Source: Flavitalea plasmicola (GTDB taxonomy: Bacteria; Bacteroidota; Bacteroidia; Chitinophagales; Chitinophagaceae). From it: a DNA stretch of 64,000 nucleotides. Below are positions 1 through 64,000 of this stretch, in pieces (within the stretch, counting starts at the first letter, position 1; every line of letters begins with the position of its first letter). The translations under genes were made by a program, and so were the position numbers. The DNA lies in contig NZ_JAUOTO010000010.1 of NCBI RefSeq assembly GCF_030546645.1, forward strand, positions 124,001 to 188,000, given 5' to 3'. Under the pieces are notes generated by a model that ran no database searches, had not been told where the DNA came from, and worked only from the letters and a program-made list of their open reading frames with translations.

Positions 1-330
1 CCGGAGTTTACGGATACGCTGGCGGCCACGGGCAAATGGCTGCAGCAAAATGGCCAGACCATCTATGGTACTACAGGCAACCTGGTCGCTCCTCAGCAAT
101 GGGGCGTGGTGACAGGGAAAGGTAAAACGCTGTACGCCCATATCATTAAGCCTTCCGGGGCAGGTGCGTCCATCTTCATTCCCCTGACAGCGCAAAAGGT
201 ATCCGCTGTGGCGGCCTATGCGGGTAAAGGGAAATTAAAATTCAAGCAGGACGGGACAGGCGTGACGGTCTATCTGGAGGGGGTTACGATGGATGACATC
301 GATACGATTGTTCAGTTGGAGCTCAAATAG
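1..330 (+). CDS. Alpha-L-fucosidase (GH29), C-terminal fragment
   Basis: The reading frame is open from the first base and ends in TAG at 330, leaving 109 residues of a gene that starts outside the window. The pattern GKWLQQNGQTIYGT, then a Gly-Trp-Gly stretch and GKTLYAHI, is typical of the end of the GH29 barrel and the start of its C-terminal beta-sandwich, where family members read roughly 'G-WL--NGE-IYGT'. GH29 enzymes remove terminal alpha-L-fucose from glycans in the periplasm or outside the cell. The nucleophile and acid/base residues lie upstream and cannot be checked. A second, complete GH29 gene lies at 50302. Family call is fairly sure; substrate is unknown. Confidence 0.75.
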   Translation, partial: PEFTDTLAATGKWLQQNGQTIYGTTGNLVAPQQWGVVTGKGKTLYAHIIKPSGAGASIFIPLTAQKVSAVAAYAGKGKLKFKQDGTGVTVYLEGVTMDDIDTIVQLELK

Positions 331-332
331 GT

Positions 333-1268
333 TTAAGGCTCCATAGCTCTGACCTCGACAAAATAAATATCGCCCAGTCCATTGCCGGCGCTGCGCGACC
401 TCCGCTCAAATTGCTTTATGTCTTCCCGCTGTGGCAGCGCATCCGTAATTTTATTCCTGCTGCTGCCAAAGAAAAAATATTTACCGTCCCGGGTTACCTT
501 TCCTCCCCATTCTGTTGCCGATGAATTAATGGGCTCGGGGAGCTTCCTGGCTTTGCTCCATTTGCCGTCGACGCGATGGCTTATATAAAAATCCGCATTG
601 TAAAGTCCATTTGGATAGGTCGCCATAAAGATCAGGTAACTTTCGTCCGGGGCGATATAGGGCTCGTATTCATTGTCAACCGTATTGATGGAATCTCCTA
701 AATTCTCGGGTGGAGCGTATTTGCCATTGACCCATCTTGAAACATACAGATCCCCCCGGCCTTTGCCACCTTTCCTGCCTGAGCCGAAATAGAGATTGCC
801 ATTATCCGCCAGGGTGGGGAAGTATTCGCTGTTGCTGCTATTGATCGTGCTGTCTAAATGTACGGGCGTTCCCCAGCCATTGGGCGTAAGGGTCGTTTTC
901 CAGATATCCCAGTCGGGTTTCACCGGTTCGCCCTCATTGACGGGCCGGTTGGAAACAAAATAAAGGGTCTGGCCATCCCTGGTCACAAAAGGATCTGCAT
1001 CCAGGTATTTTCCGGAGAACGAAGCGATTTGCGGCGCCGACCACTTGCCATTCTTTTTATAGGACACGCAAATAGAGAAGAAATTTGCATCCGGAAGGCC
1101 TTTTAAAAAATACAAGGTATCTCCTGAGGGTGAAAATGCCGGATGGGTTTCGTAATCGCCTGTGGAGATAATCCCTTCTTCAAATATACGGGGTTGTGAC
1201 AGGGCGCTTTCGCTATAGCCAGTCAGCAATAGGACGGCCAGCAGGAGGAGGATGGTTCTTTGGGTCAT
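333..1268 (-). CDS. Secreted PD40/TolB-like beta-propeller protein
   Basis: This 311-residue protein starts with a signal peptide (MTQRTILLLLAVLLLTG, likely cut after ALSQ). At least five PD40-type repeats follow, each with a charged turn and a short hydrophobic strand: HPAFSPSGDTLYFLKG, DPFVTRDGQTLYFVSNRP, YFPTLADNGNLYFGSG, YEPYIAPDESYLIFMA and GKVTRDGKYFFFGSSRN. Such repeats form beta-propellers like that of TolB and are common in periplasmic or surface proteins of Bacteroidota. I see no OmpA-like or enzyme domain, so a binding or scaffold role is only inferred. The gene converges on the fucosidase fragment with two bases between stop codons. Confidence 0.8.
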   Translation of the reverse strand: MTQRTILLLLAVLLLTGYSESALSQPRIFEEGIISTGDYETHPAFSPSGDTLYFLKGLPDANFFSICVSYKKNGKWSAPQIASFSGKYLDADPFVTRDGQTLYFVSNRPVNEGEPVKPDWDIWKTTLTPNGWGTPVHLDSTINSSNSEYFPTLADNGNLYFGSGRKGGKGRGDLYVSRWVNGKYAPPENLGDSINTVDNEYEPYIAPDESYLIFMATYPNGLYNADFYISHRVDGKWSKARKLPEPINSSATEWGGKVTRDGKYFFFGSSRNKITDALPQREDIKQFERRSRSAGNGLGDIYFVEVRAMEP

Positions 1269-1397
1269 GAATGGAATTTGTGATTAAAAGTAGTGATTGC
1301 CGGGAAATCTGCCTCAATCCATCTCTCTCTTTCCCCAACTGATACACCCCATCCTTCCCCGGCCCGCGCCGGCATCCTAGCTTGGCGGAAAAAAGAT

Positions 1398-2735
1398 ATG
1401 AAAATCCTTTTCGCCAATTTCCCTGCGGACGGTCACTTCAACCCCCTGACAGGACTGGCCATCCACCTGCAGGAGCAGGGACACGAAGTGCGCTGGTATA
1501 CCTCGCAGGTCTATGCCCCGAAGCTCCGGCAGATGCAGATCGCCCATTATCCTTTCAAAAGAGCCATGGACCTCTCCGGTGATCACCTGGAAGAGCTCTT
1601 CCCCGAGCGCAACAAGAAGACCTCCCAGCTCAGCAAGCTGAAATTCGACCTTATCAATGCCTTTATTTTAAGAGGCCCCGAATATTACGCGGATATTCAG
1701 GAGATCCGAAAGGAATACGCTTTCGATCTCCTGGTGGCCGACTGCGCTTTCACGGGCACGCCGTTCGTAAAGGACCTGATGAAGATCCCCACCGTATCCA
1801 TCGGGGTATTCCCCTTGACGGAAACTTCCAAAGATCTGCCTCCGGCCGGTCTGGGCATGACGCCCTCCGGCTCCCTCATCGGAAAAGCCCGCCAGGCGCT
1901 GCTTCGCCGGTTTGCCAACACGGTGATCTTCCGCGAGCCCAACCGGGTGCTCTATCAACTGCTGGATGAATACAAGATACCGCACAATAGCGAATCACTC
2001 TTCGATATGATCATCCGGAAATCCGACCTGCTTTTACAGATCGGCACGCCGGGATTTGAGTATTACCGCAGCGACCTGGGCGAGAACATCCGCTTCGTCG
2101 GAGCGCTGCTGCCGCACACGGGGACAAAGCAGCGTCCCCGCTGGTATAATGAAAAATTACGGGAATACAGGAAGATAGTGCTGGTGACCCAGGGCACCGT
2201 GGAGAAAGACGTCACCAAGATCATCGTCCCCACGCTGGAGGCTTTTAAGAGTTCCGACACCCTGGTGATTGCCACTACAGGCGGCAGCGGTACCCAGCAG
2301 CTGCGTGATCGCTATCCTTATAAGAACATCATCATAGAGGATTTCATTCCTTTCTCCGACGTCATGCCCTATGTGACGGCCTATGTCACCAACGGGGGCT
2401 ACGGCGGCACCATGTTGGGGATCATGAACAAACTGCCCATGGTGGTAGCGGGTGTGCATGAAGGAAAGAACGAGATCTGCGCCCGGGTGGGTTATTTCAA
2501 ACTGGGGATCAACCTGCGGACGGAACGCCCGACGCCGCGGCAGATCCAGGATGCAGTGAACAGGATCATCATGGACGACGAATACAGGGCCAATGTAAAA
2601 GAGCTGGCCGCTGAGTTTGCCCGGTTCAATCCCTACGAACGCTCGGCGCGCTGTATCGCAAGCCTTGCAAAGAAGACGAACAACAATCCATCCGCCAAAC
2701 TGCACAGCTCATACGTCATCCCCTTCTCCAGCTAA
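1398..2735 (+). CDS. GT1-type (UGT/MGT-like) glycosyltransferase
   Basis: A 445-residue cytosolic glycosyltransferase of the GT-B fold. The start at 1398 is chosen because MKILFANFPADGHFNPLTGL is the usual N-terminal strand and the catalytic-His loop of UGT-like enzymes (His about residue 12); the open frame extends 35 codons upstream but reads as unstructured, Pro-rich sequence. The C-terminal half carries the nucleotide-sugar region: VLVTQGTVEKD, then DFIPFSDVMPYVTAYVTNGG and the glycine-rich stretch with YGGTMLGIMNKLPMV, replacing the classical HGG by NGG. The donor is likely a UDP- or TDP-sugar and the acceptor a small lipophilic molecule (family knowledge). A distant relative is at 8734. 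Confidence 0.85.
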   Translation: MKILFANFPADGHFNPLTGLAIHLQEQGHEVRWYTSQVYAPKLRQMQIAHYPFKRAMDLSGDHLEELFPERNKKTSQLSKLKFDLINAFILRGPEYYADIQEIRKEYAFDLLVADCAFTGTPFVKDLMKIPTVSIGVFPLTETSKDLPPAGLGMTPSGSLIGKARQALLRRFANTVIFREPNRVLYQLLDEYKIPHNSESLFDMIIRKSDLLLQIGTPGFEYYRSDLGENIRFVGALLPHTGTKQRPRWYNEKLREYRKIVLVTQGTVEKDVTKIIVPTLEAFKSSDTLVIATTGGSGTQQLRDRYPYKNIIIEDFIPFSDVMPYVTAYVTNGGYGGTMLGIMNKLPMVVAGVHEGKNEICARVGYFKLGINLRTERPTPRQIQDAVNRIIMDDEYRANVKELAAEFARFNPYERSARCIASLAKKTNNNPSAKLHSSYVIPFSS

Positions 2736-2746
2736 GGAGCCGGAGA

Positions 2747-2754
2747 TACTTTTG
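2747..2754 (+). promoter_or_regulatory. -7 promoter element TACTTTTG
   Basis: TACTTTTG matches the Bacteroidota -7 consensus TAnnTTTG exactly and lies 41 bases before the lipoprotein start at 2795. I see no TTG at the usual -33 distance, so the call rests on one element and its position. Confidence 0.45.
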
Positions 2755-2794
2755 CCTCATCATTAAAAAAACACCAATATTAAATTTACAGACA

Positions 2795-3583
2795 ATGAAA
2801 AAAGTAGTCTTACTGTTGATCGCCGGAGCGCTCGGGATCGTCTCCTGTAAAAAGGACCATGACCATCCACAGGCGAAAATTTTTAAGGGCCCTGTTTCCA
2901 AATTCCAGCACGGCTCCGCATGGACCTGGTATGAAGTGGATGGAAAGAACAAGCCGCTGCGTCTCGGCGTCTCTATCGATGCTGCGGCGATGAACTCCCT
3001 GGACACCAGCCATTCCGGGGACGGCGATCATCATCATGAGAACATGATCTCCCTGCTCTTCCCTTCCCAGGCGAAGGATACCGTACCTTTCCTTCACTTC
3101 GGATTAGATTGGAACCCGCACGGACACGAACCTGCAGGTATCTATGATAAGCCTCATTTCGATTTCCACTTCTATATGATCAGCGAGGCGGAAACGAATG
3201 CCATCCCCCTGTACGAAGATGCGCCCGAAAAATTCGATCATTATCCTGATGCATCTTTCATGCCGCAGAACTATATACCGACTCCCGGCGGTGTACCCCA
3301 GATGGGCGCGCACTGGGTGGATGTAACCTCTCCCGAGTTCAATGGCCAGGGGTTTTCCCAAACCTTTCTCATGGGCTCCTATGACGGACAGGTGATCTTC
3401 TACGAGCCGATGATCACGAAGGAATTCATTGACACGCACAGCAGCTTTGTACGGCCCGTGCCAAGACCTGCCAAAGTGCAGAAGAACGGCTATTATCCAA
3501 CGAAGATGCGCCTGGAGACGGCTTCGGACGGCACGTTGAATATTGTTCTGGAAGAATTTGAGTTTCGCAGTCAGTCCCTGTGA
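2795..3583 (+). CDS. Lipoprotein, TTHB210-like (DUF5602) domain
   Basis: A 262-residue lipoprotein: MKKVVLLLIAGALGIVSCKK has a basic start, hydrophobic core and lipobox with Cys18. The mature part is rich in His, Asp and aromatic residues (SGDGDHHHEN, LDWNPHGHEPAGIYDKPHFD, FDFHFYMI), a pattern I associate with the TTHB210-like/DUF5602 family, whose structure is known but whose function is not. The clustered His residues suggest metal binding, which is inference. A perfect -7 promoter element precedes it, and it converges on the PepSY gene, with a strong hairpin between them. Confidence 0.65.
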   Translation: MKKVVLLLIAGALGIVSCKKDHDHPQAKIFKGPVSKFQHGSAWTWYEVDGKNKPLRLGVSIDAAAMNSLDTSHSGDGDHHHENMISLLFPSQAKDTVPFLHFGLDWNPHGHEPAGIYDKPHFDFHFYMISEAETNAIPLYEDAPEKFDHYPDASFMPQNYIPTPGGVPQMGAHWVDVTSPEFNGQGFSQTFLMGSYDGQVIFYEPMITKEFIDTHSSFVRPVPRPAKVQKNGYYPTKMRLETASDGTLNIVLEEFEFRSQSL

Positions 3584-3618
3584 TCTGTCTGATCCGCCTG
3601 ATTGGATGGATGCACTTG

Positions 3619-3640
3619 AGAGCCCGCTTACGCGGGCTCT
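3619..3640. terminator. GC-rich hairpin between convergent genes
   Basis: AGAGCCCGC pairs perfectly with GCGGGCTCT around a TTAC loop. The loop contains the TAA stop of the reverse-strand PepSY gene, so the hairpin straddles its end. Neither flank has a clear T run; it may act as a weak shared terminator or protect mRNA 3' ends. Confidence 0.5.
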
Positions 3641-4875
3641 TCCTGTAATTCCTGTCTGTTCTTCACCACAGCGATCGTTTTACCTTTTTTGTTCCTTCTT
3701 CCCCACCAGATGATGACCCCTGTTACGGGCAGGCTGGTGGCTATCAGGCAGGCAATGAAGTATAAGATCTTGGATAGAGTGCCAAATAATTCGCCCGTAT
3801 GGATGGGCTTGATCAACGTGACGATCTTCTGTCCCAGCGTCTTGTCGCTGAAACGGTCGAGCTTTACAATGGCGCCGGTGTATTGGTCGAGGAATATACG
3901 GTCGATGGCCGCTGAAGCAAAGAAGCCTTCCTGCATTTTTTGGATGTTGAATACACCCGTTGCGTTCTTCGGTAAGGTGACCCTGGTTATGCCTTCATAA
4001 GGAAAAAGCGCTTCAGACCTGGCGAGGGCGGTCTCAAGGGTCATTGACCTGGCAGTGTCGGAGGCGACACGGGAAGTCAGCTCGTTGTCGGCGCCTTTTT
4101 TCACCGGCTGCACGCCCAGGGCCCGGGAGAAACCGGCCTTGTACCAATCAAAGGCCATCGCAGGTCCCGTCAAAGCCATGATGGTGATGAACAGAAAGGT
4201 ATAAAATCCGACTGCCTTGTGGAGGTCAAAGTTCAACCGTTTGGGCGTAGCGTCGAATTTTATCCTGAACCCCTGTTTCCAGGCACGGCGGCTCTTCCAG
4301 CTTCTTAACTTGGCAGGCAGCCATAAGATAATGCCGGAGATCTGTAAAAATATCATCAGGATGGCCGCTGTTCCGGTGATGGCGGTCCCAATATCGTGGT
4401 TGCTGATCAGCAGCCAGCGATGCAATTGCAGAACGGTGTTGAAAAATACAAAGCTGGTCGATTGGGCGTCGCCCTGGACCCGGCCTGTATAAGGATTGAC
4501 GAGGAAATTCGAGATTTTAGGTTTTGCTTTCGGACCTTTCGCCATATTCCCCTTTCCTCCTTTCTTGCCCGGCTCCTTCTCCTGCATGCTAAAGATCCAG
4601 GCCTGTGTTTTGCTGGAAGGAATGGTGACGGCGGTGGTGGTAAGTCCTTTCTGCTCTTTTTCGAGGAGGGAGGTCAGCGTCGCCATGGGCAAAGGAAATG
4701 CGTTGGCAGGAAGGGTGACGTGGAACTTGTCCTCGTCTACCCATTGGGTTATTTCACGGTTGAAAACATAAATGGTCCCGGTCAGGCAAATGATAAAAAG
4801 GAAGAGGGCACAGGGGATACCAACCCAGAGATGCATGACGTGTATGATCTTCCTAAAGCTTGTTCTTTTCTTCAT
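3628..4875 (-). CDS. PepSY-associated transmembrane protein
   Basis: A 415-residue inner-membrane protein of the PepSY_TM family. Four hydrophobic segments are visible: about 13-35 (preceded by the family-typical HVMHLWVG), 155-180 (HRWLL then a long apolar run), 218-242 (LHKAVGFYTFLF) and 365-390, ending in a basic tail. A periplasmic PepSY region lies between segments 1 and 2, with a Gly/Lys-rich linker about residues 97-120. Relatives are often coupled to TonB siderophore receptors or reductases and proposed to reduce ferric chelates using haem ligated by the conserved His. No receptor is adjacent here, so the partner is unknown. It is divergent from 5066. Confidence 0.85.
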   Translation of the reverse strand: MKKRTSFRKIIHVMHLWVGIPCALFLFIICLTGTIYVFNREITQWVDEDKFHVTLPANAFPLPMATLTSLLEKEQKGLTTTAVTIPSSKTQAWIFSMQEKEPGKKGGKGNMAKGPKAKPKISNFLVNPYTGRVQGDAQSTSFVFFNTVLQLHRWLLISNHDIGTAITGTAAILMIFLQISGIILWLPAKLRSWKSRRAWKQGFRIKFDATPKRLNFDLHKAVGFYTFLFITIMALTGPAMAFDWYKAGFSRALGVQPVKKGADNELTSRVASDTARSMTLETALARSEALFPYEGITRVTLPKNATGVFNIQKMQEGFFASAAIDRIFLDQYTGAIVKLDRFSDKTLGQKIVTLIKPIHTGELFGTLSKILYFIACLIATSLPVTGVIIWWGRRNKKGKTIAVVKNRQELQEEPA

Positions 4876-5065
4876 ATATGTTTTGCGCCGTAAAAGACGG
4901 GCAAAAAAAGCTAAAATCCGGAGAAAAGTCAGCCCGGATACGGAAATTGACTTTCGCGATAGGGAATTAATGGTTAGCCGCTGATTTTTAGGTTAGTAAA
5001 CGGTATTTGTCATAAAATAATTACATTACGGCGCTTTAGCTATTATTAAAATAAATAATCTTTCC

Positions 5066-5908
5066 ATGAACCGTGTAAAGCTTCTATCAGCAGCGATCAT
5101 AACGGCTGCACTAGCCACATCCTGTAGCAACAGCGAATCCAAAAAGGAAGACCAGTCTTCTGATTCGACGAAGGTGATTGCCCCGGCATTAAAGGAAGAG
5201 ACCGTGACCATCCAGGCCGATGGCGCTTCCCTTGTCAGCTACATTGTGTATGACGATTCCGTTAAGACCAAACGACCGGCTGTGCTGGTGGTCCCCGAAT
5301 GGTGGGGATTGAATGACTATCCTAAGATGCGTGCGAGGGAGTTGGCAAAGCTGGGTTATGTGGCCCTGGCCGTGGACATCTACGGCGACGGGAAGATCGC
5401 CGACAACCCGGATAGCGCCGGCGCCTGGTCCAAGCCTTTCTATATGCACCCTGAAAAGGCCAAGGCGCGCATCGACGCGGCCATTGCCAAAGTCAAGACC
5501 TATCCCCAGGTGGACACCGCGAACATTGGCGCCATCGGTTACTGTTTTGGCGGCGGCATCCTTATCAATACGGCCCGGCTGGGCGATGAGCTGAAAGCCG
5601 TCGTCAGCTTCCACGGCAGCCTGCTGGGTACCCCTGCGAAGAAAGAGCTGCTGAAGACAAAGCTACTGGTGCTGCATGGCAATGCGGACTCGTTTGTCAA
5701 TCCCCAGGTGGCTCAGTTCAAAAAGCAGATGGACTCCATCGGCGCAGATTATAAGTTCATCGGTTATGACAGTGCTACGCATGCTTTTACCAACCCGGCC
5801 TCTACAGAAAATGGGAAGAAGTTCAAGATGCCCATCGCATACAATGCCAAGGCGGACACCGCGTCCTGGAAGGAAATGGAGACTTTTTTTAGTGCGACGC
5901 TGAAATAG
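5066..5908 (+). CDS. Dienelactone hydrolase family lipoprotein
   Basis: A 280-residue alpha/beta hydrolase of the dienelactone hydrolase family, predicted to be lipid-anchored at Cys20 (lipobox LATSC). The nucleophile elbow is GYCFGGG with Cys160, as in true dienelactone hydrolases; Asp208 (HGNADSFV) and His239 (SATHAFTNP) complete the Cys-Asp-His triad. PEWWGLNDY near residues 77-85 is the family oxyanion-side motif. A periplasmic or membrane location is unusual for aromatic catabolism, so the substrate may be another ester or lactone. The gene stands alone with a strong terminator behind it. Confidence 0.88.
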   Translation: MNRVKLLSAAIITAALATSCSNSESKKEDQSSDSTKVIAPALKEETVTIQADGASLVSYIVYDDSVKTKRPAVLVVPEWWGLNDYPKMRARELAKLGYVALAVDIYGDGKIADNPDSAGAWSKPFYMHPEKAKARIDAAIAKVKTYPQVDTANIGAIGYCFGGGILINTARLGDELKAVVSFHGSLLGTPAKKELLKTKLLVLHGNADSFVNPQVAQFKKQMDSIGADYKFIGYDSATHAFTNPASTENGKKFKMPIAYNAKADTASWKEMETFFSATLK

Positions 5909-5947
5909 GCCGATAGGCCGAAGGTAATCCCGGCTTTCCACCGGGGA

Positions 5948-5989
5948 GGACAAAGCAGGAATATCCCCGCTTTGTCCTTTTTTATTTTT
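5948..5989 (+). terminator. Rho-independent terminator
   Basis: GGACAAAGC pairs perfectly with GCTTTGTCC across a 12-base loop and is followed by TTTTTTATTTTT. It lies 40 bases after the dienelactone hydrolase stop and is the clearest intrinsic terminator in the window. Confidence 0.9.
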
Positions 5990-6157
5990 CGCCAGCCTGG
6001 TAGGTATAGTCCAGTTCTTTTAAGACGGTCTATTGCGTACTCACTGAGGCATTTTTAAACCGGGTTTATCCGGACAATAATAATTTTTTAAAGTAAATTG
6101 CTTGCCCGGACAGAACTGACTAGCTCAAGGTCACTAAATAAAGATTACCCAGGATCT

Positions 6158-6580
6158 ATGAAAGTCAACAATCATCTTTATAGAACGACTGTTCAGGCAT
6201 CATTAAGGATGCTTGGCTGTTGCGGAATGTTACTCCTTTCTATTTTACATGCCAAAGCACAAACAGATAAGCGCATGATCCGTATAGCCAAAATTGAAGT
6301 TGATTCGACACAACTCAAGGAATATAATGCAGCTCTGAAAGAGCAGATGCAAACGGCTGTCCGGCTGGAGCCTGGGGTGTTGACTTATTATGCAGTCGCC
6401 GACAAAAAAGACCCTTCGCGTATAACTATCCTGGAGATCTACGCCGACAGCGCTGCTTACCAAAAACACATTGTTACGCCTCACTTTAAAAAGTACAAGG
6501 CTACCGTCGAACACATGGTAAAGAAATTGGAACTGGTAGACGTTAACCTCATCGGGAGTGCAAAGCAGCCGGGGTTATAG
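6158..6580 (+). CDS. Secreted ABM-domain (antibiotic biosynthesis monooxygenase-like) protein
   Basis: A 140-residue protein with an N-terminal signal peptide (basic MKVNNHLYRTT, apolar CCGMLLLSILHAKAQ) and one ABM dimeric alpha/beta-barrel domain: RIAKIEVDSTQLKEYNAAL, then EPGVLTYYAVADKKDPSR, ILEIYADSAAYQKHI and PHFKKYK. That order is standard for the YgiN/ABM family, some members of which oxidise quinols or polyketides without cofactors. The start at 6158 is preferred because a signal peptide follows directly; the frame is open to 6098. Export of an ABM protein is less common and the substrate is unknown. Confidence 0.8.
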   Translation: MKVNNHLYRTTVQASLRMLGCCGMLLLSILHAKAQTDKRMIRIAKIEVDSTQLKEYNAALKEQMQTAVRLEPGVLTYYAVADKKDPSRITILEIYADSAAYQKHIVTPHFKKYKATVEHMVKKLELVDVNLIGSAKQPGL

Positions 6581-6744
6581 AACATTAACAGACACCTTAA
6601 CCTGGCCCGCAAGATCGCCTGGTCCGTGAATAAATGGATGAGTCGACCGGGTGTGTTACTAAATCATCGCTTTTTCCACCAGCCACCATCAGACGATGTA
6701 AGGTTGAAAGGCGGGTGGGAAGAGACCATAAAACTAAAGCTTCT

Positions 6745-7671
6745 TCAATTAAACGACTGTCTGAATTCCAAAGGAGAAAGGTTCGTCTTTAACTTGAACA
6801 GCTTACTGAATGACTGGGGATACACAAAACCTAGCTCATAAGCGATCTCGCTGATGGAGAGGTCGGTAGTCGAAAGCCTATCTTTGGCCTTCTCGATTAT
6901 TTTGTCCTGTATATACTGCTGGGTGGTTTTACCGGTCAACATCTTCAGGAGGCCTGTGAGATAATTGGGCGATACGTTCAACTCGCTGGAAATATATTTC
7001 ACCGTGGGAATTCCCTTTTGCGTCAGATCCCTGGCTGTGAGGGAGGTTTCCAGGAACTGATCGAGCCGGTCGACGAGGGTATGGTTGCTGATCTTTCGGG
7101 TGATGAACTGCCGGTGATAAAAGCGATCGGCGTAGTTCAACAGGGACTCGATCAGGGAAATGGTAATGTCCTGGCTGAACTGATCGATATTCGTGCGATA
7201 TTCCTGTTGAATGTTGTGAATGAGTCCGGTGACCGTTGCTTCCTCCTTTTCCGACAGGAACAGCGCCTCCGTGACCGAATAATCGAAGAATGGATATTGC
7301 CTGATCTTACGCGCAAGGGAAGTCTTCCAGAGGAAATCGGGATGGACCAGGAGCACCCATCCCGACATGTCGGCGCCATCATACCGAGCCGGGTCAAAGC
7401 CAAATATCTGACCGGGCGCCATAAAGCTCAGCACGCCCTCGTCGAAGTCATATTCCTGATGGCCGTATTTCATTTTCGTGTTAGGAGGAAGGCACCGCTT
7501 TAATGCGATGAAATAGAAGTCGGTCACGAGGACTTTAGGCACATCCCCGGGGAGCTGTTTGATGGGGGCAATATCGATCACGCTGATCAGCGGATGCTCC
7601 GGTTTAGGAAACCCTCTCAGCTGATGCAACTGACTAATAGACGTTATTTTGAAAGGCGGATTATAGGCCAT
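6745..7671 (-). CDS. AraC family transcriptional regulator
   Basis: A 308-residue regulator with an N-terminal cupin-like sensing half and a C-terminal AraC DNA-binding domain (about 205-305). The first helix-turn-helix is seen in VKYISSELNVSPNYLTGLLK and the second in SISEIAYELGFVYPQSFSKL, closed by the conserved phrase NLSPLEFRQSFN (F-K---G-SP-EFR type). The gene begins 11 bases after the stop of the NAD(P)-binding protein gene, in the same direction, so the two very likely form an operon and the regulator probably controls its own partner. Effector unknown. Confidence 0.9.
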   Translation of the reverse strand: MAYNPPFKITSISQLHQLRGFPKPEHPLISVIDIAPIKQLPGDVPKVLVTDFYFIALKRCLPPNTKMKYGHQEYDFDEGVLSFMAPGQIFGFDPARYDGADMSGWVLLVHPDFLWKTSLARKIRQYPFFDYSVTEALFLSEKEEATVTGLIHNIQQEYRTNIDQFSQDITISLIESLLNYADRFYHRQFITRKISNHTLVDRLDQFLETSLTARDLTQKGIPTVKYISSELNVSPNYLTGLLKMLTGKTTQQYIQDKIIEKAKDRLSTTDLSISEIAYELGFVYPQSFSKLFKLKTNLSPLEFRQSFN

Positions 7672-7682
7672 AAGCGCGTTGT

Positions 7683-8543
7683 TTAGTCGGTGGCATACCA
7701 GGTGGCGTATTCCTTTGCAAAGTCCCGCAGCTTGACTTTCCCTAATACGGGCCTGTTAAGGTAGTAATCTTTTTGCGGTTTCCCGCTATGGTTAAGGGAT
7801 TGCATCTCCACCATGAAATGTGCAAACGGAGTGGCTATACCCATGGCTTCCAGCCCCTGAAGCATTTGCTCGTCTGACAGGATGATCCATTGAAGATCGG
7901 GCTTACCGATGGCTTCCCCGATGATCCTTGCCGCCTGGTTGCAGGTCAGCTCATCACTGGCGACGTAGCGAATTTTTTTCCCGGTCACCGGGGTGACGAT
8001 CTCATCGGCAATGGCGTCGGCGATGTCATCGGGGGAGACGAATGCGATCATGTCCTCTCCGCCATAATTGGCAGCGATGAATCCCTGGTTTTTAATCATG
8101 CCTTTGAGACTATAGAAGTTGGTATAGAAGGAGCCGGGGCGCATAAGGGTGATGCTGACCCCCGGGAGGTCGTTCCATTTGTCTTCGGGGTGCTGCGACC
8201 GGAGCAGGTGCGCGACCCAGCCGCTGAGTACTACTACACGTTGTACGCCGGACCGGTGGACAGCCTGTATGTAGTTGTCGATATTCCGAGACCAGGCATT
8301 CAAATCCGGATCCGAAAAGTTAAGCGGATTCATGCAATACACCGCGTCTGTGCCGGTGAAGGTGCTGGTGAGGAAGTCAGCGTCCTGGATAGTACCGATT
8401 GCAGGGATGGCCCCAAGTGATTCGATGGCTTGGCGCTTTTCCGTGTTAGAACTGATGACCGTGACGGTATGTCCCTTTTGCACCAGGTTGATGGCCAGCG
8501 GCTTGCCGATGTTTCCCAAAGATCCTGTAATGACAATTTTCAT
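7683..8543 (-). CDS. NmrA-like NAD(P)-binding oxidoreductase
   Basis: A 286-residue atypical short-chain dehydrogenase. The N-terminus MKIVITGSLGNIGKPLA holds the Rossmann glycine motif GxxGxxG right after the first strand. The pattern matches NmrA/YtfG-type proteins that act as NAD(P)H:quinone reductases or redox sensors: SSNTEKRQAIESLGA, GTIQDADFL, TGTDAVYCMNPLNF, RVVVLSGW and LMRPGSFYTNF. The usual SDR YxxxK pair is not evident, which favours the NmrA-like subgroup. It is the first gene of an operon with the AraC regulator, and is divergent from the glycosyltransferase at 8734. Confidence 0.85.
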   Translation of the reverse strand: MKIVITGSLGNIGKPLAINLVQKGHTVTVISSNTEKRQAIESLGAIPAIGTIQDADFLTSTFTGTDAVYCMNPLNFSDPDLNAWSRNIDNYIQAVHRSGVQRVVVLSGWVAHLLRSQHPEDKWNDLPGVSITLMRPGSFYTNFYSLKGMIKNQGFIAANYGGEDMIAFVSPDDIADAIADEIVTPVTGKKIRYVASDELTCNQAARIIGEAIGKPDLQWIILSDEQMLQGLEAMGIATPFAHFMVEMQSLNHSGKPQKDYYLNRPVLGKVKLRDFAKEYATWYATD

Positions 8544-8733
8544 GGTTTGCTTTTTTACTTCTGCAAAGCTCCCTATCTGGCCAGAGAAGAATATAGCTCA
8601 ATCCACGGTTGTTGTAGCCCAAAAAATATGTCTGACCCATACGCTGCTTTCCTGCTCTTCAAAGTAAGCCATCAAAACCAGGCTGTTTTGGGGGCGGCGG
8701 CGAGTGTCGTATATTTATGCACTGTCTTTCTAA

Positions 8734-10089
8734 ATGAGTGTAAAAAAGCGATTCTTATTTACTATACTTCCTACGAATGACTTGGGTCTGCTTACCCGGT
8801 CTTTACCTATTGCCAGGGAGCTTTCAGACCGGGGACACACCGTCCTATTCTCCCATCCGGCCAAGGCTCCGGGAAAGATCATTGCGGAGGCTGGTTTTGA
8901 AAATCTTATTCCCCGGCACCCATTATATGAGCTGACATTTTCAGGTTTGTCCTTTCGTAAATTCAGAAAGCTGATAAGTCAGCCTCGCTTTAAGGAGGAT
9001 TATGGCAATATTTTTATCTTCCTGGCGGAATTGATAAGGTCTGTTCCTTTAAAATATGCCAGGCCGGCAACGGACATTTGGGACATGGATCATGCTTTCG
9101 CCATTACGGGATTGTTAAATGCCAATTTTATAAAAGCACAGTGCAAGGCCTATCTGAAAGTCATCGAGGGAAGTGGCGCAGATGTAGTTATTGACTTTTG
9201 GAATCCTTTTGCCTGTATAGCCTGTCGGATAGCGGGCAAACCTTTGATAACCGTAAATCAAGCGGACGCCCTGCCCAACGGCAACGGGTTTATCTGGTGG
9301 AAGCAAAAGCCGGCAGGCGTTCCTACCGTGACTCCTGCTATTAATAAGACGCTGCATTACTTTCATCTGCAGCAGGTGAAAAAGATCGACGCATTGAATG
9401 TAGGTGGTCTTACGCTGGTAACAGGCATTCCTGAGACTGACCCATTGAATGGCCCACATGGGTTTTATTATATTGGACCGGTGCTATGGCAGGATCCTCA
9501 TGCTAAAATACCCGAATGGTTTGACCATCTGCCCAATGATAGACCCATCATTTGGCTTTATGCAGGCAACCCTTCCTATGGTGGTAAAAGCAGGGTATTT
9601 GATTCAGAGACGATGCTAAGCGCCTGTTGCAGCGCTTTGGCAGATGGGCCTTTCCACGTGGTGCTGTCGTTAGGGTATCATCCATTGTCAAACAAGCTTG
9701 CTTCACTGCCTGCCAATTTTCAATGTGTCCCTTACGTACCGGGGCTTGCCATGGCCGCCCGATGCGACCTGATGATCCATCACGGTGGGTATGGCTCCTG
9801 TCAGACAGGGCTTATATCCGGAACAGCCGCACTGATCATACCTACTTTTTCTGAACGTGAAAGTAATGCTAGACGGATAGCGCAGATAGGAGCCGGAGAA
9901 TACGTATTACCTCGGCGCGACGGGGCAAATGAAAAGTATTTTGATCCCGGAGAGATCCGCAATAAGGTTGACCAGTTGCTTGGACATCCGCTGTATAAGG
10001 AAAATGCTGTCCGGTATGGCGAGAAGCTTCGATCATATGGTGGGGTACAAAAAGCGTCCGATCTGATCGAAAAATTCTCCTCTATTTGA
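8734..10089 (+). CDS. GT1-type (UGT-like) glycosyltransferase
   Basis: A 451-residue GT-B glycosyltransferase. The N-terminal half begins FLFTILPTNDLGLLTRSLPI and continues IARELSDRGHTVLFSHP, the acceptor-binding Rossmann half, but Asn or Asp replaces the usual catalytic-His neighbourhood (family normally G-H--P). The C-terminal half contains WLYAGNPSYGG, the region FQCVPYVPGLAMAARCDLMI and HHGGYGSCQTGLISGTAALI, the classical donor HGG-G signature followed by PTFSERESNARR. The acceptor is unknown. It shares family but little close sequence with the enzyme at 1398, so it is not a recent duplicate. Confidence 0.85.
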   Translation: MSVKKRFLFTILPTNDLGLLTRSLPIARELSDRGHTVLFSHPAKAPGKIIAEAGFENLIPRHPLYELTFSGLSFRKFRKLISQPRFKEDYGNIFIFLAELIRSVPLKYARPATDIWDMDHAFAITGLLNANFIKAQCKAYLKVIEGSGADVVIDFWNPFACIACRIAGKPLITVNQADALPNGNGFIWWKQKPAGVPTVTPAINKTLHYFHLQQVKKIDALNVGGLTLVTGIPETDPLNGPHGFYYIGPVLWQDPHAKIPEWFDHLPNDRPIIWLYAGNPSYGGKSRVFDSETMLSACCSALADGPFHVVLSLGYHPLSNKLASLPANFQCVPYVPGLAMAARCDLMIHHGGYGSCQTGLISGTAALIIPTFSERESNARRIAQIGAGEYVLPRRDGANEKYFDPGEIRNKVDQLLGHPLYKENAVRYGEKLRSYGGVQKASDLIEKFSSI

Positions 10090-10111
10090 AACCCGCTCTG
10101 ACGGATTTCGT

Positions 10112-10639
10112 TTATTTGATACGCAATTGCATTACCACCATTCTTTTAAACTCGTCTTTGATGAAAGGATAGGACAATTCAGTTTCATCGATCACTTCGA
10201 AACCTTGCTTTTCATAAAATTTTACGGCATCGGCCCCCTTCATTGCTTTTAGCCAAATGATCGTCTTATTTGCATTTTTGGCTAATCGATCGACCATTTG
10301 GAGCGTAAGTTTTCCCAAACCCTTCCCGGCTGCTTTCTTTAAAAAATATATCCTTTCAACTTCCAGGTACGCCGGATCTCTTGCGCCATCGGTAGATCTC
10401 CCATCATTAATTTTTAAGATTCCGACCGGGAGATCATCTTCGTAAATAAGAAAGAACTTGCTATGAGCCTCATTCATCTCCGACAAAATTCTCTCTTTTG
10501 TGAAGCTTGTCTTCATATAGTTCTCGCCCTTATCACTCCATAAATAAGTATAATGCTCTATATAAGATTGTTTGTATATCTCCAGGATCTGGGGGATATC
10601 ATCTTCCGAACAAATCTTGTATTTCGGCTCTTTTGTCAT
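10112..10639 (-). CDS. GNAT family N-acetyltransferase
   Basis: A 175-residue acetyltransferase. The acetyl-CoA loop is visible as RIYFLKKAAGKGLGKLTLQM, with the GNAT motif A pattern (Q/R)xxGxG/A written here KAAGKGLG, followed by IIWLKAMKGADAVKFYEKQGFEVI, the motif B helix ending in the common YEKxGF. The N-terminal part (QILEIYKQSYIEHYTYLW) is the expected helix pair. Relatives include amino-group and ribosomal acetyltransferases; no specific substrate can be assigned. It converges on the glycosyltransferase with a 22-base gap. Confidence 0.87.
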   Translation of the reverse strand: MTKEPKYKICSEDDIPQILEIYKQSYIEHYTYLWSDKGENYMKTSFTKERILSEMNEAHSKFFLIYEDDLPVGILKINDGRSTDGARDPAYLEVERIYFLKKAAGKGLGKLTLQMVDRLAKNANKTIIWLKAMKGADAVKFYEKQGFEVIDETELSYPFIKDEFKRMVVMQLRIK

Positions 10640-10727
10640 GCTTAATAAATGAATTCCTGGACAGGACCCCTGATCATGAACATCAGCACAAAGGTAAAGT
10701 TCTCTTTAAGGCTAAAAATGAAAAAGT

Positions 10728-11121
10728 TCAATAAAATAACACCGTTTCCTTAGTCGCTGGATCTGTTAGGATGACGTGGGAGTAATCGCGGGTACCTTCT
10801 AAGCTGTTTATTGTTTTAATTAGTCCTGTTGACTGCCCCGCGTACTTGCCCATTGCGGTAAACCGGGCCTTTTCCGGATAATGCTCAGGCGTCCCGTCTT
10901 TTCGCAGCGGAACTGCCGCTACTTCGGGGAGGTTCCCGGAAATATAGGTCCCTTTTTTTGGAAAGGTCTGCAGCCAGCCCTGTGATAGCAATTCTTCATA
11001 CGCAGCCAGCACGGTATTGCGCTGGATGCCGAAAAGAACCGTCATCTCCCTCGATCCCGGTAGCTTAAAACCTTTGCGCAGACGGTGTCTTGCTTTTCCT
11101 ATTGAGAGTGATAAGTTCTTG
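10728..11121 (-). pseudogene. MocR/GntR-type regulator remnant
   Basis: What remains is a GntR winged helix: read without a start codon from about 11120 the frame gives RLRKGFKLPGSREM, joined to FGIQRNTVLAAYEELLSQGW and FPKKGTYISG, then the linker YPEKARF. This is the MocR pattern, but the aminotransferase-like domain (some 350 residues) is missing: the frame stops at 10728 after ETVLFY. Upstream it meets a TAA before any ATG or GTG; the only ATG (11045) lies inside the helix-turn-helix. The gene therefore seems to have lost both its start and its effector domain. Its operator survives at 11140-11185. Confidence 0.7.
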
Positions 11122-11139
11122 CAAAAGATGCATAAAAAT

Positions 11140-11185
11140 CTGGTATAGCTGATTTATAGAAACTGGTATAGTAAACTATACCAGT
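11140..11185. promoter_or_regulatory. Three-half-site operator (CTGGTATAG)
   Basis: CTGGTATAG at 11140-11148 is repeated 23 bases later as ACTGGTATAG (11162-11171), which forms a perfect inverted repeat with CTATACCAGT (11176-11185) around TAAA. A direct repeat about two helical turns apart plus a dyad, between divergent genes, is the layout used by MocR-type regulators. It lies 45 bases before the dehalogenase start, so it likely controlled both sides. Confidence 0.7.
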
Positions 11186-11229
11186 AAAGTTAGATTTTTG
11201 TAACAGAACATCATATTAAAAACTGCAAC

Positions 11230-12078
11230 ATGACACCCAATAAAAGCATCAAGATCCAGGGTATTCCCATGAGCTACGTTGACACTGGCTCGGGAGACCC
11301 CATCGTTTTCCTGCATGGCAACCCAACCTCATCGTATCTCTGGCGGAATGTGATCCCCTCTGTCGCCGGTCAGGGGCGCTGCCTCGCCCCCGATCTCATC
11401 GGCATGGGCGCCTCGGGCAAACCACCCGCCGGGAATGACACCTTTATGCATCATTCCCGGTATCTCGACGAATGGTTTGCCGCCCTCGGCCTCGATAAGG
11501 TTGTTCTTGTTCTGCACGACTGGGGGTCCGCTCTCGGCTTTTATTGGGCTTTCCGTAATCCGGAGAAAGTGCGGGCGATCTGTTATATGGAGGCCATCGT
11601 CCGCCCGCGGGGTTGGGAAGATTTCCCGCATGGAAGGGATATGATCTTCAAGGCCCTGCGTTCACCCAAAGGGGAATCAATGGTCCGTGACGATAATTTT
11701 TTTGTGGAGACGGTATTACCCAAAAGCATTTTGCGGACACTGGCTCCGGAAGAGATGGAAGCGTACCGCCGCCCCTTTCTGACTCCGGAGGATAGGATGC
11801 CTACGTTGGCACTTGCCCGTGAACTTCCTATCGAAGGGGAACCCGTTCATATCGTCGACATCGTCACCCGTTATGGCCAATGGCTGGCAAAAAGTCCCCT
11901 GCCAAAGCTGCTTATCGTAGCCGAACCGGGCGCCTTGCTCACGGGTAAAGATCTGGCTTTTTGCCGCACCTGGCCCAATCAGAGAGAAACATCCGTCCGG
12001 GGTGTTCATTATTTACAGGAGGATTCGCCCGTCGAGATTGGTCAGGCCATATCGCAGTTCATCGCTGGCCTGCCCTAA
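11230..12078 (+). CDS. Haloalkane dehalogenase
   Basis: A 282-residue alpha/beta hydrolase with the residues expected of subfamily II haloalkane dehalogenases (DhaA/LinB type). HGNPTSSYLWRN gives the halide-stabilising Asn31; VLHDWGSALGF gives the nucleophile Asp97 and halide-binding Trp98; YMEAIVRPR gives the catalytic acid Glu121; VHYLQEDSP gives the base His260. Asp at the elbow with Trp after it separates it from ordinary esterases and epoxide hydrolases. The expected reaction is hydrolysis of a haloalkane to alcohol and halide in the cytosol; the natural substrate is unknown. It is divergent from the MocR remnant and preceded by its operator. Confidence 0.88.
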   Translation: MTPNKSIKIQGIPMSYVDTGSGDPIVFLHGNPTSSYLWRNVIPSVAGQGRCLAPDLIGMGASGKPPAGNDTFMHHSRYLDEWFAALGLDKVVLVLHDWGSALGFYWAFRNPEKVRAICYMEAIVRPRGWEDFPHGRDMIFKALRSPKGESMVRDDNFFVETVLPKSILRTLAPEEMEAYRRPFLTPEDRMPTLALARELPIEGEPVHIVDIVTRYGQWLAKSPLPKLLIVAEPGALLTGKDLAFCRTWPNQRETSVRGVHYLQEDSPVEIGQAISQFIAGLP

Positions 12079-12090
12079 CCGCCATTTGCT

Positions 12091-12098
12091 TATCTTTG
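12091..12098 (+). promoter_or_regulatory. -7 promoter element TATCTTTG
   Basis: TATCTTTG fits TAnnTTTG exactly and sits 48 bases before the methionine aminopeptidase start, in the gap after the dehalogenase. No good -33 TTG is seen. Confidence 0.5.
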
Positions 12099-12146
12099 CC
12101 CCGATCTTGGCGGATTTTCCGGCAGATCCATAACTACAACGCAACT

Positions 12147-12911
12147 ATGTCTATTACTAAAGAATCTGAACTGGCCGGCATGAAAAAAGCCAGTGAAGCC
12201 GTTGCCCTGACCCTAAAGGAGATGACCCGATATGCGGCTCCGGGCATGACCACCAAACACCTGGATGAATATGGTGCACAGATACTGAATGCGCTGGGCG
12301 CAAAGTCGGCACCTTATTTAACCTATGGATTTCCCGGCTGGACATGCATCAGCGTCAACAAAGAATTTTGCCATGGCATTCCTTCTCATAAAACCATCCT
12401 TAAAGAAGGCGACCTTATTAATATAGATGTTTCGGCAGAACTGGACGGGTTTTGGTCGGACAATGGCGGTTCGTTTGTGCTGGGTGAGGACATTCATCAC
12501 CACCAGCAACTGATCGAGGCATCCAAAGCCATCCTTCAAAAAGCCATCAATCATATTAAAGGCGGTGTGCGCATTGCGGACATTGGCCACCTGATAGAAA
12601 CCGAATCGAAACAGCGGGGCTATAAGGTGATCAAAAACCTCACCGGCCATGGCATTGGCAGAAGCCTCCATGAAGCGCCTACGGAGATTGCAAATTACCG
12701 GGACCGTTTTAATTATACGCGCTTCAGGAAGAACTCGGTAGTAGCCATCGAAACATTCATATCCACCAGATCTACCCTTGCCACCACCCTGCAGGATGGC
12801 TGGACGCTGGTAGGAGACAGGGGCGGCTTTATGGCGCAACACGAGCACACCATTGTGATCACCGATGACAAGCCGATAGTGCTGACGGAGATGAATGGGA
12901 TTTGGAATTAG
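12147..12911 (+). CDS. map: Type I methionine aminopeptidase
   Basis: A 254-residue cytosolic metallopeptidase that removes the initiator Met from new proteins. The start at 12147 gives the usual MSITKESELAGMKKASEAVA; a longer open frame back to 11961 overlaps the dehalogenase and has no homologous look. All dinuclear-metal ligands are in place: Asp94 (INIDVSAELD), Asp105 (GFWSDNGG), His168 (LTGHGIG), Glu202 (AIETF) and Glu233 (QHEHT), with catalytic His175 (SLHEAP). The SDNGGSF variant differs from the common GDT-S and is typical of accessory Map paralogues, so this may not be the housekeeping copy beside the ribosomal genes. Confidence 0.92.
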   Translation: MSITKESELAGMKKASEAVALTLKEMTRYAAPGMTTKHLDEYGAQILNALGAKSAPYLTYGFPGWTCISVNKEFCHGIPSHKTILKEGDLINIDVSAELDGFWSDNGGSFVLGEDIHHHQQLIEASKAILQKAINHIKGGVRIADIGHLIETESKQRGYKVIKNLTGHGIGRSLHEAPTEIANYRDRFNYTRFRKNSVVAIETFISTRSTLATTLQDGWTLVGDRGGFMAQHEHTIVITDDKPIVLTEMNGIWN

Positions 12912-12920
12912 GGATCCCTG

Positions 12921-13559
12921 CTATTTTTCTTTTACGAAGTTGCAAACCAGATCCCCGGAGAAGGGGAGAACACCTGTTATTTTACCTGGTTGTACTGACA
13001 TTTTAAAATTGTCAAAAACAACATCAAAGATGGTTGGCAGCAGCTCGAATGTATAACGGTTGTCCGACGTCCTCCCAGGTGTAAAAACGGATTGCTTTTC
13101 GGCACACCATTCAAAAAAGAGGATAATGGTATCGGCCTTCATCGCCGGCAGCATAGCGATCCCATCGTTTCCGGCTGCTGTATGCGCTTCCTTGCTTCCT
13201 GTTCTGACGATGGTATGCAGGTATTTGTTGATGGCAGCGTTTCCTCCGGTGAATATAATGGTGATACCCTCCTGCTCATCCTTTTTCGAAGCCGTCAGCT
13301 TAAAATCCCGCAGGTTTTTAGGGTTACTGTCGAAGATGATCTTATCGCCTTCCATTTTCCATTTCCCGTGACCCTGCCTGTCCAGGGCGCCATAGCTGAA
13401 GAAGAATTGAAAGGAGCTGTCCTCGTTGAGCTTAAATCCCGCGGCAGTCTCCATAACGCCCCGTAAATAGTATTCACCCGCTGGTGAAGCGGTTTTTATT
13501 TGCGCCTGCATGGTAAGTGCCATTAGATAGGAAAATATGGTAATTGTTATTTTTCTCAT
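12921..13559 (-). CDS. Secreted protein of unknown function
   Basis: A 212-residue protein with an N-terminal signal peptide (MRKITITIFSYLMALTMQAQ). The mature part starts PAGEYYLRGVMETAAGFKLN, SSFQFFFSYGALDRQGHGKW, then EGDKIIFDSN, a strand-turn pattern resembling small lipocalin-like or META-like beta barrels that test 'structure plus residual signal' in Bacteroidota. I do not recognise a named family. It is separated by only four bases from the next reverse-strand gene (13564-14223) and probably shares its transcript. Confidence 0.7.
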   Translation of the reverse strand: MRKITITIFSYLMALTMQAQIKTASPAGEYYLRGVMETAAGFKLNEDSSFQFFFSYGALDRQGHGKWKMEGDKIIFDSNPKNLRDFKLTASKKDEQEGITIIFTGGNAAINKYLHTIVRTGSKEAHTAAGNDGIAMLPAMKADTIILFFEWCAEKQSVFTPGRTSDNRYTFELLPTIFDVVFDNFKMSVQPGKITGVLPFSGDLVCNFVKEK

Positions 13560-13563
13560 TATT

Positions 13564-14223
13564 TCATTCGCCGGTAGTTAGACTGCCGATGCCTTTCACC
13601 GCCTGCAGCCTGTATCCATAAAACATTTCAACCGCCTCCAGCCCTTTCAGCGCAAAATGACGATCACCGCATTTAAAACGTATTTCACCTGTGAGATATT
13701 TGACGGGGACCTTCTCAGCGGGAGCGGCAATGAAATCGAATTTTTCAAGGACAGCTTCGTTCCAGTCGATCTTCAGGCTGATGGCCTGGTCCCGGTACGT
13801 CATAAATTCCTCTGTGAAGACGGTTACCGCCTCTTTCTCCCTGTGCGCCATCATCTGGTCGATCATTTCCTGTGTTAGACCGTCCACTTTTGAGGTAAGC
13901 ATCAGTTGCAGCAGCGCCTTATATTCTTCATTCGACGGGTACAGCGCGATCCAGGCGCCTGCGTCTTTTTGTTGTATAGCCTTGAAAACCCTCTCTCCGA
14001 ATTGGTTTTGCGATTTAAATGTAGCGATTGTATCCATATTGCCGTTATTTTCTTTCATAGATATTTTTTGAGCCGACGGCTCAGTGAAGTCGGTGAGGCT
14101 CCTTGAACTACTGGTATGCGTAGCTTCCATTGGATTCCGGATAAAAGCCGCTTTGGGATGGGCGGCTAGCAGGCAGCTGCTTAGCAGCAGCCAGGAGAAA
14201 GGCAGCGGTTTCAAATATTTCAT
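13564..14223 (-). CDS. Exported protein of unknown function
   Basis: A 219-residue protein with a signal sequence (MKYLKPLPFSWLLLSSCLLA, possible lipobox SSC at Cys16). The start at 14223 is an ATG; a TTG four codons upstream is also in frame. The body contains FKSQNQFGERVFKAIQQKDA and WIALYPSNEEYKALLQLML, helical and acidic, then SLKIDWNEAVLEKFDFIAAP and GEIRFKCGDRHFALKGLEAV, which resembles the strand part of SnoaL/NTF2-like or 'DUF' secreted stress proteins, but I cannot place it in a family. It follows the HEAT-like gene (stop at 14232) with an 8-base gap, so the two are likely co-transcribed. Confidence 0.68.
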   Translation of the reverse strand: MKYLKPLPFSWLLLSSCLLAAHPKAAFIRNPMEATHTSSSRSLTDFTEPSAQKISMKENNGNMDTIATFKSQNQFGERVFKAIQQKDAGAWIALYPSNEEYKALLQLMLTSKVDGLTQEMIDQMMAHREKEAVTVFTEEFMTYRDQAISLKIDWNEAVLEKFDFIAAPAEKVPVKYLTGEIRFKCGDRHFALKGLEAVEMFYGYRLQAVKGIGSLTTGE

Positions 14224-14231
14224 TTGTCGTA

Positions 14232-14852
14232 TCAATGGTTTGGTGAAGAGAATATTTTCCTTAATTTTTCAATTGCGGGCTGGTGGACGGACGCATCCGG
14301 AGACCGTAACGCTGCGAGCAGATTTTTATCCCTTAACGCTGGCATTCCGCCATATGCCCACATCGCAATCGTTGTACAGGCTTTCTTTTTGTAGAGCCGG
14401 TTCGCTCCCGTTATACAGTGCACGAGAAAATCCCTTGCTTCTTTACAGTCCTTAAAATCGTTTAACGCCGCAAATACTTCATCGATATATTTGCCACCCT
14501 GCTCCGGCAGGTATTCCATTAGAACGCTGAAGCTACCTTTGTCCCTGGAAACGTTCCATAGCGCGTTGGCGAATGCGATCTTCCTCACGGGGTCCTTATC
14601 GTTCAGCTTGCTTTTGAGGAATCCTTCTATAGTCCCGTATTGGTGGAACATCAGGGTGTTCACGGAAAGCTTTATTGTCACCGCGTTCCTTTCCTTTTCA
14701 AGCTGCAGGAGGGAAGTGGCGATTATTTCCTTATCCCATTCAGCTTCTTCTTCGGCCGAAGCATGATATACATCGGAATAGCCATCTTTCCAGATGTACA
14801 ACTTATTGCCGCCGTTGTTCATATATAGTTCTTTAGACGTGGGGGATTGCAT
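14232..14852 (-). CDS. HEAT-repeat-like cytosolic protein
   Basis: A 206-residue protein without signal peptide or membrane segment. After an N-terminal part with YIWKDGYSDVYHASAEEEAE come alpha-helical units resembling HEAT repeats: FLKSKLNDKDPVRKIAFANA, VLMEYLPEQGGKYIDEVFAA, FLVHCITGANRLYKKKACTT, and LLAALRSPDASVHQPAIEKL. The phrase D-DP-VR--A is a HEAT hallmark. Such proteins usually scaffold protein contacts; no partner is evident. It sits first in a likely two- or three-gene reverse-strand transcript with the exported unknowns. Confidence 0.65.
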   Translation of the reverse strand: MQSPTSKELYMNNGGNKLYIWKDGYSDVYHASAEEEAEWDKEIIATSLLQLEKERNAVTIKLSVNTLMFHQYGTIEGFLKSKLNDKDPVRKIAFANALWNVSRDKGSFSVLMEYLPEQGGKYIDEVFAALNDFKDCKEARDFLVHCITGANRLYKKKACTTIAMWAYGGMPALRDKNLLAALRSPDASVHQPAIEKLRKIFSSPNH

Positions 14853-14895
14853 GGTTCTTTTAATTTGAACGCTTTATAATAGCCCTGATCGCAGA

Positions 14896-15264
14896 TCAAT
14901 CGAGCGTAAAGGGCAGGTCGTATTCTTTAACCACCGGCTTTTGCTTACTCCGGACCTTTACTTCTATTTTGGCTTTGGGCTTCTCGCCCAGGACAAGCCA
15001 TTGCCTGATGTAAGTGTCTTCATACTCGGTCCAGCTGGCCTCCTCTACGAGGTGCTCATTCTTTTTCTCTTGCGCGGCCTGGTAAGCCCAACGCTCCGCA
15101 CTCAGGGGTTCATAATTCGCAATTTTTCCCTGGCAAATGATCTGTATGCCTGGCCTGGATCGGTTTCCCATTTCCGTGTTGCTGAAGACGGATACGGTGA
15201 TGGTGCTGTTGTCAGCCAGATCGGTGACTTCCCATGCATCCACCTGTGTTTTAATGTTAGCCAT
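14896..15264 (-). CDS. Conserved hypothetical protein
   Basis: A 122-residue protein, start at MANIKTQVDAWEV (15264); the frame is open a further 53 codons into the neighbouring gene but that part overlaps its 3' end and does not look coding. No signal peptide or membrane segment. The sequence alternates strands: STITVSVFSNTEMGN, GIQIICQGKIANYEPLSAER, WAYQAAQEKKNEHL, and a closing KPVVKEYDLPFTLD. I do not recognise a family. It lies 11 bases after the stop of the T9SS substrate gene (15276), so it may be expressed with it. Confidence 0.6.
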   Translation of the reverse strand: MANIKTQVDAWEVTDLADNSTITVSVFSNTEMGNRSRPGIQIICQGKIANYEPLSAERWAYQAAQEKKNEHLVEEASWTEYEDTYIRQWLVLGEKPKAKIEVKVRSKQKPVVKEYDLPFTLD

Positions 15265-15275
15265 AAAATGAAAGT

Positions 15276-16634
15276 TTATTGTTTGATAATACCAATTGTT
15301 TGTGTGGATGCTCCGCCTCTCAACAATGCCAGGTAGTATACGCCACGGGCGAGTGCGGATGTATTGATCGGGTATTGATTGATACCCGTGTTTATGGTAA
15401 CCGCTTGCCGCCATAGGATCCATCCTGCCGCATTGGATAAAACCAGCTCTCCCTTGCCGCTGGAAGCGCCGCTTATTGTTACCCTGGCAGTTTCAACAAC
15501 GGGATTGGGCATTACCCTGAATTCCGTCGAAAGAGCGCAGCCGGCTTCCAGTATGGAGGAATAGCTGATCCTGTTGTCGATGTCATACTGCGCCAGGCGG
15601 TAGAGGGCGGATGGCATGTTAAGTGTGAGGTCCTTGTACCCGTAATCCATTATGCTGCTGCTGTTGCCGGCGGCTTTTACACTGCCGATGGTTTCCCACA
15701 TACGACCATCCTGGCTGCGCTGTACATCGAATCGCTCGCTGTTTTGCTCTGCCGCCGTTCGCCAGGTGAGCTCGATATATTTTCCCTTACACCGGGCTGT
15801 AAGGTCGGTAAACCTGACGGGTAAGACGATCGCCTGGCTGCCCAGCGTGTAAGTGCCGGTGATATTTGAAAGGCCTTTTTGGGTGATCGTGTTTAGAATG
15901 GTGTCTTTTGCAGAATAATGCAGATCTGTGAAAGTGACATCATCGGGCGTCGCATAGATGGTAAGATGGCTTTTCCCGATGCCATTGAGGTCGGCATCAA
16001 AATAATGAAATGTGAGCACACCGTCAATGGCCGGTCCGCCCGGGTTGATGTCATACCTGGTCAGCACGCTTTTTCCGCTGGACGCGGGGATATTGGACGA
16101 GGAGTGGTAACGATTGACATACACGGTGCCTAAATTCTGTGAGGAGGTGATGGTGACCCCCAGGTTGCCGATGTTCGCAGCGTTGGGCGCATTCAGGATG
16201 GCGTTGGCAAGTATAACGCCACCGTTTTGGCCGGTGAAATGGGATGTTTCCGATTCGCCTGCCAGTGTGCCCGTATTACCCAGATTCACCGACTGCTGGT
16301 TCAGCTCAATCATCCCGGAGATGAAATGGAGCGTGTCTTGCACCATGACATCGCTCTTCAGGACCAGCTTCCCCCCCATACTTTTATTAATTGCCAGGCT
16401 ATTGAATGTAAGCTGGCTTCCGGCGCCTGTAATACTGTTATCGCCTGACCCGGAAAAATGTACGACGGATCCCGTTGCGTCCAGCGTACCCGGCACAATC
16501 AAATCCAGGTCATTTACTACTACGTGGGCATTCCCGGAAGTGACCAGGTGTGTGCCGCCGGTGATGTTCAATTGCGCTTTTACTGCGATGCCGGCTACCG
16601 TCACAAGGAGGGCGAGCATTAATATTTTTTTCAT
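15276..16634 (-). CDS. T9SS type A sorting-domain surface protein
   Basis: A 452-residue secreted protein. It starts with a signal peptide (MKKILMLALLVTVAGIAVKAQ), followed by a long beta-rich region with G/S/T/N repeats (GTHLVTSGNAHVVVNDLDLI, HFSGSGDNSITGAGSQLTFN). About residues 270-370 resemble a fibronectin/galactose-binding-like module (LTARCKGKYIELTWRTAAEQ). The last 80 residues form a type A T9SS C-terminal domain: FRVMPNPVVETARV, GELVLSNAAGWILWRQAV, NTSALARGVYYLALL, the PNP-x-G/Y-Y pattern. It should be exported by the type IX system and attached to the surface. Ligand unknown. It lies next to another surface protein gene (16669). Confidence 0.85.
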   Translation of the reverse strand: MKKILMLALLVTVAGIAVKAQLNITGGTHLVTSGNAHVVVNDLDLIVPGTLDATGSVVHFSGSGDNSITGAGSQLTFNSLAINKSMGGKLVLKSDVMVQDTLHFISGMIELNQQSVNLGNTGTLAGESETSHFTGQNGGVILANAILNAPNAANIGNLGVTITSSQNLGTVYVNRYHSSSNIPASSGKSVLTRYDINPGGPAIDGVLTFHYFDADLNGIGKSHLTIYATPDDVTFTDLHYSAKDTILNTITQKGLSNITGTYTLGSQAIVLPVRFTDLTARCKGKYIELTWRTAAEQNSERFDVQRSQDGRMWETIGSVKAAGNSSSIMDYGYKDLTLNMPSALYRLAQYDIDNRISYSSILEAGCALSTEFRVMPNPVVETARVTISGASSGKGELVLSNAAGWILWRQAVTINTGINQYPINTSALARGVYYLALLRGGASTQTIGIIKQ

Positions 16635-16668
16635 AATCAGCTTGATGGTGGATGAATTTCGGCTTGCG

Positions 16669-18126
16669 TTACTGAATGCCCAGCTTGAGCTTTATGGCTG
16701 CCAGGTCATTTTTGAGCTGTGTGTTTTCCTCCCGGAGGGTCTGTAGCTCCTGCTGCTGTTCCTGCATACCCCGGATGATGATGGGAATGAGCCCCTGGTA
16801 ATTGACGCCGAGGTACTTTATTTCCTCGTTGAGGACATTTTTTGTTTTGGGGTCGACCCGGGCAGGCTGCACCTGTTCTTTCACCAGCTCCGGGAATACG
16901 GCCTGTACATCCTGCGCTACCAAACCATACTGGTTGCCGGCCGGCAGGTTCATATTAAATTCCGCCGTCTTGTATTCATAGTTGGAGGGCGTAAGCTGCA
17001 TGAGCTTGTCCATCATACCTTCGGGCATGCGCCTGATATTTTGTTTCAGTTTCCTGTCGGAGGAGGAATAGTAAGAACCGGTGATATTGATATTGCCTTC
17101 GCCATAAAAGCAACTGATAAAAGAGCCTGCCGTGCCGCGTGGCGAGCTCCAGAAACCTACTACATTGGTATTTGCTCCCGGCGTCGTCAGGTTTACATTG
17201 CTATAATATCCGATGACTCCTGCGGTTCCCGTGGCGGTTATGGATGTATTTATCCCATATCTTGGAAAAAAGCTGTTCTTTTGAGAGGAAGGCATAGTGA
17301 TGGTTATGCCGTCCCCATCATTTTTTGCTCCAAACTGGTGAAAATTGATCCCGTCGTTACCAAAAACTCCTAACCCGGCAGCGCCTTCAAAATACCCGCC
17401 ATACCCATTCGCCGAAACGCCTTTTACACCGGTACCATTGGTGGGGTTGGTGTTGGACCCATAAACCGCGGCGCCACTTCCATCTTCAAGCACTTCCAAA
17501 CCGTTGGATAGCGCGGCATCGTTGCTTCTTTCCAGTTTTAACATGCTGCCGTCCCCTGTTTTACTGCCGGATATGAGCGTTGCATTCCCGGAATTATACA
17601 CGCCTATCGTCGGGAAGGTGCCGCTGCTGTTGTCATCCAGGTTCAGCAGGTATTGATCAGTATAATTACCCCCACGGGTTATATGGACTTTTCCATAAGG
17701 GTTGTTAAGACCGATGCCGATGTTACCATCCTTGGTGATCGTCATTCTTGTCGTGTTATTGGTGGCCAGCCTCACATTGACGGCATCGGTGGTGCCAAGG
17801 AAGTTGTGGACGGTGTCGGTACCCGCGTTGCCTGTCAGAGACCAACCGGCGCCGCCGGCCATTGGTTGCCAGGCACTGCCATTGTAATAATAAAACCCCG
17901 CCGCCCCATCCGTCTGGTATACCTGCAAGCCCGTGGCCGGCGCCGGAATGGCAGCGCGTTGCGCGGCGGTCATACGGGGGATCAGCAATCCCTTGCTGGT
18001 GCTGCTGATGTCCAGCATAGAACTGGCATGCGGCTGGGATCCGGTGGTGTTAATGCCAACATTTTGTGCATGTAAGGTCCCGGCGATCAAAAACAGAAGA
18101 TTTGTAAGGAGGATAATTCGTTTCAT
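16669..18126 (-). CDS. Tail-fibre-like surface protein with peptidase S74 chaperone domain
   Basis: A 485-residue secreted protein. After the signal peptide comes the module VGINTTGSQPHASSMLDISS, GLLIPRMTAAQRAAI and GLQVYQTDGAAGFYYYNGSA, shared in outline with the proteins at 59865 and 61542. Then DGNIGIGLNNPYGKVHITRG and Gly/Asn-rich fibre-like repeats. The C-terminus (from Ser356-Asp357, SSSDRKLKQNI) matches the S74 intramolecular chaperone of endosialidase and tail fibres, which folds the trimer and cuts itself off at the Ser of the S-D motif; NQYGLVAQDVQAVFPELV is its second signature. It ends in a coiled coil (QELQTLREENTQLKNDLAAI). No phage genes are near; it is a cell-surface protein. 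Confidence 0.85.
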   Translation of the reverse strand: MKRIILLTNLLFLIAGTLHAQNVGINTTGSQPHASSMLDISSTSKGLLIPRMTAAQRAAIPAPATGLQVYQTDGAAGFYYYNGSAWQPMAGGAGWSLTGNAGTDTVHNFLGTTDAVNVRLATNNTTRMTITKDGNIGIGLNNPYGKVHITRGGNYTDQYLLNLDDNSSGTFPTIGVYNSGNATLISGSKTGDGSMLKLERSNDAALSNGLEVLEDGSGAAVYGSNTNPTNGTGVKGVSANGYGGYFEGAAGLGVFGNDGINFHQFGAKNDGDGITITMPSSQKNSFFPRYGINTSITATGTAGVIGYYSNVNLTTPGANTNVVGFWSSPRGTAGSFISCFYGEGNINITGSYYSSSDRKLKQNIRRMPEGMMDKLMQLTPSNYEYKTAEFNMNLPAGNQYGLVAQDVQAVFPELVKEQVQPARVDPKTKNVLNEEIKYLGVNYQGLIPIIIRGMQEQQQELQTLREENTQLKNDLAAIKLKLGIQ

Positions 18127-18478
18127 GAAATTTTATTTAGGTGTTTGACCAATGAGCCGCAAAAATGGGAAGGAACAGAAAGGCGGCATAATTTATCATA
18201 GCCAGGGGGCTAACTGGATCTTCGAAGTGTGTCTAAACGACTGGGAAACGCTGGCGGGACTCCAAAACACTTCGGCCGCTGATTCACACACCTGGACAGG
18301 ATAAAGTTGCTCCGGCGGAGGCCGTTTCCCAACTTCACTTTGTCAACCTGCCGGAGCAGAGGTGTTTCCAGGTACCAACACACTTCAGGCCTCTTTTTAT
18401 ACACTTCGATAAACTTTTTATGCCATGCATGCAACCGAATCTATAACTTTCGAAAGTTCAAGTTTAAACAGGATCAAA
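18127..18478. other. Intergenic region rich in inverted repeats
   Basis: No gene is convincing here. A 74-codon reverse frame (18210-18434) exists, but the region is dominated by repeats. GAAGTGTGT (18224-18232) pairs with ACACACTTC (18378-18386). GGGAAACG (18243-18250) pairs with CGTTTCCC (18323-18330). TGCTCCGGC (18308-18316) pairs with GCCGGAGCA (18350-18358). Further ACACTTCG copies lie at 18267 and 18401. The second and third pairs interlock as in a pseudoknot. This may be a dispersed repeat element or a structured RNA. Confidence 0.55.
18445..18458. promoter_or_regulatory. Perfect 14-bp palindrome before globin gene
   Basis: AACTTTCGAAAGTT is its own reverse complement. It overlaps TAACTTTC (18444-18451), a near-match to the TAnnTTTG -7 element, 28 bases before the globin start at 18479. 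A repressor bound here would cover the promoter. Confidence 0.5.
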
Positions 18479-18889
18479 ATGACCGTAAACCAAGTGTTCC
18501 TGGTACAAAAAACGTGGAAAATATTTCGGAACATTAATGTTGAAGTAGTAGGAGATGTCTTCTACAGCAAGTTATTTACCGAGGTTCCGGCTGCAAGGCG
18601 CCTTTTTAAAGGCCCGATGACGGCACAGTACAAGAAGCTGATCGATATGATAAGCATTATTGTGGCCAGGCTCGAAAGAATAGACGAGATTACGGACGAC
18701 ATCCGGAATATGGCCGTACGGCATAAGGGATACGGGGTAAAGGCCGCGCATTATAAGGCCGTGGGGGATGCATTATTGTGGACGCTGGAGCAAGGGTTGG
18801 GCAAGGACTGGACGGAGGATATAAGAGAGGCATGGACACTTTGTTACCGGACGCTGTCGGACGCAATGATCGCGGCCTCCGATTATTAG
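18479..18889 (+). CDS. Single-domain globin
   Basis: A 136-residue haem globin. MTVNQVFLVQKTWKIFRNIN is helix A; VGDVFYSKLFTEVPAARRLF contains the CD-corner Phe; AVRHKGYGVKAAHYKAVGDA carries the proximal-His neighbourhood (RHKGYGV, F helix), followed by LLWTLEQGLGKDWTEDIREA, typical of flavohaemoglobin/vitreoscilla-type globin domains. No reductase domain follows. Function may be O2 or NO binding in the cytosol. The frame has an ATG at 18425, but the near -7 element at 18444 and the globin alignment favour 18479. The hybrid kinase begins 22 bases downstream, so a joint transcript is possible. Confidence 0.85.
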   Translation: MTVNQVFLVQKTWKIFRNINVEVVGDVFYSKLFTEVPAARRLFKGPMTAQYKKLIDMISIIVARLERIDEITDDIRNMAVRHKGYGVKAAHYKAVGDALLWTLEQGLGKDWTEDIREAWTLCYRTLSDAMIAASDY

Positions 18890-18911
18890 AAATTTTGTTA
18901 TTTTCGAAATC

Positions 18912-21900
18912 ATGATACGCTTAATGCGGTTAATGTTCCTGCCGGGAACGCTGCAACTACTGCTAATTTGCCTGCTTTGTGGTCCTTTGCTGTCACAGCC
19001 TGTTTCATTCAATTTTCACCAGCTTAGTACTGGGGCGGGACTGAGCGATCCTGGTGTCAGGTGTTTTGCCCAGGATAAATACGGCTATATATGGATTGGA
19101 ACATTAAATGGGCTCAACCGCTTTTCCGGATATGAGGTGAAGGTATTTAAACATAAGGCGAACGACAGATGGGGCCTTGCGGCCAATTATACACCTGCTT
19201 TGGTCACCGACGATAAGGAAAGGCTTTGGATAGCCCAACCCAACGGCATCTGCCAATATGATTACACGGGTTCCCGGTTTCTTTTTGCGCCAGCCGGCAG
19301 GAACTTCTCCATTTATAAGATGATCCGGGGCAAAACATCCGTCCTGTTCCTGGCCACATCCAAAGGTCTTGTATCATTCAATACGGGATCAATGGCATAT
19401 TCTTTTGTGGAAGATGAATGCGACGAAGGATCAAAGTTGCTGATGTCCAGGTCAGTAAACGATATTTGCCTGGGCGGCGGCGGGAACATGTATATTGCCA
19501 CCGACACGGGACTTGTGGTCTATAACGCCGGAACGCACAAGGCACGACTCATTTTTATTAAAGCATTTGCCGGGCGAGGCGTTAGCAGGCTGGCTTTTGA
19601 TACGACCGGAAACCTTTGGGCTGTATCGGGCATCAACGGGGAGCTGCTTTTCAGATGCGACAGCACTTTTTCTTCCGTGGATATTTATCATCCCGGGAAC
19701 ATTTCAACGGGCAGCTACAGGGACAACCGTATCGTATCCCTGCTTTTCGACGATGCCGGAAGATTGTGGGCCGCCACCGCGCGGACAGGGCTCTGTCTTT
19801 TTGACAAATATTCCAATTCTTTTATCCCATACCGCCACGACCCTTTTCAGCCGGGGAGTATCAGCGGGGATCTGACCTCATGCCTGTTCCAGGATAAGAA
19901 GGGGTATATCTGGCTGGGTACGGAAACCTCCGGGGTCAATTATTTCAACCCGGCTGCGTCATTCTTCACCGCCATTCAGCCGTCCTGTTATCAGCATCCC
20001 ACCTTGCCTCATTACTGGGGCAGGGCCGCGGGGGAGGATAAGAATGGCAACCTGTGGCTGGGTACGGCAAGCGGTATTGCACGGTGCGACCCGGCCGGGA
20101 AAACATTTAAGCTATTCCAGGATACCAGCGGAGAAGGCAGATCGATCCAATATAACTCCGTCAGGTCTGTACTTTGCGATGACGATAATATTTGGATAGG
20201 CACCGCCCAGGGTCTCAACCTTTACCATCTTTCCACCGGGAAAATGGATAGGTTCGGTATAAAAGATGCTGTTCCTCTTTCTTTCTTCTGGAACATCGCA
20301 AAGGATGCGGCGGGAAATACCTGGTTCGGCAGCAGGGACGGCTTCTATTGCTATAACGCTAAACAGCATAAATTTGAGAACCTTCATCGGAATACGCATC
20401 TGTCGGCCTATTGTGACAATAACACTTACTGTATATACAAGGATAGCAAAGGCTTGCTGTGGTTTGGGTTTGGTTATAAGGGATTAATGCAATTCGATCC
20501 TGCCAGCGGCAGGACGAAATGCTGGGCTAAAAAAGAAGGCGACAGCCGTTCGCTGAGCGATGATCATGTTACATCCATTGCCGAAGATAGCACGGGTATA
20601 ATATGGGTGGGCACAATGGGCGGTCTAAACGCCTATAACCCTTCCACGGGATTGTTCATTCAATACCTGAACGGGTCTGGCAGCGCTTCGGAGAAGACAT
20701 CTGCCCTCCTGGTGGACAAGCACAACCGGATATGGTTCGCTGCGGATAAGGGGATCATGATGCTGGATGAAGGGAGAAAATATTTCAAATCATTCGATAT
20801 CAGTGATGGCCTGCCTACCCTGGATTTTAACAACCAGTCGGCTTTTAGGATGCGTAACGGCTATTTTATTTACCCAAGCCTGATGGGGTTCGTCATTTTT
20901 AATCCCGATAGCCGTATCGAACAGGATACTGTCAGGGATTTCTATATTTCCTCCTTTAAAATATCCGGCAACGCAGGCCCGGAAGACCTAAATCCGGAAG
21001 AAATAAAGGAATTGCATCTCTCCCCGGACGAGAACTTCTTTTCCCTTGAAGTCACTGCGCTCAATTACGAGACGCCAGCGAAGAACTGGTATGCTTATAA
21101 ACTGGACCCTTTCGATAAAGAGTGGATATACACAAAGGACCGGAAGGCAAGCTACACCAATGTGCCGGGCGGCGACTATACCTTTCATTATAAGACCTCG
21201 GTGGATGGCAACAGCTGGAATATCCCGGAAAAGCTTATGGGGATCCATGTGGCTACGGTGTATTATAAATCATGGTGGTTCCGGACTTTGATCCTCGTGC
21301 TGGTGTGCTTTGGCATTTACAGGTTCTATGCCTGGCGCATCCACCAGAAGGAAAAGCTGCTTTCCCTGCAGGGAAAGGCCTATTCCCTTGAAAGGGAAAA
21401 GGCTAAGGTGATGTATGAGAGCCTGAAGCAACAGCTTAACCCGCATTTTTTATTTAACTCCCTCACGTCGCTGAGCAGCCTCATCACTTCGAGCCCCGCC
21501 GACGCAAAGAAATTCCTGGAACGGCTGTCAAAAATATACCGGTACATATTAAAAAGCCGTGATAGCGAAAAGGTTATATTGAGCGAGGAGATCAATCTTG
21601 CCGGAACATATACGCAACTGCAAAAGACGAGATTTAAGGATGGCTTGCAGCTGGAGGTTAAGGTAAACGAGGAATGTCTCGACAGGAGCATTGCGCCTGT
21701 GACCTTGCAGAACCTAATAGAGAACGCCATCAAGCATAATATCATCGACATATCGTCGCCGCTGGTGGTAGAGATCATCGCCGAAGGAGATTGGCTGATG
21801 GTAAGGAACAACCTGCAGCGAAAGGGTATCGTGGAGACCAGCAACAAGCAGGGACTGGAAAGCATGCGGTCGCTGTATTATTTTCTCAGCGGCAGGCAGA

Positions 21901-21953
21901 TCGAAGTGGTGGACGACGGCCAATATTTCACTGTTAAAATCCCACTATTATGA
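18912..21953 (+). CDS. Ligand-binding propeller sensor histidine kinase (LytS type)
   Basis: A 1013-residue membrane sensor. A signal peptide is followed by some 14 two-component-regulator propeller repeats (DKYGYIWIGTLNGLNRF, DDAGRLWAATARTGLCLFD, DKKGYIWLGTETSGVNYF, DSTGIIWVGTMGGLNAYN) forming two seven-bladed propellers in the periplasm. Then come a Y_Y_Y domain (about 695-780; ALNYETPAKNWYAYKL), a transmembrane helix near 790-810 (WWFRTLILVLVCFGIYRFY) and a His_kinase/HATPase module. QQLNPHFLFNSLTSLSSLI holds the phosphorylated His845, and LIENAIKHNII is the N box. It ends KIPLL in the style of LytS relatives. The stop overlaps the next start as ATGA, so kinase and LytTR regulator are translationally coupled. 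Confidence 0.9.
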   Translation: MIRLMRLMFLPGTLQLLLICLLCGPLLSQPVSFNFHQLSTGAGLSDPGVRCFAQDKYGYIWIGTLNGLNRFSGYEVKVFKHKANDRWGLAANYTPALVTDDKERLWIAQPNGICQYDYTGSRFLFAPAGRNFSIYKMIRGKTSVLFLATSKGLVSFNTGSMAYSFVEDECDEGSKLLMSRSVNDICLGGGGNMYIATDTGLVVYNAGTHKARLIFIKAFAGRGVSRLAFDTTGNLWAVSGINGELLFRCDSTFSSVDIYHPGNISTGSYRDNRIVSLLFDDAGRLWAATARTGLCLFDKYSNSFIPYRHDPFQPGSISGDLTSCLFQDKKGYIWLGTETSGVNYFNPAASFFTAIQPSCYQHPTLPHYWGRAAGEDKNGNLWLGTASGIARCDPAGKTFKLFQDTSGEGRSIQYNSVRSVLCDDDNIWIGTAQGLNLYHLSTGKMDRFGIKDAVPLSFFWNIAKDAAGNTWFGSRDGFYCYNAKQHKFENLHRNTHLSAYCDNNTYCIYKDSKGLLWFGFGYKGLMQFDPASGRTKCWAKKEGDSRSLSDDHVTSIAEDSTGIIWVGTMGGLNAYNPSTGLFIQYLNGSGSASEKTSALLVDKHNRIWFAADKGIMMLDEGRKYFKSFDISDGLPTLDFNNQSAFRMRNGYFIYPSLMGFVIFNPDSRIEQDTVRDFYISSFKISGNAGPEDLNPEEIKELHLSPDENFFSLEVTALNYETPAKNWYAYKLDPFDKEWIYTKDRKASYTNVPGGDYTFHYKTSVDGNSWNIPEKLMGIHVATVYYKSWWFRTLILVLVCFGIYRFYAWRIHQKEKLLSLQGKAYSLEREKAKVMYESLKQQLNPHFLFNSLTSLSSLITSSPADAKKFLERLSKIYRYILKSRDSEKVILSEEINLAGTYTQLQKTRFKDGLQLEVKVNEECLDRSIAPVTLQNLIENAIKHNIIDISSPLVVEIIAEGDWLMVRNNLQRKGIVETSNKQGLESMRSLYYFLSGRQIEVVDDGQYFTVKIPLL

Positions 21954-22723
21954 TAAAGGCATTGATTATAGAGGATGAGGAATTGATAGCAGCCGAACTG
22001 AAACTTAAAATAAAGCAGGTAGCGGAAGATGTGCATATTACGGAAGTTTTGCCCAGCTTAAAGGTTGCCAGGAAATGGTTCTTTGAAAATGCGGAGCCGG
22101 ATATGATCTTCATGGATATCCAGCTGAGCGATGGTGTAAGCTTTGACCTGTTCGGCAGCTATAAGATCAACTGTCCGGTGGTTTTTACGACTGCTTATGA
22201 AGAATATGCGGTCCGGGCTTTTAAAGTCAACGGGGTAGACTACCTGTTAAAGCCCGTGGATGAAGAGGAGCTGAAGACCGCGATCGATAAATGCAGGAAT
22301 ATCATTGAGTATAAAAGCAGTTTGCCGGTGGATATGCCAAGACTTATCCAAAACCTGCAGAACCCCAATGGAGCCAAGGTTTTCTACAAGGAAAAATTTA
22401 TCGTAAATTTCCGCAACCAGTGGTTTGCCGTCAATACAAAAGATATTGCATGTATTACAAAGGAGGGCCTTCATTATATTTATACATTCAATGGCGAAAA
22501 GCACATTATTGATTACGCTTCCATGGAAGAGATCGAGGATATGCTCGATCCTGCCGTATTTTACCGGGCGAACCGGCAGTATATTGTCCACATAGAGGCT
22601 ATACAAAGCGTGACCCCCAAAGAGAACCAGAAGGTAATGCTTACTTTAAAGGCGCCCCTGAAGATACAGGTCGACATGAGCCGGGAAAAGGCGCCTGCAT
22701 TTAAAAAATGGATGGACAGATAG
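21950..22723 (+). CDS. LytTR family response regulator
   Basis: A 257-residue regulator. The receiver domain has Glu8-Asp9-Glu10 (LIIEDEELI), the phospho-acceptor Asp56 (DMIFMDIQLSDG), Thr80-81 (VVFTTAYEEY) and Lys101 (YLLKPVDEEE). The C-terminal LytTR DNA-binding domain spans about 150-255: CITKEGLHYIYTFNGEKHII and FYRANRQYIVHIEAIQSVTP, the usual 'F-R-NR-YIVN' line. Regulators of this class bind tandem imperfect direct repeats upstream of targets. The first base overlaps the kinase stop, which fixes it as the cognate partner. Confidence 0.93.
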   Translation: MIKALIIEDEELIAAELKLKIKQVAEDVHITEVLPSLKVARKWFFENAEPDMIFMDIQLSDGVSFDLFGSYKINCPVVFTTAYEEYAVRAFKVNGVDYLLKPVDEEELKTAIDKCRNIIEYKSSLPVDMPRLIQNLQNPNGAKVFYKEKFIVNFRNQWFAVNTKDIACITKEGLHYIYTFNGEKHIIDYASMEEIEDMLDPAVFYRANRQYIVHIEAIQSVTPKENQKVMLTLKAPLKIQVDMSREKAPAFKKWMDR

Positions 22724-22736
22724 GGGGGATGTTGCA

Positions 22737-23792
22737 TCAATTCAGTTCCTTGATCCGGATATCTTTCCAACGGACTTTGATCCCGCCGCCGCTGTGGATC
22801 TGTAATGCAATGAACCCTTTTCCCGCCCCGATCTTTTCGTCTTTTAATTGGACCATTTGATGGCCGTTTAGCCAACTGGTCACTTCATCCCCCATTACCT
22901 TGATCCGCATGGTATTCCATTCTCCCATTTTCAGGATGCTTTCATCCGCTGGTTTTGGCAGGATCAGCCAACCCCGGCCGTAGGACTCATAAATGCCACC
23001 TGTGTGTTTTTGCGGCGGCGCTATTTCCACTTGCCAACCGCTGATTTTGGTCCCCTCAATGCCCGATCGAATGAATACACCGCTATTCCCATCGGCTTCC
23101 TGTTTGAATGTCAGCTCCAGGATAAAATTGTCGTAGGATTTTTCCGTGGACAGATATCCGTATTGTTTATCCGGTCCGCTTTCACAAACCAATTCTCCAT
23201 TATCAACATACCATTTCTCCGTACCGTGGATATTCCAGCCAGTGAGGTCTTTGGCATTGAAGATCTTCTTGAATTCTTCATTGTGCGGGGGATCGCCAAT
23301 GAAAGAAGGATCTGCCGGGCAAGGCTTGAATGCTCCGATCTTGTCGATCTTGGCATTTCTGATCGAATACTCGCCTGACATGCATTGAATTTCAGTCGAA
23401 TCTGAGATTCGATAGGAACAGTTAAATGCACTTTGCATAGTGTCCGCATATTTATTGATATCCCATTTAGGGAAATTAAAATTCTTAAAATATACCGAAT
23501 CTCCCAGATAGTAAAAGCTCATATTATTCATTTGGAGCGGAAAGGAATCCCTTTGACTGTAAAATTTCACATTGAAAGTTTCGATCAACACCGGGGTTCC
23601 GTCTTTGAGAGAATGATCCGAATATATTTTTTTCGAAGCGTCTTTGAGCGATTGAGCAACCGCCATAGGAACAACAAAGCGCCTATCGATTATCGCATTA
23701 ACGCCAGATTGAATATTTCTTTTTACGGTCCCGCAACCCTGAGAGTAAATGGCTAAAATCAGGAGTGCTATTGTTTTGGTTTTGTAGCGCAT
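22737..23792 (-). CDS. DUF1080 (3-keto-disaccharide hydrolase) lipoprotein
   Basis: A 351-residue lipoprotein (lipobox YSQGC, Cys20). The N-terminal 150 residues are unassigned; the C-terminal half is a DUF1080 concanavalin-like beta-sandwich: FNAKDLTGWNIHGTEKWYVD, GELVCESGPDKQYGYLSTEK, FILELTFKQEADGNSGVFIR, WNTMRIKVMGDEVTSWLNGH and IALQIHSGGGIKVRWKDIRI. This fold is named 3-keto-disaccharide hydrolase because one branch acts on 3-ketotrehalose-type sugars; many Bacteroidota copies have no known substrate. Periplasmic. No oxidoreductase partner is adjacent, so the role is tentative. Confidence 0.85.
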   Translation of the reverse strand: MRYKTKTIALLILAIYSQGCGTVKRNIQSGVNAIIDRRFVVPMAVAQSLKDASKKIYSDHSLKDGTPVLIETFNVKFYSQRDSFPLQMNNMSFYYLGDSVYFKNFNFPKWDINKYADTMQSAFNCSYRISDSTEIQCMSGEYSIRNAKIDKIGAFKPCPADPSFIGDPPHNEEFKKIFNAKDLTGWNIHGTEKWYVDNGELVCESGPDKQYGYLSTEKSYDNFILELTFKQEADGNSGVFIRSGIEGTKISGWQVEIAPPQKHTGGIYESYGRGWLILPKPADESILKMGEWNTMRIKVMGDEVTSWLNGHQMVQLKDEKIGAGKGFIALQIHSGGGIKVRWKDIRIKELN

Positions 23793-23919
23793 CGTTTACT
23801 GAATATCGGTTGTGCTCAATAGAATATTTTTGGAGAGAAACCCGCCTCTCTCGCCTAATGCGTTACAAATATACCGTATTAAACAGAACCATTGCATTGC
23901 ACTACTGTTGTCGCCGGGA

Positions 23920-24672
23920 TCAAATAATTCTCTTGAAAATTCCATAATCACTTAAGGCATTCATCCTGATAGTTTTTTTAGGGTGAAAGTAGTAAGTTGC
24001 CATGCCAACAATGGGCTGGTCCGGTACTAAAAGAAGAGGCGCAGTAGGTTTGTAGATTGAACCTCTTCCAATAATAAGCTGTTCGATCTCTATACGAATG
24101 ATAGTATCGGCAGCATCTATAATTTTAATATTGCCTTTTGCAAATGAAGGAATTGATGACAGTGGATTCCCACCAGACTTTGTAGTTATATTGTAAAATG
24201 TCAGGCTGTCCCTGGATTCTTTCACGCTATCGAACGCATATTCCATTTGACCAGTACTCATAGAAGCGTTGCCATAAGTGTCGTTGTATTCGACAACTTC
24301 TATCTGGACGTCGTTGGTCTGACTTGTATATCGTCCGATGGGCACCAATAATGTATCTGCCGGTTTTCTTCGACTACGGTCCAGATGGATCATGTTGAAA
24401 TTCGACTTCATGGGAGGCTTGGAAAAATAAGTGCAGGGCAATTGTTTGATTTTATCCGCTGAAAACGGGGTAGCTGAGTCGAGCACCGCATAGCCTTTAT
24501 AATCGGAAGTAGTTGCGAATGCTCCCGCATAGCTGAAGTCATATATTACAAGCCGACTATCGGGTATCCGCTGTCTATATAGACTTTGAGGTTTAATATT
24601 TGAAAAAGTATGTCCAAAGTTGCAGCTGTTAAAAGCTGAGAATAGGATAAGGAATATCACGGGGCGTCCCAT
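23920..24672 (-). CDS. Lipoprotein of unknown function
   Basis: A 250-residue protein. I chose the ATG at 24672, which begins MGRPVIFLILFSAFNSCNFG, a lipoprotein signal with lipobox FNSC; the frame also opens upstream to a GTG at 24795 but then the signal would be internal. The mature protein has YDFSYAGAFATTSDYKGYAV, STGQMEYAFDSVKESRDSLT and YYFHPKKTIRMNALSDYGIF; nothing matches a family I know. It is flanked by the DUF1080 lipoprotein and the serine hydrolase/VanX fusion, all on the reverse strand, but 184 bases separate it from the fusion, so linkage is unclear. Confidence 0.6.
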   Translation of the reverse strand: MGRPVIFLILFSAFNSCNFGHTFSNIKPQSLYRQRIPDSRLVIYDFSYAGAFATTSDYKGYAVLDSATPFSADKIKQLPCTYFSKPPMKSNFNMIHLDRSRRKPADTLLVPIGRYTSQTNDVQIEVVEYNDTYGNASMSTGQMEYAFDSVKESRDSLTFYNITTKSGGNPLSSIPSFAKGNIKIIDAADTIIRIEIEQLIIGRGSIYKPTAPLLLVPDQPIVGMATYYFHPKKTIRMNALSDYGIFKRII

Positions 24673-24856
24673 ATTGTTAATGTTCTTCCAATGGGAAATA
24701 TGTAGTTGATTTAGAATAGATTGTTCTTCCTTTCGTCCAACGAGAGTCTGCATTGTTGATTGTTTGATCTGCGGCAACGGTAATAATTTTGACACTTAGC
24801 GCTATATTGAAAAAAGTGGCTTGGGGGATAATGATTAAGTTTGAACCGGATAGTAT

Positions 24857-27037
24857 TCAGTAGATTTTTGATAGGAGCTCCTCAAAAGCTATATCCATCA
24901 CCGGGTACGCCTTATACCCTTCGAAATCGAAATGCCACCATTCACTGGGAAAGATGACAAAGCCATGCTTCAGCATCACATCCTGCAATAACTGCCGGTT
25001 TTTCCGCTGGGTCTCGGTGACGCCGGCATAATCGGCGGCAGCCCGTCGGGTAAAATCATCGTAAGATGTCGGCATGTCCAGCTCCTTACCTGTTCTCAGA
25101 TCCACCAGCGTCAGGTCCACCGCGCATCCCCGGTTATGGCGCGAGCCGGTATAGGGCGAAGCGACAAAGTTGGAATCGTGATAGGCTTCCCAAAAATCTA
25201 CCGTCACCCTGTAGGGCCTGTAGCCATCATAGACCTTCACGCCATAGCCCATCGGTTTCAGCTCCTGTGCAACATCCCGCAAAGCCTCCGCAGCGGGGAG
25301 GCGCAGGAAAGCCGCCGCGGTCCTGTACATGGGACGATGCATGATATTGTTATTCGTCGCATAGCGGATGTCGAGCCGGACGTCCGGGATGAATTTGTCC
25401 AGGGCCACGATCTCCTGCCGGGGATGGGCGACCACCAGCTGCCGGTATTCCGCGACGGAGGAAATGGTTTTCAGTCCGTATCTCGCAAAGATGGACGGAG
25501 ACGATGACGCGTCCGATCCCTGCCCGGGAGTGGACCGTCCATATCCTTGTCTGGCCGCCGCCTCTTTGATATGGTAGGCCTGTATCAGGGCGGGGTTCTC
25601 TGGTGACAGCGTAAAATGTACCTCCAGGTCGGCCTTTTCTCCCACGATCCGGAAGGTCCCCCGCAGCTGATTCTCCGGAACGATCTCTTCCACACGAAGG
25701 ACCTTGCCAGCCTTATTGAAAAGCGTGGTAGCCTCTTTCCGCAGTGAATCGATGAGATAATCGTCAAAGAAGTTCTCGCTGAATATCCCGCTGGCGGGTG
25801 CATTCTTCCAGTCAGGCAATAAAGCCATCAGTTGCTGCTGTCTTTGGCGGAGAATGTCCGACACCGGCAGCTGCCGGGGTCTGAGCTGCGCAAGCGCTAT
25901 CAGCTCCTCCATGACCTGCGCATTCAAGGCTGCTGTACCTTCATAAGTGAGGTTACAGAAGGAGACGACACCAATGCCATATTCGGGCATAATGATCCAG
26001 TTGCTGCCAAATCCGGGTAGCCCACCGCTGTGACCGATGAACTCTTTGCCCGTGCAGTTCCTGCTCCAGGAAAGACCGAAATTATAAGCCGATATACGGG
26101 GACACAATTCCCCCGCGGCATTGCGGTTCTGTGTATAGAAGCCGCTGATCTTGCCCGGCTGATGCATCTCCCGCACCGAGCTGCGTTTCAACGGTCCTGT
26201 CTCTGCGCCATTCCGGGGTGGCCAGGCCGAAAGGTGAAAGCTCATATAGCGGCTGAAGTCTTCCAGGGATGTGAGCATGCCGCCCATGGCGCCATACGCC
26301 CCGCTGTGCAGCATGGCTTCCTCTTTCCATTGGTTGTTGAGCCAGCGATAGCCATGCGCAAGATCTTCCGGCTTTGCCTCTGTATATTCCCAATACGTAT
26401 GCTCCATGCCCAGTGGCTTGAAGATGGTACGGCGGATATATTGTTCAAAGGGCTCACCGGAAACCTTGGTAACGATGTGCCCCAGCAGCGTAAAGCCCAG
26501 GTTGCTGTACTCATAGGCCAGCCCGGGGGTATTGGACAAAGAGACACCGCCTTTTATAAAGTTGATCAGCTCTTCATCCGTGCGCTGTAACTGCCGGTCG
26601 CCCCAGGGATTGTCCTCTGGAAAGCCGGCTGAATGGCTGAGCAGGTGACGGATGGTGATAGGAGGGCTGTCGTCTGTCAGCGGCCGTATCTGCTTCATCT
26701 CCGGGATATATTTATACACCGGGTCGTCAAGGTCCAGCTTGCCGGCATCCCGCAGCGACAGGATCGCCATGGCGGTAAAGCTCTTGGTCATCGAAGCGAT
26801 GCGGTATACGGACTTTGCCGTCACGGGCGTTCTCTTTTTAACATCGGCATAGCCGAAAGTTCCGGTGTGCACCAGCTGCCCGCCCGCCACGATGCCGTAC
26901 GCGAGACCAGGAATATGGTGCTTTTCTGCATAGGCTTTATACAGGCTGTCGATGACAGGAAAGGCTACTTCCAGGTTTTGTCCGACGGCGCTGACAGAGA
27001 GAAAACACGAAAGGATAATGAGTTTGGATCTGGTCAT
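24857..27037 (-). CDS. Serine hydrolase (class C beta-lactamase fold)-VanX-type D-Ala-D-Ala dipeptidase fusion
   Basis: A 726-residue exported protein (signal MTRSKLIILSCFLSVSAVGQ). Residues about 25-380 are a beta-lactamase/penicillin-binding-protein-like hydrolase: Ser82-x-x-Lys85 in YRIASMTKSF, Tyr177-Ser-Asn in YEYSNLGF and the third box GHSGGLPG. After a linker domain to about 540, the C-terminus is a zinc D-Ala-D-Ala dipeptidase of the VanX/DdpX family: DVRLDIRYATNNN, VYDGYRPY, the zinc ligands His634 and Asp641 in SRHNRGCAVDLTL, and Glu699/His702 in PSEWWHFDFEG. One protein could thus cleave a D-amino peptide bond of peptidoglycan and then split D-dipeptides (inference). The RpiR gene ends upstream with a 5-base gap, same strand, implying an operon. 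Confidence 0.9.
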   Translation of the reverse strand: MTRSKLIILSCFLSVSAVGQNLEVAFPVIDSLYKAYAEKHHIPGLAYGIVAGGQLVHTGTFGYADVKKRTPVTAKSVYRIASMTKSFTAMAILSLRDAGKLDLDDPVYKYIPEMKQIRPLTDDSPPITIRHLLSHSAGFPEDNPWGDRQLQRTDEELINFIKGGVSLSNTPGLAYEYSNLGFTLLGHIVTKVSGEPFEQYIRRTIFKPLGMEHTYWEYTEAKPEDLAHGYRWLNNQWKEEAMLHSGAYGAMGGMLTSLEDFSRYMSFHLSAWPPRNGAETGPLKRSSVREMHQPGKISGFYTQNRNAAGELCPRISAYNFGLSWSRNCTGKEFIGHSGGLPGFGSNWIIMPEYGIGVVSFCNLTYEGTAALNAQVMEELIALAQLRPRQLPVSDILRQRQQQLMALLPDWKNAPASGIFSENFFDDYLIDSLRKEATTLFNKAGKVLRVEEIVPENQLRGTFRIVGEKADLEVHFTLSPENPALIQAYHIKEAAARQGYGRSTPGQGSDASSSPSIFARYGLKTISSVAEYRQLVVAHPRQEIVALDKFIPDVRLDIRYATNNNIMHRPMYRTAAAFLRLPAAEALRDVAQELKPMGYGVKVYDGYRPYRVTVDFWEAYHDSNFVASPYTGSRHNRGCAVDLTLVDLRTGKELDMPTSYDDFTRRAAADYAGVTETQRKNRQLLQDVMLKHGFVIFPSEWWHFDFEGYKAYPVMDIAFEELLSKIY

Positions 27038-27042
27038 GGTGT

Positions 27043-27891
27043 TTAGTTGTAATAAACGTTCTCTTCTTCCACCAGCTTTTTATAAGCGGCCGACTGCCGG
27101 GTGGATTGCGGCTTTGTCATTTCCACGATGCAATGCTTGATGGCGTTACAGATGCTGAAAGCCCCGATCAGCGGGCTGAGAAAATAATTGGGCGCCGGAT
27201 GGACAAAGAGCTCATGCCTGCTATAGGCGCACAGGGGAGAATATTCACTGTCCGTCAGCGCGATGGTCGTCGCTCCCTTTTCCTTTGCTTTCTTCAGGGC
27301 TTTGATCGTCTGGTTCTGGCATTGGTCAAATCCAATGGCCAGCACGACATCGCCTTTGCCAAAATGTCCCATGTAATCGAACAGCATGCCATTGTATTCC
27401 GTGATGGCATGGGTTTGGGGAAGATGGCTGCGTAGGAGGCTTTGCAGATAATTGGCTACGTTGCCGATGTATCCCAGTCCGATGATATAGGTCTGCCGGG
27501 AGCCGATGATGGCCTGGCAGGCCAGCATGATCTTTTCGAAAGAAACTTTTTCAATGGTCCTGCTCAACATTTCCAGGTCCCTGGACAAGGCATTGCGAAT
27601 GGCCTCATCCGTGCTGGTGCTGACGGCAAATTCACTGAGGACCTGGCTGAAGGAACTTTTTCTATCCGTGCGCATGAGCTTTTCCTTCAGCCTTTTTTTC
27701 AGATCGTGAAAGCCTTCCAGTCCAATACCCTGGCAAGCCTTGATGATGGTCACGGGGTCTACCTTCAGCTTTTTTGCCAGGTCGGATGTATTCATGGATA
27801 TGATCTCCTCCGGATGATCAAGGACGTATTTGATCACTCTGTATTTTTTCTTGGGCAGCAGCTCCAGGTCGAGTCCTTTTAAGAAATCCAT
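27043..27891 (-). CDS. RpiR family transcriptional regulator
   Basis: A 282-residue regulator. Residues 1-77 form the RpiR HTH_6 domain (ISMNTSDLAKKLKVDPVTII then GLEGFHDLKKRLKEKLM); residues about 120-250 form a SIS sugar-phosphate-binding domain (TYIIGLGYIGNVANYLQSLL, KGDVVLAIGFDQCQNQTIKA, ATTIALTDSEYSPLCAYSRH). RpiR proteins often sense amino sugars or peptidoglycan-derived molecules, as MurR does with MurNAc-6-P. The gene is read with the hydrolase/VanX fusion and is divergent from the dgcN-dgcA-like pair, so it is the natural candidate to control both. A dyad TCAATA-tttt-TATTGA (27939-27954) lies in its own leader. Confidence 0.9.
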   Translation of the reverse strand: MDFLKGLDLELLPKKKYRVIKYVLDHPEEIISMNTSDLAKKLKVDPVTIIKACQGIGLEGFHDLKKRLKEKLMRTDRKSSFSQVLSEFAVSTSTDEAIRNALSRDLEMLSRTIEKVSFEKIMLACQAIIGSRQTYIIGLGYIGNVANYLQSLLRSHLPQTHAITEYNGMLFDYMGHFGKGDVVLAIGFDQCQNQTIKALKKAKEKGATTIALTDSEYSPLCAYSRHELFVHPAPNYFLSPLIGAFSICNAIKHCIVEMTKPQSTRQSAAYKKLVEEENVYYN

Positions 27892-28177
27892 ATTTATACG
27901 GTTAATCTTTTTCTAAGGTAAATGTAAGTTTGCAAAAGTCAATATTTTTATTGATTTTTTATTTTTGTCAATGGTTGCGTGTAGTTTTAGGTTTGGTTAG
28001 GTTTTTCTTTATTGGTATTCCCGACAGCTATAGGCCTTCCGTCGCTGTACATTCGGTACCACTGCGCATTTGTTGTTTATTGAGCGGATAGTCTATTGGA
28101 CAGTTGTACCTGAATCTCCTACCCGAATGTAAGGCTCCTCCAGGTCATAGCTGATCGGCTGCCCACGGATGCGGCAA

Positions 28178-28235
28178 GAGGGGATTTGACAAGAGGATTT
28201 AACAAAGAGGATTTGACAGATAGGATTTTGACAAA
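28178..28235 (+). repeat. Degenerate 14-15-bp direct repeat array (4 copies)
   Basis: Four head-to-tail copies of GAGGATTTGACAA-like units: 28178-28192 (GAGGGGATTTGACAA), 28193-28206 (GAGGATTTAACAAA), 28207-28220 (GAGGATTTGACAGA) and 28221-28235 (TAGGATTTTGACAAA). The conserved core GGATTTGACA resembles TTGACAA seen in the RpiR leader on the other strand, so it may be a binding array for that regulator. Confidence 0.75.
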
Positions 28236-28414
28236 CGGGACGAGTTCGCAGAGATAGAGTCAGCGACTTGCCATTCCGGGGCCTTGAGGTCGACCCTGCC
28301 CTGGAACCGCCTAAATTTCGATGGTAGGGATTTTTGCATCTGTTGAATAGTGTGTCGGCTCAAGTATATTCGATGCTGACAGAAAGAGAAATTTCAGCGG
28401 TGGAAGGGTTAGGG

Positions 28415-28506
28415 TCGCCGAAAATGCGGAGAAGACGTCGCCGAAAATGCGGAGAAGACGTCGCCGAAAATGCGGAGAAGACGTCGCCGAAAATGCGGAG
28501 AAGACG
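28415..28506 (+). repeat. Perfect 23-bp tandem repeat (4 copies)
   Basis: TCGCCGAAAATGCGGAGAAG followed by ACG is repeated four times without a mismatch (28415-28437, 28438-28460, 28461-28483, 28484-28506), ending 61 bases before the DgcN-like start. The 23-bp period is about two helical turns and not a multiple of three, which argues for DNA or RNA function or slippage rather than coding. No spacers, hence not CRISPR. Confidence 0.95.
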
Positions 28507-28567
28507 CCCCCGACACACTAGAAAAGAAAACCCTCAGCGAAAATCACACAGCACCTAAACAAACAAA

Positions 28568-29656
28568 ATGAACACCAACGCCATCATACTCACCGCCGGC
28601 ACCCTCACCGGCTCCAACGCGAAAACAGCCCACGGACTTATCCGATCCAGCGGACGCTATACCATCATCGGCGTCATCGACGACAAGACCGCCGGTCGCG
28701 ATGCCGGCGAGGTCCTGGACAAGATCACGAGGGACATCCCGATCTACGCCAGCCTCGGCGACTTTCAGCGACGCTCGGATAAAAGAGCGCAATATGCCGT
28801 CGTTGGCGTTGCCTTTGCCGGAGGTAAGCTGCCGGCGCCCATACTCGACCAGATCAGGGACGCTATCCAAGCCGGCATTTCCATCGTGTCCGGCGCCCAT
28901 GACTTTCTTTCCGATATGCCTGACATACGGCAGTTGGCCGCGGAAAATGGAGTAACCCTGCTGGATATACGAAAGCCACGGCCGAAGGACCAGCTGAAAT
29001 TCTGGTCAGGCGCCATTATGGAGGTGACTGCGCCGGTCATAGCCGTCATGGGTACGGATTGCGCCCTGGGCAAACGGACCACGGCCGTGATGATCACCGG
29101 CGCCATGAAAGAAAAAGGTGTCCGCGCGGAAATGATCTTCACGGGTCAGACGGGATGGCTGCAGGGACATCGCTATGGGTTTGTGCTGGACAGCACCTAC
29201 AACGATTTTATCTCCGGTGAGCTGGAGCATGCCGTGGTCTCCTGCTGGAAAGAAACGGATGCCGACGTCATTTTCATCGAAGGCCAATCGGCCCTCTGCA
29301 ACCCCAGCGGTCCCTGCGGCTCGGAATTGCTGCTCTCTGCACAATGCAAGGGCGTCATCCTGCAGCATGCGCCGGGCCGGATATACTACAAGGGCAAGGA
29401 AAGCACGGGCAACAAAATATCCCTGGCAAGGGAGCTGGAGCTCATCCGTCTTTACGGCTCCCGCGTGCTGGCCATCACCCTGAACACGGCGAAGCTCACG
29501 GCCGAAGAAGCCCGCGGCTACCAGGAAAGGCTGGAAAATGAATTTGGCCTGCCCGTGATCCTTCCGCTGGAAGACGGTATGCATCGCCTCTCCGAAATTG
29601 TACGGGAATATGTGGCGACATTCAAGAACATTCCTTTTAAAAGCACACCATCATGA
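28568..29656 (+). CDS. dgcN: DgcN-like (DUF1611) protein, putative D-glutamate N-acetyltransferase
   Basis: A 362-residue cytosolic protein with the two DUF1611 domains: an N-terminal Rossmann-like part (IILTAGTLTGSNAKTAHGLI, GVIDDKTAGRDAGEVL) and a C-terminal P-loop domain from about 150. The P loop is MGTDCALGKRTT (Gly162-Thr172), followed by FTGQTGWLQGHRYGFVLDST, DADVIFIEGQSAL and HPSGPCGSELL-like CNPSGPCGSELLL. DgcN of marine Proteobacteria, in this family, acetylates D-glutamate to N-acetyl-D-glutamate. The next gene (29653) is a DgcA-like epimerase and overlaps as ATGA, the same pair. Assignment is by family and context; amino acid specificity is not proven. Confidence 0.78.
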   Translation: MNTNAIILTAGTLTGSNAKTAHGLIRSSGRYTIIGVIDDKTAGRDAGEVLDKITRDIPIYASLGDFQRRSDKRAQYAVVGVAFAGGKLPAPILDQIRDAIQAGISIVSGAHDFLSDMPDIRQLAAENGVTLLDIRKPRPKDQLKFWSGAIMEVTAPVIAVMGTDCALGKRTTAVMITGAMKEKGVRAEMIFTGQTGWLQGHRYGFVLDSTYNDFISGELEHAVVSCWKETDADVIFIEGQSALCNPSGPCGSELLLSAQCKGVILQHAPGRIYYKGKESTGNKISLARELELIRLYGSRVLAITLNTAKLTAEEARGYQERLENEFGLPVILPLEDGMHRLSEIVREYVATFKNIPFKSTPS

Positions 29657-30720
29657 AGATCCAACGCATCCATGTCAGGAAGGAAGACCTGCTGCTTACC
29701 CGTCCTTATACCATCGCTTTTAAGACCGTGGACGCCGTGGAGAATGGCATCATCGAGATCATCGCCGACAATGGATTAAAAGGTTACGGCGCATTCAATC
29801 CCAGTCATTTTGTGGTGGGCGAATACCTGGACGACGCTCTGGCCACGTTGAACGAGGGAAATCTTTCGGTCCTCATCGGCCGGGAGCTGGATGATATCGA
29901 CGCGCTCTGTGCGATCGTGCAGCATACCTTTAAGGCCAGTCCGACGGCGCGCACCGGCCTGGAGATCGCCCTTTACGATCTTTTCACGCAAGGGCTGGGA
30001 TTGCCGCTGGCGGGTTTCCTGGGCCAGCGGATCACGTCCATGCCTACCTCCATTACCATTGGGATCAAAGGTGTTGCCGGGACGCTGGAGGAAGCAAGAG
30101 AATATACGGACCGGGGATTTAAGATACTAAAGGTGAAGCTGGGCATCTCGCTGCAAGAGGACCTGGAAAGGCTGATCCGGCTACGCGAAACATTCGGGTA
30201 TGGCATCGGCATCATCATCGATGCGAACCAGGGATATAATGGGACGCAGCTGTCGGCCTTTACGGCGCAAACCCGGCGCCTGCAGATCGGCCTGATCGAG
30301 CAGCCCCTGCCCGTTGGACAGGAGGACACGATGCGCCGGCTGCCGGATGATATCAAAAAGCTCGTCGCCGCCGATGAATCCCTCGTCACGCCTGAGCACG
30401 CGACAAAGCTGGCTGCCGCACCCGCCGCCTGCGGATTTTTCAACATCAAGCTGATGAAGTGCGGCGGCATAAGCCAGGCCCTGCGGATCGCCGACACGGC
30501 CGCCCGGCATTCCATCGATCTCATGTGGGGCTGCAATGATGAAAGCATCATCAGCATCACCGCCGCCCTGCATACGGCCTTCTCCTGCCCCCATACGAAA
30601 TTCATCGACCTGGACGGCAGCCTGGACATGGCCAGGGATGTGGTGGCGGGCGGCTTCCTGCTGAAGGACGGCATCATGTCTATTTCCGGTAAGCCGGGCC
30701 TGGGGCTGACAGCGCTGTAA
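29653..30720 (+). CDS. dgcA: DgcA-like enolase-superfamily racemase/epimerase
   Basis: A 355-residue member of the muconate-lactonizing/dipeptide-epimerase group. The catalytic set is complete: Lys160-Val-Lys162 (FKILKVKLG), metal ligands Asp190 (IIIDANQGY), Glu216 (GLIEQPLP) and Asp241 (AADESLVTP), and opposite base Lys266 (FFNIKLMKCGG). Two Lys bases mean 1,1-proton transfer, that is epimerisation. Family members include L-Ala-D/L-Glu epimerase (peptidoglycan recycling) and DgcA, which turns N-acetyl-D-glutamate into the L form. The C-terminal specificity strand reads MWGCNDESI. Coupling with the DgcN-like gene favours DgcA; a dipeptide epimerase role remains possible. Confidence 0.78.
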   Translation: MKIQRIHVRKEDLLLTRPYTIAFKTVDAVENGIIEIIADNGLKGYGAFNPSHFVVGEYLDDALATLNEGNLSVLIGRELDDIDALCAIVQHTFKASPTARTGLEIALYDLFTQGLGLPLAGFLGQRITSMPTSITIGIKGVAGTLEEAREYTDRGFKILKVKLGISLQEDLERLIRLRETFGYGIGIIIDANQGYNGTQLSAFTAQTRRLQIGLIEQPLPVGQEDTMRRLPDDIKKLVAADESLVTPEHATKLAAAPAACGFFNIKLMKCGGISQALRIADTAARHSIDLMWGCNDESIISITAALHTAFSCPHTKFIDLDGSLDMARDVVAGGFLLKDGIMSISGKPGLGLTAL

Positions 30721-30725
30721 GATAG

Positions 30726-30753
30726 CCCGGGACAGTCCTGAGATCATCCCGGG
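30726..30753 (+). other. Hairpin after dgcA-like gene
   Basis: CCCGGGA (30726-30732) pairs perfectly with TCCCGGG (30747-30753), six bases after the stop. It lacks a T run; a C-rich stretch follows. Confidence 0.5.
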
Positions 30754-30885
30754 ATGTCCCTGCAACAGCCCTGCATATCCCGAAAATTCCCGTGACAGCC
30801 CACCGATACCCCCCGTGATACCCTACGACAGCCTGTGACACACCGCAACAGCCCCATTACCTCCGACTGTAGAAAAAAAGTCCCT
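30754..30885 (+). terminator. C-rich, G-poor stretch, possible Rho (rut) site
   Basis: About 130 bases contain regularly spaced CCC groups separated by A/T-rich or GACA words (GTGACAGCCC, GTGATACCC, CGACAGCC) with few G. This composition is expected of Rho loading sites. With the preceding hairpin it would end the dgcN-dgcA transcript before treS (start 30920). Inference from composition only. Confidence 0.35.
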
Positions 30886-30919
30886 TTCTCCCGGGCATGT
30901 TATTTGTACCCTTCCCGGT

Positions 30920-33900
30920 ATGGCGACGACAACTCCACTGGACGATGAGCTGCATTGGTATAAGGATGCGATCATCTACGAGCTGCATATAAAGGCCTTC
31001 TGTGACGGCGACGGCGATGGCATAGGTGATTTTCAGGGTCTTCTGCAGAAGCTGGACTACCTGCAGGACCTTGGCGTCACGGCCATCTGGCTCCTGCCCT
31101 TTTATCCTTCGCCTTTAAAAGATGACGGCTATGACATTGCGGATTACTACAACATCAACCCGTCCTATGGAGATATCGCCCGCTTCCGCCACTTTTTGAA
31201 AGAAGCCCACAAACGCAATCTGAAAGTGATCACGGAGCTGGTGATCAACCATACCTCAGATCAGCATGCCTGGTTCCAGCGGGCCCGCAGGGCGCCCAAA
31301 GGTTCAAAAGAAAGGAACTTCTATGTCTGGACCGACAATCCCGATCAGTACAAGGACGTCCGCATCATCTTCCAGGACTTTGAAGCTTCCAACTGGACCT
31401 GGGACCCTGTTGCGGAACAATACTATTGGCACCGCTTCTTCCATCATCAGCCCGACCTGAATTACGACAATCCCCTGGTGCAGGAAGAGGTGCTCCGCAT
31501 CATCGACTACTGGTGTAAGATGGGCGTGGATGGTTTCCGGCTGGATGCCGTGCCTTACCTCTATGAAAGGGAAGGGACCAACGGGGAGAACCTGCCTGAG
31601 ACACATGTCTTTTTAAAAAAAATGAGGAAATATGTGGACGAGCATTATCCCGGCACGGTATTCCTTGCCGAGGCAAACATGTGGCCGGAAGATTCCGTCT
31701 CCTATTTCGGGGATGGCGATGAATGTCATATGAACTATCATTTCCCCGTGATGCCCCGCATGTTCATGGCCCTCCAGATGGAAGACCGTTATCCCATCAC
31801 CGATATTTTCGAACAGACGCCCGACATTCCACCCACCTGCCAGTGGGCTATCTTCCTCCGCAATCATGACGAGCTCACATTGGAGATGGTGACGGATGAA
31901 GAGCGCGACTATATGTATAAGGTCTATGCCAGGGACCCGAAGGCGAAGATCAACCTGGGCATCCGCCACCGCCTGGCGCCGCTGTTGGACAACAGCCGGA
32001 GCAAGATGGAATTGCTGAACTCGCTGCTCTTCTCCCTGCCCGGAACGCCCGTGATCTATTACGGCGATGAGATCGGCATGGGTGATAATTTCTACCTGGG
32101 CGACCGGGACGGGGTGCGAACGCCGATGCAATGGTCGCCGGACAGGAACGCAGGCTTTTCAGGCGCCAATCCCCAGAAACTTTACCTGCCCCTGATCCTG
32201 GATCCCGAATATCACTACGAGTCGGTGAACGTGGAGACCCAGCGCAGCAACACGTCTTCGCTGTTCTGGTATATGAAGCGGATCATCAGCGTAAGGAAAA
32301 AGTTCAAGACCTTCGGCAGGGGCAGCCTGAAATTCCTCAATACGGAAAACCCCAAAGTCCTCACCTTTACGCGCACGTATGAAGAAGAGACGCTGCTGAT
32401 CGTTGTAAACCTGTCAAAATTTTCACAGGCGGCGGAAGTGGATCTGCTGGCCTACAAAGGTTATGTTCCCGTGGATGTGTTTAGTAAAAACCGGTTTCCC
32501 GTGATCAAAGACGACGGGTCCTACTTTTTTACGCTAACGCCTTACAGTTTCCAGTGGTTTGTGCTGGAGAAGGCCCACCCGGAAATGGATGAGGACAAGC
32601 CGTTGCCGGGACTCATCCTCCGGCAATGGGAAGCATTGATGGAAGGCAGCGCCCTCCGGCAGCTGGAAAGCAATATCCTGCCGCGCTACCTGCAAAAAGT
32701 AAAATGGTTCACCGGCAAGGACAGGAGCCTGTTCCAGGTGAGCGTCTTCGACTTCATAAAAGTGCCGTTTGACGGTCGCCCGGCCTTCTGGCTCCTCCTG
32801 GAGATCGCAGAGCAGAATGGTACCTCCGGCCTCTATCAGCTGCCGGTAGTATTTATCAATAATGAACAGGCGGACAAGATCGCCGGCGTTTCTCCCGAAG
32901 CATTGATAGCCCGGGTCCGTGGCGAAGAAGGGGAGGGGGCCATGGTGGACGCATTTTTTGTCCCCGAATGGCAGGTGGAACTGTTCCACAGGATGGCGGG
33001 ACACAAGCCGATCACCGCCACCGGACGGCGCATCGAATTTGCAGGTAATGGCATATTGAAGACCAGCCTGGAAAAAGGAGAAGTCATTCCCCGCATACAT
33101 ACATCAGACCTTTTCAATACTTCCATCACCTACAATGGCACTTTCTTTCTGAAGATGTACCGCAAAGTGGATATTGCCATCAATCCGGACCTTGAAACGA
33201 CCCGGTTCCTGACGAAGGAAGCTGCATTCCAATATATCCCTGCTTTCATCGGCGATGTCCAATGGAAGATCAAAAAAGGTCCCATCGTGCTGGGATTGAT
33301 GCAGGAGATGATAGAGAATCACGGGGATGGCTATTGCTATTTCCAGGAACGCATCCATAACTATATAGAACGCGTGCAGGCGGGCGGCAAGGACGTGCTG
33401 CTTTGGGAACAACGGCAGGGTACCCTCATGGCGCCTGTATCCTTCGATGTATTGCCTCCCGACCTGCAGGCCCTGCTGGGTAGTCCGGCCGCAGAACAGG
33501 CCCGCCTGCTCGGCACTCGCACTGCGCAGCTGCATATGGCCCTTGCCTCCGGCGCCGGGGACAAGGATTACAGGCCCGAAGCCTTTTCTCTCCATTATCA
33601 GCGTTCACTTTTTTCATCGTTGCAATCGCTGGTAAGGGAGACCTATCAGAACCTTTCGCGCAATAAAAGCAAGCTCCCGGCAGACATGCAGGCCAACACG
33701 GAAAGGATTACGGCCTATCGGCCCAGGTTGCTGGCGATCTTCAAACGTATCTATGCGAAAAAGCTGGATGCACTGAAAATACGTATCCATGGCAATTTCC
33801 ACCTGGGACAGGTGCTGCTCACCGGTAAGGATCTTGCCATCAGCGACTACAGCGGCGATCCAACCCTCAGCTACAGTGAAAGGAGATTGAAACGTTCGCC

Positions 33901-34303
33901 CCTGATCGACCTGGCTTCCATGGTCCTGTCCATCCATAAGGTGGCTTTCGAGGGATTTTTGAATGACCCGCAGCTGCAGGAGGCCGACCGCATCGCTTTA
34001 CGGCCTTTTGCCGCCCTCTGGGCGCACTATATGAGCGGCTTTTTTATCGATGCGTATATGGCCGGGGTAAAAGGCGCCCATTTGCTGCCCGCGGATGGGA
34101 ACGACCTGGAGATGATGTGGCAGAACTACCTGCTGCAACGGGCGATACAGGCGTTTAATGAGGCATTGAGGAACGATCCTTCCCGATTGATCATTCCGCT
34201 GACCCTGATCCGGAATATTCTGCGCGAAGACGCGCCCGCCGCTCAACGGACGAGCATGACGGTGCCGGAAACCAGCCTGCGTGCGCCTGTTGCATCTTCA
34301 TAA
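30920..34303 (+). CDS. treS: Trehalose synthase (TreS, GH13_16)-maltokinase fusion
   Basis: A 1127-residue cytosolic fusion. Residues about 10-555 are TreS, which interconverts maltose and trehalose: WYKDAIIYELHIKAF, nucleophile Asp209 (GFRLDAVPYL), acid/base Glu251 (FLAEANMWPED) and stabiliser Asp317 (LRNHDELTLE), then the C-terminal sandwich to YSFQWFVLE. Residues about 590-1110 are the Mak/Pep2 maltokinase that feeds maltose-1-phosphate to the GlgE pathway; MLRSFHYA-like LIDLASMVLSIHKVAFEGF is visible. Oddly the kinase catalytic loop reads HGNFHLGQ with Asn959 where HGD is normal, and the metal motif reads SDYSGDP (Asp976) instead of DFEGEP. Kinase activity is therefore doubtful. The 3' end overlaps the convergent gene by 61 bases. 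Confidence 0.93.
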   Translation: MATTTPLDDELHWYKDAIIYELHIKAFCDGDGDGIGDFQGLLQKLDYLQDLGVTAIWLLPFYPSPLKDDGYDIADYYNINPSYGDIARFRHFLKEAHKRNLKVITELVINHTSDQHAWFQRARRAPKGSKERNFYVWTDNPDQYKDVRIIFQDFEASNWTWDPVAEQYYWHRFFHHQPDLNYDNPLVQEEVLRIIDYWCKMGVDGFRLDAVPYLYEREGTNGENLPETHVFLKKMRKYVDEHYPGTVFLAEANMWPEDSVSYFGDGDECHMNYHFPVMPRMFMALQMEDRYPITDIFEQTPDIPPTCQWAIFLRNHDELTLEMVTDEERDYMYKVYARDPKAKINLGIRHRLAPLLDNSRSKMELLNSLLFSLPGTPVIYYGDEIGMGDNFYLGDRDGVRTPMQWSPDRNAGFSGANPQKLYLPLILDPEYHYESVNVETQRSNTSSLFWYMKRIISVRKKFKTFGRGSLKFLNTENPKVLTFTRTYEEETLLIVVNLSKFSQAAEVDLLAYKGYVPVDVFSKNRFPVIKDDGSYFFTLTPYSFQWFVLEKAHPEMDEDKPLPGLILRQWEALMEGSALRQLESNILPRYLQKVKWFTGKDRSLFQVSVFDFIKVPFDGRPAFWLLLEIAEQNGTSGLYQLPVVFINNEQADKIAGVSPEALIARVRGEEGEGAMVDAFFVPEWQVELFHRMAGHKPITATGRRIEFAGNGILKTSLEKGEVIPRIHTSDLFNTSITYNGTFFLKMYRKVDIAINPDLETTRFLTKEAAFQYIPAFIGDVQWKIKKGPIVLGLMQEMIENHGDGYCYFQERIHNYIERVQAGGKDVLLWEQRQGTLMAPVSFDVLPPDLQALLGSPAAEQARLLGTRTAQLHMALASGAGDKDYRPEAFSLHYQRSLFSSLQSLVRETYQNLSRNKSKLPADMQANTERITAYRPRLLAIFKRIYAKKLDALKIRIHGNFHLGQVLLTGKDLAISDYSGDPTLSYSERRLKRSPLIDLASMVLSIHKVAFEGFLNDPQLQEADRIALRPFAALWAHYMSGFFIDAYMAGVKGAHLLPADGNDLEMMWQNYLLQRAIQAFNEALRNDPSRLIIPLTLIRNILREDAPAAQRTSMTVPETSLRAPVASS

Positions 34304-36252
34304 TCGATCTTCCATACATAAGATCCGGCGGGCTGCTGTTGACCGTTGAACGTTCCATCCCAGCCGCTGCCGCTATTGGTCGTAAAAAAGATCATTTGTC
34401 CCCACCTGTTATAGACGGCAAAGCTGATGATTTTCTGGGGCGAGGAAGGCGGGATCCTGAACAGGTCGTTCCGGCCATCTCCGTTCGGTGTAAATGCACC
34501 AGGCATCTGTATGGCAGAAGATACGTTCACCGTTGTCTTCCCTGATGCGGTACATCCGTTGTCGGCTGTCACCTGCAATTGGTAATCGGTTGTAACGAGC
34601 GGCGCCGCAACAGGATCGGCCAGGTCCGGATTGTCCAGGCCAGCTGGCGGCGTCCACTGATAGATGGTAATGGCGCCTGTGACGGATGGGGTCAGCCGGA
34701 TACTTTTGCCCCTGGCAATGGTGACGTTTTCTGCCATTGTGATCTCCGGCCTGGGATGCACGATCATCGTGATAGGATTCGTAGATGGGACGGGCAGGCT
34801 GCAGACGAGGTTTCCCGTCATAATACAGCTTACGATGTCGCCATCTGCCAGCGTGCTGGAAGTAAGCGTGTCGCTATCAGTTCCTGCGTAGTTGCCGTTG
34901 ATCTGCCATTGATAGTGCGGATGGTCACCTCCGTTGGTTGGATAGGCGGTAAACTGCAACGGATCCCCGGTGCATACCTTCGTGTGCGTGGCGTCAATTG
35001 CCACGGACGCGTTTGGCTTGCTTTGAATAACGATGCGGTTGGAAGTGTCCGTCGCGTTGGCCAGACAAGGCGAATGATCCGTAATGACGCAGTAGACCGT
35101 ATCTCCGCCTGCCAGATCGTCCCGGGAAAAGACCGTTCCGGTCATTCCCGTATTCAGCCTGTTGACGAACCATTGATAGGAAGGATTTACTACGGTGGAC
35201 CCCGCCGTCGCGGTGAACGTGATCATTTTCCCCTGACAGACGGGGTCGTCGGATGCGGTGATTTGGATGGATGGATCTCCTCCGCTGGAAGGGGGATGCC
35301 AGTTCAAAGCGTACAATGTGTTTGTCCGTTGGTCGAAAGCGTAGTCAATGACATTCTCATCGGTGATCGATCCGGCATTCTGGGCATAAGGGTAGAGGGT
35401 TTTTGACAAGACAGCGCCCGTATGAATATCCACCACATAAAAGTAGTAATTGATGCAGGCGGCGGAAATAGGGTCTTCACCGACGAACAGGTATTTACCC
35501 GAAGCCTCGTCAATGGCATAAGCGTAGATATAAGGCAATGAAAGTGGGGGAAGTGCGGCGATAACATGCACCGTTCCCGTGGCAAGGGATATAGAATCGA
35601 ATTGTGGGGCGGGCAGCGCTGGAGAAACGTCGATGCCATACAATTTACCATCGGAGTTGTTATAGACGATCTGGTTCAGACCTACGCCGGCAGGAAGATC
35701 GGACTGATACAGGACATTGCCCGTGGATGCGTCGATCGCATAAAGCGTGGGCCCGCTCAGGCAGATGTATACATGGTCTTTTTCATCAAACGTACTTCCT
35801 CCGAAGCCGGAAAATAAGGGTATGCTTTTCACCGTGTGCACGACGCCGGTGGCAGGCTCTATCCAGGAAAAATACCCCGCCCCCGTGCCGTCGAGATAAA
35901 TGGCGTATAAGGTGTCTTTGACATTGTCATATTGCAGACCGCTTATATTGCCCTTTGCAAAGTTGGAAGGCAGCGGCGGCATGGAAATGGATGCGCCCGA
36001 TGTTGCGTCCACGGTGAAGAGATCAAAGGGTAGGGCCCCGGTAGCATTACCCTGGAAGAAAAAGCGATGATGATTTTCGTCATAGGCGGAATTGCCCGTT
36101 ATCCATGTCACCCCCTGGATCTTGGCCAGGCGGTTGAGAGAAAGATCTGAAGGATTGAGCGTGGCGAAGAACTCATACTGCGCAAAGGTCGGGGAAGCGC
36201 AAATCACCGCCAGGCAAGCTATCAACAATATATGTCTGGAAATTGCAGTCAT
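34243..36252 (-). CDS. Secreted protein with gliding-type (CHU_C, T9SS type B) C-terminal domain
   Basis: A 669-residue surface protein with a signal peptide (MTAISRHILLIACLAVICAS). Residues about 30-320 form a beta-propeller-like region of aspartate/tyrosine-rich blades (NVKDTLYAIYLDGTGAGYFS, NNSDGKLYGIDVSPALP). Two or three Ig/PKD-like modules with paired Cys follow (DDPVCQGKMITFTATAGSTV, HTKVCTGDPLQFTAYPTNGG). The last 90 residues are the type B CTD: MPGAFTPNGDGRNDLFRIPP, FAVYNRWGQMIFFTTNSGSG, QQPAGSYVWKIDYED. Such proteins are exported by T9SS and often act as adhesins. A good promoter lies upstream (36331-36360). Confidence 0.87.
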   Translation of the reverse strand: MTAISRHILLIACLAVICASPTFAQYEFFATLNPSDLSLNRLAKIQGVTWITGNSAYDENHHRFFFQGNATGALPFDLFTVDATSGASISMPPLPSNFAKGNISGLQYDNVKDTLYAIYLDGTGAGYFSWIEPATGVVHTVKSIPLFSGFGGSTFDEKDHVYICLSGPTLYAIDASTGNVLYQSDLPAGVGLNQIVYNNSDGKLYGIDVSPALPAPQFDSISLATGTVHVIAALPPLSLPYIYAYAIDEASGKYLFVGEDPISAACINYYFYVVDIHTGAVLSKTLYPYAQNAGSITDENVIDYAFDQRTNTLYALNWHPPSSGGDPSIQITASDDPVCQGKMITFTATAGSTVVNPSYQWFVNRLNTGMTGTVFSRDDLAGGDTVYCVITDHSPCLANATDTSNRIVIQSKPNASVAIDATHTKVCTGDPLQFTAYPTNGGDHPHYQWQINGNYAGTDSDTLTSSTLADGDIVSCIMTGNLVCSLPVPSTNPITMIVHPRPEITMAENVTIARGKSIRLTPSVTGAITIYQWTPPAGLDNPDLADPVAAPLVTTDYQLQVTADNGCTASGKTTVNVSSAIQMPGAFTPNGDGRNDLFRIPPSSPQKIISFAVYNRWGQMIFFTTNSGSGWDGTFNGQQQPAGSYVWKIDYEDATGARRLVSGTVMLVR

Positions 36253-36330
36253 GCTGAAAATTCAATGCCGGGAGAGGGTACAGGGGGTAAAGTTTCAAAC
36301 GCGCGACTGGTCGGGGAATGATGTAATTTT

Positions 36331-36360
36331 CAAATATAGGACTATTCGGGTAGCAGACAA
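36331..36360 (-). promoter_or_regulatory. Complete Bacteroidota promoter for the gliding-type protein
   Basis: Read on the reverse strand: TTG (complement of 36358-36360), 19 bases, TATATTTG (complement of 36331-36338). Both elements and the spacing fit the consensus. The start codon is 78 bases downstream, so a longer 5' UTR follows. Confidence 0.75.
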
Positions 36361-36392
36361 CCTGATTTCCGCCTTCATCGGGACATTTTTTC

Positions 36393-36400
36393 TATATTTG
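36393..36400 (+). promoter_or_regulatory. -7 promoter element TATATTTG
   Basis: Exact TAnnTTTG match 16 bases before the DUF6624 start. Together with the reverse promoter at 36331-36360, it makes this a compact divergent promoter region. No TTG at the -33 distance. Confidence 0.6.
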
Positions 36401-36416
36401 GCTATATCGACCGTTC

Positions 36417-37052
36417 ATGAAAAAGACCCTTTTGATCGCATTGTCCCTCTTCCACCTCGCCGTCTATGGCCAGGATTCCGCCGGCGTCAAAAAAGATAGT
36501 GTTCCCGCTACCCCCTGGGCCCTTTACCATGCCATCGAGGCAAGGCTGGACACCGTACTGGACGATGACCAGTCCGCCCGCCGGAAGTTGGACGAGTTTT
36601 CCAAACAGCACAATACCCGGAGATCAGACTCCCTGTGGAAAGTCATTCGCAAAAAAGATGATGCCAATCTGGCCAAGGTGAAAGATATCCTGGATAAATA
36701 TGGCTGGCTCGGCATAGATGAGATCGGCGAGAAAGCCAATCTGGCCTTGTTCCTGGTCATTCAGCACGCGGATTCACTTACACAGGTGACCTACCTGCCG
36801 ATGATGCGGCTGGCCGTAAAGGATGGGAAAGCGAAGGCGGAACACCTGGCCTTGCTGGAGGACAGGGTCCTGACAAATCAGGGGAAGCCGCAGATCTATG
36901 GCAGCCAGGTGCGGACCAACAGAGCCGGCAAAAATGAATTCTTTCCCATCGGGGATGAGGGCAATGTCAACAAGAGGAGGGCAGCCGTGGGGCTTGAACC
37001 ATTGGAAGAATATGCCCGTAATTTTGGCATCGATTATCACCTGCCCAAATGA
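36417..37052 (+). CDS. DUF6624 family secreted protein
   Basis: A 211-residue protein with a signal peptide (MKKTLLIALSLFHLAVYGQ). The body matches DUF6624 as I know it: an N-terminal helical part (LDTVLDDDQSARRKLDEFSK), WKVIRKKDDANLAKVKDILD then KYGWLGIDEIGEKANLALFL and IQHADSLTQVTYLPMMRLAV, ending with ALLEDRVLTNQGKPQIYGSQ and a YARNFGIDYHLPK tail. The repeated His/Asp/Glu around IQHAD and LEDR could bind a ligand, but no activity is known. It overlaps the convergent DUF3472 gene by 16 bases. Confidence 0.8.
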   Translation: MKKTLLIALSLFHLAVYGQDSAGVKKDSVPATPWALYHAIEARLDTVLDDDQSARRKLDEFSKQHNTRRSDSLWKVIRKKDDANLAKVKDILDKYGWLGIDEIGEKANLALFLVIQHADSLTQVTYLPMMRLAVKDGKAKAEHLALLEDRVLTNQGKPQIYGSQVRTNRAGKNEFFPIGDEGNVNKRRAAVGLEPLEEYARNFGIDYHLPK

Positions 37053-38170
37053 TCGACGTCCACTGTGGGAGAGGTCTCGTTGGCGTCGGCAGGCCGCTGC
37101 CACCAACTGTCCAGCGGCGTATATTGGGAGAAGAAACCGCAATTTTGCAGATAGAAGGCCGTCCCTTTCACCCCGCCCGCATAATCCATCCTGTATCCCT
37201 TGCGCGCCGTATTGTCGCCCGTAAAACGCGCTTTGTGTAAAGGCAGCCATTTCCCTTCCGGCGTCCTGATCCACTGGTGATCGAAAAGCACGTACCGGGT
37301 CTTATCCCCCTCCTCCGGGTCGAAATTTTCAAGGAAAGAGTGGATGCCCGTGAGCCAGCTTTGCGTCTGCGGCCTGCGAAAGCCCGCAATCAGTCTCCAC
37401 TTCCCTTCTTCCGGCGCATAGAACCAGGCGGTGAATTCCGTATAGTTGCCCGCCACGGGCCGGGCGTGCAGCAGGAAACGGTAGGTATTGCCCGCCTTCC
37501 ACATAAAATGGAGATAGCTCTGTCCTCCGGAGCCTTCGTTACCGAACGCGCCAATGTGTACGCCTTCGCCTTTTTGCACCAGCAGGATCTTCTGGCTGTC
37601 CGGGACCGCGGCAGGATCGTCGGTATTGAATGGGCTCCAAACGGAGAAAAGTATGCGCCGTTCCTTTGGGGAGTTCACCTGCATCCCGAAATAACCCTGG
37701 GCGAATCCATCCGCCATAAAATAGGAGCCTTGCACATCCTGTCCCGATGGAACAAAGACCTCATTGTAGAACCATTCCGCTTGCGTGTCTTCGGGCAGGG
37801 GATAGTTCAGGTGTACAGAAGGTCCGCGACGCCCCCAGTAGAAGAAATTCCCTTCATTGTTGGGCACATAGGCTGCGCCCTGTATGGCCGTGCCTTTCAG
37901 GGTGATGCTTTGCACTGCGGGGCCGGACAGCTTCAAAGCCTGATATCCCGTGTCCCTGATATTGAAGGTGGAGATGACGTACTGGCCCGTTGTGACATAC
38001 AAGCTGCCGGTATGCCTTAGCCGGAAATAGACGGTGTGAAGGGAGGGGCCGCTGCTCCAGGCATTGCCGCCGAAGGGCACGTCGACGGAATTCGTGCCGC
38101 TCTGAGCCGGGACCCGCAGGGCAGCCAATAAGAACAAACCTGTTTTCAACCACCTTTTTGCCTTTGTCAT
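37037..38170 (-). CDS. DUF3472 family secreted protein
   Basis: A 377-residue protein with a signal peptide (LKTGLFLLAALRVPAQ). Residues about 25-140 resemble the DUF5077-type beta module and about 140-340 the DUF3472 domain: FYWGRRGPSVHLNYPLPEDT, AEWFYNEVFVPSGQDVQGSY, SVWSPFNTDDPAAVPDSQKI, GFGNEGSGGQSYL-like GAFGNEGSGGQSYLHFMWKA and WLTGIHSFLENFDPEEGDKT. The family is common in polysaccharide-degrading Bacteroidota and is presumed to bind or cleave carbohydrate; no activity is established. Its 3' end overlaps the DUF6624 gene. Confidence 0.82.
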   Translation of the reverse strand: MTKAKRWLKTGLFLLAALRVPAQSGTNSVDVPFGGNAWSSGPSLHTVYFRLRHTGSLYVTTGQYVISTFNIRDTGYQALKLSGPAVQSITLKGTAIQGAAYVPNNEGNFFYWGRRGPSVHLNYPLPEDTQAEWFYNEVFVPSGQDVQGSYFMADGFAQGYFGMQVNSPKERRILFSVWSPFNTDDPAAVPDSQKILLVQKGEGVHIGAFGNEGSGGQSYLHFMWKAGNTYRFLLHARPVAGNYTEFTAWFYAPEEGKWRLIAGFRRPQTQSWLTGIHSFLENFDPEEGDKTRYVLFDHQWIRTPEGKWLPLHKARFTGDNTARKGYRMDYAGGVKGTAFYLQNCGFFSQYTPLDSWWQRPADANETSPTVDVDHLGR

Positions 38171-38202
38171 GAAGTTATTTTTTAGGTTGCCGTAAAGGTG
38201 AA

Positions 38203-38988
38203 TTATATAGTCATCCTGCCTTCAATGATGGTGACGGCCTCTCCGCTCAGCAGGACCCTGTCGCCCGTCAAAGTTATCTTCAGCTCCCCGCCACGGGGTG
38301 AAGCCTGGTAAGCAAAGAGCTCCTTTTTGCCCAGCCGCTCCGCCCAATAAGGTCCAAGGCTGCAATGGGCCGTGCCCGTGACATGGTCTTCCAAAAAGCC
38401 GACAGGCACCGCGAAATAACGTGAGATAAGATCATAGGGCCCTTCGTCCTCGCCCCTGGCTGTAATGACACAGCGATAGTTTTTCAGCAGCTCGCTGTCC
38501 GGCACAAAATCCCTGACGGCAGCCGCGGAAGAGAGCTCAACGATAAACCGGTCGACACTATACGCGACATTCACATACCTCCCGGAAAACAACTGCTCCA
38601 ACTCTGACGGCATCTCGCAGGCGGCATGGCGCCTTGCGGGGAGATCCAACCCGATCCAGCCTTCATTCCTGGTAGCGGTGAGCACCCCGCTGTGCGTTGA
38701 AAACCGGATCGGCTTATCCGCCGGCTCCCAGCCCGTCTCCCAAAGGATATGCGCCGTAGCGAGCGTGGCATGACCGCAGAGCGGCATTTCCATCAATGGA
38801 GAGAACCAGCGAAGACGATACCCCTCGGAAGTGGTCATTAAAAAAGCCGTTTCCAGGTGGCTGTTCTCGGCTGCGATGGATTGCAGCAGGTGATCCGCCA
38901 CGGGAGTCTCCAGCAGACAAACGCCGGCGGGATTGCCTTTGAAGGGCCGGCTGGTAAAGGCGTCTACCTGGTAAAATGGGATGTTCAT
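38203..38988 (-). CDS. PhzF family isomerase/epimerase
   Basis: A 261-residue protein of the PhzF/diaminopimelate-epimerase fold. NIPFYQVDAFTSRPFKGNPA is the standard N-terminus; Glu46 in AAENSHLETAFLM is the catalytic acid/base of PhzF relatives; PLCGHATLATAHIL and EDHVTGTAHCSLGPYWAERL form the two anion-binding glycine turns at the domain interface. It is cytosolic, and the substrate of most members is unknown; no phenazine genes occur here. It is divergent from the GH32 gene. Length matches the family. Confidence 0.9.
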   Translation of the reverse strand: MNIPFYQVDAFTSRPFKGNPAGVCLLETPVADHLLQSIAAENSHLETAFLMTTSEGYRLRWFSPLMEMPLCGHATLATAHILWETGWEPADKPIRFSTHSGVLTATRNEGWIGLDLPARRHAACEMPSELEQLFSGRYVNVAYSVDRFIVELSSAAAVRDFVPDSELLKNYRCVITARGEDEGPYDLISRYFAVPVGFLEDHVTGTAHCSLGPYWAERLGKKELFAYQASPRGGELKITLTGDRVLLSGEAVTIIEGRMTI

Positions 38989-39108
38989 CGATGGGAGGTT
39001 TTAATGAGCCTGCGGTGATAGTCGATCAATTTATTTTCCTATGCAAAGATGCAGCAATCGTACAATACTTTCAATAATGCATGCTGCCTTCATATCTAAT
39101 ATAAATCA

Positions 39109-39116
39109 TACATTTA
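39109..39116 (+). promoter_or_regulatory. -7-like element TACATTTA
   Basis: Seven of eight bases match TAnnTTTG, 18 bases before the GH32 start codon. Weak; no -33 partner seen. Confidence 0.3.
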
Positions 39117-39134
39117 GGGATAAAACCATTCCCC

Positions 39135-40661
39135 ATGACCCTTGCCCGGTGGATACTGACAGGCGGATTGATGTTTTCCCCGTTGATCTTTGTTGCGCAG
39201 CCCCCTGCGGCCGCCTACCGGGAGCCCTTCCGGCCTCAGCTGCATTTTTCTCCAAGGGAAAAGTGGACCAACGACCCTAACGGTCTCGTCTATTACAAAG
39301 GGGTGTATCACCTTTTCTTTCAGCATTACCCGGGCGACATCATCTGGGGGCCCATGCATTGGGGCCATGCTACCAGCAAGGACCTCATCCATTGGCGGCA
39401 GCAGCCCATCGCGCTTTATCCCGATAGCCTGGGCTATATTTTTTCCGGTTGCGTGGTGGTGGACTCCGCCAATACCAGTGGGTTCGGACAAAAAGGGAAG
39501 GTGCCCCTGGTGGCCATCTTCACGCATCACGACCCCGCAGGAGAAAAAAAAGGAAATAAGGATTATCAGTATCAAAGCCTCGCTTATAGCCTGGACGATG
39601 GCAATACATGGATCAAGTACAGGCAGAATCCTGTACTGAAAAATCCCGGCATCGCGGACTTCCGTGATCCCAACGTGATGTGGTACAAGCCGGGGAAAAA
39701 ATGGGTGATGACGCTGGCGACAAAGGACAGGGTCACATTTTATTCTTCCCGCGACCTGAAAAGCTGGACCAAAGAGAGCGAGTTTGGGAAGGACCAGGGT
39801 GCGCATGAAGGCGTGTGGGAATGTCCCAATCTTTTTCCCATGCAGCTGGATGGCGCCACCCATTGGGTGCTCCTGGTGAGCATCAATCCCGGCGGACCCA
39901 ACGGAGGATCGGCAACGCAATACTTCATCGGGCAATTCGATGGCAAAAATTTTTACACAGGTGGCAGCACAATCAGGTGGATCGACTACGGACCGGACGA
40001 CTATGCCGGCATCACCTGGAATAATACGGGAAAAAGGAAGATATTCCTCGGATGGATGAGCAACTGGATCTATGCCAACCAGGTACCTACCACCGCATGG
40101 CGCAATGCCATGACCCTGCCCAGGCAGCTGCGGCTGGTGCGTGCCGGGGGAGGAGGGGAGATCTATCTCAGCTCGCTGCCTGTGCAAGAACTAAACAGCC
40201 AGGCGGCAAAGCCTGTCATTATGAACGGCGTTCCCATCGATTCTTTGACGGATCTTTCCGATAAGATCCACGCTTCCGCCACCCAGTACAAATTGACGCT
40301 GCACGCGGATAGCATCAAAGATTTCTTTATTACTTTTTCTAACCCGCACGGACAGCAGATGGCCCTGGGATATGAGAAAGCATCCAACCGGTGGTACATC
40401 GATCGTGCACTTTCCGGTAAGACGGACTTCAACCAGGAATTTCCGAAAAAATTCTTTTCTCCCAGGATCGCTGCCACTAAAACGCTGGATCTGACGGTGG
40501 TGATGGATGTCTCTTCGCTGGAGCTATTCGCCGATGGCGGTCTCACCGTGATGACGGCGGTGTTCTTTCCCGATGCACCGCTGACCCGGTTGCACATCGG
40601 CACCAATGAGCCCTGGAAGATCCGGCAGCTGTCTTATACGCCGCTGCGGTCCATCTGGTGA
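39135..40661 (+). CDS. GH32 fructan hydrolase (levanase/inulinase/invertase type)
   Basis: A 508-residue secreted enzyme (signal to about residue 21). The GH32 triad is complete: nucleophile Asp47 in WTNDPNG, transition-state Asp178 in FRDPNV and acid/base Glu229 in WECPNLF. FFQHYPGDIIWGPMHWGHAT and YFSGC-like YIFSGCVV are further family boxes. A C-terminal beta-sandwich follows the five-bladed propeller (DLTVVMDVSSLELFADGGLT). It should release fructose or fructo-oligosaccharides from levan, inulin or sucrose; exo- or endo-action cannot be told. No SusC/SusD pair is adjacent. Confidence 0.92.
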   Translation: MTLARWILTGGLMFSPLIFVAQPPAAAYREPFRPQLHFSPREKWTNDPNGLVYYKGVYHLFFQHYPGDIIWGPMHWGHATSKDLIHWRQQPIALYPDSLGYIFSGCVVVDSANTSGFGQKGKVPLVAIFTHHDPAGEKKGNKDYQYQSLAYSLDDGNTWIKYRQNPVLKNPGIADFRDPNVMWYKPGKKWVMTLATKDRVTFYSSRDLKSWTKESEFGKDQGAHEGVWECPNLFPMQLDGATHWVLLVSINPGGPNGGSATQYFIGQFDGKNFYTGGSTIRWIDYGPDDYAGITWNNTGKRKIFLGWMSNWIYANQVPTTAWRNAMTLPRQLRLVRAGGGGEIYLSSLPVQELNSQAAKPVIMNGVPIDSLTDLSDKIHASATQYKLTLHADSIKDFFITFSNPHGQQMALGYEKASNRWYIDRALSGKTDFNQEFPKKFFSPRIAATKTLDLTVVMDVSSLELFADGGLTVMTAVFFPDAPLTRLHIGTNEPWKIRQLSYTPLRSIW

Positions 40662-40699
40662 GAAAGATGCCGTATTCCAATCAAGGGAAGGTAGGCATG

Positions 40700-41143
40700 C
40701 TACTCCTTGTTCTTTATCGCCGGCCAGTTCTTATCCGCCTTTTGAATATACCCTGCCTGGTCCTTGCTCCACGTTTTTTTGATGTCCGCATCGTAATTCA
40801 AATAGAGCTTGCCGCCCACGACCGTAAATGCCTGTGGATCGGTGGGCGCTTTGTGTCCCTGGGAGGTGCCATAGGCGCAGTATCCGCCGTATTGTGGCGC
40901 ATACTGATCCGGGTTAGCTTTGAAAAGGTCCAGGTCCTGCTGGCTGGCGAATAGCCATTTGGCATCCTTCCAGGTATAGGAAAACCTGGCGTCACCCTTC
41001 ACCGCCTTGCCTTGTTTGATATAGGCCACGGCGTCATAGCCGTGGATAGCCCCGTCGGAGGTTTTGTATATTTCCGATTTCTGCGCGAAGGCCGATACGG
41101 CCAATGTGAAGATAAAGCCTGTCAATAAGATTGATTTCTTCAT
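40700..41143 (-). CDS. Secreted YHS domain protein
   Basis: A 147-residue exported protein (MKKSILLTGFIFTLAVSAFA). The YHS domain runs from GYDAVAYIKQGKAVKGDARF through WLFASQQDLDLFKANPDQYA to PQYGGYCAYGTSQGHKAPTD and FTVVGGKLYLNYDADIKKTW. The single YCAYG Cys with nearby His suggests metal or haem binding, as in other YHS proteins, but the function of the stand-alone secreted class is not established. It converges on the GH32 gene. Confidence 0.88.
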   Translation of the reverse strand: MKKSILLTGFIFTLAVSAFAQKSEIYKTSDGAIHGYDAVAYIKQGKAVKGDARFSYTWKDAKWLFASQQDLDLFKANPDQYAPQYGGYCAYGTSQGHKAPTDPQAFTVVGGKLYLNYDADIKKTWSKDQAGYIQKADKNWPAIKNKE

Positions 41144-41267
41144 AATTGAATAATTTTTATAAAGGTAGGGGCGCCCCTCGCCAGCCCTGCGTCAACCATT
41201 TGACAGATGCTTCATAATAAATGATTATTAACCATTATTTTCCTACATTCAACGCAAAATCGTGTCC

Positions 41268-42122
41268 ATGAGCAGTCGGAGATTATTATATATCATACTT
41301 TGGATAGCGCTTCCCGGAGTAATGGTAGCGCAGTCGACCCGTCCCACACCATCCGGCCGCCCGACGACGCGGCCCGGGAATCCCGCACAGCGGCCTCCCG
41401 GCAATGCCAGACCGCCGGCGGCCAGACCGCCCGTTTCACGCCCCCCGGGCAACGGACGCCCGCCAGGAAATACACGTCCACCGGCCGGCGGACGCCCTCC
41501 CGGCCATACGCGTCCCCCGGGTACTCGTCCTCCCCATTACAGACCACCTCATCATAAGCCGAGACCTCCCATCAGCCATCGCCCTCCGGGCTGGGGACCG
41601 CACCGTCCGCCGTATACCCGGCCGCCCCATTTTTGGGAAGGACATCATTATTACACCTACCACCGGTATTATTACCATCCCTACAGGCCCTACGTATACG
41701 GCCCTGCATGGCATCCCGTGGGATTTTTTGTCAATGTCCTGGCCGCCTCTGCGGCCGTGGTGGTGATCAATGATATGCATTATCATTATGATGCGGGAGT
41801 ATTCTATCAGCCTTATAATGGCGGCTACCAGGCAGTGGCGCCTCCGCCCGGCGCCGTCGTCCCCGAATTGCCGCCGGACAGGACGGCCGTGCGGGTGGGG
41901 GATGATACCTTCTTCTATTTCGGAGGCATCTTCTACGTGCAGGTACCGAATGGCTTCCAGGTGGTGAAAGCTCCTGCCGGCGCCATCGTCTACAATTTAC
42001 CGGAAGGATGTACCCAGGTGCGGGCAGGAAATATCACCTATTTACAATACAACGGCGATTATTATCAGCCCGTGGAAGTGGACGGGCAGCCGGCCTATGA
42101 GGTGGTCAATATAGAGGAGTAG
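41268..42122 (+). CDS. Proline-rich DUF6515-like exported protein
   Basis: A 284-residue protein with a signal peptide (SSRRLLYIILWIALPGVMVA). Residues about 25-140 are a low-complexity Pro/Arg/Gly region (RPPGN, ARPPAARPPVSRPPGNGRPP, TRPPHYRPPHHKPRP) then His/Tyr-rich (HYYTYHRYYYHPYRPYVYG). A short apolar helix follows (VGFFVNVLAASAAVVVIN), then a repeated strand motif of DUF6515: YHYDAGVFYQPYNGGYQAV, DTFFYFGGIFYVQVPNGFQV, NITYLQYNGDYYQPVEVDG. ATG at 41268 is preferred over the GTG at 41262. The low-complexity part produces long spurious frames on both strands. Likely envelope-associated. Confidence 0.78.
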   Translation: MSSRRLLYIILWIALPGVMVAQSTRPTPSGRPTTRPGNPAQRPPGNARPPAARPPVSRPPGNGRPPGNTRPPAGGRPPGHTRPPGTRPPHYRPPHHKPRPPISHRPPGWGPHRPPYTRPPHFWEGHHYYTYHRYYYHPYRPYVYGPAWHPVGFFVNVLAASAAVVVINDMHYHYDAGVFYQPYNGGYQAVAPPPGAVVPELPPDRTAVRVGDDTFFYFGGIFYVQVPNGFQVVKAPAGAIVYNLPEGCTQVRAGNITYLQYNGDYYQPVEVDGQPAYEVVNIEE

Positions 42123-42888
42123 CGCTGCCTTCTCTTTCTATGACCTCCACGCGGCGGGGCGCTACGACGGCCACGCTTTTGGCGGTTACCCGCGGGCGCG
42201 CCGGTCTGACGGGCTCCATGGTCCGTACAGGCTCCGCGGATCTGGCCGGTTGCACAGTCTCAGCGGCTCGTGCGGACCCGGCGGCTCTCCGGGTGTCTCC
42301 GGTCTGTACCGTTCTCCTTGTCTCCACCTCTTCCGCCTCCGGCAATATCATCCCGGGCACCGGACGAGCTATGGCCGTCCGGTTGACCCTTTTGACAAGG
42401 GTCCGCCCGCCGATGATAAAACATAGCAATAGGATAAAGCCACCCCTTAAAGGAAGAATGCTGTACTCCGAAAAAGGGGTATGGATATCTGCCTGGATAC
42501 CGAAGGAATCAATGCCGTTGCGCACCTGCCGGGGAAGAAGCCCCTGCGCAAAATGATAGACCAGCGCCCCCGCCGACATCCAGAGCGCCAGTACAATGAC
42601 ACCTCCCCAGATGGTGCTGAGCCTTCCGGTGGGAGCGAACTCCTGACGGACGGGAGAGGCGGTGGGGGTCATCGAATATAAAAGGGAGAAAAGCACGGCC
42701 ACGGGCAGCGGGTCGATCTGTGGCAGGGCTACCGGTATGTCCAAAAAAACAAGCATCAGCCGGATGCCGCCCAGGTCCGCCACCCAGGGGATGACCCGCA
42801 TTATTACATATCTGTCCAGTAAGATCGTGATCACAAACAACACCAACACAATACGCAGGGGCCGGTGACGGCCATAGTCGGCATTCAT
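42106..42888 (-). CDS. Membrane protein of unknown function
   Basis: A 260-residue protein with about four hydrophobic segments: LRIVLVLFVITILLDRYVIM, IPVALPQIDPLPVAVLFSLL, TIWGGVIVLALWMSAGALVY and LPLRGGFILLLCFIIGGRTL. The cytosolic or periplasmic tail (from about 185) is Arg/Pro/Ala-rich with repeats of AAETVQPARSAEPVRT type, probably disordered. I recognise no family. The 3' end overlaps the proline-rich gene by 17 bases, tail to tail. Confidence 0.6.
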   Translation of the reverse strand: MNADYGRHRPLRIVLVLFVITILLDRYVIMRVIPWVADLGGIRLMLVFLDIPVALPQIDPLPVAVLFSLLYSMTPTASPVRQEFAPTGRLSTIWGGVIVLALWMSAGALVYHFAQGLLPRQVRNGIDSFGIQADIHTPFSEYSILPLRGGFILLLCFIIGGRTLVKRVNRTAIARPVPGMILPEAEEVETRRTVQTGDTRRAAGSARAAETVQPARSAEPVRTMEPVRPARPRVTAKSVAVVAPRRVEVIEREGSATPLY

Positions 42889-43095
42889 GCAATGATTTTT
42901 AATAAAGTTATGTACAGGTTGGATCGATAGCTATTCAGGGGATCTTGGAGGGAAATTCAGGTAAAAACGCCGGGAAAGAAAAAAACCATATGGCCGAAAT
43001 GTCAAAACATCGTTAAAGTCCCCCGGCCCGTGGAAAAGGGGCGCAAACCGTATGTAATTTCTCCGGCCCCTGCATCCAATCCTGAAATAGCTTTT

Positions 43096-46074
43096 ATGCA
43101 ACCCAAAACCAATATGGTGAGGCTGGCAGCCGTCCTGTTATTGTCGGCCGCCGCTCACACTCTCCGTGCCCAGGTGCCCTTTATGAAAGTAGACGGAAAG
43201 GAATCCAACCTCGTCTATCTCCAACAGCTGGACGTAGACGTTCGCATCCACGGCAACATCGCCACCACCGTCTGGACAATGACCTTTAAGAACAGCACTG
43301 GCCGGATACTGGAAGGCGAGCTGCACTTTCCCCTGGCGGAAGGCGTCACCGTGGCCCGTTATGCCCTGGACATCAACGGCAAAATGAGAGAGGCCGTGCC
43401 CGTGGAAAAAGAGAAAGGTACCATGGTCTTCGAAAATATCGAGCGGCGCAGGGTGGACCCCGGCCTCCTGGAAAAAGTAGAAGGCAATGGGTTCCGCACC
43501 CGCATCTATCCTATCACGCCCCATGGCGTACGCACCGTGCTCATAGGCTATGAAGAGGAGCTGCCCATCGGGAGCTCATCCTCCCTGCGCTGGCGCCTGC
43601 CCCTGGCGTTCTCCCATCCCCTGGAAACATTCAACCTCAGCGTGCAGGTATTTCGTGGCGCCGTCAGGCCCGTGATAGAAGAGAACATCGACGACGCCTT
43701 CCGTTTTGAAGCATGGGAAGACACCTGGTCGGCCACCCATCGCTGGGAGCATTTCAAGGCCGATAGGACGCTGACCATCCTTATTCCGAAAACGCCCGAC
43801 GAACAGGACGTGATCATGCAGCAGCTGGGAAATCATTACCTGTATCTGCTCAGCGCCTTCCCCAAGCCGAAAAAGATTGCCAAACCCCTTCCGCATCATA
43901 TCACGCTGTTCTGGGATGCCAGCCTCAGCGGCCTCACCCGCGACCATGAAAAAGAGCTGCGACTGCTGGACGCTTATTTCCTGCAGCTGCAGGAGGTGGA
44001 GGTCACCCTGGTGCCCTTCAGCTATATCACACAAGCTGCGGCGCACTTCACTATTCACAACGGGCAGTGGCAATCGCTGAAGGATTCACTGTCGCATACC
44101 GTCTATGACGGCGCAACGCAGTTCGGCGCCTTACGGCCGGACGAATATCCCTGTGATGAGTACCTGCTGTTCAGCGATGGGCGCAGCAATTACGGCAGCG
44201 ACCGGATGCCCGCAGCTTCCAAACCCCTGTATGCCATCGTCGCCACCGCGAAGACCGACTTCCCCTTTTTGCGTGATCTCACGGAAAGGACAGGCGGCGG
44301 ACTCATCAACCTGGAGTCGGGCACCATCGACGAGGCGAAGGCGCAGCTGTTGTACCAAAGCCTTTATTTTATGGGCGTCAGGAGCGACCCTGCCCTGCAG
44401 GAAAGCTATCCTTCCCAGGCAACCCCCGTCGTAAACAGTATCTCCGTGGCGGGCATCTGCTACCAGCCGGCGCACCAGGTGGTACTGCAGTTCGGCTATG
44501 GCGGCAAGGTCGTCAGCGAGACCCGGGTTGCCCTGGACTACGCCCGCCAGAAAGCGCCCCGGATCGATCTTGAGAAGGTATGGGCGCAAAAGAAGATCGC
44601 CCAGCTGGACAGGCATTATGAGGACAATAAGCTGGAGATCCAGCAGCTGGGCCGGCGTTATGGCCTCGTCACCAGGAACACTTCGCTCATCGTGCTGGAA
44701 TCCGTGGAGGACTACGTCACCTACAACATCGAGCCCCCGGCCGAGCTGCGGGAGGAATATGACCGTCTGATAAAGGCCAGGGGCCGGGTGGAACGGGACA
44801 GGCGCCGCGCGACGACGGAAAATGCGGAGGAATATTTTAATCAGCTGCTCACCTGGTGGACGACGGAGCATAAATATGTCAAGCCCGCGCCGGCGGTGAG
44901 GAACAGGCCGTTGGCTGCAAATGCCGATACGCTGAGGAACGGGATCTCCGCTCAATACAGGTCTTCCACTTCCCGCGCCGATGCCACTTCCCGCGCCGAT
45001 GCCATTTCCTGGGAAGCCGCCCCACCCAGTCGCGCGCTGGAAGGACGTGTCGCTGGCCTGAACGTCACCTATGGCTATGCCAGCGGATCAGCCAACAAGG
45101 CAGCCGATAAAAAAGACGAAGAAAAAGTATCGGAGCGCGAACCCGCCCCTTCCTCCGGCCAGTTCAAAGCCTTCCACCGCGAAATACAGTCCGCCTACCT
45201 CACCCGGCTAAAAAAGACGCCCGCCGGCGGACAGTATGCCGTCTATCTGCAGGAACGCCAAACGCAGCTCTACACGCCCGTCTTCTATTTCTACACGGCC
45301 CATTTCTTTTTCAGGCAGGGCAAAAAGGAGCTGGGACTGCAGATCCTCTCCAACATCGCCGAGCTGGACATCGAGAGCTATGAGTTGTATAAGATGCTGG
45401 GATACGAGCTGCGCAGGCTGGGAGAATCCACCGCCGCCTGCGCCGCCTTTAAAAAAGTGCTGGACTGGCGCCCCTTCGAGCCCCAGAGCTACAGAGACTA
45501 TGGTCTGGCGCTGCAGGACGCCGGCCATTACCAATCGGCCCTGGATACCCTGTACACCGCCCTGGTGAAAAATTACGATGCCGATGTCAGCGCGCTTTAC
45601 CCGGGCATCGAGGAGACCATCCTCCCCGAGATCAACAACCTGGTGGCGCTGAAAGGCGATAAGGTCAATTTCAGCAGGATCCCCCAAAAGCTCCTGAAGA
45701 ATATGCCCGTGGACATCCGTGTCGTCCTCAACTGGAATATGAGCGATACGGACATCGACCTCTGGGTGACGGACCCCAACGGCGAGAAATGCTATTACAG
45801 CCATAAGGAGACGGCACTGGGAGGACGGATCTCCAGTGATTTCACCCGCGGACTGGGCCCGGAACAGTTCCTGCTCAAACAGGCAATAAAAGGCCGGTAC
45901 AAGGTAGAGGTAAACTATTACGGAGACACACAGGTAAAGCTGGCAGGCCCCACCACGATCATGGTGGAGATCTATACCCATTATGGTACGGACCGGCAGA
46001 CACGCAAGCTCATTCCCCTGCAGATGCAGTCGTCCGATGAAAAAACAGTGCTGGTAGGGGAGTTCACGTTCTGA
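43096..46074 (+). CDS. VIT/VWA-like/TPR/DUF2135 exported protein
   Basis: A 992-residue protein. The start at 43096 (ATG) leads straight into the signal peptide MVRLAAVLLLSAAAHTLRAQ; a GTG lies 22 codons upstream. Domains in order: VIT (about 30-170: QLDVDVRIHGNIATTVWTMT, ELHFPLAEGVTVARYALDIN, TRIYPITPHGVRTVLIGYEE); a VWA-like region with partly conserved metal site (HHITLFWDASLSGLTRDHEK); a long helical part; a linker with tandem TSRADA and the plug-like phrase ALEGRVAGLNVTYG; TPR-like helices (LGLQILSNIAELDIESYELY); and a C-terminal DUF2135 (VVLNWNMSDTDIDLWVTDPN). Known only as a family; probably a large envelope protein binding other proteins. Confidence 0.85.
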   Translation: MQPKTNMVRLAAVLLLSAAAHTLRAQVPFMKVDGKESNLVYLQQLDVDVRIHGNIATTVWTMTFKNSTGRILEGELHFPLAEGVTVARYALDINGKMREAVPVEKEKGTMVFENIERRRVDPGLLEKVEGNGFRTRIYPITPHGVRTVLIGYEEELPIGSSSSLRWRLPLAFSHPLETFNLSVQVFRGAVRPVIEENIDDAFRFEAWEDTWSATHRWEHFKADRTLTILIPKTPDEQDVIMQQLGNHYLYLLSAFPKPKKIAKPLPHHITLFWDASLSGLTRDHEKELRLLDAYFLQLQEVEVTLVPFSYITQAAAHFTIHNGQWQSLKDSLSHTVYDGATQFGALRPDEYPCDEYLLFSDGRSNYGSDRMPAASKPLYAIVATAKTDFPFLRDLTERTGGGLINLESGTIDEAKAQLLYQSLYFMGVRSDPALQESYPSQATPVVNSISVAGICYQPAHQVVLQFGYGGKVVSETRVALDYARQKAPRIDLEKVWAQKKIAQLDRHYEDNKLEIQQLGRRYGLVTRNTSLIVLESVEDYVTYNIEPPAELREEYDRLIKARGRVERDRRRATTENAEEYFNQLLTWWTTEHKYVKPAPAVRNRPLAANADTLRNGISAQYRSSTSRADATSRADAISWEAAPPSRALEGRVAGLNVTYGYASGSANKAADKKDEEKVSEREPAPSSGQFKAFHREIQSAYLTRLKKTPAGGQYAVYLQERQTQLYTPVFYFYTAHFFFRQGKKELGLQILSNIAELDIESYELYKMLGYELRRLGESTAACAAFKKVLDWRPFEPQSYRDYGLALQDAGHYQSALDTLYTALVKNYDADVSALYPGIEETILPEINNLVALKGDKVNFSRIPQKLLKNMPVDIRVVLNWNMSDTDIDLWVTDPNGEKCYYSHKETALGGRISSDFTRGLGPEQFLLKQAIKGRYKVEVNYYGDTQVKLAGPTTIMVEIYTHYGTDRQTRKLIPLQMQSSDEKTVLVGEFTF
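44968..45003 (+). repeat. 18-bp tandem duplication in the VIT protein gene
   Basis: ACTTCCCGCGCCGATGCC occurs twice head-to-tail without mismatch (44968-44985 and 44986-45003), giving two TSRADA units; a third, degraded unit follows as ISWEAA. In frame, so it lengthens a linker rather than breaking the protein. Confidence 0.9.
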
Positions 46075-46272
46075 CACGGTTATGACCCGATTCGACACGG
46101 CTGTTGCCAAATATGCACAGTTATCAAGTGATCTGCCACGGTGATCTTTTTGTTGGTATCTTGATCCTGCTTAGCGCTTTTGTTGTCAATATTGTTCAGG
46201 TAGATGATATGGCAATGCCAGCGTAGGTTAGGGTTGCACCTAACAAAGGTTTGAATAATTTGCTTTGTTCAA

Positions 46273-46292
46273 GGCTCGCCATCTGGCGAGCC
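46273..46292. other. Perfect hairpin
   Basis: GGCTCGCC, ATCT loop, GGCGAGCC: 8 GC-rich pairs without a T run. Could be an mRNA 3' end of the VIT gene or part of a leader for the following membrane protein. Confidence 0.55.
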
Positions 46293-46333
46293 ACCTCTGA
46301 AGAGAGTTCCCTCCCTTTAGAACATCATGCCAG

Positions 46334-46382
46334 AGAGGTCGATCAGGTAATCTTTTTTACAGGTCGGCCTCTTATTTTTTTT
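46334..46382 (+). terminator. Terminator- or attenuator-like hairpin
   Basis: AGAGGTCGA (46334-46342) pairs with TCGGCCTCT (46364-46372) with one G-U pair, a 21-base loop, then a run of TATTTTTTTT. It lies 14 bases before the membrane protein start, so it could act as a leader attenuator for that gene rather than only end the previous transcript. Confidence 0.5.
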
Positions 46383-46396
46383 GGTATTTTTATCCC

Positions 46397-47836
46397 ATGA
46401 CCCGAAAATGGCTCATTGCTATTCCCGCAATCCTGTTACAATTTTTCATTTTTAAGCATTTTTATCCGTACGCCTCTTTTTTCCAGGACAGCTATAGCTA
46501 TATCTATGCGGCGATGGAGCACGACGTCATCGGCTACCGGCCCATCGGATATTCCTGGTTCCTCCGCTTGATCCATGCCATCTCGGCATCGGACACTTTC
46601 CTGGTCTTCATACAGTATTGCCTGCTGCAAGGGGCCGGCCTTTACCTGTATTTTTCCGTTGTGCGGCTCTTTTCCCCGCGCAAGAGCATACAACATCTCC
46701 TGTTTTTCTTCCTGCTCTTCGATCCCCTCCTGTTATACCTTGCCAATGTGGTATCCAGCGATGCTTTATTCATCGCCTTGAGCCTGATCTGGCTGACAAC
46801 GCTGCTGTGGCTCGTCCGGCGGCCTTCCGTGCGCCATCTCCTGTTACAGCTTTTTTTGCTGATCCTGATATTCTATACCCGGTATAACGCGCTTTGCTAT
46901 CCCGTGATCGCAGCCGCCGCCGTCCTGCTCACCCGCAAAGGCGCTGTCTTCAAACTCACCGGCATCGTTTCCTCTGTCCTGGTGCTGGTGTTCGGCGTGC
47001 TCATCGTCAGGGAAGCTACCCGGCAACAGACAGGCGTGAAGATCTTTTCTGCATTCAGCGCCTGGCAGATCGCCAACAATGCGCTCTTCATGTATCCCTA
47101 TATCCAGGTGGACCCGTCCCGTCTGCCTTCCGCCGAATGCCGGGAGCTGGACAGCTTCGTGAGAGCGACCCCCGCGCATCAGCCGGTGGATACCTGGTAT
47201 ATGTGGGACCCTCAGTCCCCACTGAAAAAATATATGCAGATGCGCCAGAAAAAGGAGCATACCGGGTATTTCACCGCATGGAATAAGGTCGCCCCGGTAT
47301 ATTCGGAATATGGCTATTACCTGACGACACGGCACCCCTGGTTGTTCACCCGGGAATATCTCTGGCCCAGCGCCCGGATCTTCTTTTATCCCGATCTGGA
47401 AATGCTGATGCGTTATAACGAAGGGGAAAGCAAGGTGGACCAGACGGCAAAAGATTGGTTCCACTACGGCAGCACCCAGGTGCGGATCGCCTGTTCTCCG
47501 GATTTGCAGGGACGCCTGCTGGGGCCTTTCCCTGCTTTCTACCTGGCCATCAACCTGGCGTTCGTACTGGGCGCCGTATGGTACTGGATCCAGGGGAAGG
47601 GGAGCGCCGGCAGTGCCGGATTCCGGGACGCATTGCTGAACAAGTCCGGATTCCGGGAAGCATTGCTGATGACCATGACCTTTTTCGCCGTGAATGCAGC
47701 CTTCTGCATTTTTGCAACACCCAATATGTTCCGCTACCAGGTCGCCCCGATGATCTGGCTGTTCGTCTTTACACTGTTAACGTACGATAGGCTGTTCAGC
47801 CGGTGGATTCCCGGACCTGCAGCTCGGAAGGGATGA
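46397..47836 (+). CDS. Polytopic membrane protein, GT-C glycosyltransferase-like
   Basis: A 479-residue protein with about ten transmembrane segments. The first extracytoplasmic loop carries FFQDSYSYIYAAMEHDVIGY and RPIGYSWFLRLIHAI, the Asp-containing loop common to dolichyl-/undecaprenyl-phosphate-dependent GT-C enzymes (family normally D/E in loop 1, then a P-x-Y-P-ish stretch). Then apolar helices (LYLYFSVVRLFSP, HLLFFFLLFDPLLLYL, LIWLTTLLWLVRRPS). I place it in the broad GT-C/ArnT-like group with moderate confidence. A 30-bp periodic duplication (47616-47669) repeats GFRDALLNKS as GFREALLMTM. The 3' end overlaps the LacI gene by 41 bases. Confidence 0.65.
   Translation: MTRKWLIAIPAILLQFFIFKHFYPYASFFQDSYSYIYAAMEHDVIGYRPIGYSWFLRLIHAISASDTFLVFIQYCLLQGAGLYLYFSVVRLFSPRKSIQHLLFFFLLFDPLLLYLANVVSSDALFIALSLIWLTTLLWLVRRPSVRHLLLQLFLLILIFYTRYNALCYPVIAAAAVLLTRKGAVFKLTGIVSSVLVLVFGVLIVREATRQQTGVKIFSAFSAWQIANNALFMYPYIQVDPSRLPSAECRELDSFVRATPAHQPVDTWYMWDPQSPLKKYMQMRQKKEHTGYFTAWNKVAPVYSEYGYYLTTRHPWLFTREYLWPSARIFFYPDLEMLMRYNEGESKVDQTAKDWFHYGSTQVRIACSPDLQGRLLGPFPAFYLAINLAFVLGAVWYWIQGKGSAGSAGFRDALLNKSGFREALLMTMTFFAVNAAFCIFATPNMFRYQVAPMIWLFVFTLLTYDRLFSRWIPGPAARKG
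47616..47669 (+). repeat. 24-bp direct repeat with 30-bp period
   Basis: CCGGATTCCGGGACGCATTG with CTGA (47616-47639) recurs at 47646-47669 with one mismatch, giving ten-residue units in frame. Confidence 0.85.
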
Positions 47837-48806
47837 CCTCCACCTGCTGGGAAAGACTAAAGTTTTTATTGCCCAGGGCTTTGAACAGGAGACTGGCGGC
47901 CGACCGCCCCATCTCAAACGCAGGTTGCGTCACCGTGGTTAGCGCAGGTTGTAAAAAAGCCGCCGTGACCAGGTTGGAAAAGCCGATGACCTTCAGGTCC
48001 CCGGGAATGTTCAATCCCAACTCCCGGCAGACCTGGTACACCGGTACGGCCAGCTTCTCCACCGAAGCGATGACGCCGTCGGGCCGGTCCTTCCGGCTCA
48101 TTATCTTTTTCAGCAGCCGCAGGTTCTCGGCTGCATCATGCGTACAGGCAATAATATTTTCGCGGCTGAATTTTATTCCTCCATCCTCCAGGGCCTGCTT
48201 ATATCCTTCAATCCGCTGATGGCTGATGGAAAGACCTTCGGCAATGGCCAGGAAAGCGATCTTGCGGCACCCCTGCCGGATCAGGTGATCCGTGGCCTTG
48301 TACGAGCTTTGAAGGTCATCGGTGACAACCCTCGCGGTATCTATCCCGTCGCAGGTACGATCGAAAAAGACCACGGGAACGCCTTTTTCCTGTAATTCCA
48401 GCAGGCAGGCCGGGTCACTGGTTTCCGAGGTGACGGAGATCAGGATGCCGTCGGCGCGTCCCCCGAGCATTTCGTGGAGGATAGCCTGCTCTTTCTGGGA
48501 ACGCTCATGGGTCAGGCACACCAGCACATGATACCCTTTGTCCTGCGCAATGGCTTCGATGCCATTGATGGCCTGGGAGAAAAAGCTGTCCGCTACTTCA
48601 GGCAGGATCACGGCAATGGTCTTGCTTTTTTTTCTGCGGAGGCTGCTGGCATAAGGATTGGGCGTGTAGTTCAGCGCAGCCGCCATTTCCAATACCCTTT
48701 TTTTGGTAGGGCCGCTGATCTCGTGACTGTCCGCCAGGGCTTTCGAGACGGTGGCTGCTGACAGCTGCAGTTGGCGGGCTAATATGCGTATGGTGACGTT
48801 CCCCAT
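47796..48806 (-). CDS. LacI family transcriptional regulator
   Basis: A 336-residue regulator. The N-terminal HTH and hinge are standard: TIRILARQLQLSAATVSKAL, EISGPTKKRVLEMAAALNYT and PNPYASSLRRKKSKTIAVIL. The rest is a periplasmic-binding-protein-like sugar sensor (FFSQAINGIEAIAQDKGYHV, GRADGILISVTSETSD, PVVFFDRTCDGIDTARVVTD) ending VIPSELQVRESTG. It is divergent from inositol oxygenase with a typical LacI operator in between, so it probably responds to inositol or a uronate and controls that gene and itself (inference). Confidence 0.93.
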   Translation of the reverse strand: MGNVTIRILARQLQLSAATVSKALADSHEISGPTKKRVLEMAAALNYTPNPYASSLRRKKSKTIAVILPEVADSFFSQAINGIEAIAQDKGYHVLVCLTHERSQKEQAILHEMLGGRADGILISVTSETSDPACLLELQEKGVPVVFFDRTCDGIDTARVVTDDLQSSYKATDHLIRQGCRKIAFLAIAEGLSISHQRIEGYKQALEDGGIKFSRENIIACTHDAAENLRLLKKIMSRKDRPDGVIASVEKLAVPVYQVCRELGLNIPGDLKVIGFSNLVTAAFLQPALTTVTQPAFEMGRSAASLLFKALGNKNFSLSQQVEVIPSELQVRESTG

Positions 48807-48825
48807 AAGGCGATGGCAGGCTATT

Positions 48826-48847
48826 TTTACGAAAACGGTTAAGTAAA
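48826..48847. promoter_or_regulatory. LacI-type operator
   Basis: A 22-bp imperfect palindrome: TTTAC...GTAAA arms around AAaCGgTT, the AAnCGnTT centre of LacI/PurR operators. It directly abuts the regulator's -7 element and covers the expected start of transcription, so it should autorepress. Confidence 0.6.
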
Positions 48848-48879
48848 TAAAGATAGTTCCTTATTCGTACAATCGTCAA
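48848..48879 (-). promoter_or_regulatory. Promoter of the LacI gene
   Basis: Reverse strand: TTG (complement of 48877-48879), 21 bases, TATCTTTA (complement of 48848-48855), which differs from TAnnTTTG only in the last base. Confidence 0.55.
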
Positions 48880-48958
48880 AAGTTTATCATATTTACTATG
48901 GACGGACTGCGGGTTCGTCATAGTCCCATCATCCATAACGATAAAAACTACGAATGCC

Positions 48959-49840
48959 ATGAACACAGCGAATAATATTCCGGAAAGTAACCCACTCAGT
49001 TCGCTTGACGTTTGGGAAGACGATCTGCTCCAACGCTATCCGGACCCGGAGACCATCGCAAAAGAAAAGACCACCGAAGAATATCGCAATTATGAAGCGC
49101 CGGCCAGGGACTCCGTCCGCGAGTTCTACCGCCTGAACCATACCTATCAGACCTATGATTTCGTACAGGAGAAGAAAGCCGAGTTTCTGAAATTCGACAA
49201 AAAGGAAATGTCCGTATGGAACGCTTTCGATTTCTTAAACCAGCTGGTGGATGACTCCGATCCCGACACCGACCTGGATCAGTTCCAGCATCTTTTGCAG
49301 ACCTCCGAGGCCATCCGCGCCGACGGCCATCCCGACTGGATGGTGCTGGCCGGGCTGTTCCATGATATGGGCAAGGTACTTTGTCTTTTCGATGAGCCCC
49401 AGTGGGCCGTGGTAGGAGATACCTTCCCGGTGGGATGCGCTTACTCCGACAAGATCGTTTACCCGGAATTCTTTGCCAACAATCCCGACTACACACATGA
49501 GGTATATCAAACCAAATACGGCGTCTACTCGCACGGCTGCGGACTGCGCAACGTGGATATGTCCTGGGGGCACGATGAATACGTCTACAACATGATGAAA
49601 GACCATCTGCCGGAGCCAGCCTTGTACATGCTGCGGTACCATTCCTTCTATTCCCAGCACAGGGAGAATGGGTATGACCATCTTATGGACGACCATGACA
49701 GGGAGATGTTCCGCTGGGTAAAATTATTTAATCCTTATGATCTGTATTCCAAGAATCCGACACCTCCGGATTGGAATAAACTACGACCCTATTATGAGGA
49801 TTTAGTGGCCAAATATCTGCCGGCTACGTTGAGATTCTAA
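48959..49840 (+). CDS. Inositol oxygenase (MIOX)
   Basis: A 293-residue di-iron HD-fold dioxygenase (EC 1.13.99.1) that opens myo-inositol to D-glucuronate. [19 protein letters not shown] and [20 protein letters not shown] are the MIOX N-terminal signature. Iron-ligand motifs: [20 protein letters not shown] (His-Asp-His-His-Asp pattern), then [20 protein letters not shown] and [20 protein letters not shown], with [15 protein letters not shown] closing as in animals. The enzyme is rare in bacteria but recurrent in Bacteroidota. It gives glucuronate for the uronate pathway; the LacI gene opposite is its likely controller. A terminator follows. Confidence 0.93.
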
Positions 49841-49879
49841 GCTGATTGGCGCTGCCAATCAGGACATGATGCGGAAAAG

Positions 49880-49901
49880 AGGGGCCTTCGGGTCCCTTTT
49901 T
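49880..49901. terminator. Bidirectional intrinsic terminator
   Basis: AGGGGCC, TTCG tetraloop, GGTCCCT, followed by T residues toward the ArsR gene and preceded by AAAAG, so it can serve both convergent genes (MIOX and ArsR). Stable UNCG-type loop. One G-T pair. Confidence 0.8.
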
Positions 49902-50218
49902 CATTTCTTCTTTCTGTCCTTCTCCAGGAACTCTTCCAGCGCATCCAGCTTCCTGGTCCAGAATTCCCGGTAACGATCCGTCCACTCCGCCACCTGCTTT
50001 AATTTCCGCAGATCCGCCTGGCAATACCGTTCCCGGCCTTGCTGGCGGATCACCAGCAGTCCGCATTCCGTCAAAATGCGCACATGCCTGGAAATAGCAG
50101 GCCGGCTGATATCGAAATTGTCCGCTACGGCATTGACGTTAAGGGACTGCTTAGACAGCAGCTGAATGATCTCCCTGCGGGTGGGGTCGGCTATCGCCTG
50201 GAATACATCTCTTCTCAT
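49901..50218 (-). CDS. ArsR family transcriptional regulator
   Basis: A 105-residue winged-helix repressor: MRRDVFQAIADPTRREIIQL (the common 'ALADPTRR-IL' opening), then NVNAVADNFDISRPAISRHV as helix-turn-helix and GLLVIRQQGRERYCQADLRK as the wing. No metal-binding Cys pair is visible; this subgroup often pairs with an SRPBCC (AHSA1) gene, absent here. Instead the GH29-GH2 operon is divergent. A dyad and its promoter at 50232-50278 indicate autoregulation. Confidence 0.92.
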   Translation of the reverse strand: MRRDVFQAIADPTRREIIQLLSKQSLNVNAVADNFDISRPAISRHVRILTECGLLVIRQQGRERYCQADLRKLKQVAEWTDRYREFWTRKLDALEEFLEKDRKKK

Positions 50219-50231
50219 GGTCGAACTTTAT

Positions 50232-50278
50232 GTAACATTATGGTTACAAAAATATGATACTATTTGGTTACCTTCCAA
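50232..50278 (-). promoter_or_regulatory. ArsR promoter and operator
   Basis: Reverse strand: TTG (complement of 50276-50278), 21 bases, TATTTTTG (complement of 50247-50254), an exact -7 match. The dyad GTAAC-attatg-GTTAC (50232-50247) lies just downstream, at the expected transcription start; another GGTTAC occurs at 50266-50271. Together they suggest an ArsR operator that also reaches toward the GH29 gene. Confidence 0.65.
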
Positions 50279-50301
50279 GCTTTGTTTAAAATGAGACCTT
50301 C

Positions 50302-52440
50302 ATGAGAAAGTATGGACTGCTCTTCACCTGTATTTTCGTCTGTCAGCTCCTGCACGCACAAACATACCAGCCCTCCTGGGAATCCCTGGACAAGCGCCCC
50401 GTCCCGCAATGGTTCAGGGACGCCAAGTTCGGCATCTTCATTCACTGGGGGGTGTATTCCGTACCGGGATGGAGCACCAAAGGCCAGTATGCCGAATGGT
50501 ACCAGCAAGGACTGAACAGCGGCGACACGGCCCGCATCAACTACCACAAAAAAAAATTCGGCGACCTTAGCTATTACGACCTTTCCGGTCAATTCAAGGC
50601 GGAACTTTACAATCCCGATGAATGGGCCCGGATCATCGAAGAGTCGGGCGCCCGCTATGTGGTGCTGACCTCCAAACACCATGACGGCTGGGCCAACTGG
50701 CCCAGCGCCCAGACGGCGCAGGCATGGGATATGCCCTGGAATGCCGGAGTGGCAGGGCCCCATCGCGACCTGCTGGGCGATCTGTTCACCGCGATCCGCA
50801 AAACATCCGTCCACCCCGGTATGTACTATTCACTCTACGAATGGTATAACCCCCTCTGGAAAAAAGATCGGCCGGCCTACGTGGCCAACTATATGTGGCC
50901 GCAGATGAAGGACCTGATCAATACCTACAAGCCCGAGGTCTTCTGGACCGATGGCGATTGGGATGGGCCCGATACGCTTTGGAAGTCCACTCAATTCCTC
51001 GCGTGGCTCTATAATGAGAGTCCCGTAAAGGACAAGGTCGTCACCTACGACCGCTGGGGCGCCGGCATCCGGTTCCATCACGGCGGCGTGTATACGCCCG
51101 AATACCAGCCCAACGCAGACTTTGAGGACCATGCCTGGGAAGAGAGCCGCGGGATGGGTTTCTCCTACGGATATAACAGGGAGGAAGACTCCTGGGATTA
51201 TAATTCGGCCAACTCCCTGGTGCTGCAATTGATCGACAAGGTCAGCCGGGGAGGTAACTTCTTATTGGACATCGGCCCCGACGAGCACGGCAAGATCCCG
51301 CCCATCATGGAGGAAAGGCTGCTGCAGATCGGCAGCTGGATGAAGGTCAATGGCGAAGCCATCTACGGCGCCACCCGCTGGAAGGAGCCTTCTCAATGGA
51401 GCGCCGGCCGGCAGGACTATACGCCGCCGAATGGGGGAGGAGACCTGCTCCTGAAGCTCACCGTGGACCCGGACCCCGGCTATGCCGTGAAAGAATGTTT
51501 TTTCACGTACAATGCTGCCCACAACGACCTGTACGCGCTGCTGCCCAAATGGCCGGGCGCGACATTTACGATCAAAGATCTTGCGCCCGCAGCCGGTACC
51601 CCGATCGAGCTGCTGGAGACGCACGAGGCATTACATTGGCGCCAGCAAGGTGGCGACTGTGTAATCGAGCTGCCTGCCTACGATCCGTCACGGATCAAAG
51701 CTACGTCGGCCTATGTGATCAAGGTGTTCAACACTGGTGCATTTGTTCCACGGCCCGTCATCACGGCCAGCTACCCTGGCAACGGCATTCACCCGTTGAT
51801 CACCGTCCATACGCAGCCGAACGTCGAATACCGCTATACGCTGGACGGCTCCATGCCTTCCGCATCGTCACCTTTGTATACAAAACCTTTCACCGCAGAT
51901 AAAACGGGTATTGTCGTGGTACAGGGAGTCCAGGCCGGCAAACTGCCCAATGACGCAGGCCTTGCCGTTACCGTGTTCGATTGGATGCCTGCGGTCAAGG
52001 GTATTGAGACGAAAGCTGGACTATACTACCGCGCTTTCGAAGGTGCGGGCTTGAGGTCCGTTGCCGACCTCGTTCCGCTGAAGCCTGTCACGGAGGGCTC
52101 CATCGCGGGCCTTTCACGCAGCGTCCTCACCCGGAAAGAGAATGCCGGCCTTGTCTTCGAAGGGTTCTTAAAAGTTCCGGCTGACGGTGTCTATACATTT
52201 TATCTTACTTCCGATGACGGCAGCGTCCTGAGCGTGGATCAGCTGAAGGTCATCGATAACAACGGCCTGCATGCCATGGAGGAACGTTCGGCACGCATAC
52301 CCCTGAAAAAAGGGCTGCACGCGTTCAGCCTGGATTATTTCAATGGCTCGGGAGAGGGCGGACTAACCTTGCAATATAGCACGGACAAAATTTCCAAGCG
52401 CCCCGTCCCCGATAACTTCTTCTTTCAAACTGTAAAGTAA
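50302..52440 (+). CDS. Alpha-L-fucosidase (GH29) with CHB_HEX_C and PA14 domains
   Basis: A 712-residue secreted enzyme (signal MRKYGLLFTCIFVCQLLHAQ). The GH29 barrel begins WFRDAKFGIFIHWGVYSVPG and includes TSKHHDGWANWPS and the nucleophile Asp217 in PEVFWTDGDW; the NGEAIYGA line ends the barrel. About residues 480-560 look like a chitobiase C-terminal (CHB_HEX_C) module (VEYRYTLDGSMPSASSPLYT), and about 575-712 a PA14 module (GLYYRAFEGAGLRSVADLVP, FYLTSDDGSVLSVDQ, GLHAFSLDYFNGSGEGGLTL), both likely carbohydrate-binding. It starts an operon with the GH2 gene one base after its stop. Natural target: fucosylated, probably galactose-containing, glycan (inference). Confidence 0.93.
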   Translation: MRKYGLLFTCIFVCQLLHAQTYQPSWESLDKRPVPQWFRDAKFGIFIHWGVYSVPGWSTKGQYAEWYQQGLNSGDTARINYHKKKFGDLSYYDLSGQFKAELYNPDEWARIIEESGARYVVLTSKHHDGWANWPSAQTAQAWDMPWNAGVAGPHRDLLGDLFTAIRKTSVHPGMYYSLYEWYNPLWKKDRPAYVANYMWPQMKDLINTYKPEVFWTDGDWDGPDTLWKSTQFLAWLYNESPVKDKVVTYDRWGAGIRFHHGGVYTPEYQPNADFEDHAWEESRGMGFSYGYNREEDSWDYNSANSLVLQLIDKVSRGGNFLLDIGPDEHGKIPPIMEERLLQIGSWMKVNGEAIYGATRWKEPSQWSAGRQDYTPPNGGGDLLLKLTVDPDPGYAVKECFFTYNAAHNDLYALLPKWPGATFTIKDLAPAAGTPIELLETHEALHWRQQGGDCVIELPAYDPSRIKATSAYVIKVFNTGAFVPRPVITASYPGNGIHPLITVHTQPNVEYRYTLDGSMPSASSPLYTKPFTADKTGIVVVQGVQAGKLPNDAGLAVTVFDWMPAVKGIETKAGLYYRAFEGAGLRSVADLVPLKPVTEGSIAGLSRSVLTRKENAGLVFEGFLKVPADGVYTFYLTSDDGSVLSVDQLKVIDNNGLHAMEERSARIPLKKGLHAFSLDYFNGSGEGGLTLQYSTDKISKRPVPDNFFFQTVK

Positions 52441-52441
52441 T

Positions 52442-54901
52442 ATGCTGATGAGACCTTTCTTTCTGCTCTTTGCGCTGGCCCTCACCCTGGCCGGCTTTGC
52501 CCAATCTTCTGTCCGGCAACACCTCAACTTCGACGACGACTGGAAATTCCACCTGGGGCATGCCGCCGACCCGCACCGGGATTTCAACTACGGCATCGGT
52601 AATATCCTTGCCAAGACAGGCGACGCTGCCCACACGGCCATCAGCATGGATTTCGATGACAGGAGCTGGGCTCCCGTCCAGCTGCCGCACGACTGGGCCG
52701 TGGCGCTTCCCTTCTCCAACGTACCCAACGGTGACGTGGATGCGCATGGCTATCGTTCCGTCGGAGCACTGTTCCCCGAGAACAGCATCGGGTGGTACCG
52801 CAAGAACTTCACCGTCAGCCGTGCCGATTCCGGTAAGCGGTTTGTCATCCAATTCGACGGCATCTTCCGCGACAGCAAGGTTTGGGTCAACAACTGCTAC
52901 CTGGGCGGACATTTCAGCGGCTATAGCGGTTCCTCCTACGACATCACCGACTTCATCCGATTCAATGCAAAGAACACTATCGTGGTACGCGTCGATGCCA
53001 GCCAGTATGAAGGCTGGTTTTATGAAGGTGCGGGGATCTACCGGCATACCTGGCTGAATGTCTACGACAACCTGCATATCGTCCCCGATGGCGGCGTATA
53101 CGTACATACTTCATCCGGCGAAGGAAAAGCCACCGTCACCGTAGCCACCAGGGTGGAGAACAGGAACCTTGCGCCAGCCACCGCCACCGTCTCTACCTAT
53201 ATCACGGACAGAGCGGGAAAAAAGCTGACGCAAAGCAAGGAGCAGCCGGTGTCGCTGGCCATCAACGGAACAGGCACGATCACGGACTCCATGGAGCTGT
53301 CTGCTCCCAACCTTTGGTCGCTGGATGATCCCTATCTCTACAGGCTGGTGGCCATCATAAGGTCCGGCGGCAGGACCGTAGACAGCATGACGGTGAAATT
53401 CGGCGTTCGCACTATCACGGTAGATAAAGACAAAGGACTCTTCGTCAACGGCAAGCCCGTGAAGATCCAGGGTGTATGCTGTCACCAGGATCATGCCGGC
53501 GTCGGCAGCGCCCTTCCCGATTATCTCCAGTACTATCGTATCCAGCTGTTGAAGGAAATGGGCGTGAATGGTTATCGCACCAGCCACAATCCCCCGACCC
53601 CCGAGCTGCTGGAAGCCTGTGACAGCCTGGGTATGCTCGTGCTGGACGAGACCCGCCTGCTCAACAGCGCCGCGGAATATGGCGCCGAATGGGAGAAGCT
53701 GATCCTGCGGGACCGCAACCATCCCAGCATTTTCATGTGGTCCATCGGTAATGAAGAATGGATGATCCAAACGTCCAACTGGGGCAAACGCATCGCCCAG
53801 AACCAGGTCGTCAAACAGCAGGAGCTGGACCCTTCCCGCACTGCCACCTATGCCGCCAACGTGGGGAATGTCTGGCATGGCGTCAATGAGGTCATCCCGG
53901 TGAGAGGGTTCAACTATAACCTGGGCGGCCTGGATCCTTACCGTAAGGAGCACCCGGACCAACCCATCATGGGTACCGAAGTGGCCAGCACCGTCTCCAC
54001 CCGGAGCATCTTCAATAAAGATACCGTCAATGCCTATGTCCCGGATTATGACAGCGTGGCGCCGCCCTGGGCCAGCACGGCCGAATACTGGTGGAAAATA
54101 GCCGCTGCCAGGGAATGGTTCATGGGAGGGTTTGCCTGGACAGGCTTCGACTATCGCGGAGAACCCACGCCGTTTCAATGGCCGGACATCAACTCGCACT
54201 TCGGCATCATGGATATGTGCGGTTTTCCCAAGACCGTCTATTACTATTACCAGTCCTGGTGGACGGACAAGGATGTGCTGCACATCGCCCCGCACTGGAA
54301 CTGGAAAGGAAAGGAAGGCCAGCCCATACCCGTATGGGTCAATACCAATGCCGACAACGTGGAGCTGCTGCTCAATGGAAAAAGCCTGGGGAAAAAAGAC
54401 ATGCCCCGCAATGGCCACCTGGAATGGATCGTAAACTATGCGCCCGGTAAACTAGAGGCCGTCGCTTACAAGAAAGGTAAAAAGCTCACCGCCCTGGTGC
54501 AGACGACGGGAGAGCCGTATCGCATCGTGGTGAAGCCCACAAAGAACACTTTGCTCGCCGACGGTAAGGATGCCGCCGTTTTCAACGTCACGGTAGTGGA
54601 CAAGCAGGGCATGGAAGTGCCTGATGCGGCCAGCCTGCTGCACTTTTCCGTCACGGGCAATGCGCAGATCATCGGAGTGGGGAATGGCGATCCCAGCAGC
54701 CATGAGGCGGATAAATATAATGACAATGGATGGCAGCGCCGCTTGTTCGGCGGGAAATGCCAGGTCATCGTGCAGTCCGACAGCAATAGCCGGGTGGCCG
54801 GAGTCACCGGTCAGTCCGGGGCTCGCTCCGGCGATGTCCAGTTCCGTGCGGAAGGAGAGGGGCTGCAGTCGGGGACGGCGACGGTGCATGCGGCTTTCTA
54901 A
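52442..54901 (+). CDS. GH2 beta-galactosidase-like enzyme
   Basis: An 819-residue secreted enzyme. Domains: GH2 jelly-roll (about 25-215; HLNFDDDWKFHLGHAAD, GWYRKNFTVSRADSGKRFVI, GIFRDSKVWVNNCYLGGHFS), immunoglobulin-like (to about 325), TIM barrel with IQGVCCHQDHAGVG, acid/base Glu438 (NHPSIFMWSIGNEEW) and nucleophile Glu513 (PIMGTEVAS), then DUF4982- and invasin-like modules (IVVKPTKNTLLADGKDAAVF). Galactose or glucuronic/other sugars are possible; beta-galactosidase is the usual function of this subtype. It begins one base after the fucosidase stop, so both should act on one glycan. Confidence 0.92.
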   Translation: MLMRPFFLLFALALTLAGFAQSSVRQHLNFDDDWKFHLGHAADPHRDFNYGIGNILAKTGDAAHTAISMDFDDRSWAPVQLPHDWAVALPFSNVPNGDVDAHGYRSVGALFPENSIGWYRKNFTVSRADSGKRFVIQFDGIFRDSKVWVNNCYLGGHFSGYSGSSYDITDFIRFNAKNTIVVRVDASQYEGWFYEGAGIYRHTWLNVYDNLHIVPDGGVYVHTSSGEGKATVTVATRVENRNLAPATATVSTYITDRAGKKLTQSKEQPVSLAINGTGTITDSMELSAPNLWSLDDPYLYRLVAIIRSGGRTVDSMTVKFGVRTITVDKDKGLFVNGKPVKIQGVCCHQDHAGVGSALPDYLQYYRIQLLKEMGVNGYRTSHNPPTPELLEACDSLGMLVLDETRLLNSAAEYGAEWEKLILRDRNHPSIFMWSIGNEEWMIQTSNWGKRIAQNQVVKQQELDPSRTATYAANVGNVWHGVNEVIPVRGFNYNLGGLDPYRKEHPDQPIMGTEVASTVSTRSIFNKDTVNAYVPDYDSVAPPWASTAEYWWKIAAAREWFMGGFAWTGFDYRGEPTPFQWPDINSHFGIMDMCGFPKTVYYYYQSWWTDKDVLHIAPHWNWKGKEGQPIPVWVNTNADNVELLLNGKSLGKKDMPRNGHLEWIVNYAPGKLEAVAYKKGKKLTALVQTTGEPYRIVVKPTKNTLLADGKDAAVFNVTVVDKQGMEVPDAASLLHFSVTGNAQIIGVGNGDPSSHEADKYNDNGWQRRLFGGKCQVIVQSDSNSRVAGVTGQSGARSGDVQFRAEGEGLQSGTATVHAAF

Positions 54902-54908
54902 CGAGCTG

Positions 54909-55296
54909 CTATTTTGCAGCTACTGCTTCGATCTCCAGTTTCCATTTTGTTTCAAGTAATTGACAACAGAATACGGTGCGGGCAGGAGCGTGATCTCCCA
55001 GGTATTTCATCAATATTTTTACATTTGCCTCATCATAGGACGGGTCTGCCAGATAGAAACGAAGTGAAACAATATTTTGATAGTTCATATCGGCGGAAAC
55101 GAAGGATGGTTCCTATATGCTTCCAGATAAGTTCCGCCTGATCCTCAAAGCGATCCGGCATATCAATGCCGTTTGAATGATAGCCATTCAGGCCGCTGAT
55201 GAATAAAAGGCTGGAATGGCCTTTTATTTCTACTGCATGGCTGTAATTGCGATAAGGGGGAAAAACGCCTTCCGGGTTGTGTAGATGGGTGGTCAT
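54909..55296 (-). pseudogene. ridA: RidA-like protein gene with frameshift
   Basis: The first half reads MTTHLHNPEGVFPPYRNYSH, LLFISGLNGYHSNGIDMPDR and AELIWKHIGTIL; the second half, in the next frame, reads SADMNYQNIVSLRFYLADPS, VKILMKYLGDHAPARTVFCC and KLEIEAVAAK up to TAG at 54909. Together they form a normal ~129-residue RidA/YjgF protein (enamine/imine deaminase); one extra base between about 55100 and 55113 breaks it. Either true decay or a sequencing error. A large inverted repeat lies upstream at 55374-55417. Confidence 0.8.
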
Positions 55297-55373
55297 TGGT
55301 AAAATTTTTAAAGAGTGGTTCCTTTTCCTGTCCGGAACGGTCGATAAATGGACCAAGGAAACCTGTACATATA

Positions 55374-55417
55374 TTAGTTGCCAAAAGTGGTTAAAAATAT
55401 AGACTTTTGGCAGCTAA
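55374..55417. promoter_or_regulatory. Large inverted repeat upstream of the RidA gene
   Basis: TTAGTTGCCAAAAGT (55374-55388) pairs with ACTTTTGGCAGCTAA (55403-55417) with one G-T pair, around a 14-base A+T-rich spacer. It lies 78 bases upstream of the RidA start. Its size and symmetry fit a dimer operator (HxlR- or MarR-like); no such gene is adjacent. Confidence 0.6.
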
Positions 55418-55549
55418 TAAAATTATTGCTCGCCAAATCTGATGTATTTTAATAGCAAATTTTCAGGAATTACCCTAGTTCAGCAATATCCGTATTAGTA
55501 TTGGTAAGGAGTTCAAAAGCTTTTTGAATGTGCTTTTGGCGCCAAGAAT

Positions 55550-56140
55550 GTGGAGGCAAAACCTACCAAGATATCACATACTATCATCGACCAAATTAAT
55601 GAACAAAAAAATGATCAAAAAAATAGGTGTTATGGATTGTTGCTTTTGATGTTTTTATCAATGACCTTTCTTTCTGCGAATGCGCAGAAGGTAGATCCTG
55701 ACAGTCTGATAAATAAGATTAAATCTGCTGTTGCAAGTTTTTTTGTGGATGAGAGATACTTAAAGATGGAGAAAGCTAATGCCAATCCTAATGCGGTTTT
55801 TGCCACTGAATTGGTTGGGAAAAATTCATTGGGTTATAATAAAAATGGTATTTATAGAATTGGAGTTTTTCAAAGCCATGCTCGTGAACATGTTCTGATA
55901 AAAGAGGATCATATTTTTAAGATCTATGATATCCAGGAAATAGATGAAACTTTAAAGGATGTGATCGAGTATTGCAAAAGAAATAAAATAGATGTTGGTA
56001 AAATGTTCTCTTACATAAGAGTGATAATGGATATGTATGACATGAATTACAAGATTATTCCGAATTCCGCGGGTAAATTGCGTACCGTGAATGAATATGT
56101 ATATCCAGATTCCCGCACCGATTCGGCAAAAAGAAATTAG
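55550..56140 (+). CDS. Secreted protein of unknown function, start disturbed
   Basis: The open frame gives 196 residues from a GTG at 55550, but the coding-like part begins at CYGLLLLMFLSMTFLSANAQ, a signal peptide core. The ATG at 55599 is in another frame and reads MNKKMIKK; if the poly-A run at 55617-55623 had eight A instead of seven, the two would join as MNKKMIKKNRCYGLLLLMFL, a textbook signal peptide. So this gene probably carries a one-base contraction. The mature part (FVDERYLKMEKANANPNAVF, GIYRIGVFQSHAREHVLIKE, CKRNKIDVGKMFSYIRVIMD) matches no family I know. Confidence 0.5.
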   Translation: MEAKPTKISHTIIDQINEQKNDQKNRCYGLLLLMFLSMTFLSANAQKVDPDSLINKIKSAVASFFVDERYLKMEKANANPNAVFATELVGKNSLGYNKNGIYRIGVFQSHAREHVLIKEDHIFKIYDIQEIDETLKDVIEYCKRNKIDVGKMFSYIRVIMDMYDMNYKIIPNSAGKLRTVNEYVYPDSRTDSAKRN

Positions 56141-56507
56141 TCTTGTAAAACCTTTATAAGTTTGTGGTTTCAGACCGGAGCCACTTGCCATGCTGGACGC
56201 TATCAAAGCTGAACAATACTTGCGGAGATATTTGTAGTAGTGTTTTAAAAGATCTTAGTGATCAAGGTAACGGTGGTGTGTCAAGCGTATGGTAAGTGCT
56301 CTTTAATCAGATTCCTAGTGAAAATGGTAATAAAATGAAATTGTTAAGGTTTGTAATGTTTTTATTTTATAGAGCACTTAAGGAATTTCGTGAACTTTCA
56401 AAAAATGAAAGAGGCAATGTTTATTTGTTAAACCACTAAAGATCTTGTAATGGGATATCTTGCCTGCAACTTTTTATTAGTGACGGAGTTAAATTAGCGT
56501 AAATATC
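56141..56507. other. 367-base A+T-rich stretch without convincing gene
   Basis: Only short frames are seen, the longest an ATG-started 34 codons (56335-56439, RALKEFRELSKNERGNVYLL) with a hydrophobic start. It looks like eroded coding sequence. Confidence 0.5.
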
Positions 56508-56633
56508 ATGGAGTCAAATTTAAACCACGAGCATTGGGTTGCAATCCTTAACCGGGACTATCCCATTGAGTTTGGATGGATAGGAGTAGATAGCTCTAAT
56601 CAGGATTCAGGACATGTAATTCTGAAACAATGA
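56508..56633 (+). CDS. 41-residue ORF coupled to the next gene
   Basis: ATG at 56508, TGA at 56631-56633. The protein begins MESNLNHEHWVAILNRDYPI and ends DSGHVILKQ; no signal or membrane segment. Its stop overlaps the start of the next gene as ATGA, which suggests translational coupling and hence a real gene or the last piece of a larger lost one. Unknown function. Confidence 0.4.
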   Translation: MESNLNHEHWVAILNRDYPIEFGWIGVDSSNQDSGHVILKQ

Positions 56634-56992
56634 GCGATACGAGCCAATTTTTTACTGACATAGTTAATTCAATGCCATTGGACAGCGAATGGTTCTTTCA
56701 AGCGCCGCATGATGAATTTTTAGAGGCTATAGCTGGAATACCATATGAGAATGGAGAGGTGTTTGTTAAACTCATCTTGAAAGAGGAAAATAAGAAACGT
56801 TTAGTAAACATCTCCATTAATGATGTTCATGAACTTATTCAACAATGTAAAGTTTTTTGGAAACAAAAAGAGATATTTGTCGCATATGATGGATTTGTAA
56901 TTGGAACCTTGTCTAATCATTTTGATGTAGGTGAAACTTCCCTTGCCAAATATTTGGGGCAAGACATTTTATTTATCGCTAATGACTGGTAG
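56630..56992 (+). CDS. Small acidic protein of unknown function
   Basis: A 120-residue acidic protein, without signal or membrane segment: FFTDIVNSMPLDSEWFFQAP, FVKLILKEENKKRLVNISIN, KQKEIFVAYDGFVIGTLSNH and LAKYLGQDILFIANDW. Its size, acidity and company of other unknown orphans in A+T-rich DNA resemble immunity proteins of polymorphic toxin systems, but there is no toxin gene here and I recognise no Imm family. The start overlaps the 41-codon frame. Confidence 0.6.
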   Translation: MSDTSQFFTDIVNSMPLDSEWFFQAPHDEFLEAIAGIPYENGEVFVKLILKEENKKRLVNISINDVHELIQQCKVFWKQKEIFVAYDGFVIGTLSNHFDVGETSLAKYLGQDILFIANDW

Positions 56993-57145
56993 CCTTACGT
57001 TGGAAGTCATAGTAATCATCGGTGTCATAATTGCTTTAATAGATAACTAGCTATTTTTTGAAATCCTGGCGAAATCACTTCCTGACCCAATTGATAGGAA
57101 GATCAGAACGGACGATCGTCACTATTAGACCTATAAAGAAATGAT

Positions 57146-57529
57146 ATGTCAGAATATTACCAGCAAATAGTTTGCGTTTCGTCTCCAAAGTATTCAGTAG
57201 TCATTGAAGATGATGGTAGGGTATGTTACGCTTATTTGCTCCTTGAAAGATCTATAGTAAGTGATGTCTGGCTTTATAACCAGGATGAAACTCCGTCTAG
57301 GCCACCTTGGGCAAGCACGGGTATCCTGCCATTCCTTAACCCTAAAGAGTTTGCAGTCGACGATCCTCACTTTGGTCCAATTAGGAATGAAGACGATATT
57401 AAAATTGAATGTACCTCTTCCGATCTTGAAACCCTTATGGAGGCGCGCATTCTTATTAATGGACGTTTAGCCGCGGTGCTGAAACCAGGATGTAAGCCGG
57501 GTTGGTCTGTTAATGCCAAAAAGGATTGA
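57146..57529 (+). CDS. Small acidic protein of unknown function
   Basis: A 127-residue protein: MSEYYQQIVCVSSPKYSVVI, EDDGRVCYAYLLLERSIVSD, VWLYNQDETPSRPPWASTGI, FGPIRNEDDIKIECTSSDLE and AAVLKPGCKPGWSVNAKKD. No signal peptide. The strand-rich start and Trp/Pro-rich middle again recall orphan immunity proteins; no family recognised. The next gene starts inside its last codons (overlap 57513-57529). Confidence 0.6.
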   Translation: MSEYYQQIVCVSSPKYSVVIEDDGRVCYAYLLLERSIVSDVWLYNQDETPSRPPWASTGILPFLNPKEFAVDDPHFGPIRNEDDIKIECTSSDLETLMEARILINGRLAAVLKPGCKPGWSVNAKKD

Positions 57530-57940
57530 AAATGTCAGAAAAGCAATTTTATTGATAGGCGATCTTGATGGCAAGCAATCTGACAATGAACTGCGGCACA
57601 TCTTTCGATTCCACGCCATTAACACGACAGATGCGACCGACATTATTTTGTTCTTGCCTATAGCATTTTGCCGGCGACTATTGCCTGAGCTAAAATGGAA
57701 AGACGAATATTATGTAGCCAGTCATGGAACAAGCAAAACTACCAAAGACAATTTAGTCAGACAAAGGCATATGCCCTCATTTGGCAGGAGGTTGATAGCT
57801 ATTTTGCAAATGCTCCCGAGAAAGATGTTATCTTAAAGATAGCCGGCCGTAGCAGTGAGTTTCATGTAATTAATGATTTAATCCTTGCCGGTGGTAAAAT
57901 GGAAGATATTGAGTTTACTCCCATGACGATAATCGGGTGA
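57513..57940 (+). pseudogene. Unknown protein gene with frameshift
   Basis: Two frames join into one plausible ~142-residue protein. From 57513: AILLIGDLDGKQSDNELRHI, DIILFLPIAFCRRLLPELKW, KDEYYVASHG. Then, one base back, from near 57735: KQNYQRQFSQTKAYALIWQE, VDSYFANAPEKDVILKIAGR, SEFHVINDLILAGGKMEDIE. Each frame turns nonsensical on the other side of about 57725-57745. A one-base deletion (or sequencing error) explains it; no slippery heptamer is visible. Function unknown. Confidence 0.6.
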
Positions 57941-58041
57941 TCCGTAGTGGAGATTCAAACCACTTCTTCAAAAAGACATCTGATGCCCAAGGAATAATAC
58001 TGCACCAAACCAATTAAACCATTTGGATCCAGGCAGCAACT

Positions 58042-59619
58042 TCACTTACCCTTCCCCGCCTTCCGCAACCCCACCAGCACGACCCCATGCCTGCGTACAT
58101 CTGCGACAAACTCCCCGTCGAAGGTCCCGATGTCCTGCTGCCTCCACAGATCGCGGACAACGTATCTACCGGTGATACCCAGATCCGCCCACCGGAGCGT
58201 CACCCGCTGCACCGCGCTGTCACCGGGATTGAAAAGCCCCGCTACCTTGCTGCCGTCCTCCAGCTCTTTGGCCATCACGCCTGCCTCGCCCTGCTGGGAG
58301 ATCACCGTTGCCTGTTTGCCCAGGGGATCCTGGTTGATGGCCAGCACCTCGTCGTTGGTGAGGAGGCCCAAAGTAAAGCTGTCCAGCTTTGTCAGGTCGC
58401 ATCCCAGCAACAGCGGCACGGACATGAGGCACCAGGCGCTGACATGCGTATATTGCTCATCGGGTGTCAGCAGCGTGGGCCTGGGAGCCTTCCCCCAACC
58501 AACATAACCTACGATCATCATATCGGGATCATTCCAATGACCCGGACCGGCATAGGGCGCCCATTTATCCTGGGTGAACAGCCGGCTCTTCAGGCTTCTC
58601 CAGTTATCGCGGATATCCCCGCCCGTGCGCCAGCAGTTGGACCATTGCGCCCAGTCGGCCGCCCCGGCAAAAGGCGCGCTGTTGGAAAGGCTGAGGATGA
58701 TGTCGCGGCCGCTGCCTCTCAACGCTTCATACATAGTGCGCGTCTCCGGCACTTCGATAGGGCTCCAATCGTATTTCAGATAGTCGATGCCCCAGGTCGT
58801 CCATTGATGGACGTCATTGGGTACGAAAGTGTAGCTGCCGATGGCATACGGCAGCTGTTTCTTATTCCGGGGGATCTTCTCCTTCGTGGCTTCGAACAGG
58901 CCTTCCTCATTCATGGCCGATCCGCCGATGTGGTGGCCATAAGATTCCACCCAGGGCGTGGAATAGATGCCGATCTTCAGTCCCAGTCCATGCACTTCAT
59001 CGCAGAGGCCCTGCATGTCCGGGAAGATGGAGCTGTCGGGCAGGATGCCGTGAAAGGCGCCGCCCCGGCGGCCCTGCCAGCAGTCGTCGATATTCATATA
59101 GGTCCATCCATGATCGATGAGGCCGCTGCCGGCCATTGCTTTTGCATTAGCGAGGACCAGCTCCTGGCTGATCTTCGTAGCATAGATATTCCAGCTGTTC
59201 CATCCCATGGGAGGGGTGAGGGAGACCTGCTCGCCGACGACGAGCCGGAAAGCGCGGCTGGCGACGCCGGCCTTATTTTTAACGGTCAGCACCAGCGGGT
59301 AGGTCCCTGCTTTGGCGATGGTGCCCGAGATCCGCCCCGTATTTTTATCCAGGGTTACACCCGGCGGCAGCTTGTCTGCAGAAAAGACCAGCGGCCGGGT
59401 CCCCGTTGCGGCAATGGTGAACACAATGGGATGCCCCGGCCGAACCCCGAATACTTTGGGCCCGTTGATATGGGGCATGGGACTTGGCTTGGGGGTAAGG
59501 ATGGCCAGCGTATCGGGCAGCTGGGCATAGACGGTGCCCGCTGTTATTTGCGCCCGCAAGGCGCTGGCTGTCAATAAACAGCCCAGTATGGTCATATGCA
59601 AGGATCGTAATGTGTTCAT
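58042..59619 (-). CDS. Alpha-galactosidase (GH27) with N-terminal Ig-like module
   Basis: A 525-residue secreted enzyme (signal to about residue 24). Residues about 45-130 form a putative Ig module (PGHPIVFTIAATGTRPLVFS, LPPGVTLDKNTGRISGTIAK). The GH27 barrel starts LTPPMGWNSWNIYATKISQE, with YMNIDDCWQGRRGG, nucleophile Asp284 (GIDYLKYDWSP) and acid/base Asp335 (WRTGGDIRDNW), then GHWNDPDMMIVGYVGWG. A C-terminal beta domain closes it (VAGLFNPGDSAVQRVTLRWA). Releases terminal alpha-galactose. A 496-codon antisense frame is a composition artefact. Confidence 0.93.
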   Translation of the reverse strand: MNTLRSLHMTILGCLLTASALRAQITAGTVYAQLPDTLAILTPKPSPMPHINGPKVFGVRPGHPIVFTIAATGTRPLVFSADKLPPGVTLDKNTGRISGTIAKAGTYPLVLTVKNKAGVASRAFRLVVGEQVSLTPPMGWNSWNIYATKISQELVLANAKAMAGSGLIDHGWTYMNIDDCWQGRRGGAFHGILPDSSIFPDMQGLCDEVHGLGLKIGIYSTPWVESYGHHIGGSAMNEEGLFEATKEKIPRNKKQLPYAIGSYTFVPNDVHQWTTWGIDYLKYDWSPIEVPETRTMYEALRGSGRDIILSLSNSAPFAGAADWAQWSNCWRTGGDIRDNWRSLKSRLFTQDKWAPYAGPGHWNDPDMMIVGYVGWGKAPRPTLLTPDEQYTHVSAWCLMSVPLLLGCDLTKLDSFTLGLLTNDEVLAINQDPLGKQATVISQQGEAGVMAKELEDGSKVAGLFNPGDSAVQRVTLRWADLGITGRYVVRDLWRQQDIGTFDGEFVADVRRHGVVLVGLRKAGKGK

Positions 59620-59864
59620 GAATGAAAAGTAGGAAAAATAGTGGGCCGGAAATGGGAATGCCAGGAAAGCTTAGTAACTGGCTAAAATGGCGGAGGGTCC
59701 CGGCGCCCCTTAATTCCAAAAAATTAAGGGAGACCACCTATTATTCACATAGCGCAATTATTTAAATTGTTATTAAAGAAGCTATGTAAGCCGCTGTTAT
59801 ACAATTATAGTGGTATACTTTAGGTTAGTAGATCTAAATTCTTAGACTTTTTAAATCCAAAAGT

Positions 59865-61514
59865 ATGCGCTTATTTACCTATCGAAAACCCAAAAAACTT
59901 GCCCTGTCGCTGCTCCTTCTCCTTTCAACCCTCTTCACCCAGGCCCAGCTAAAAGTGGGAGACAATCCTACCAACATCCAGAAGTCATCTGTTTTGGAAC
60001 TGGAGAGCACCCGGCAGGGTCTCTTGCTGCCCAGGTTGACGGACACCGCGGCTATCAATCTGTTGACGCCCCCGGATGGGATGATCATCTACCTTACGGC
60101 TGACAATAGCTTACGGCTGCGCAGCAACGGCAGTTGGAAGAAGATCGCGGATCTGGCGGCGGCCAGCGCCAACTGGAGCCTCACCGGCAACAGCGGCACC
60201 GATTCCGCCCTTAATTTCATCGGGACGTTGGATGGTAAGCCCCTGAGCATGCGGACGAACAATGCGGAGCGTTTGCACATCAGCGCCGACGGCAACATCG
60301 GCATCGGCACGGCCACCCCCTCGGCTAACCTCGATGTAAATGGAACCGTCAAATTTGAAAATCTTGCCGCGGACTCCACTACGCTCCAGGTACTGGTGTT
60401 GGCGCCAGATGGTTCTGTTTACAAACGCACGGTATCCACGTCTATCTTTCAGAATGCCATCCGCGCGATCAACGGTATTCAAAAGCAGACGCTGTCCCTG
60501 ACAGCCAGCTCCAACACGTCGGTGGATACGGTTACCGTCGTCAATACATCCGCGGACAGCACCATTGCCATTAACTTGCCCGTACAGGATGGCGCGTCGG
60601 CGACCAAACCATATGGGTTCCTGACATTGGCGGACTGGACCAAGATCCAGAGCGCAACGCAAAGCCTGCTCATAGGCACCGTCGCAACGGTGGGAAATGC
60701 CAATGGCGCGCACATCGATAGCTCCGGATCCACCCGAACCATCGTATTACATCCGGCGGATGCCACCAATCCCGGTATCGTCACTGCCGGAACGCAGACA
60801 TTCGGGGGAAATAAGACCTTCAATGGCAATACCACGATCAAAGGGACGACGACCCTGGATAGTGTCGCTACGAACAACACCCTTGACTCCGTGCTGGTGA
60901 TCAGCAATGGCCTGGTTCAAAAAAGACAGGTAAGCGCCGCCGCATTTGGTAATGCCATCCGCCGCATCAACGACAATACGGATACAGCCCAGTACATTGC
61001 CTTCCGTAATTCCGGAACGGATCTGACCGTGAGCACCGCCAACAATGATTCGGTGTACCTGAATGTACCGGATGCGGCAACAGGCGCAAGAGGTGTGGTG
61101 TCAACAGGCGCCCAGACCTTTGCCGGCAACAAAGGCTTCCAGGACAGTGTCACGGCAGCGAAAGCAGTATTGGTCGGTACGGGCAGCAGCGCCAATTCCA
61201 CCGTGCAGGTGAATGGTTCTATGTCCCTGGCCATTAAATCTGTCACGACGGACTATACGGTGACAGGCGCCGATAACACGATCCTTGCCAATACCACCTC
61301 AGGAGCGATCATCATCACTTTGCCCGCCCCCACGAATTTTGCGGGTCGTATCTATACGATCAAGAAAATAGGCACAGGAGGTATCGACAAGGAGCTGACG
61401 ATAACGCCTGCTTCCGGCACCATCGATGGCGGCAGCAATTATATCATCTATAACGACTACACATATGTGGCTCTGCAGACGGACGGAACCAACTGGTATG
61501 TCATCAAGAAATAA
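59865..61514 (+). CDS. Secreted fibre-like repeat protein
   Basis: A 549-residue protein (signal peptide LALSLLLLLSTLFTQAQ). The N-terminal module LKVGDNPTNIQKSSVLELES, TRQGLLLPRLTDTAAINLLT, PPDGMIIYLTADNSLRLRSN is shared with 61542 and, in weaker form, 16669. Then ADGNIGIGTATPSANLDVNG and repeats containing GARGVVSTGAQTFAGNKGFQ and TNPGIVTAGTQTFGGNKTFN, Ser/Thr/Asn-rich beta-structure as in fibre shafts. The C-terminus (NTTSGAIIITLPAPTNFAGR, YTIKKIGTGGIDKELTITPA) resembles a trimerising head. No T9SS CTD is visible. Paralogous gene follows after 27 bases. Confidence 0.8.
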   Translation: MRLFTYRKPKKLALSLLLLLSTLFTQAQLKVGDNPTNIQKSSVLELESTRQGLLLPRLTDTAAINLLTPPDGMIIYLTADNSLRLRSNGSWKKIADLAAASANWSLTGNSGTDSALNFIGTLDGKPLSMRTNNAERLHISADGNIGIGTATPSANLDVNGTVKFENLAADSTTLQVLVLAPDGSVYKRTVSTSIFQNAIRAINGIQKQTLSLTASSNTSVDTVTVVNTSADSTIAINLPVQDGASATKPYGFLTLADWTKIQSATQSLLIGTVATVGNANGAHIDSSGSTRTIVLHPADATNPGIVTAGTQTFGGNKTFNGNTTIKGTTTLDSVATNNTLDSVLVISNGLVQKRQVSAAAFGNAIRRINDNTDTAQYIAFRNSGTDLTVSTANNDSVYLNVPDAATGARGVVSTGAQTFAGNKGFQDSVTAAKAVLVGTGSSANSTVQVNGSMSLAIKSVTTDYTVTGADNTILANTTSGAIIITLPAPTNFAGRIYTIKKIGTGGIDKELTITPASGTIDGGSNYIIYNDYTYVALQTDGTNWYVIKK

Positions 61515-61541
61515 TCTGACTCCTGATCTAAATATATCGTC

Positions 61542-64000
61542 ATGCGAATTGGCACCTTGTTGGGGGCGGGAGTCGCGTTGTTGTTATTGGGCAATACGGC
61601 TTTCTCCCAGCAGTTGAAATTGGGGGTAAACCCATATACGATCCAAAAATCGGCGCTGCTGGAATTAAATTCCACTAACCAGGGATTGTTGCTGGCCCGG
61701 ATCACCGATACCACTTCGATCAATACGTTGTCTCCCCCGGATGGGATGGTGATCTTTTTTACACCGACCAGGCAGCTGATGGTCCGGAGCAACGGCGCCT
61801 GGCAGGCTTTCACGGCATCGGGAGGCGCTATCTCCAGCCTGAATGGGCTGACAGCTACGACACAGACCTTTGCCACAGGCGCCGCCGGGACAGACTTTAA
61901 TATCGCTTCTTCGGGAAGCGTGCATACCTTCAATATCCCGGATGCAGCTGCAACAGCCCGCGGCGTAGTGACCACGGGGGCGCAGACCATCGCGGGGGCC
62001 AAGACTTTTTCTTCGGCCCCGATATTTTCATCCCTGACGGCGGGCTCCATCCCCTACATCGGTACAGGAGGGCTGCTGTCGCAGAACAATGCCAACCTCT
62101 TCTGGGACGCGACCAACAGCCGGCTGGGCATCGGCACCACGGCGCCGGCTACTACCCTTCATGTAAATGGCACCAACCCGCTGACCCTTACAGGCGTGCA
62201 AGCCGGCACCAGCACCACGGCGGATAGTCTGCTTACCATCACCAGCGGACTGGTGAGGAAGATCCCCATGTCGACCTTCACCGCCGCCGGCAATTTCTGG
62301 GCATGGGGCGGCAATACGGTAGCGAGCCTGAAAAATTTCGGCACCATCGATGCCTTCGATCTTCCGTTCATCACCAGCAATACGGAAAAGATGCGCCTCA
62401 GCACTTCGGGCAACCTGGGCATCGGCTCCTCCACCTTTAATGCCACCAATCCTGAAAAATTATTGGTACAGGCAGGGACGACAACCTCCTTCAACCTCAT
62501 GCAGGGGCACGGGAAGATCAATAACTACCTGCAGATAAATGTTCAGAACGATTCTGCCGGCACGGCAGCCAGCTCCGACCTGGTGGCTACCTCCGACAAT
62601 GGCAACGAGTCGACCAACTTTGTCGACCTGGGCATTAACTCCAGCGCGAACACCAGTACGGGCACCATCGGCGGCGCGAATAACGCCTACCTATACAGCA
62701 CAGGCAATGATTTTTCCATAGGCAATTCAACTGCTAATAAATCTTTACTATTCTTCACGGGAGGCACGGCCGCCGCCAACGAGGCCATGCGGATCAACGG
62801 CACGGGCAAGGTCGGCATCGGCACCACGGCGCCTGCCACGGTCCTGCATGTAAATGGCACCAACCCGTTGACCCTTACAGGCGTGCAGGCGGGCACCAGC
62901 ACCAGTGCGGACAGCCTGCTCACCATCACCAGCGGACTGGTGAGGAAGATCCCCATGTCGACTTTCGACGTGGCAGGGTCAGGTATCACCAGCCTGAATG
63001 GACTGACCGGCAGCACCCAAACCTTTGCCACCGGCACCGCAGGAACGGACTTTAACATCGCTTCCTCGGGCACTGCGCATACCTTCAACATACCGGATGC
63101 TTCCGCTACGGCGCGCGGTGTGGTAACCACGGGCGCTCAAACCATTGCCGGCGCAAAAACTTTTTCCTCAGCGCCTTTATTCTCTTCCCTGACAGCCGGC
63201 TCTGTGCCTTACATCGGTACGGGCGGAGTGGTGTCTCAAAACAACACTAACTACTTCTGGGACGCGACCAACAGCCGGCTGGGCATCGGGACGTCCGCGC
63301 CTGCCACCGCCCTGCACGTAAATGGCACCAACCCCCTGACCCTTACAGGCGTGCAGGCGGGCACCAGCACCAGTGCGGACAGCCTGCTCACCATCACCAG
63401 CGGTCTGGTGAGGAAGATCCCCATGTCGACCTTCACCGCCGCCGGCAATTTCTGGGCATGGGGCGGCAATACGGTAGCGAGCCTGAAAAATTTCGGCACC
63501 ATCGATGCCTTCGATCTTCCGTTCATCACCAGCAATACGGAAAAGATGCGCCTCAGCACATCGGGCAACCTGGGCATCGGTTCCTCCACCTTTAATGCCT
63601 CCAACCCTGAAAAATTATTGGTACAGGCGGGAACGACGACCTCCTTCAACCTCATGCAGGGGCACGGGAAGATCAATAACTACCTGCAGATAAATGTTCA
63701 GAACGATTCTGCCGGCACGGCTGCCAGCTCCGACCTGGTGGCTACCTCCGACAATGGCAACGAGTCGACCAACTTTGTCGACCTGGGCATTAACTCCAGC
63801 GCGAACACCAGCACGGGCACCATCGGCGGCGCGAATAACGCCTACCTATACAGCACAGGCAATGATTTTTCCATAGGCAATTCAACTGCTAATAAATCTT
63901 TACTATTCTTCACGGGAGGCACGGCCGCCGCCAACGAGGCCATGCGGATCAACGGCACGGGCAAGGTCGGCATCGGCACCACTGCGCCTGCCACTGTCCT
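61542..64000 (+). CDS. Secreted fibre-like repeat protein, C-terminus outside window
   Basis: At least 819 codons, open to the window end. Signal MRIGTLLGAGVALLLLGNTA, then LKLGVNPYTIQKSALLELNS, TNQGLLLARITDTTSINTLS: clear paralogue of the upstream gene. The rest is an in-frame tandem duplication of 1155 bp (61836-62990, then 62991 on) with segments such as DATNSRLGIGTTAPATTLHV, KNFGTIDAFDLPFITSNTEK and GTIGGANNAYLYSTGNDFSI. The GIGTT-P-LHVNG phrase is common in tail-fibre-like proteins that often end in an S74 chaperone; that end is not visible. Confidence 0.82.
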   Translation, partial: MRIGTLLGAGVALLLLGNTAFSQQLKLGVNPYTIQKSALLELNSTNQGLLLARITDTTSINTLSPPDGMVIFFTPTRQLMVRSNGAWQAFTASGGAISSLNGLTATTQTFATGAAGTDFNIASSGSVHTFNIPDAAATARGVVTTGAQTIAGAKTFSSAPIFSSLTAGSIPYIGTGGLLSQNNANLFWDATNSRLGIGTTAPATTLHVNGTNPLTLTGVQAGTSTTADSLLTITSGLVRKIPMSTFTAAGNFWAWGGNTVASLKNFGTIDAFDLPFITSNTEKMRLSTSGNLGIGSSTFNATNPEKLLVQAGTTTSFNLMQGHGKINNYLQINVQNDSAGTAASSDLVATSDNGNESTNFVDLGINSSANTSTGTIGGANNAYLYSTGNDFSIGNSTANKSLLFFTGGTAAANEAMRINGTGKVGIGTTAPATVLHVNGTNPLTLTGVQAGTSTSADSLLTITSGLVRKIPMSTFDVAGSGITSLNGLTGSTQTFATGTAGTDFNIASSGTAHTFNIPDASATARGVVTTGAQTIAGAKTFSSAPLFSSLTAGSVPYIGTGGVVSQNNTNYFWDATNSRLGIGTSAPATALHVNGTNPLTLTGVQAGTSTSADSLLTITSGLVRKIPMSTFTAAGNFWAWGGNTVASLKNFGTIDAFDLPFITSNTEKMRLSTSGNLGIGSSTFNASNPEKLLVQAGTTTSFNLMQGHGKINNYLQINVQNDSAGTAASSDLVATSDNGNESTNFVDLGINSSANTSTGTIGGANNAYLYSTGNDFSIGNSTANKSLLFFTGGTAAANEAMRINGTGKVGIGTTAPATV
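61836..62990 (+). repeat. 1155-bp coding tandem repeat, copy 1
   Basis: Begins AGCCTGAATGGGCTGACAGC. Each copy codes 385 residues. Within it a ~153-bp sub-repeat (62127-62279 and 62814-62966, offset 687 bp) duplicates GIGTTAP to IPMSTF. Confidence 0.9.
62991..64000 (+). repeat. 1155-bp coding tandem repeat, copy 2 (cut by window end)
   Basis: Begins AGCCTGAATGGACTGACCGG. The first ~260 bases differ by scattered changes, while the stretch from about 63320 on is almost identical to copy 1, as expected if gene conversion or recent duplication acts on part of the unit. Confidence 0.9.

Follow-up and report, generated by a model that had tools for sequence, protein, structure and literature searches.

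A candidate salvage module for D-amino-acid-bearing peptides at a DUF1611–enolase locus of Flavitalea plasmicola

The window analysed here is a stretch of 64,000 nucleotides from a contig (NZ_JAUOTO010000010.1) of Flavitalea plasmicola (Chitinophagaceae), whose genome comprises 8.7 Mb in 19 contigs. Four open reading frames were verified in it, two on the minus strand transcribed away from two on the plus strand (Table 1), and every Pfam match in the four proteins lies above its gathering score. The stop of the DUF1611 gene and the start of the enolase gene overlap by 4 bp. The reading frames, the Pfam matches and this overlap bear out the description in the first-pass annotation of four genes, their domains, a divergent layout and a coupled pair. 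The module contains no transporter gene. Five proteins encoded on its flanks had no blastp match (E 1e-5) among the reading frames of the related loci L002-L005, L109 and L110, in which the enolase and RpiR controls were matched, and the flanking genes were therefore rejected as members; the result depends on L002 and L003, the contigs of L004 and L005 being short.

Table 1. Coordinates of genes and promoter features within the window
Feature	Position	Strand	Evidence
Serine hydrolase (PF00144)–VanX-type (PF01427) fusion, signal-like start, 726 aa	24857..27037	-	ORF, Pfam/NCBIfam
RpiR-family regulator (HTH_6 + SIS), 282 aa	27043..27891	-	ORF, Pfam/NCBIfam
50-bp promoter block conserved with L002 and L003	27929..27978		Ungapped alignment
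Palindrome TCAATA-N4-TATTGA, candidate RpiR operator	27939..27954		Sequence and conservation
DUF1611 P-loop protein, DgcN superfamily, below the curated DgcN cut-off, 362 aa	28568..29656	+	Pfam/NCBIfam, fold, tree
Enolase-superfamily dipeptide-epimerase-type enzyme, Methylococcus (3rit) type, 355 aa	29653..30720	+	Pfam/NCBIfam, PDB, tree

The fusion joins a serine hydrolase match (251.8 bits) to a VanX-type match of 111 bits, for which the gathering score is 27. Its translation, read by eye, begins with a Sec-type signal-like stretch and contains SMTK, YSN and HSG in the first part and SRHNRGCAVD and EWWH in the second, which we take to be serine-hydrolase motifs and VanX zinc/catalytic motifs, respectively. 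The PF01427 score and the latter motifs place the protein in the VanX/DdpX family, below the equivalog cut-offs of VanX (NF033115, 88.2 vs. 320 bits) and PRK10178 (159.3 vs. 176); the class C beta-lactamase model NF033085 is likewise not reached (115.2 vs. 415 bits). The genome has 22 PF00144 matches, and the PF01427 match in the fusion is its only one (E 0.001).

The regulator belongs to the RpiR family by its two domains and falls far below the MurR model NF012026 (37.3 vs. 408 bits). The 676 bp that separate its gene from the DUF1611 gene contain a 23-bp tandem repeat in four copies and a conserved promoter block, which is identical to L002 at 38 of 50 positions; against L003 the highest ungapped score, 34 of 50, is reached with a start 12 bp further upstream, and the palindrome is shared there too. 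This conservation was reached by 0 of 60 shuffles in each of three pairings. The palindrome by itself was rejected as evidence, since its two matches in the window (one site, both strands) against 1.08 expected are no more than chance. It counts solely through its position and conservation, as a candidate operator.

The DUF1611 protein has DUF1611_N and DUF1611_C domains and a two-domain fold with a P-loop that also occurs in 2obn, 2g0t and 7xrj; the title of 7xrj names DgcN (DgcN-25328). The GTDC..GK..T and TGQT motifs are also shared with DgcN. Its score against the DgcN equivalog model NF041892 is 149.3 bits, whereas the cut-off is 480 and two control loci exceed it (L162, 523.4 bits; L129, 560.9 bits). 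Supported branches part the protein from DgcN in a tree of 37 rows, 13 of them unlabelled. Of 117 genomes sampled from the family, 19 have a match to the window's own clade at E 1e-30.

The enolase has MR_MLE_N and MR_MLE_C domains. In an alignment with Bacillus subtilis YkfB, its K162 and K266 fall on the catalytic K162 and K268, and its D190, E216 and D241 on YkfB residues 191, 219 and 244, which presumably bind metal. The equivalog cut-off of DgcA (NF042940) is missed widely (140.9 vs. 400 bits), whereas L162 (422.7 bits) and L129 (509 bits) pass it. The best NCBIfam match is to an L-Ala-D/L-Glu epimerase model, NF041118, at 176.7 bits against a cut-off of 500, and a second such model, NF011708, is also not reached (84.9 vs. 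343). Among PDB sequences, the Methylococcus capsulatus dipeptide epimerase 3rit scores 348 bits and the next entry 167. The two proteins are 50% identical with a TM score of 0.95, the title of 3rit names a complex with L-Arg-D-Lys, and D296/E297/S298 and DLDGS.D are common to the window enolase and this epimerase (3rit, 3ro6). In a quick tree in which long branches meet, the window enolase also clusters with 3rit and is separate from DgcA and YcjG.

Active-site residues point the same way. Across 87 enolases (duplicate loci and rows of up to 320 aa left out), D296 is present in 85, with E in the other 2, D325 in 86, and D319 and D321 in all. 3rit carries both D296 and D325, and neither is found in 1jpm, 2zad, 2p88, YcjG, the Bacteroides thetaiotaomicron enzyme 3iji or an annotated DgcA. 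By alignment, 3jva has E or A at position 296, so an acid there may not be confined to the 3rit type. We take these residues of 3rit to contact its ligand, and its Glu51 to matter for specificity. Position 51 is Ser in the window enolase and in 65 of the 87 but Glu in 3rit, which means that the pocket is preserved in part only. K24, found in 66 of the 87, aligns with Arg24 of YkfB and would suit an acidic group too. The enolase fold, the two catalytic lysines, a DxD motif and D296/D325 as in 3rit assign the enzyme to the Methylococcus type. The DxD motif was rejected as a discriminator between dipeptide epimerases and N-acetyl racemases, since the annotated DgcA of L162 also has it.

The arrangement was followed in the best 80 of 559 relatives, a choice that over-represents close kin. 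The tally covers 79 loci, with starts taken as the longest ORF; L021 was dropped because a simple gene caller gave no DUF1611 ORF, and L002/L109 and L003/L110 are, judged by length (429248 and 655759), the same contigs. In 70 of the 79, DUF1611 has an enolase no more than 6 kb away; 68 enolases are within 1 kb, 46 of them sharing its strand with no more than 20 bp between the two genes. Nine loci have no nearby enolase, one of which ends at a contig end. In an even phylum sample of 198 genomes, 40 had matches above the cut-off, 41 in total, and among the 30 best of these matches an enolase was found within about 1.5 kb in 18.

The linkage of all four genes across relatives, whose absence the first-pass annotation had named as refuting its reading, is largely missing beyond close kin. 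RpiR occurs near DUF1611 in 2 of 79 loci and VanX in 3, and an RpiR match at E 1e-30 was obtained in one of 117 family genomes, the window's own; VanX and RpiR are seen together only in close kin. The proposed RpiR control gains from the conserved palindrome in the divergent promoter. VanX is single-copy in four of four close genomes and sits at the DUF1611 locus in three. At genus level it occurs in 21 of 33 genomes, 6 of 8 with DUF1611 and 15 of 25 without; a co-occurrence of the two was rejected on these counts as showing no clear link, and since VanX is found with or without DUF1611, its link to the pair is lineage-specific.

Other relatives carry different hydrolases at the same place, notably of the D-aminoacylase type, with M14, PF13354 and amidase genes also among the neighbours. 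At least one of seven searched hydrolase families, picked because they recur in these related loci, lies within 6 kb in 47 of 79 loci and in 12 of 20 in a 20-locus set; none was found in the remaining 32 (some on short contigs) and 8. With distance bins inside the loci as the control, the 80-locus set has 12.2 searched hydrolase genes per 100 kb within 2.5 kb and 4.4, 1.6 and 5.1 further out, and 18 family loci have 9.1 compared with 2.3, 2.4 and 2.0. All D-aminoacylase-type genes, 13 in the 80-locus set and 8 in the family loci, lie within 2.5 kb of DUF1611; PF07969 has 2-19 matches per genome. The name of this type comes from the PDB kin of one protein (D-aminoacylase 1m7j, 259 bits; N-acyl-D-glutamate deacylase 3gip, 217 bits) and from sub-cut-off matches to an NCBIfam amidohydrolase subfamily in five, and the fragment in L004 has only 196 aa and a weak score (110 bits). 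GH3 and PF00144 genes were rejected as evidence because in the 80-locus set they are as common at 7.5-10 kb as close to the pair, and both therefore carry little weight. The wider theme of D-amino acids and wall peptides held up, in that the pair repeatedly has hydrolases as neighbours for which action on D-residues or wall peptides has precedents.

We favour the reading that the module salvages D-amino-acid-bearing peptides, most likely peptidoglycan fragments, with coupling through RpiR, and give it a probability of roughly 0.55. Outside the cytoplasm, the fusion would trim D-terminal peptides by a VanX-type cut of D-Ala-D-Ala or a similar D-dipeptide, a role suggested by its domains, motifs and signal-like start. 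The products would be imported by a separate permease; in some relatives amino-acid permeases or a Na:Ala symporter adjoin the pair. Inside, the two-lysine, metal-site enolase would invert the alpha carbon of an amide-held D-residue. The fold, catalytic residues and clade of this enzyme are established by the comparisons above, and its substrate is deduced: retention of Asp296 and Asp325 suggests a side chain that is cationic or zwitterionic, and Lys, Orn, Arg or diaminopimelate is favoured over plain D-Glu. DgcN acetylates D-glutamate, and by this analogy the coupled DUF1611 enzyme probably produces or processes the enolase's amide-bound substrate. By its family and position, RpiR bound to the palindrome in the divergent promoter would make both arms respond to a sugar phosphate, which may come from the wall.

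The first-pass annotation had assigned the pair to D-glutamate. In a DgcN/DgcA-type pathway, the DUF1611 enzyme would N-acetylate D-Glu (or D-Asp, or amides) and the enolase would invert N-acetyl-D-Glu to the L form. The two superfamilies, their order and their coupling are indeed those of DgcN/DgcA, the DUF1611 fold and motifs agree, K24 could hold a gamma-carboxylate, the D-aminoacylase-type genes beside the pair in relatives have N-acyl-D-glutamate deacylase kin, and dgcN has been reported in Bacteroidetes (PMC12363236). However, the window proteins reach 149 and 141 bits where 480 and 400 are needed, while the L129 pair of the same phylum passes both models; both trees place them in another clade, the enolase with the Methylococcus epimerase; and the DgcA used for comparison has neither D296 nor D325. 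Strict DgcN/DgcA identity was rejected on these grounds, the kinship is distant only, and a D-Glu pathway of this general type is unlikely.

An epimerase of cationic dipeptides of any origin, such as proteins or lipopeptides, with an incidental link to wall hydrolases, would fit the L-Arg-D-Lys held by the closest solved structure, the PLP alanine/ornithine-type racemase that partners DUF1611 elsewhere, and the fact that no wall gene is common to all 79 loci. The tight clustering of D-aminoacylase-type genes at the pair, the single-copy VanX inside the locus in three close genomes and the M14 genes that adjoin the pair in 7 of 79 loci argue against this reading, which we consider improbable. 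A house-keeping role for the enolase, as the L-Ala-D/L-Glu epimerase that recycles murein with DUF1611 as a helper, is very improbable. The top NCBIfam model and the annotation of DUF1611 kin as 'often near L-alanine-DL-glutamate epimerase (cell wall recycling)' would suit that role, but the score is below the model's cut-off, the active-site residues differ, and a second enolase in the genome (L219), 39.5% identical to 3iji, which we take to be an L-Ala-D/L-Glu epimerase, is a better candidate.

Beyond the salvage reading, the most interesting point is that DUF1611 clades seem to track the type of adjacent racemase or epimerase in the rows where the neighbour is readable. Four of the 11 Methylococcus-type rows (P0004, P0030, P0069 and P0110) are labelled by kinship with the partner gene unread; of four DgcN rows, L166 is without dgcA in its annotated 17 kb and the L130 enolase was judged by residues only; and L157 and L136, among the unlabelled rows, fall within labelled clades yet have no enolase less than about 1.5 kb away. 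A broader reading, possible though doubtful, is that DUF1611 is a general amino-acid- or dipeptide-modifying family whose clades are each tied to a single type of stereo-inverting enzyme, which would be DgcA in one and, in others, the Methylococcus-type enolase, a further enolase type with Asp296 or the PLP racemase. The window's clade would then serve an undescribed D-residue pathway that inverts, for example, a basic D-amino acid or a D-residue adjacent to diaminopimelate. An interchangeable, putatively exported D-peptidase would feed this pathway, and RpiR would set it in close kin. DgcN is the only DUF1611 function found in the portions of the literature available, and clades that track several partners would offer a concrete way to assign the remaining DUF1611 proteins. 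If the salvage reading is right, Bacteroidota would have a further route to recover D-amino acids.

The grouping had been put forward as undescribed. Its novelty is reduced because DUF1611 homologues (P0075, P0110) already carry the name 'Protein often near L-alanine-DL-glutamate epimerase (cell wall recycling)', the same pair association, and because the occurrence of dgcN in Bacteroidetes has been published (PMC12363236). The pairing of the two inner genes was known before, if poorly understood; what is new is confined to its arrangement here.

The murQ cluster of B. subtilis (murQ-murR-murP-amiE-nagZ) offers a partial parallel. It also combines an RpiR-family regulator with a PF00144 hydrolase, but in the window these genes diverge from a DUF1611–enolase pair, the PF00144 domain is fused to VanX, and a MurQ homologue lies on another contig.

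Gene calls and Pfam searches match the description of the four open reading frames, their strands, their overlap and their domains in the first-pass annotation. The four-gene arrangement is real and lineage-limited, and it is built round a widespread, known pair, DUF1611 and an enolase. The F. plasmicola genome (family Chitinophagaceae) measures 8.7 Mb, and the window lies on its contig 1.

Features of the four-gene locus and its surroundings (window positions)
Feature	Position	Strand	Remark
PF00144-VanX fusion gene	24857-27037	-	
RpiR gene	27043-27891	-	
Promoter block	27929-27978		
Palindrome TCAATA-N4-TATTGA	27939-27954		common core of the window, L002 and L003 blocks
23-bp tandem repeat	28414-28513		four copies (97% match), between promoter block and DUF1611 start
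DUF1611 gene	28568-29656	+	
Enolase gene	29653-30720	+	
Trehalose synthase-maltokinase fusion gene	30920-34303		downstream of enolase gene

Among the loci of the best 80 of 559 relatives, 79 have the DUF1611 reading frame in the gene calls, and 70 of these carry an enolase gene within 6 kb. Of the 68 enolases lying within 1 kb, 46 share the strand of DUF1611 and are separated from it by no more than 20 bp, and 29 overlap it (longest-ORF starts). Nine loci lack the enolase: one contig stops at the DUF1611 gene (L004) and another 1.3 kb past it (L053), L026 and L027 have next genes of equal length and near-identical starts (a sodium:alanine symporter in L026), and an aminotransferase gene overlaps DUF1611 on the upstream side in L056. 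In an evenly drawn phylum sample, PF07755 scores above its cut-off in 40 of 198 genomes, and an enolase lies within about 1.5 kb in 18 of 30 loci, window included (the best 30 of 41 matches). At E 1e-30, the window DUF1611 finds matches in 19/117 family genomes and 8/33 genus genomes. The annotation names of two metagenome clusters (P0075, P0110) already tie DUF1611 to an epimerase. The pair also occurs on a contig titled Thalassovita sp. (L036), whose enolase groups with Bacteroidota in the tree; this is probably a mis-assigned bin.

The top PDB match of the window enolase is 3rit (348 bits; next sequence, 167 bits), an entry whose title gives the dipeptide epimerase of Methylococcus capsulatus together with Mg and L-Arg-D-Lys; dipeptide epimerase combined with Methylococcus had no match in the open full-text library searched. 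An AlphaFold2 model (mean pLDDT 88.2) superposes on 3rit with a TM-score of 0.95 at 50% identity. By alignment, the counterparts of K162 and K266 in B. subtilis YkfB are K162 and K268, which are named as its two catalytic lysines in a passage of PMC5808125, where L-Ala-D/L-Glu epimerases are reviewed. K266 is invariant in an alignment of 11 enolase sequences. In a set of 87 enolases, made up of the window enolase and those from fetched DUF1611 loci, K160, K162, D319 and D321 are kept in all, D325 in 86 and D296 in 85 (Glu in two). D296 and D325 are common to 3rit and the window enolase, whereas both are missing from 1jpm, 2zad, 2p88, YcjG, the B. thetaiotaomicron enzyme 3iji and one annotated DgcA. 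E. faecalis 3jva lacks D325, has one extra residue at the 296 loop and carries Glu or Ala at position 296, depending on how it is aligned. Position 51 is Glu in 3rit but Ser in the window enolase; thus, the two pockets differ in part. In a quick tree in which long branches meet, the DUF1611-linked enolases and 3rit form a single set (SH-aLRT 99), and DgcA and YcjG stand apart (SH-aLRT 99). The nearest fetched kin are the enolases of a Chitinophagaceae bacterium (L003, 83% identity) and Sphingobacteriales bacterium 50-39 (L002, 81%). The DxD motif was dropped as a discriminator, since DgcA also has it.

The pair had been assigned to the DgcN-DgcA route of D-glutamate, which is mentioned with both enzymes in passages of PMC10845958 and PMC11747546. 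The sequences do not lead to D-glutamate; the broader D-amino-acid theme is upheld. By Pfam, the window DUF1611 protein has both DUF1611 domains, and its fold is that of 2obn, 2g0t and 7xrj (titled DgcN-25328), yet its score with the DgcN model NF041892 is 149 bits, below the cut-off of 480. A pair from the same phylum (L129) exceeds the cut-offs of both this model (560.9 bits) and the DgcA model NF042940 (509 bits), so pairs of that kind coexist in the phylum with the window type. Structure matches outside the DUF1611 family, with far weaker E-values, are P-loop proteins, including dethiobiotin synthetases, and NADP-dependent reductases. In the open full-text library searched, the DUF1611 annotation name had no match, and the term DUF1611 itself brought up two Dickeya papers.

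DUF1611 also has other partners. On four plasmids (L159, L160, L161, L165), from Vibrio lentus, Aliiroseovarius, Ruegeria and Phaeobacter, the gene that shares a 4-bp overlap with DUF1611 is unlike the enolase: it is annotated as alanine racemase in one case and as alanine/ornithine racemase family PLP-dependent enzyme in the other three. A DUF1611 tree of 37 rows was labelled with the Methylococcus-type enolase (11 rows, four by kinship), a second Asp296 enolase type (5), DgcN (4, of which L166 is without dgcA in the annotated stretch and L130 has a partner judged from residues only) and PLP racemase (4), with 13 rows unlabelled. The four labels require three changes, the minimum (shuffled mean 11.8; 0/200 shuffles that low), a strong hint from sequence that DUF1611 clades track the kind of partner next door. 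Erwinia and Dickeya phages also have DUF1611 homologues (34 records, e.g., H56, H58); the five matches listed show about 30% identity over 73-78% of the query.

Among fetched loci, the complete four-gene set is confined to the window, L002 and L003 (whose contigs also appear as L109 and L110), and the open full-text library searched yielded no account of a VanX-RpiR-DUF1611-epimerase grouping. RpiR lies near DUF1611 in 2/79 loci and VanX in 3/79. At E 1e-30, the only RpiR match among 117 family genomes is in the genome of the window itself. All four genus genomes with a close DUF1611 have a single VanX copy, which belongs to the locus in three of them and sits on a different contig in the remaining one; VanX is also common in genomes without DUF1611. 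In metagenomes, 120 listed DUF1611 clusters and 120 listed VanX-domain clusters have 11 longest-contig sizes in common (e.g., 17194, 104364, 36748, 18764, 101287 and 39139), circumstantial evidence suggesting that some sit on shared contigs. The VanX fusion partner in these size-matched clusters varies (PF00144, PF13354 plus PF00144, or alpha-fucosidase). Listed metagenome clusters with VanX fused to alpha-L-fucosidase include P0157, P0159, P0160 and P0162; other fusions involve PF20329, PF01244, cyclase or PF13354 domains.

The promoter block between RpiR and DUF1611 is identical to L002 at 38/50 positions; the best ungapped match to L003 is 34/50, starting 12 bp further upstream, and L002 matches L003 at 36/50. 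Shuffle maxima were 31, 30 and 30, and 0/60 shuffles per pairing reached the observed match. The palindrome has close forms in L002 and L003 and is a candidate binding site for RpiR. The tandem repeat has no further copy in the window at up to three mismatches. No trehalose synthase-maltokinase homologue was found in the stretches read round the pair in L002 and L003.

Other hydrolases recur beside the pair. Within 6 kb of DUF1611, PF13354 genes occur in 22 of the 79 loci, D-aminoacylase-type genes in 13, GH3 in 12, amidase in 8 and M14 in 7, and 8/20 family-set loci have a D-aminoacylase-type gene. Hydrolase genes per 100 kb number 12.2 within 2.5 kb of DUF1611 and then 4.4, 1.6 and 5.1 outward in the 80-locus set, and 9.1, then 2.3, 2.4 and 2.0, in 18 family loci; the families were chosen since they recur in these loci, and the loci are akin, so this within-locus control is not independent. 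The nearest bin contains D-aminoacylase-type (13/13 and 8/8), M14 (7/7) and PF13354 (17/23) genes; GH3 (1, 7, 3, 10) and PF00144 (9, 7, 3, 10) do not cluster over the four bins. PF00144 has 22 matches in the F. plasmicola genome, and its presence near the pair therefore weighs little by itself. The L121 amidohydrolase has matches in 1m7j, a D-aminoacylase (259 bits), and 3gip, an N-acyl-D-glutamate deacylase (217 bits); it and several of its kind have signal-like N-termini by eye. In L004 and L005, a D-aminoacylase-type gene (short or cut) is divergent from DUF1611, on the side occupied in the window by RpiR and the VanX fusion.

A MurQ homologue above its cut-off lies on another contig of the F. 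plasmicola genome, which also encodes two additional enolases at E 1e-10. One (L218, C14:530460-531470) is closest to 3jva (40%) and 1jpm (35%), and overlaps a D-aminoacylase-type gene; it is a second dipeptide-epimerase-like enolase, and the 4 kb read there contain no match to DUF1611. The other (L219), 39.5% identical to 3iji, is the stronger candidate for the role of ordinary L-Ala-D/L-Glu epimerase.
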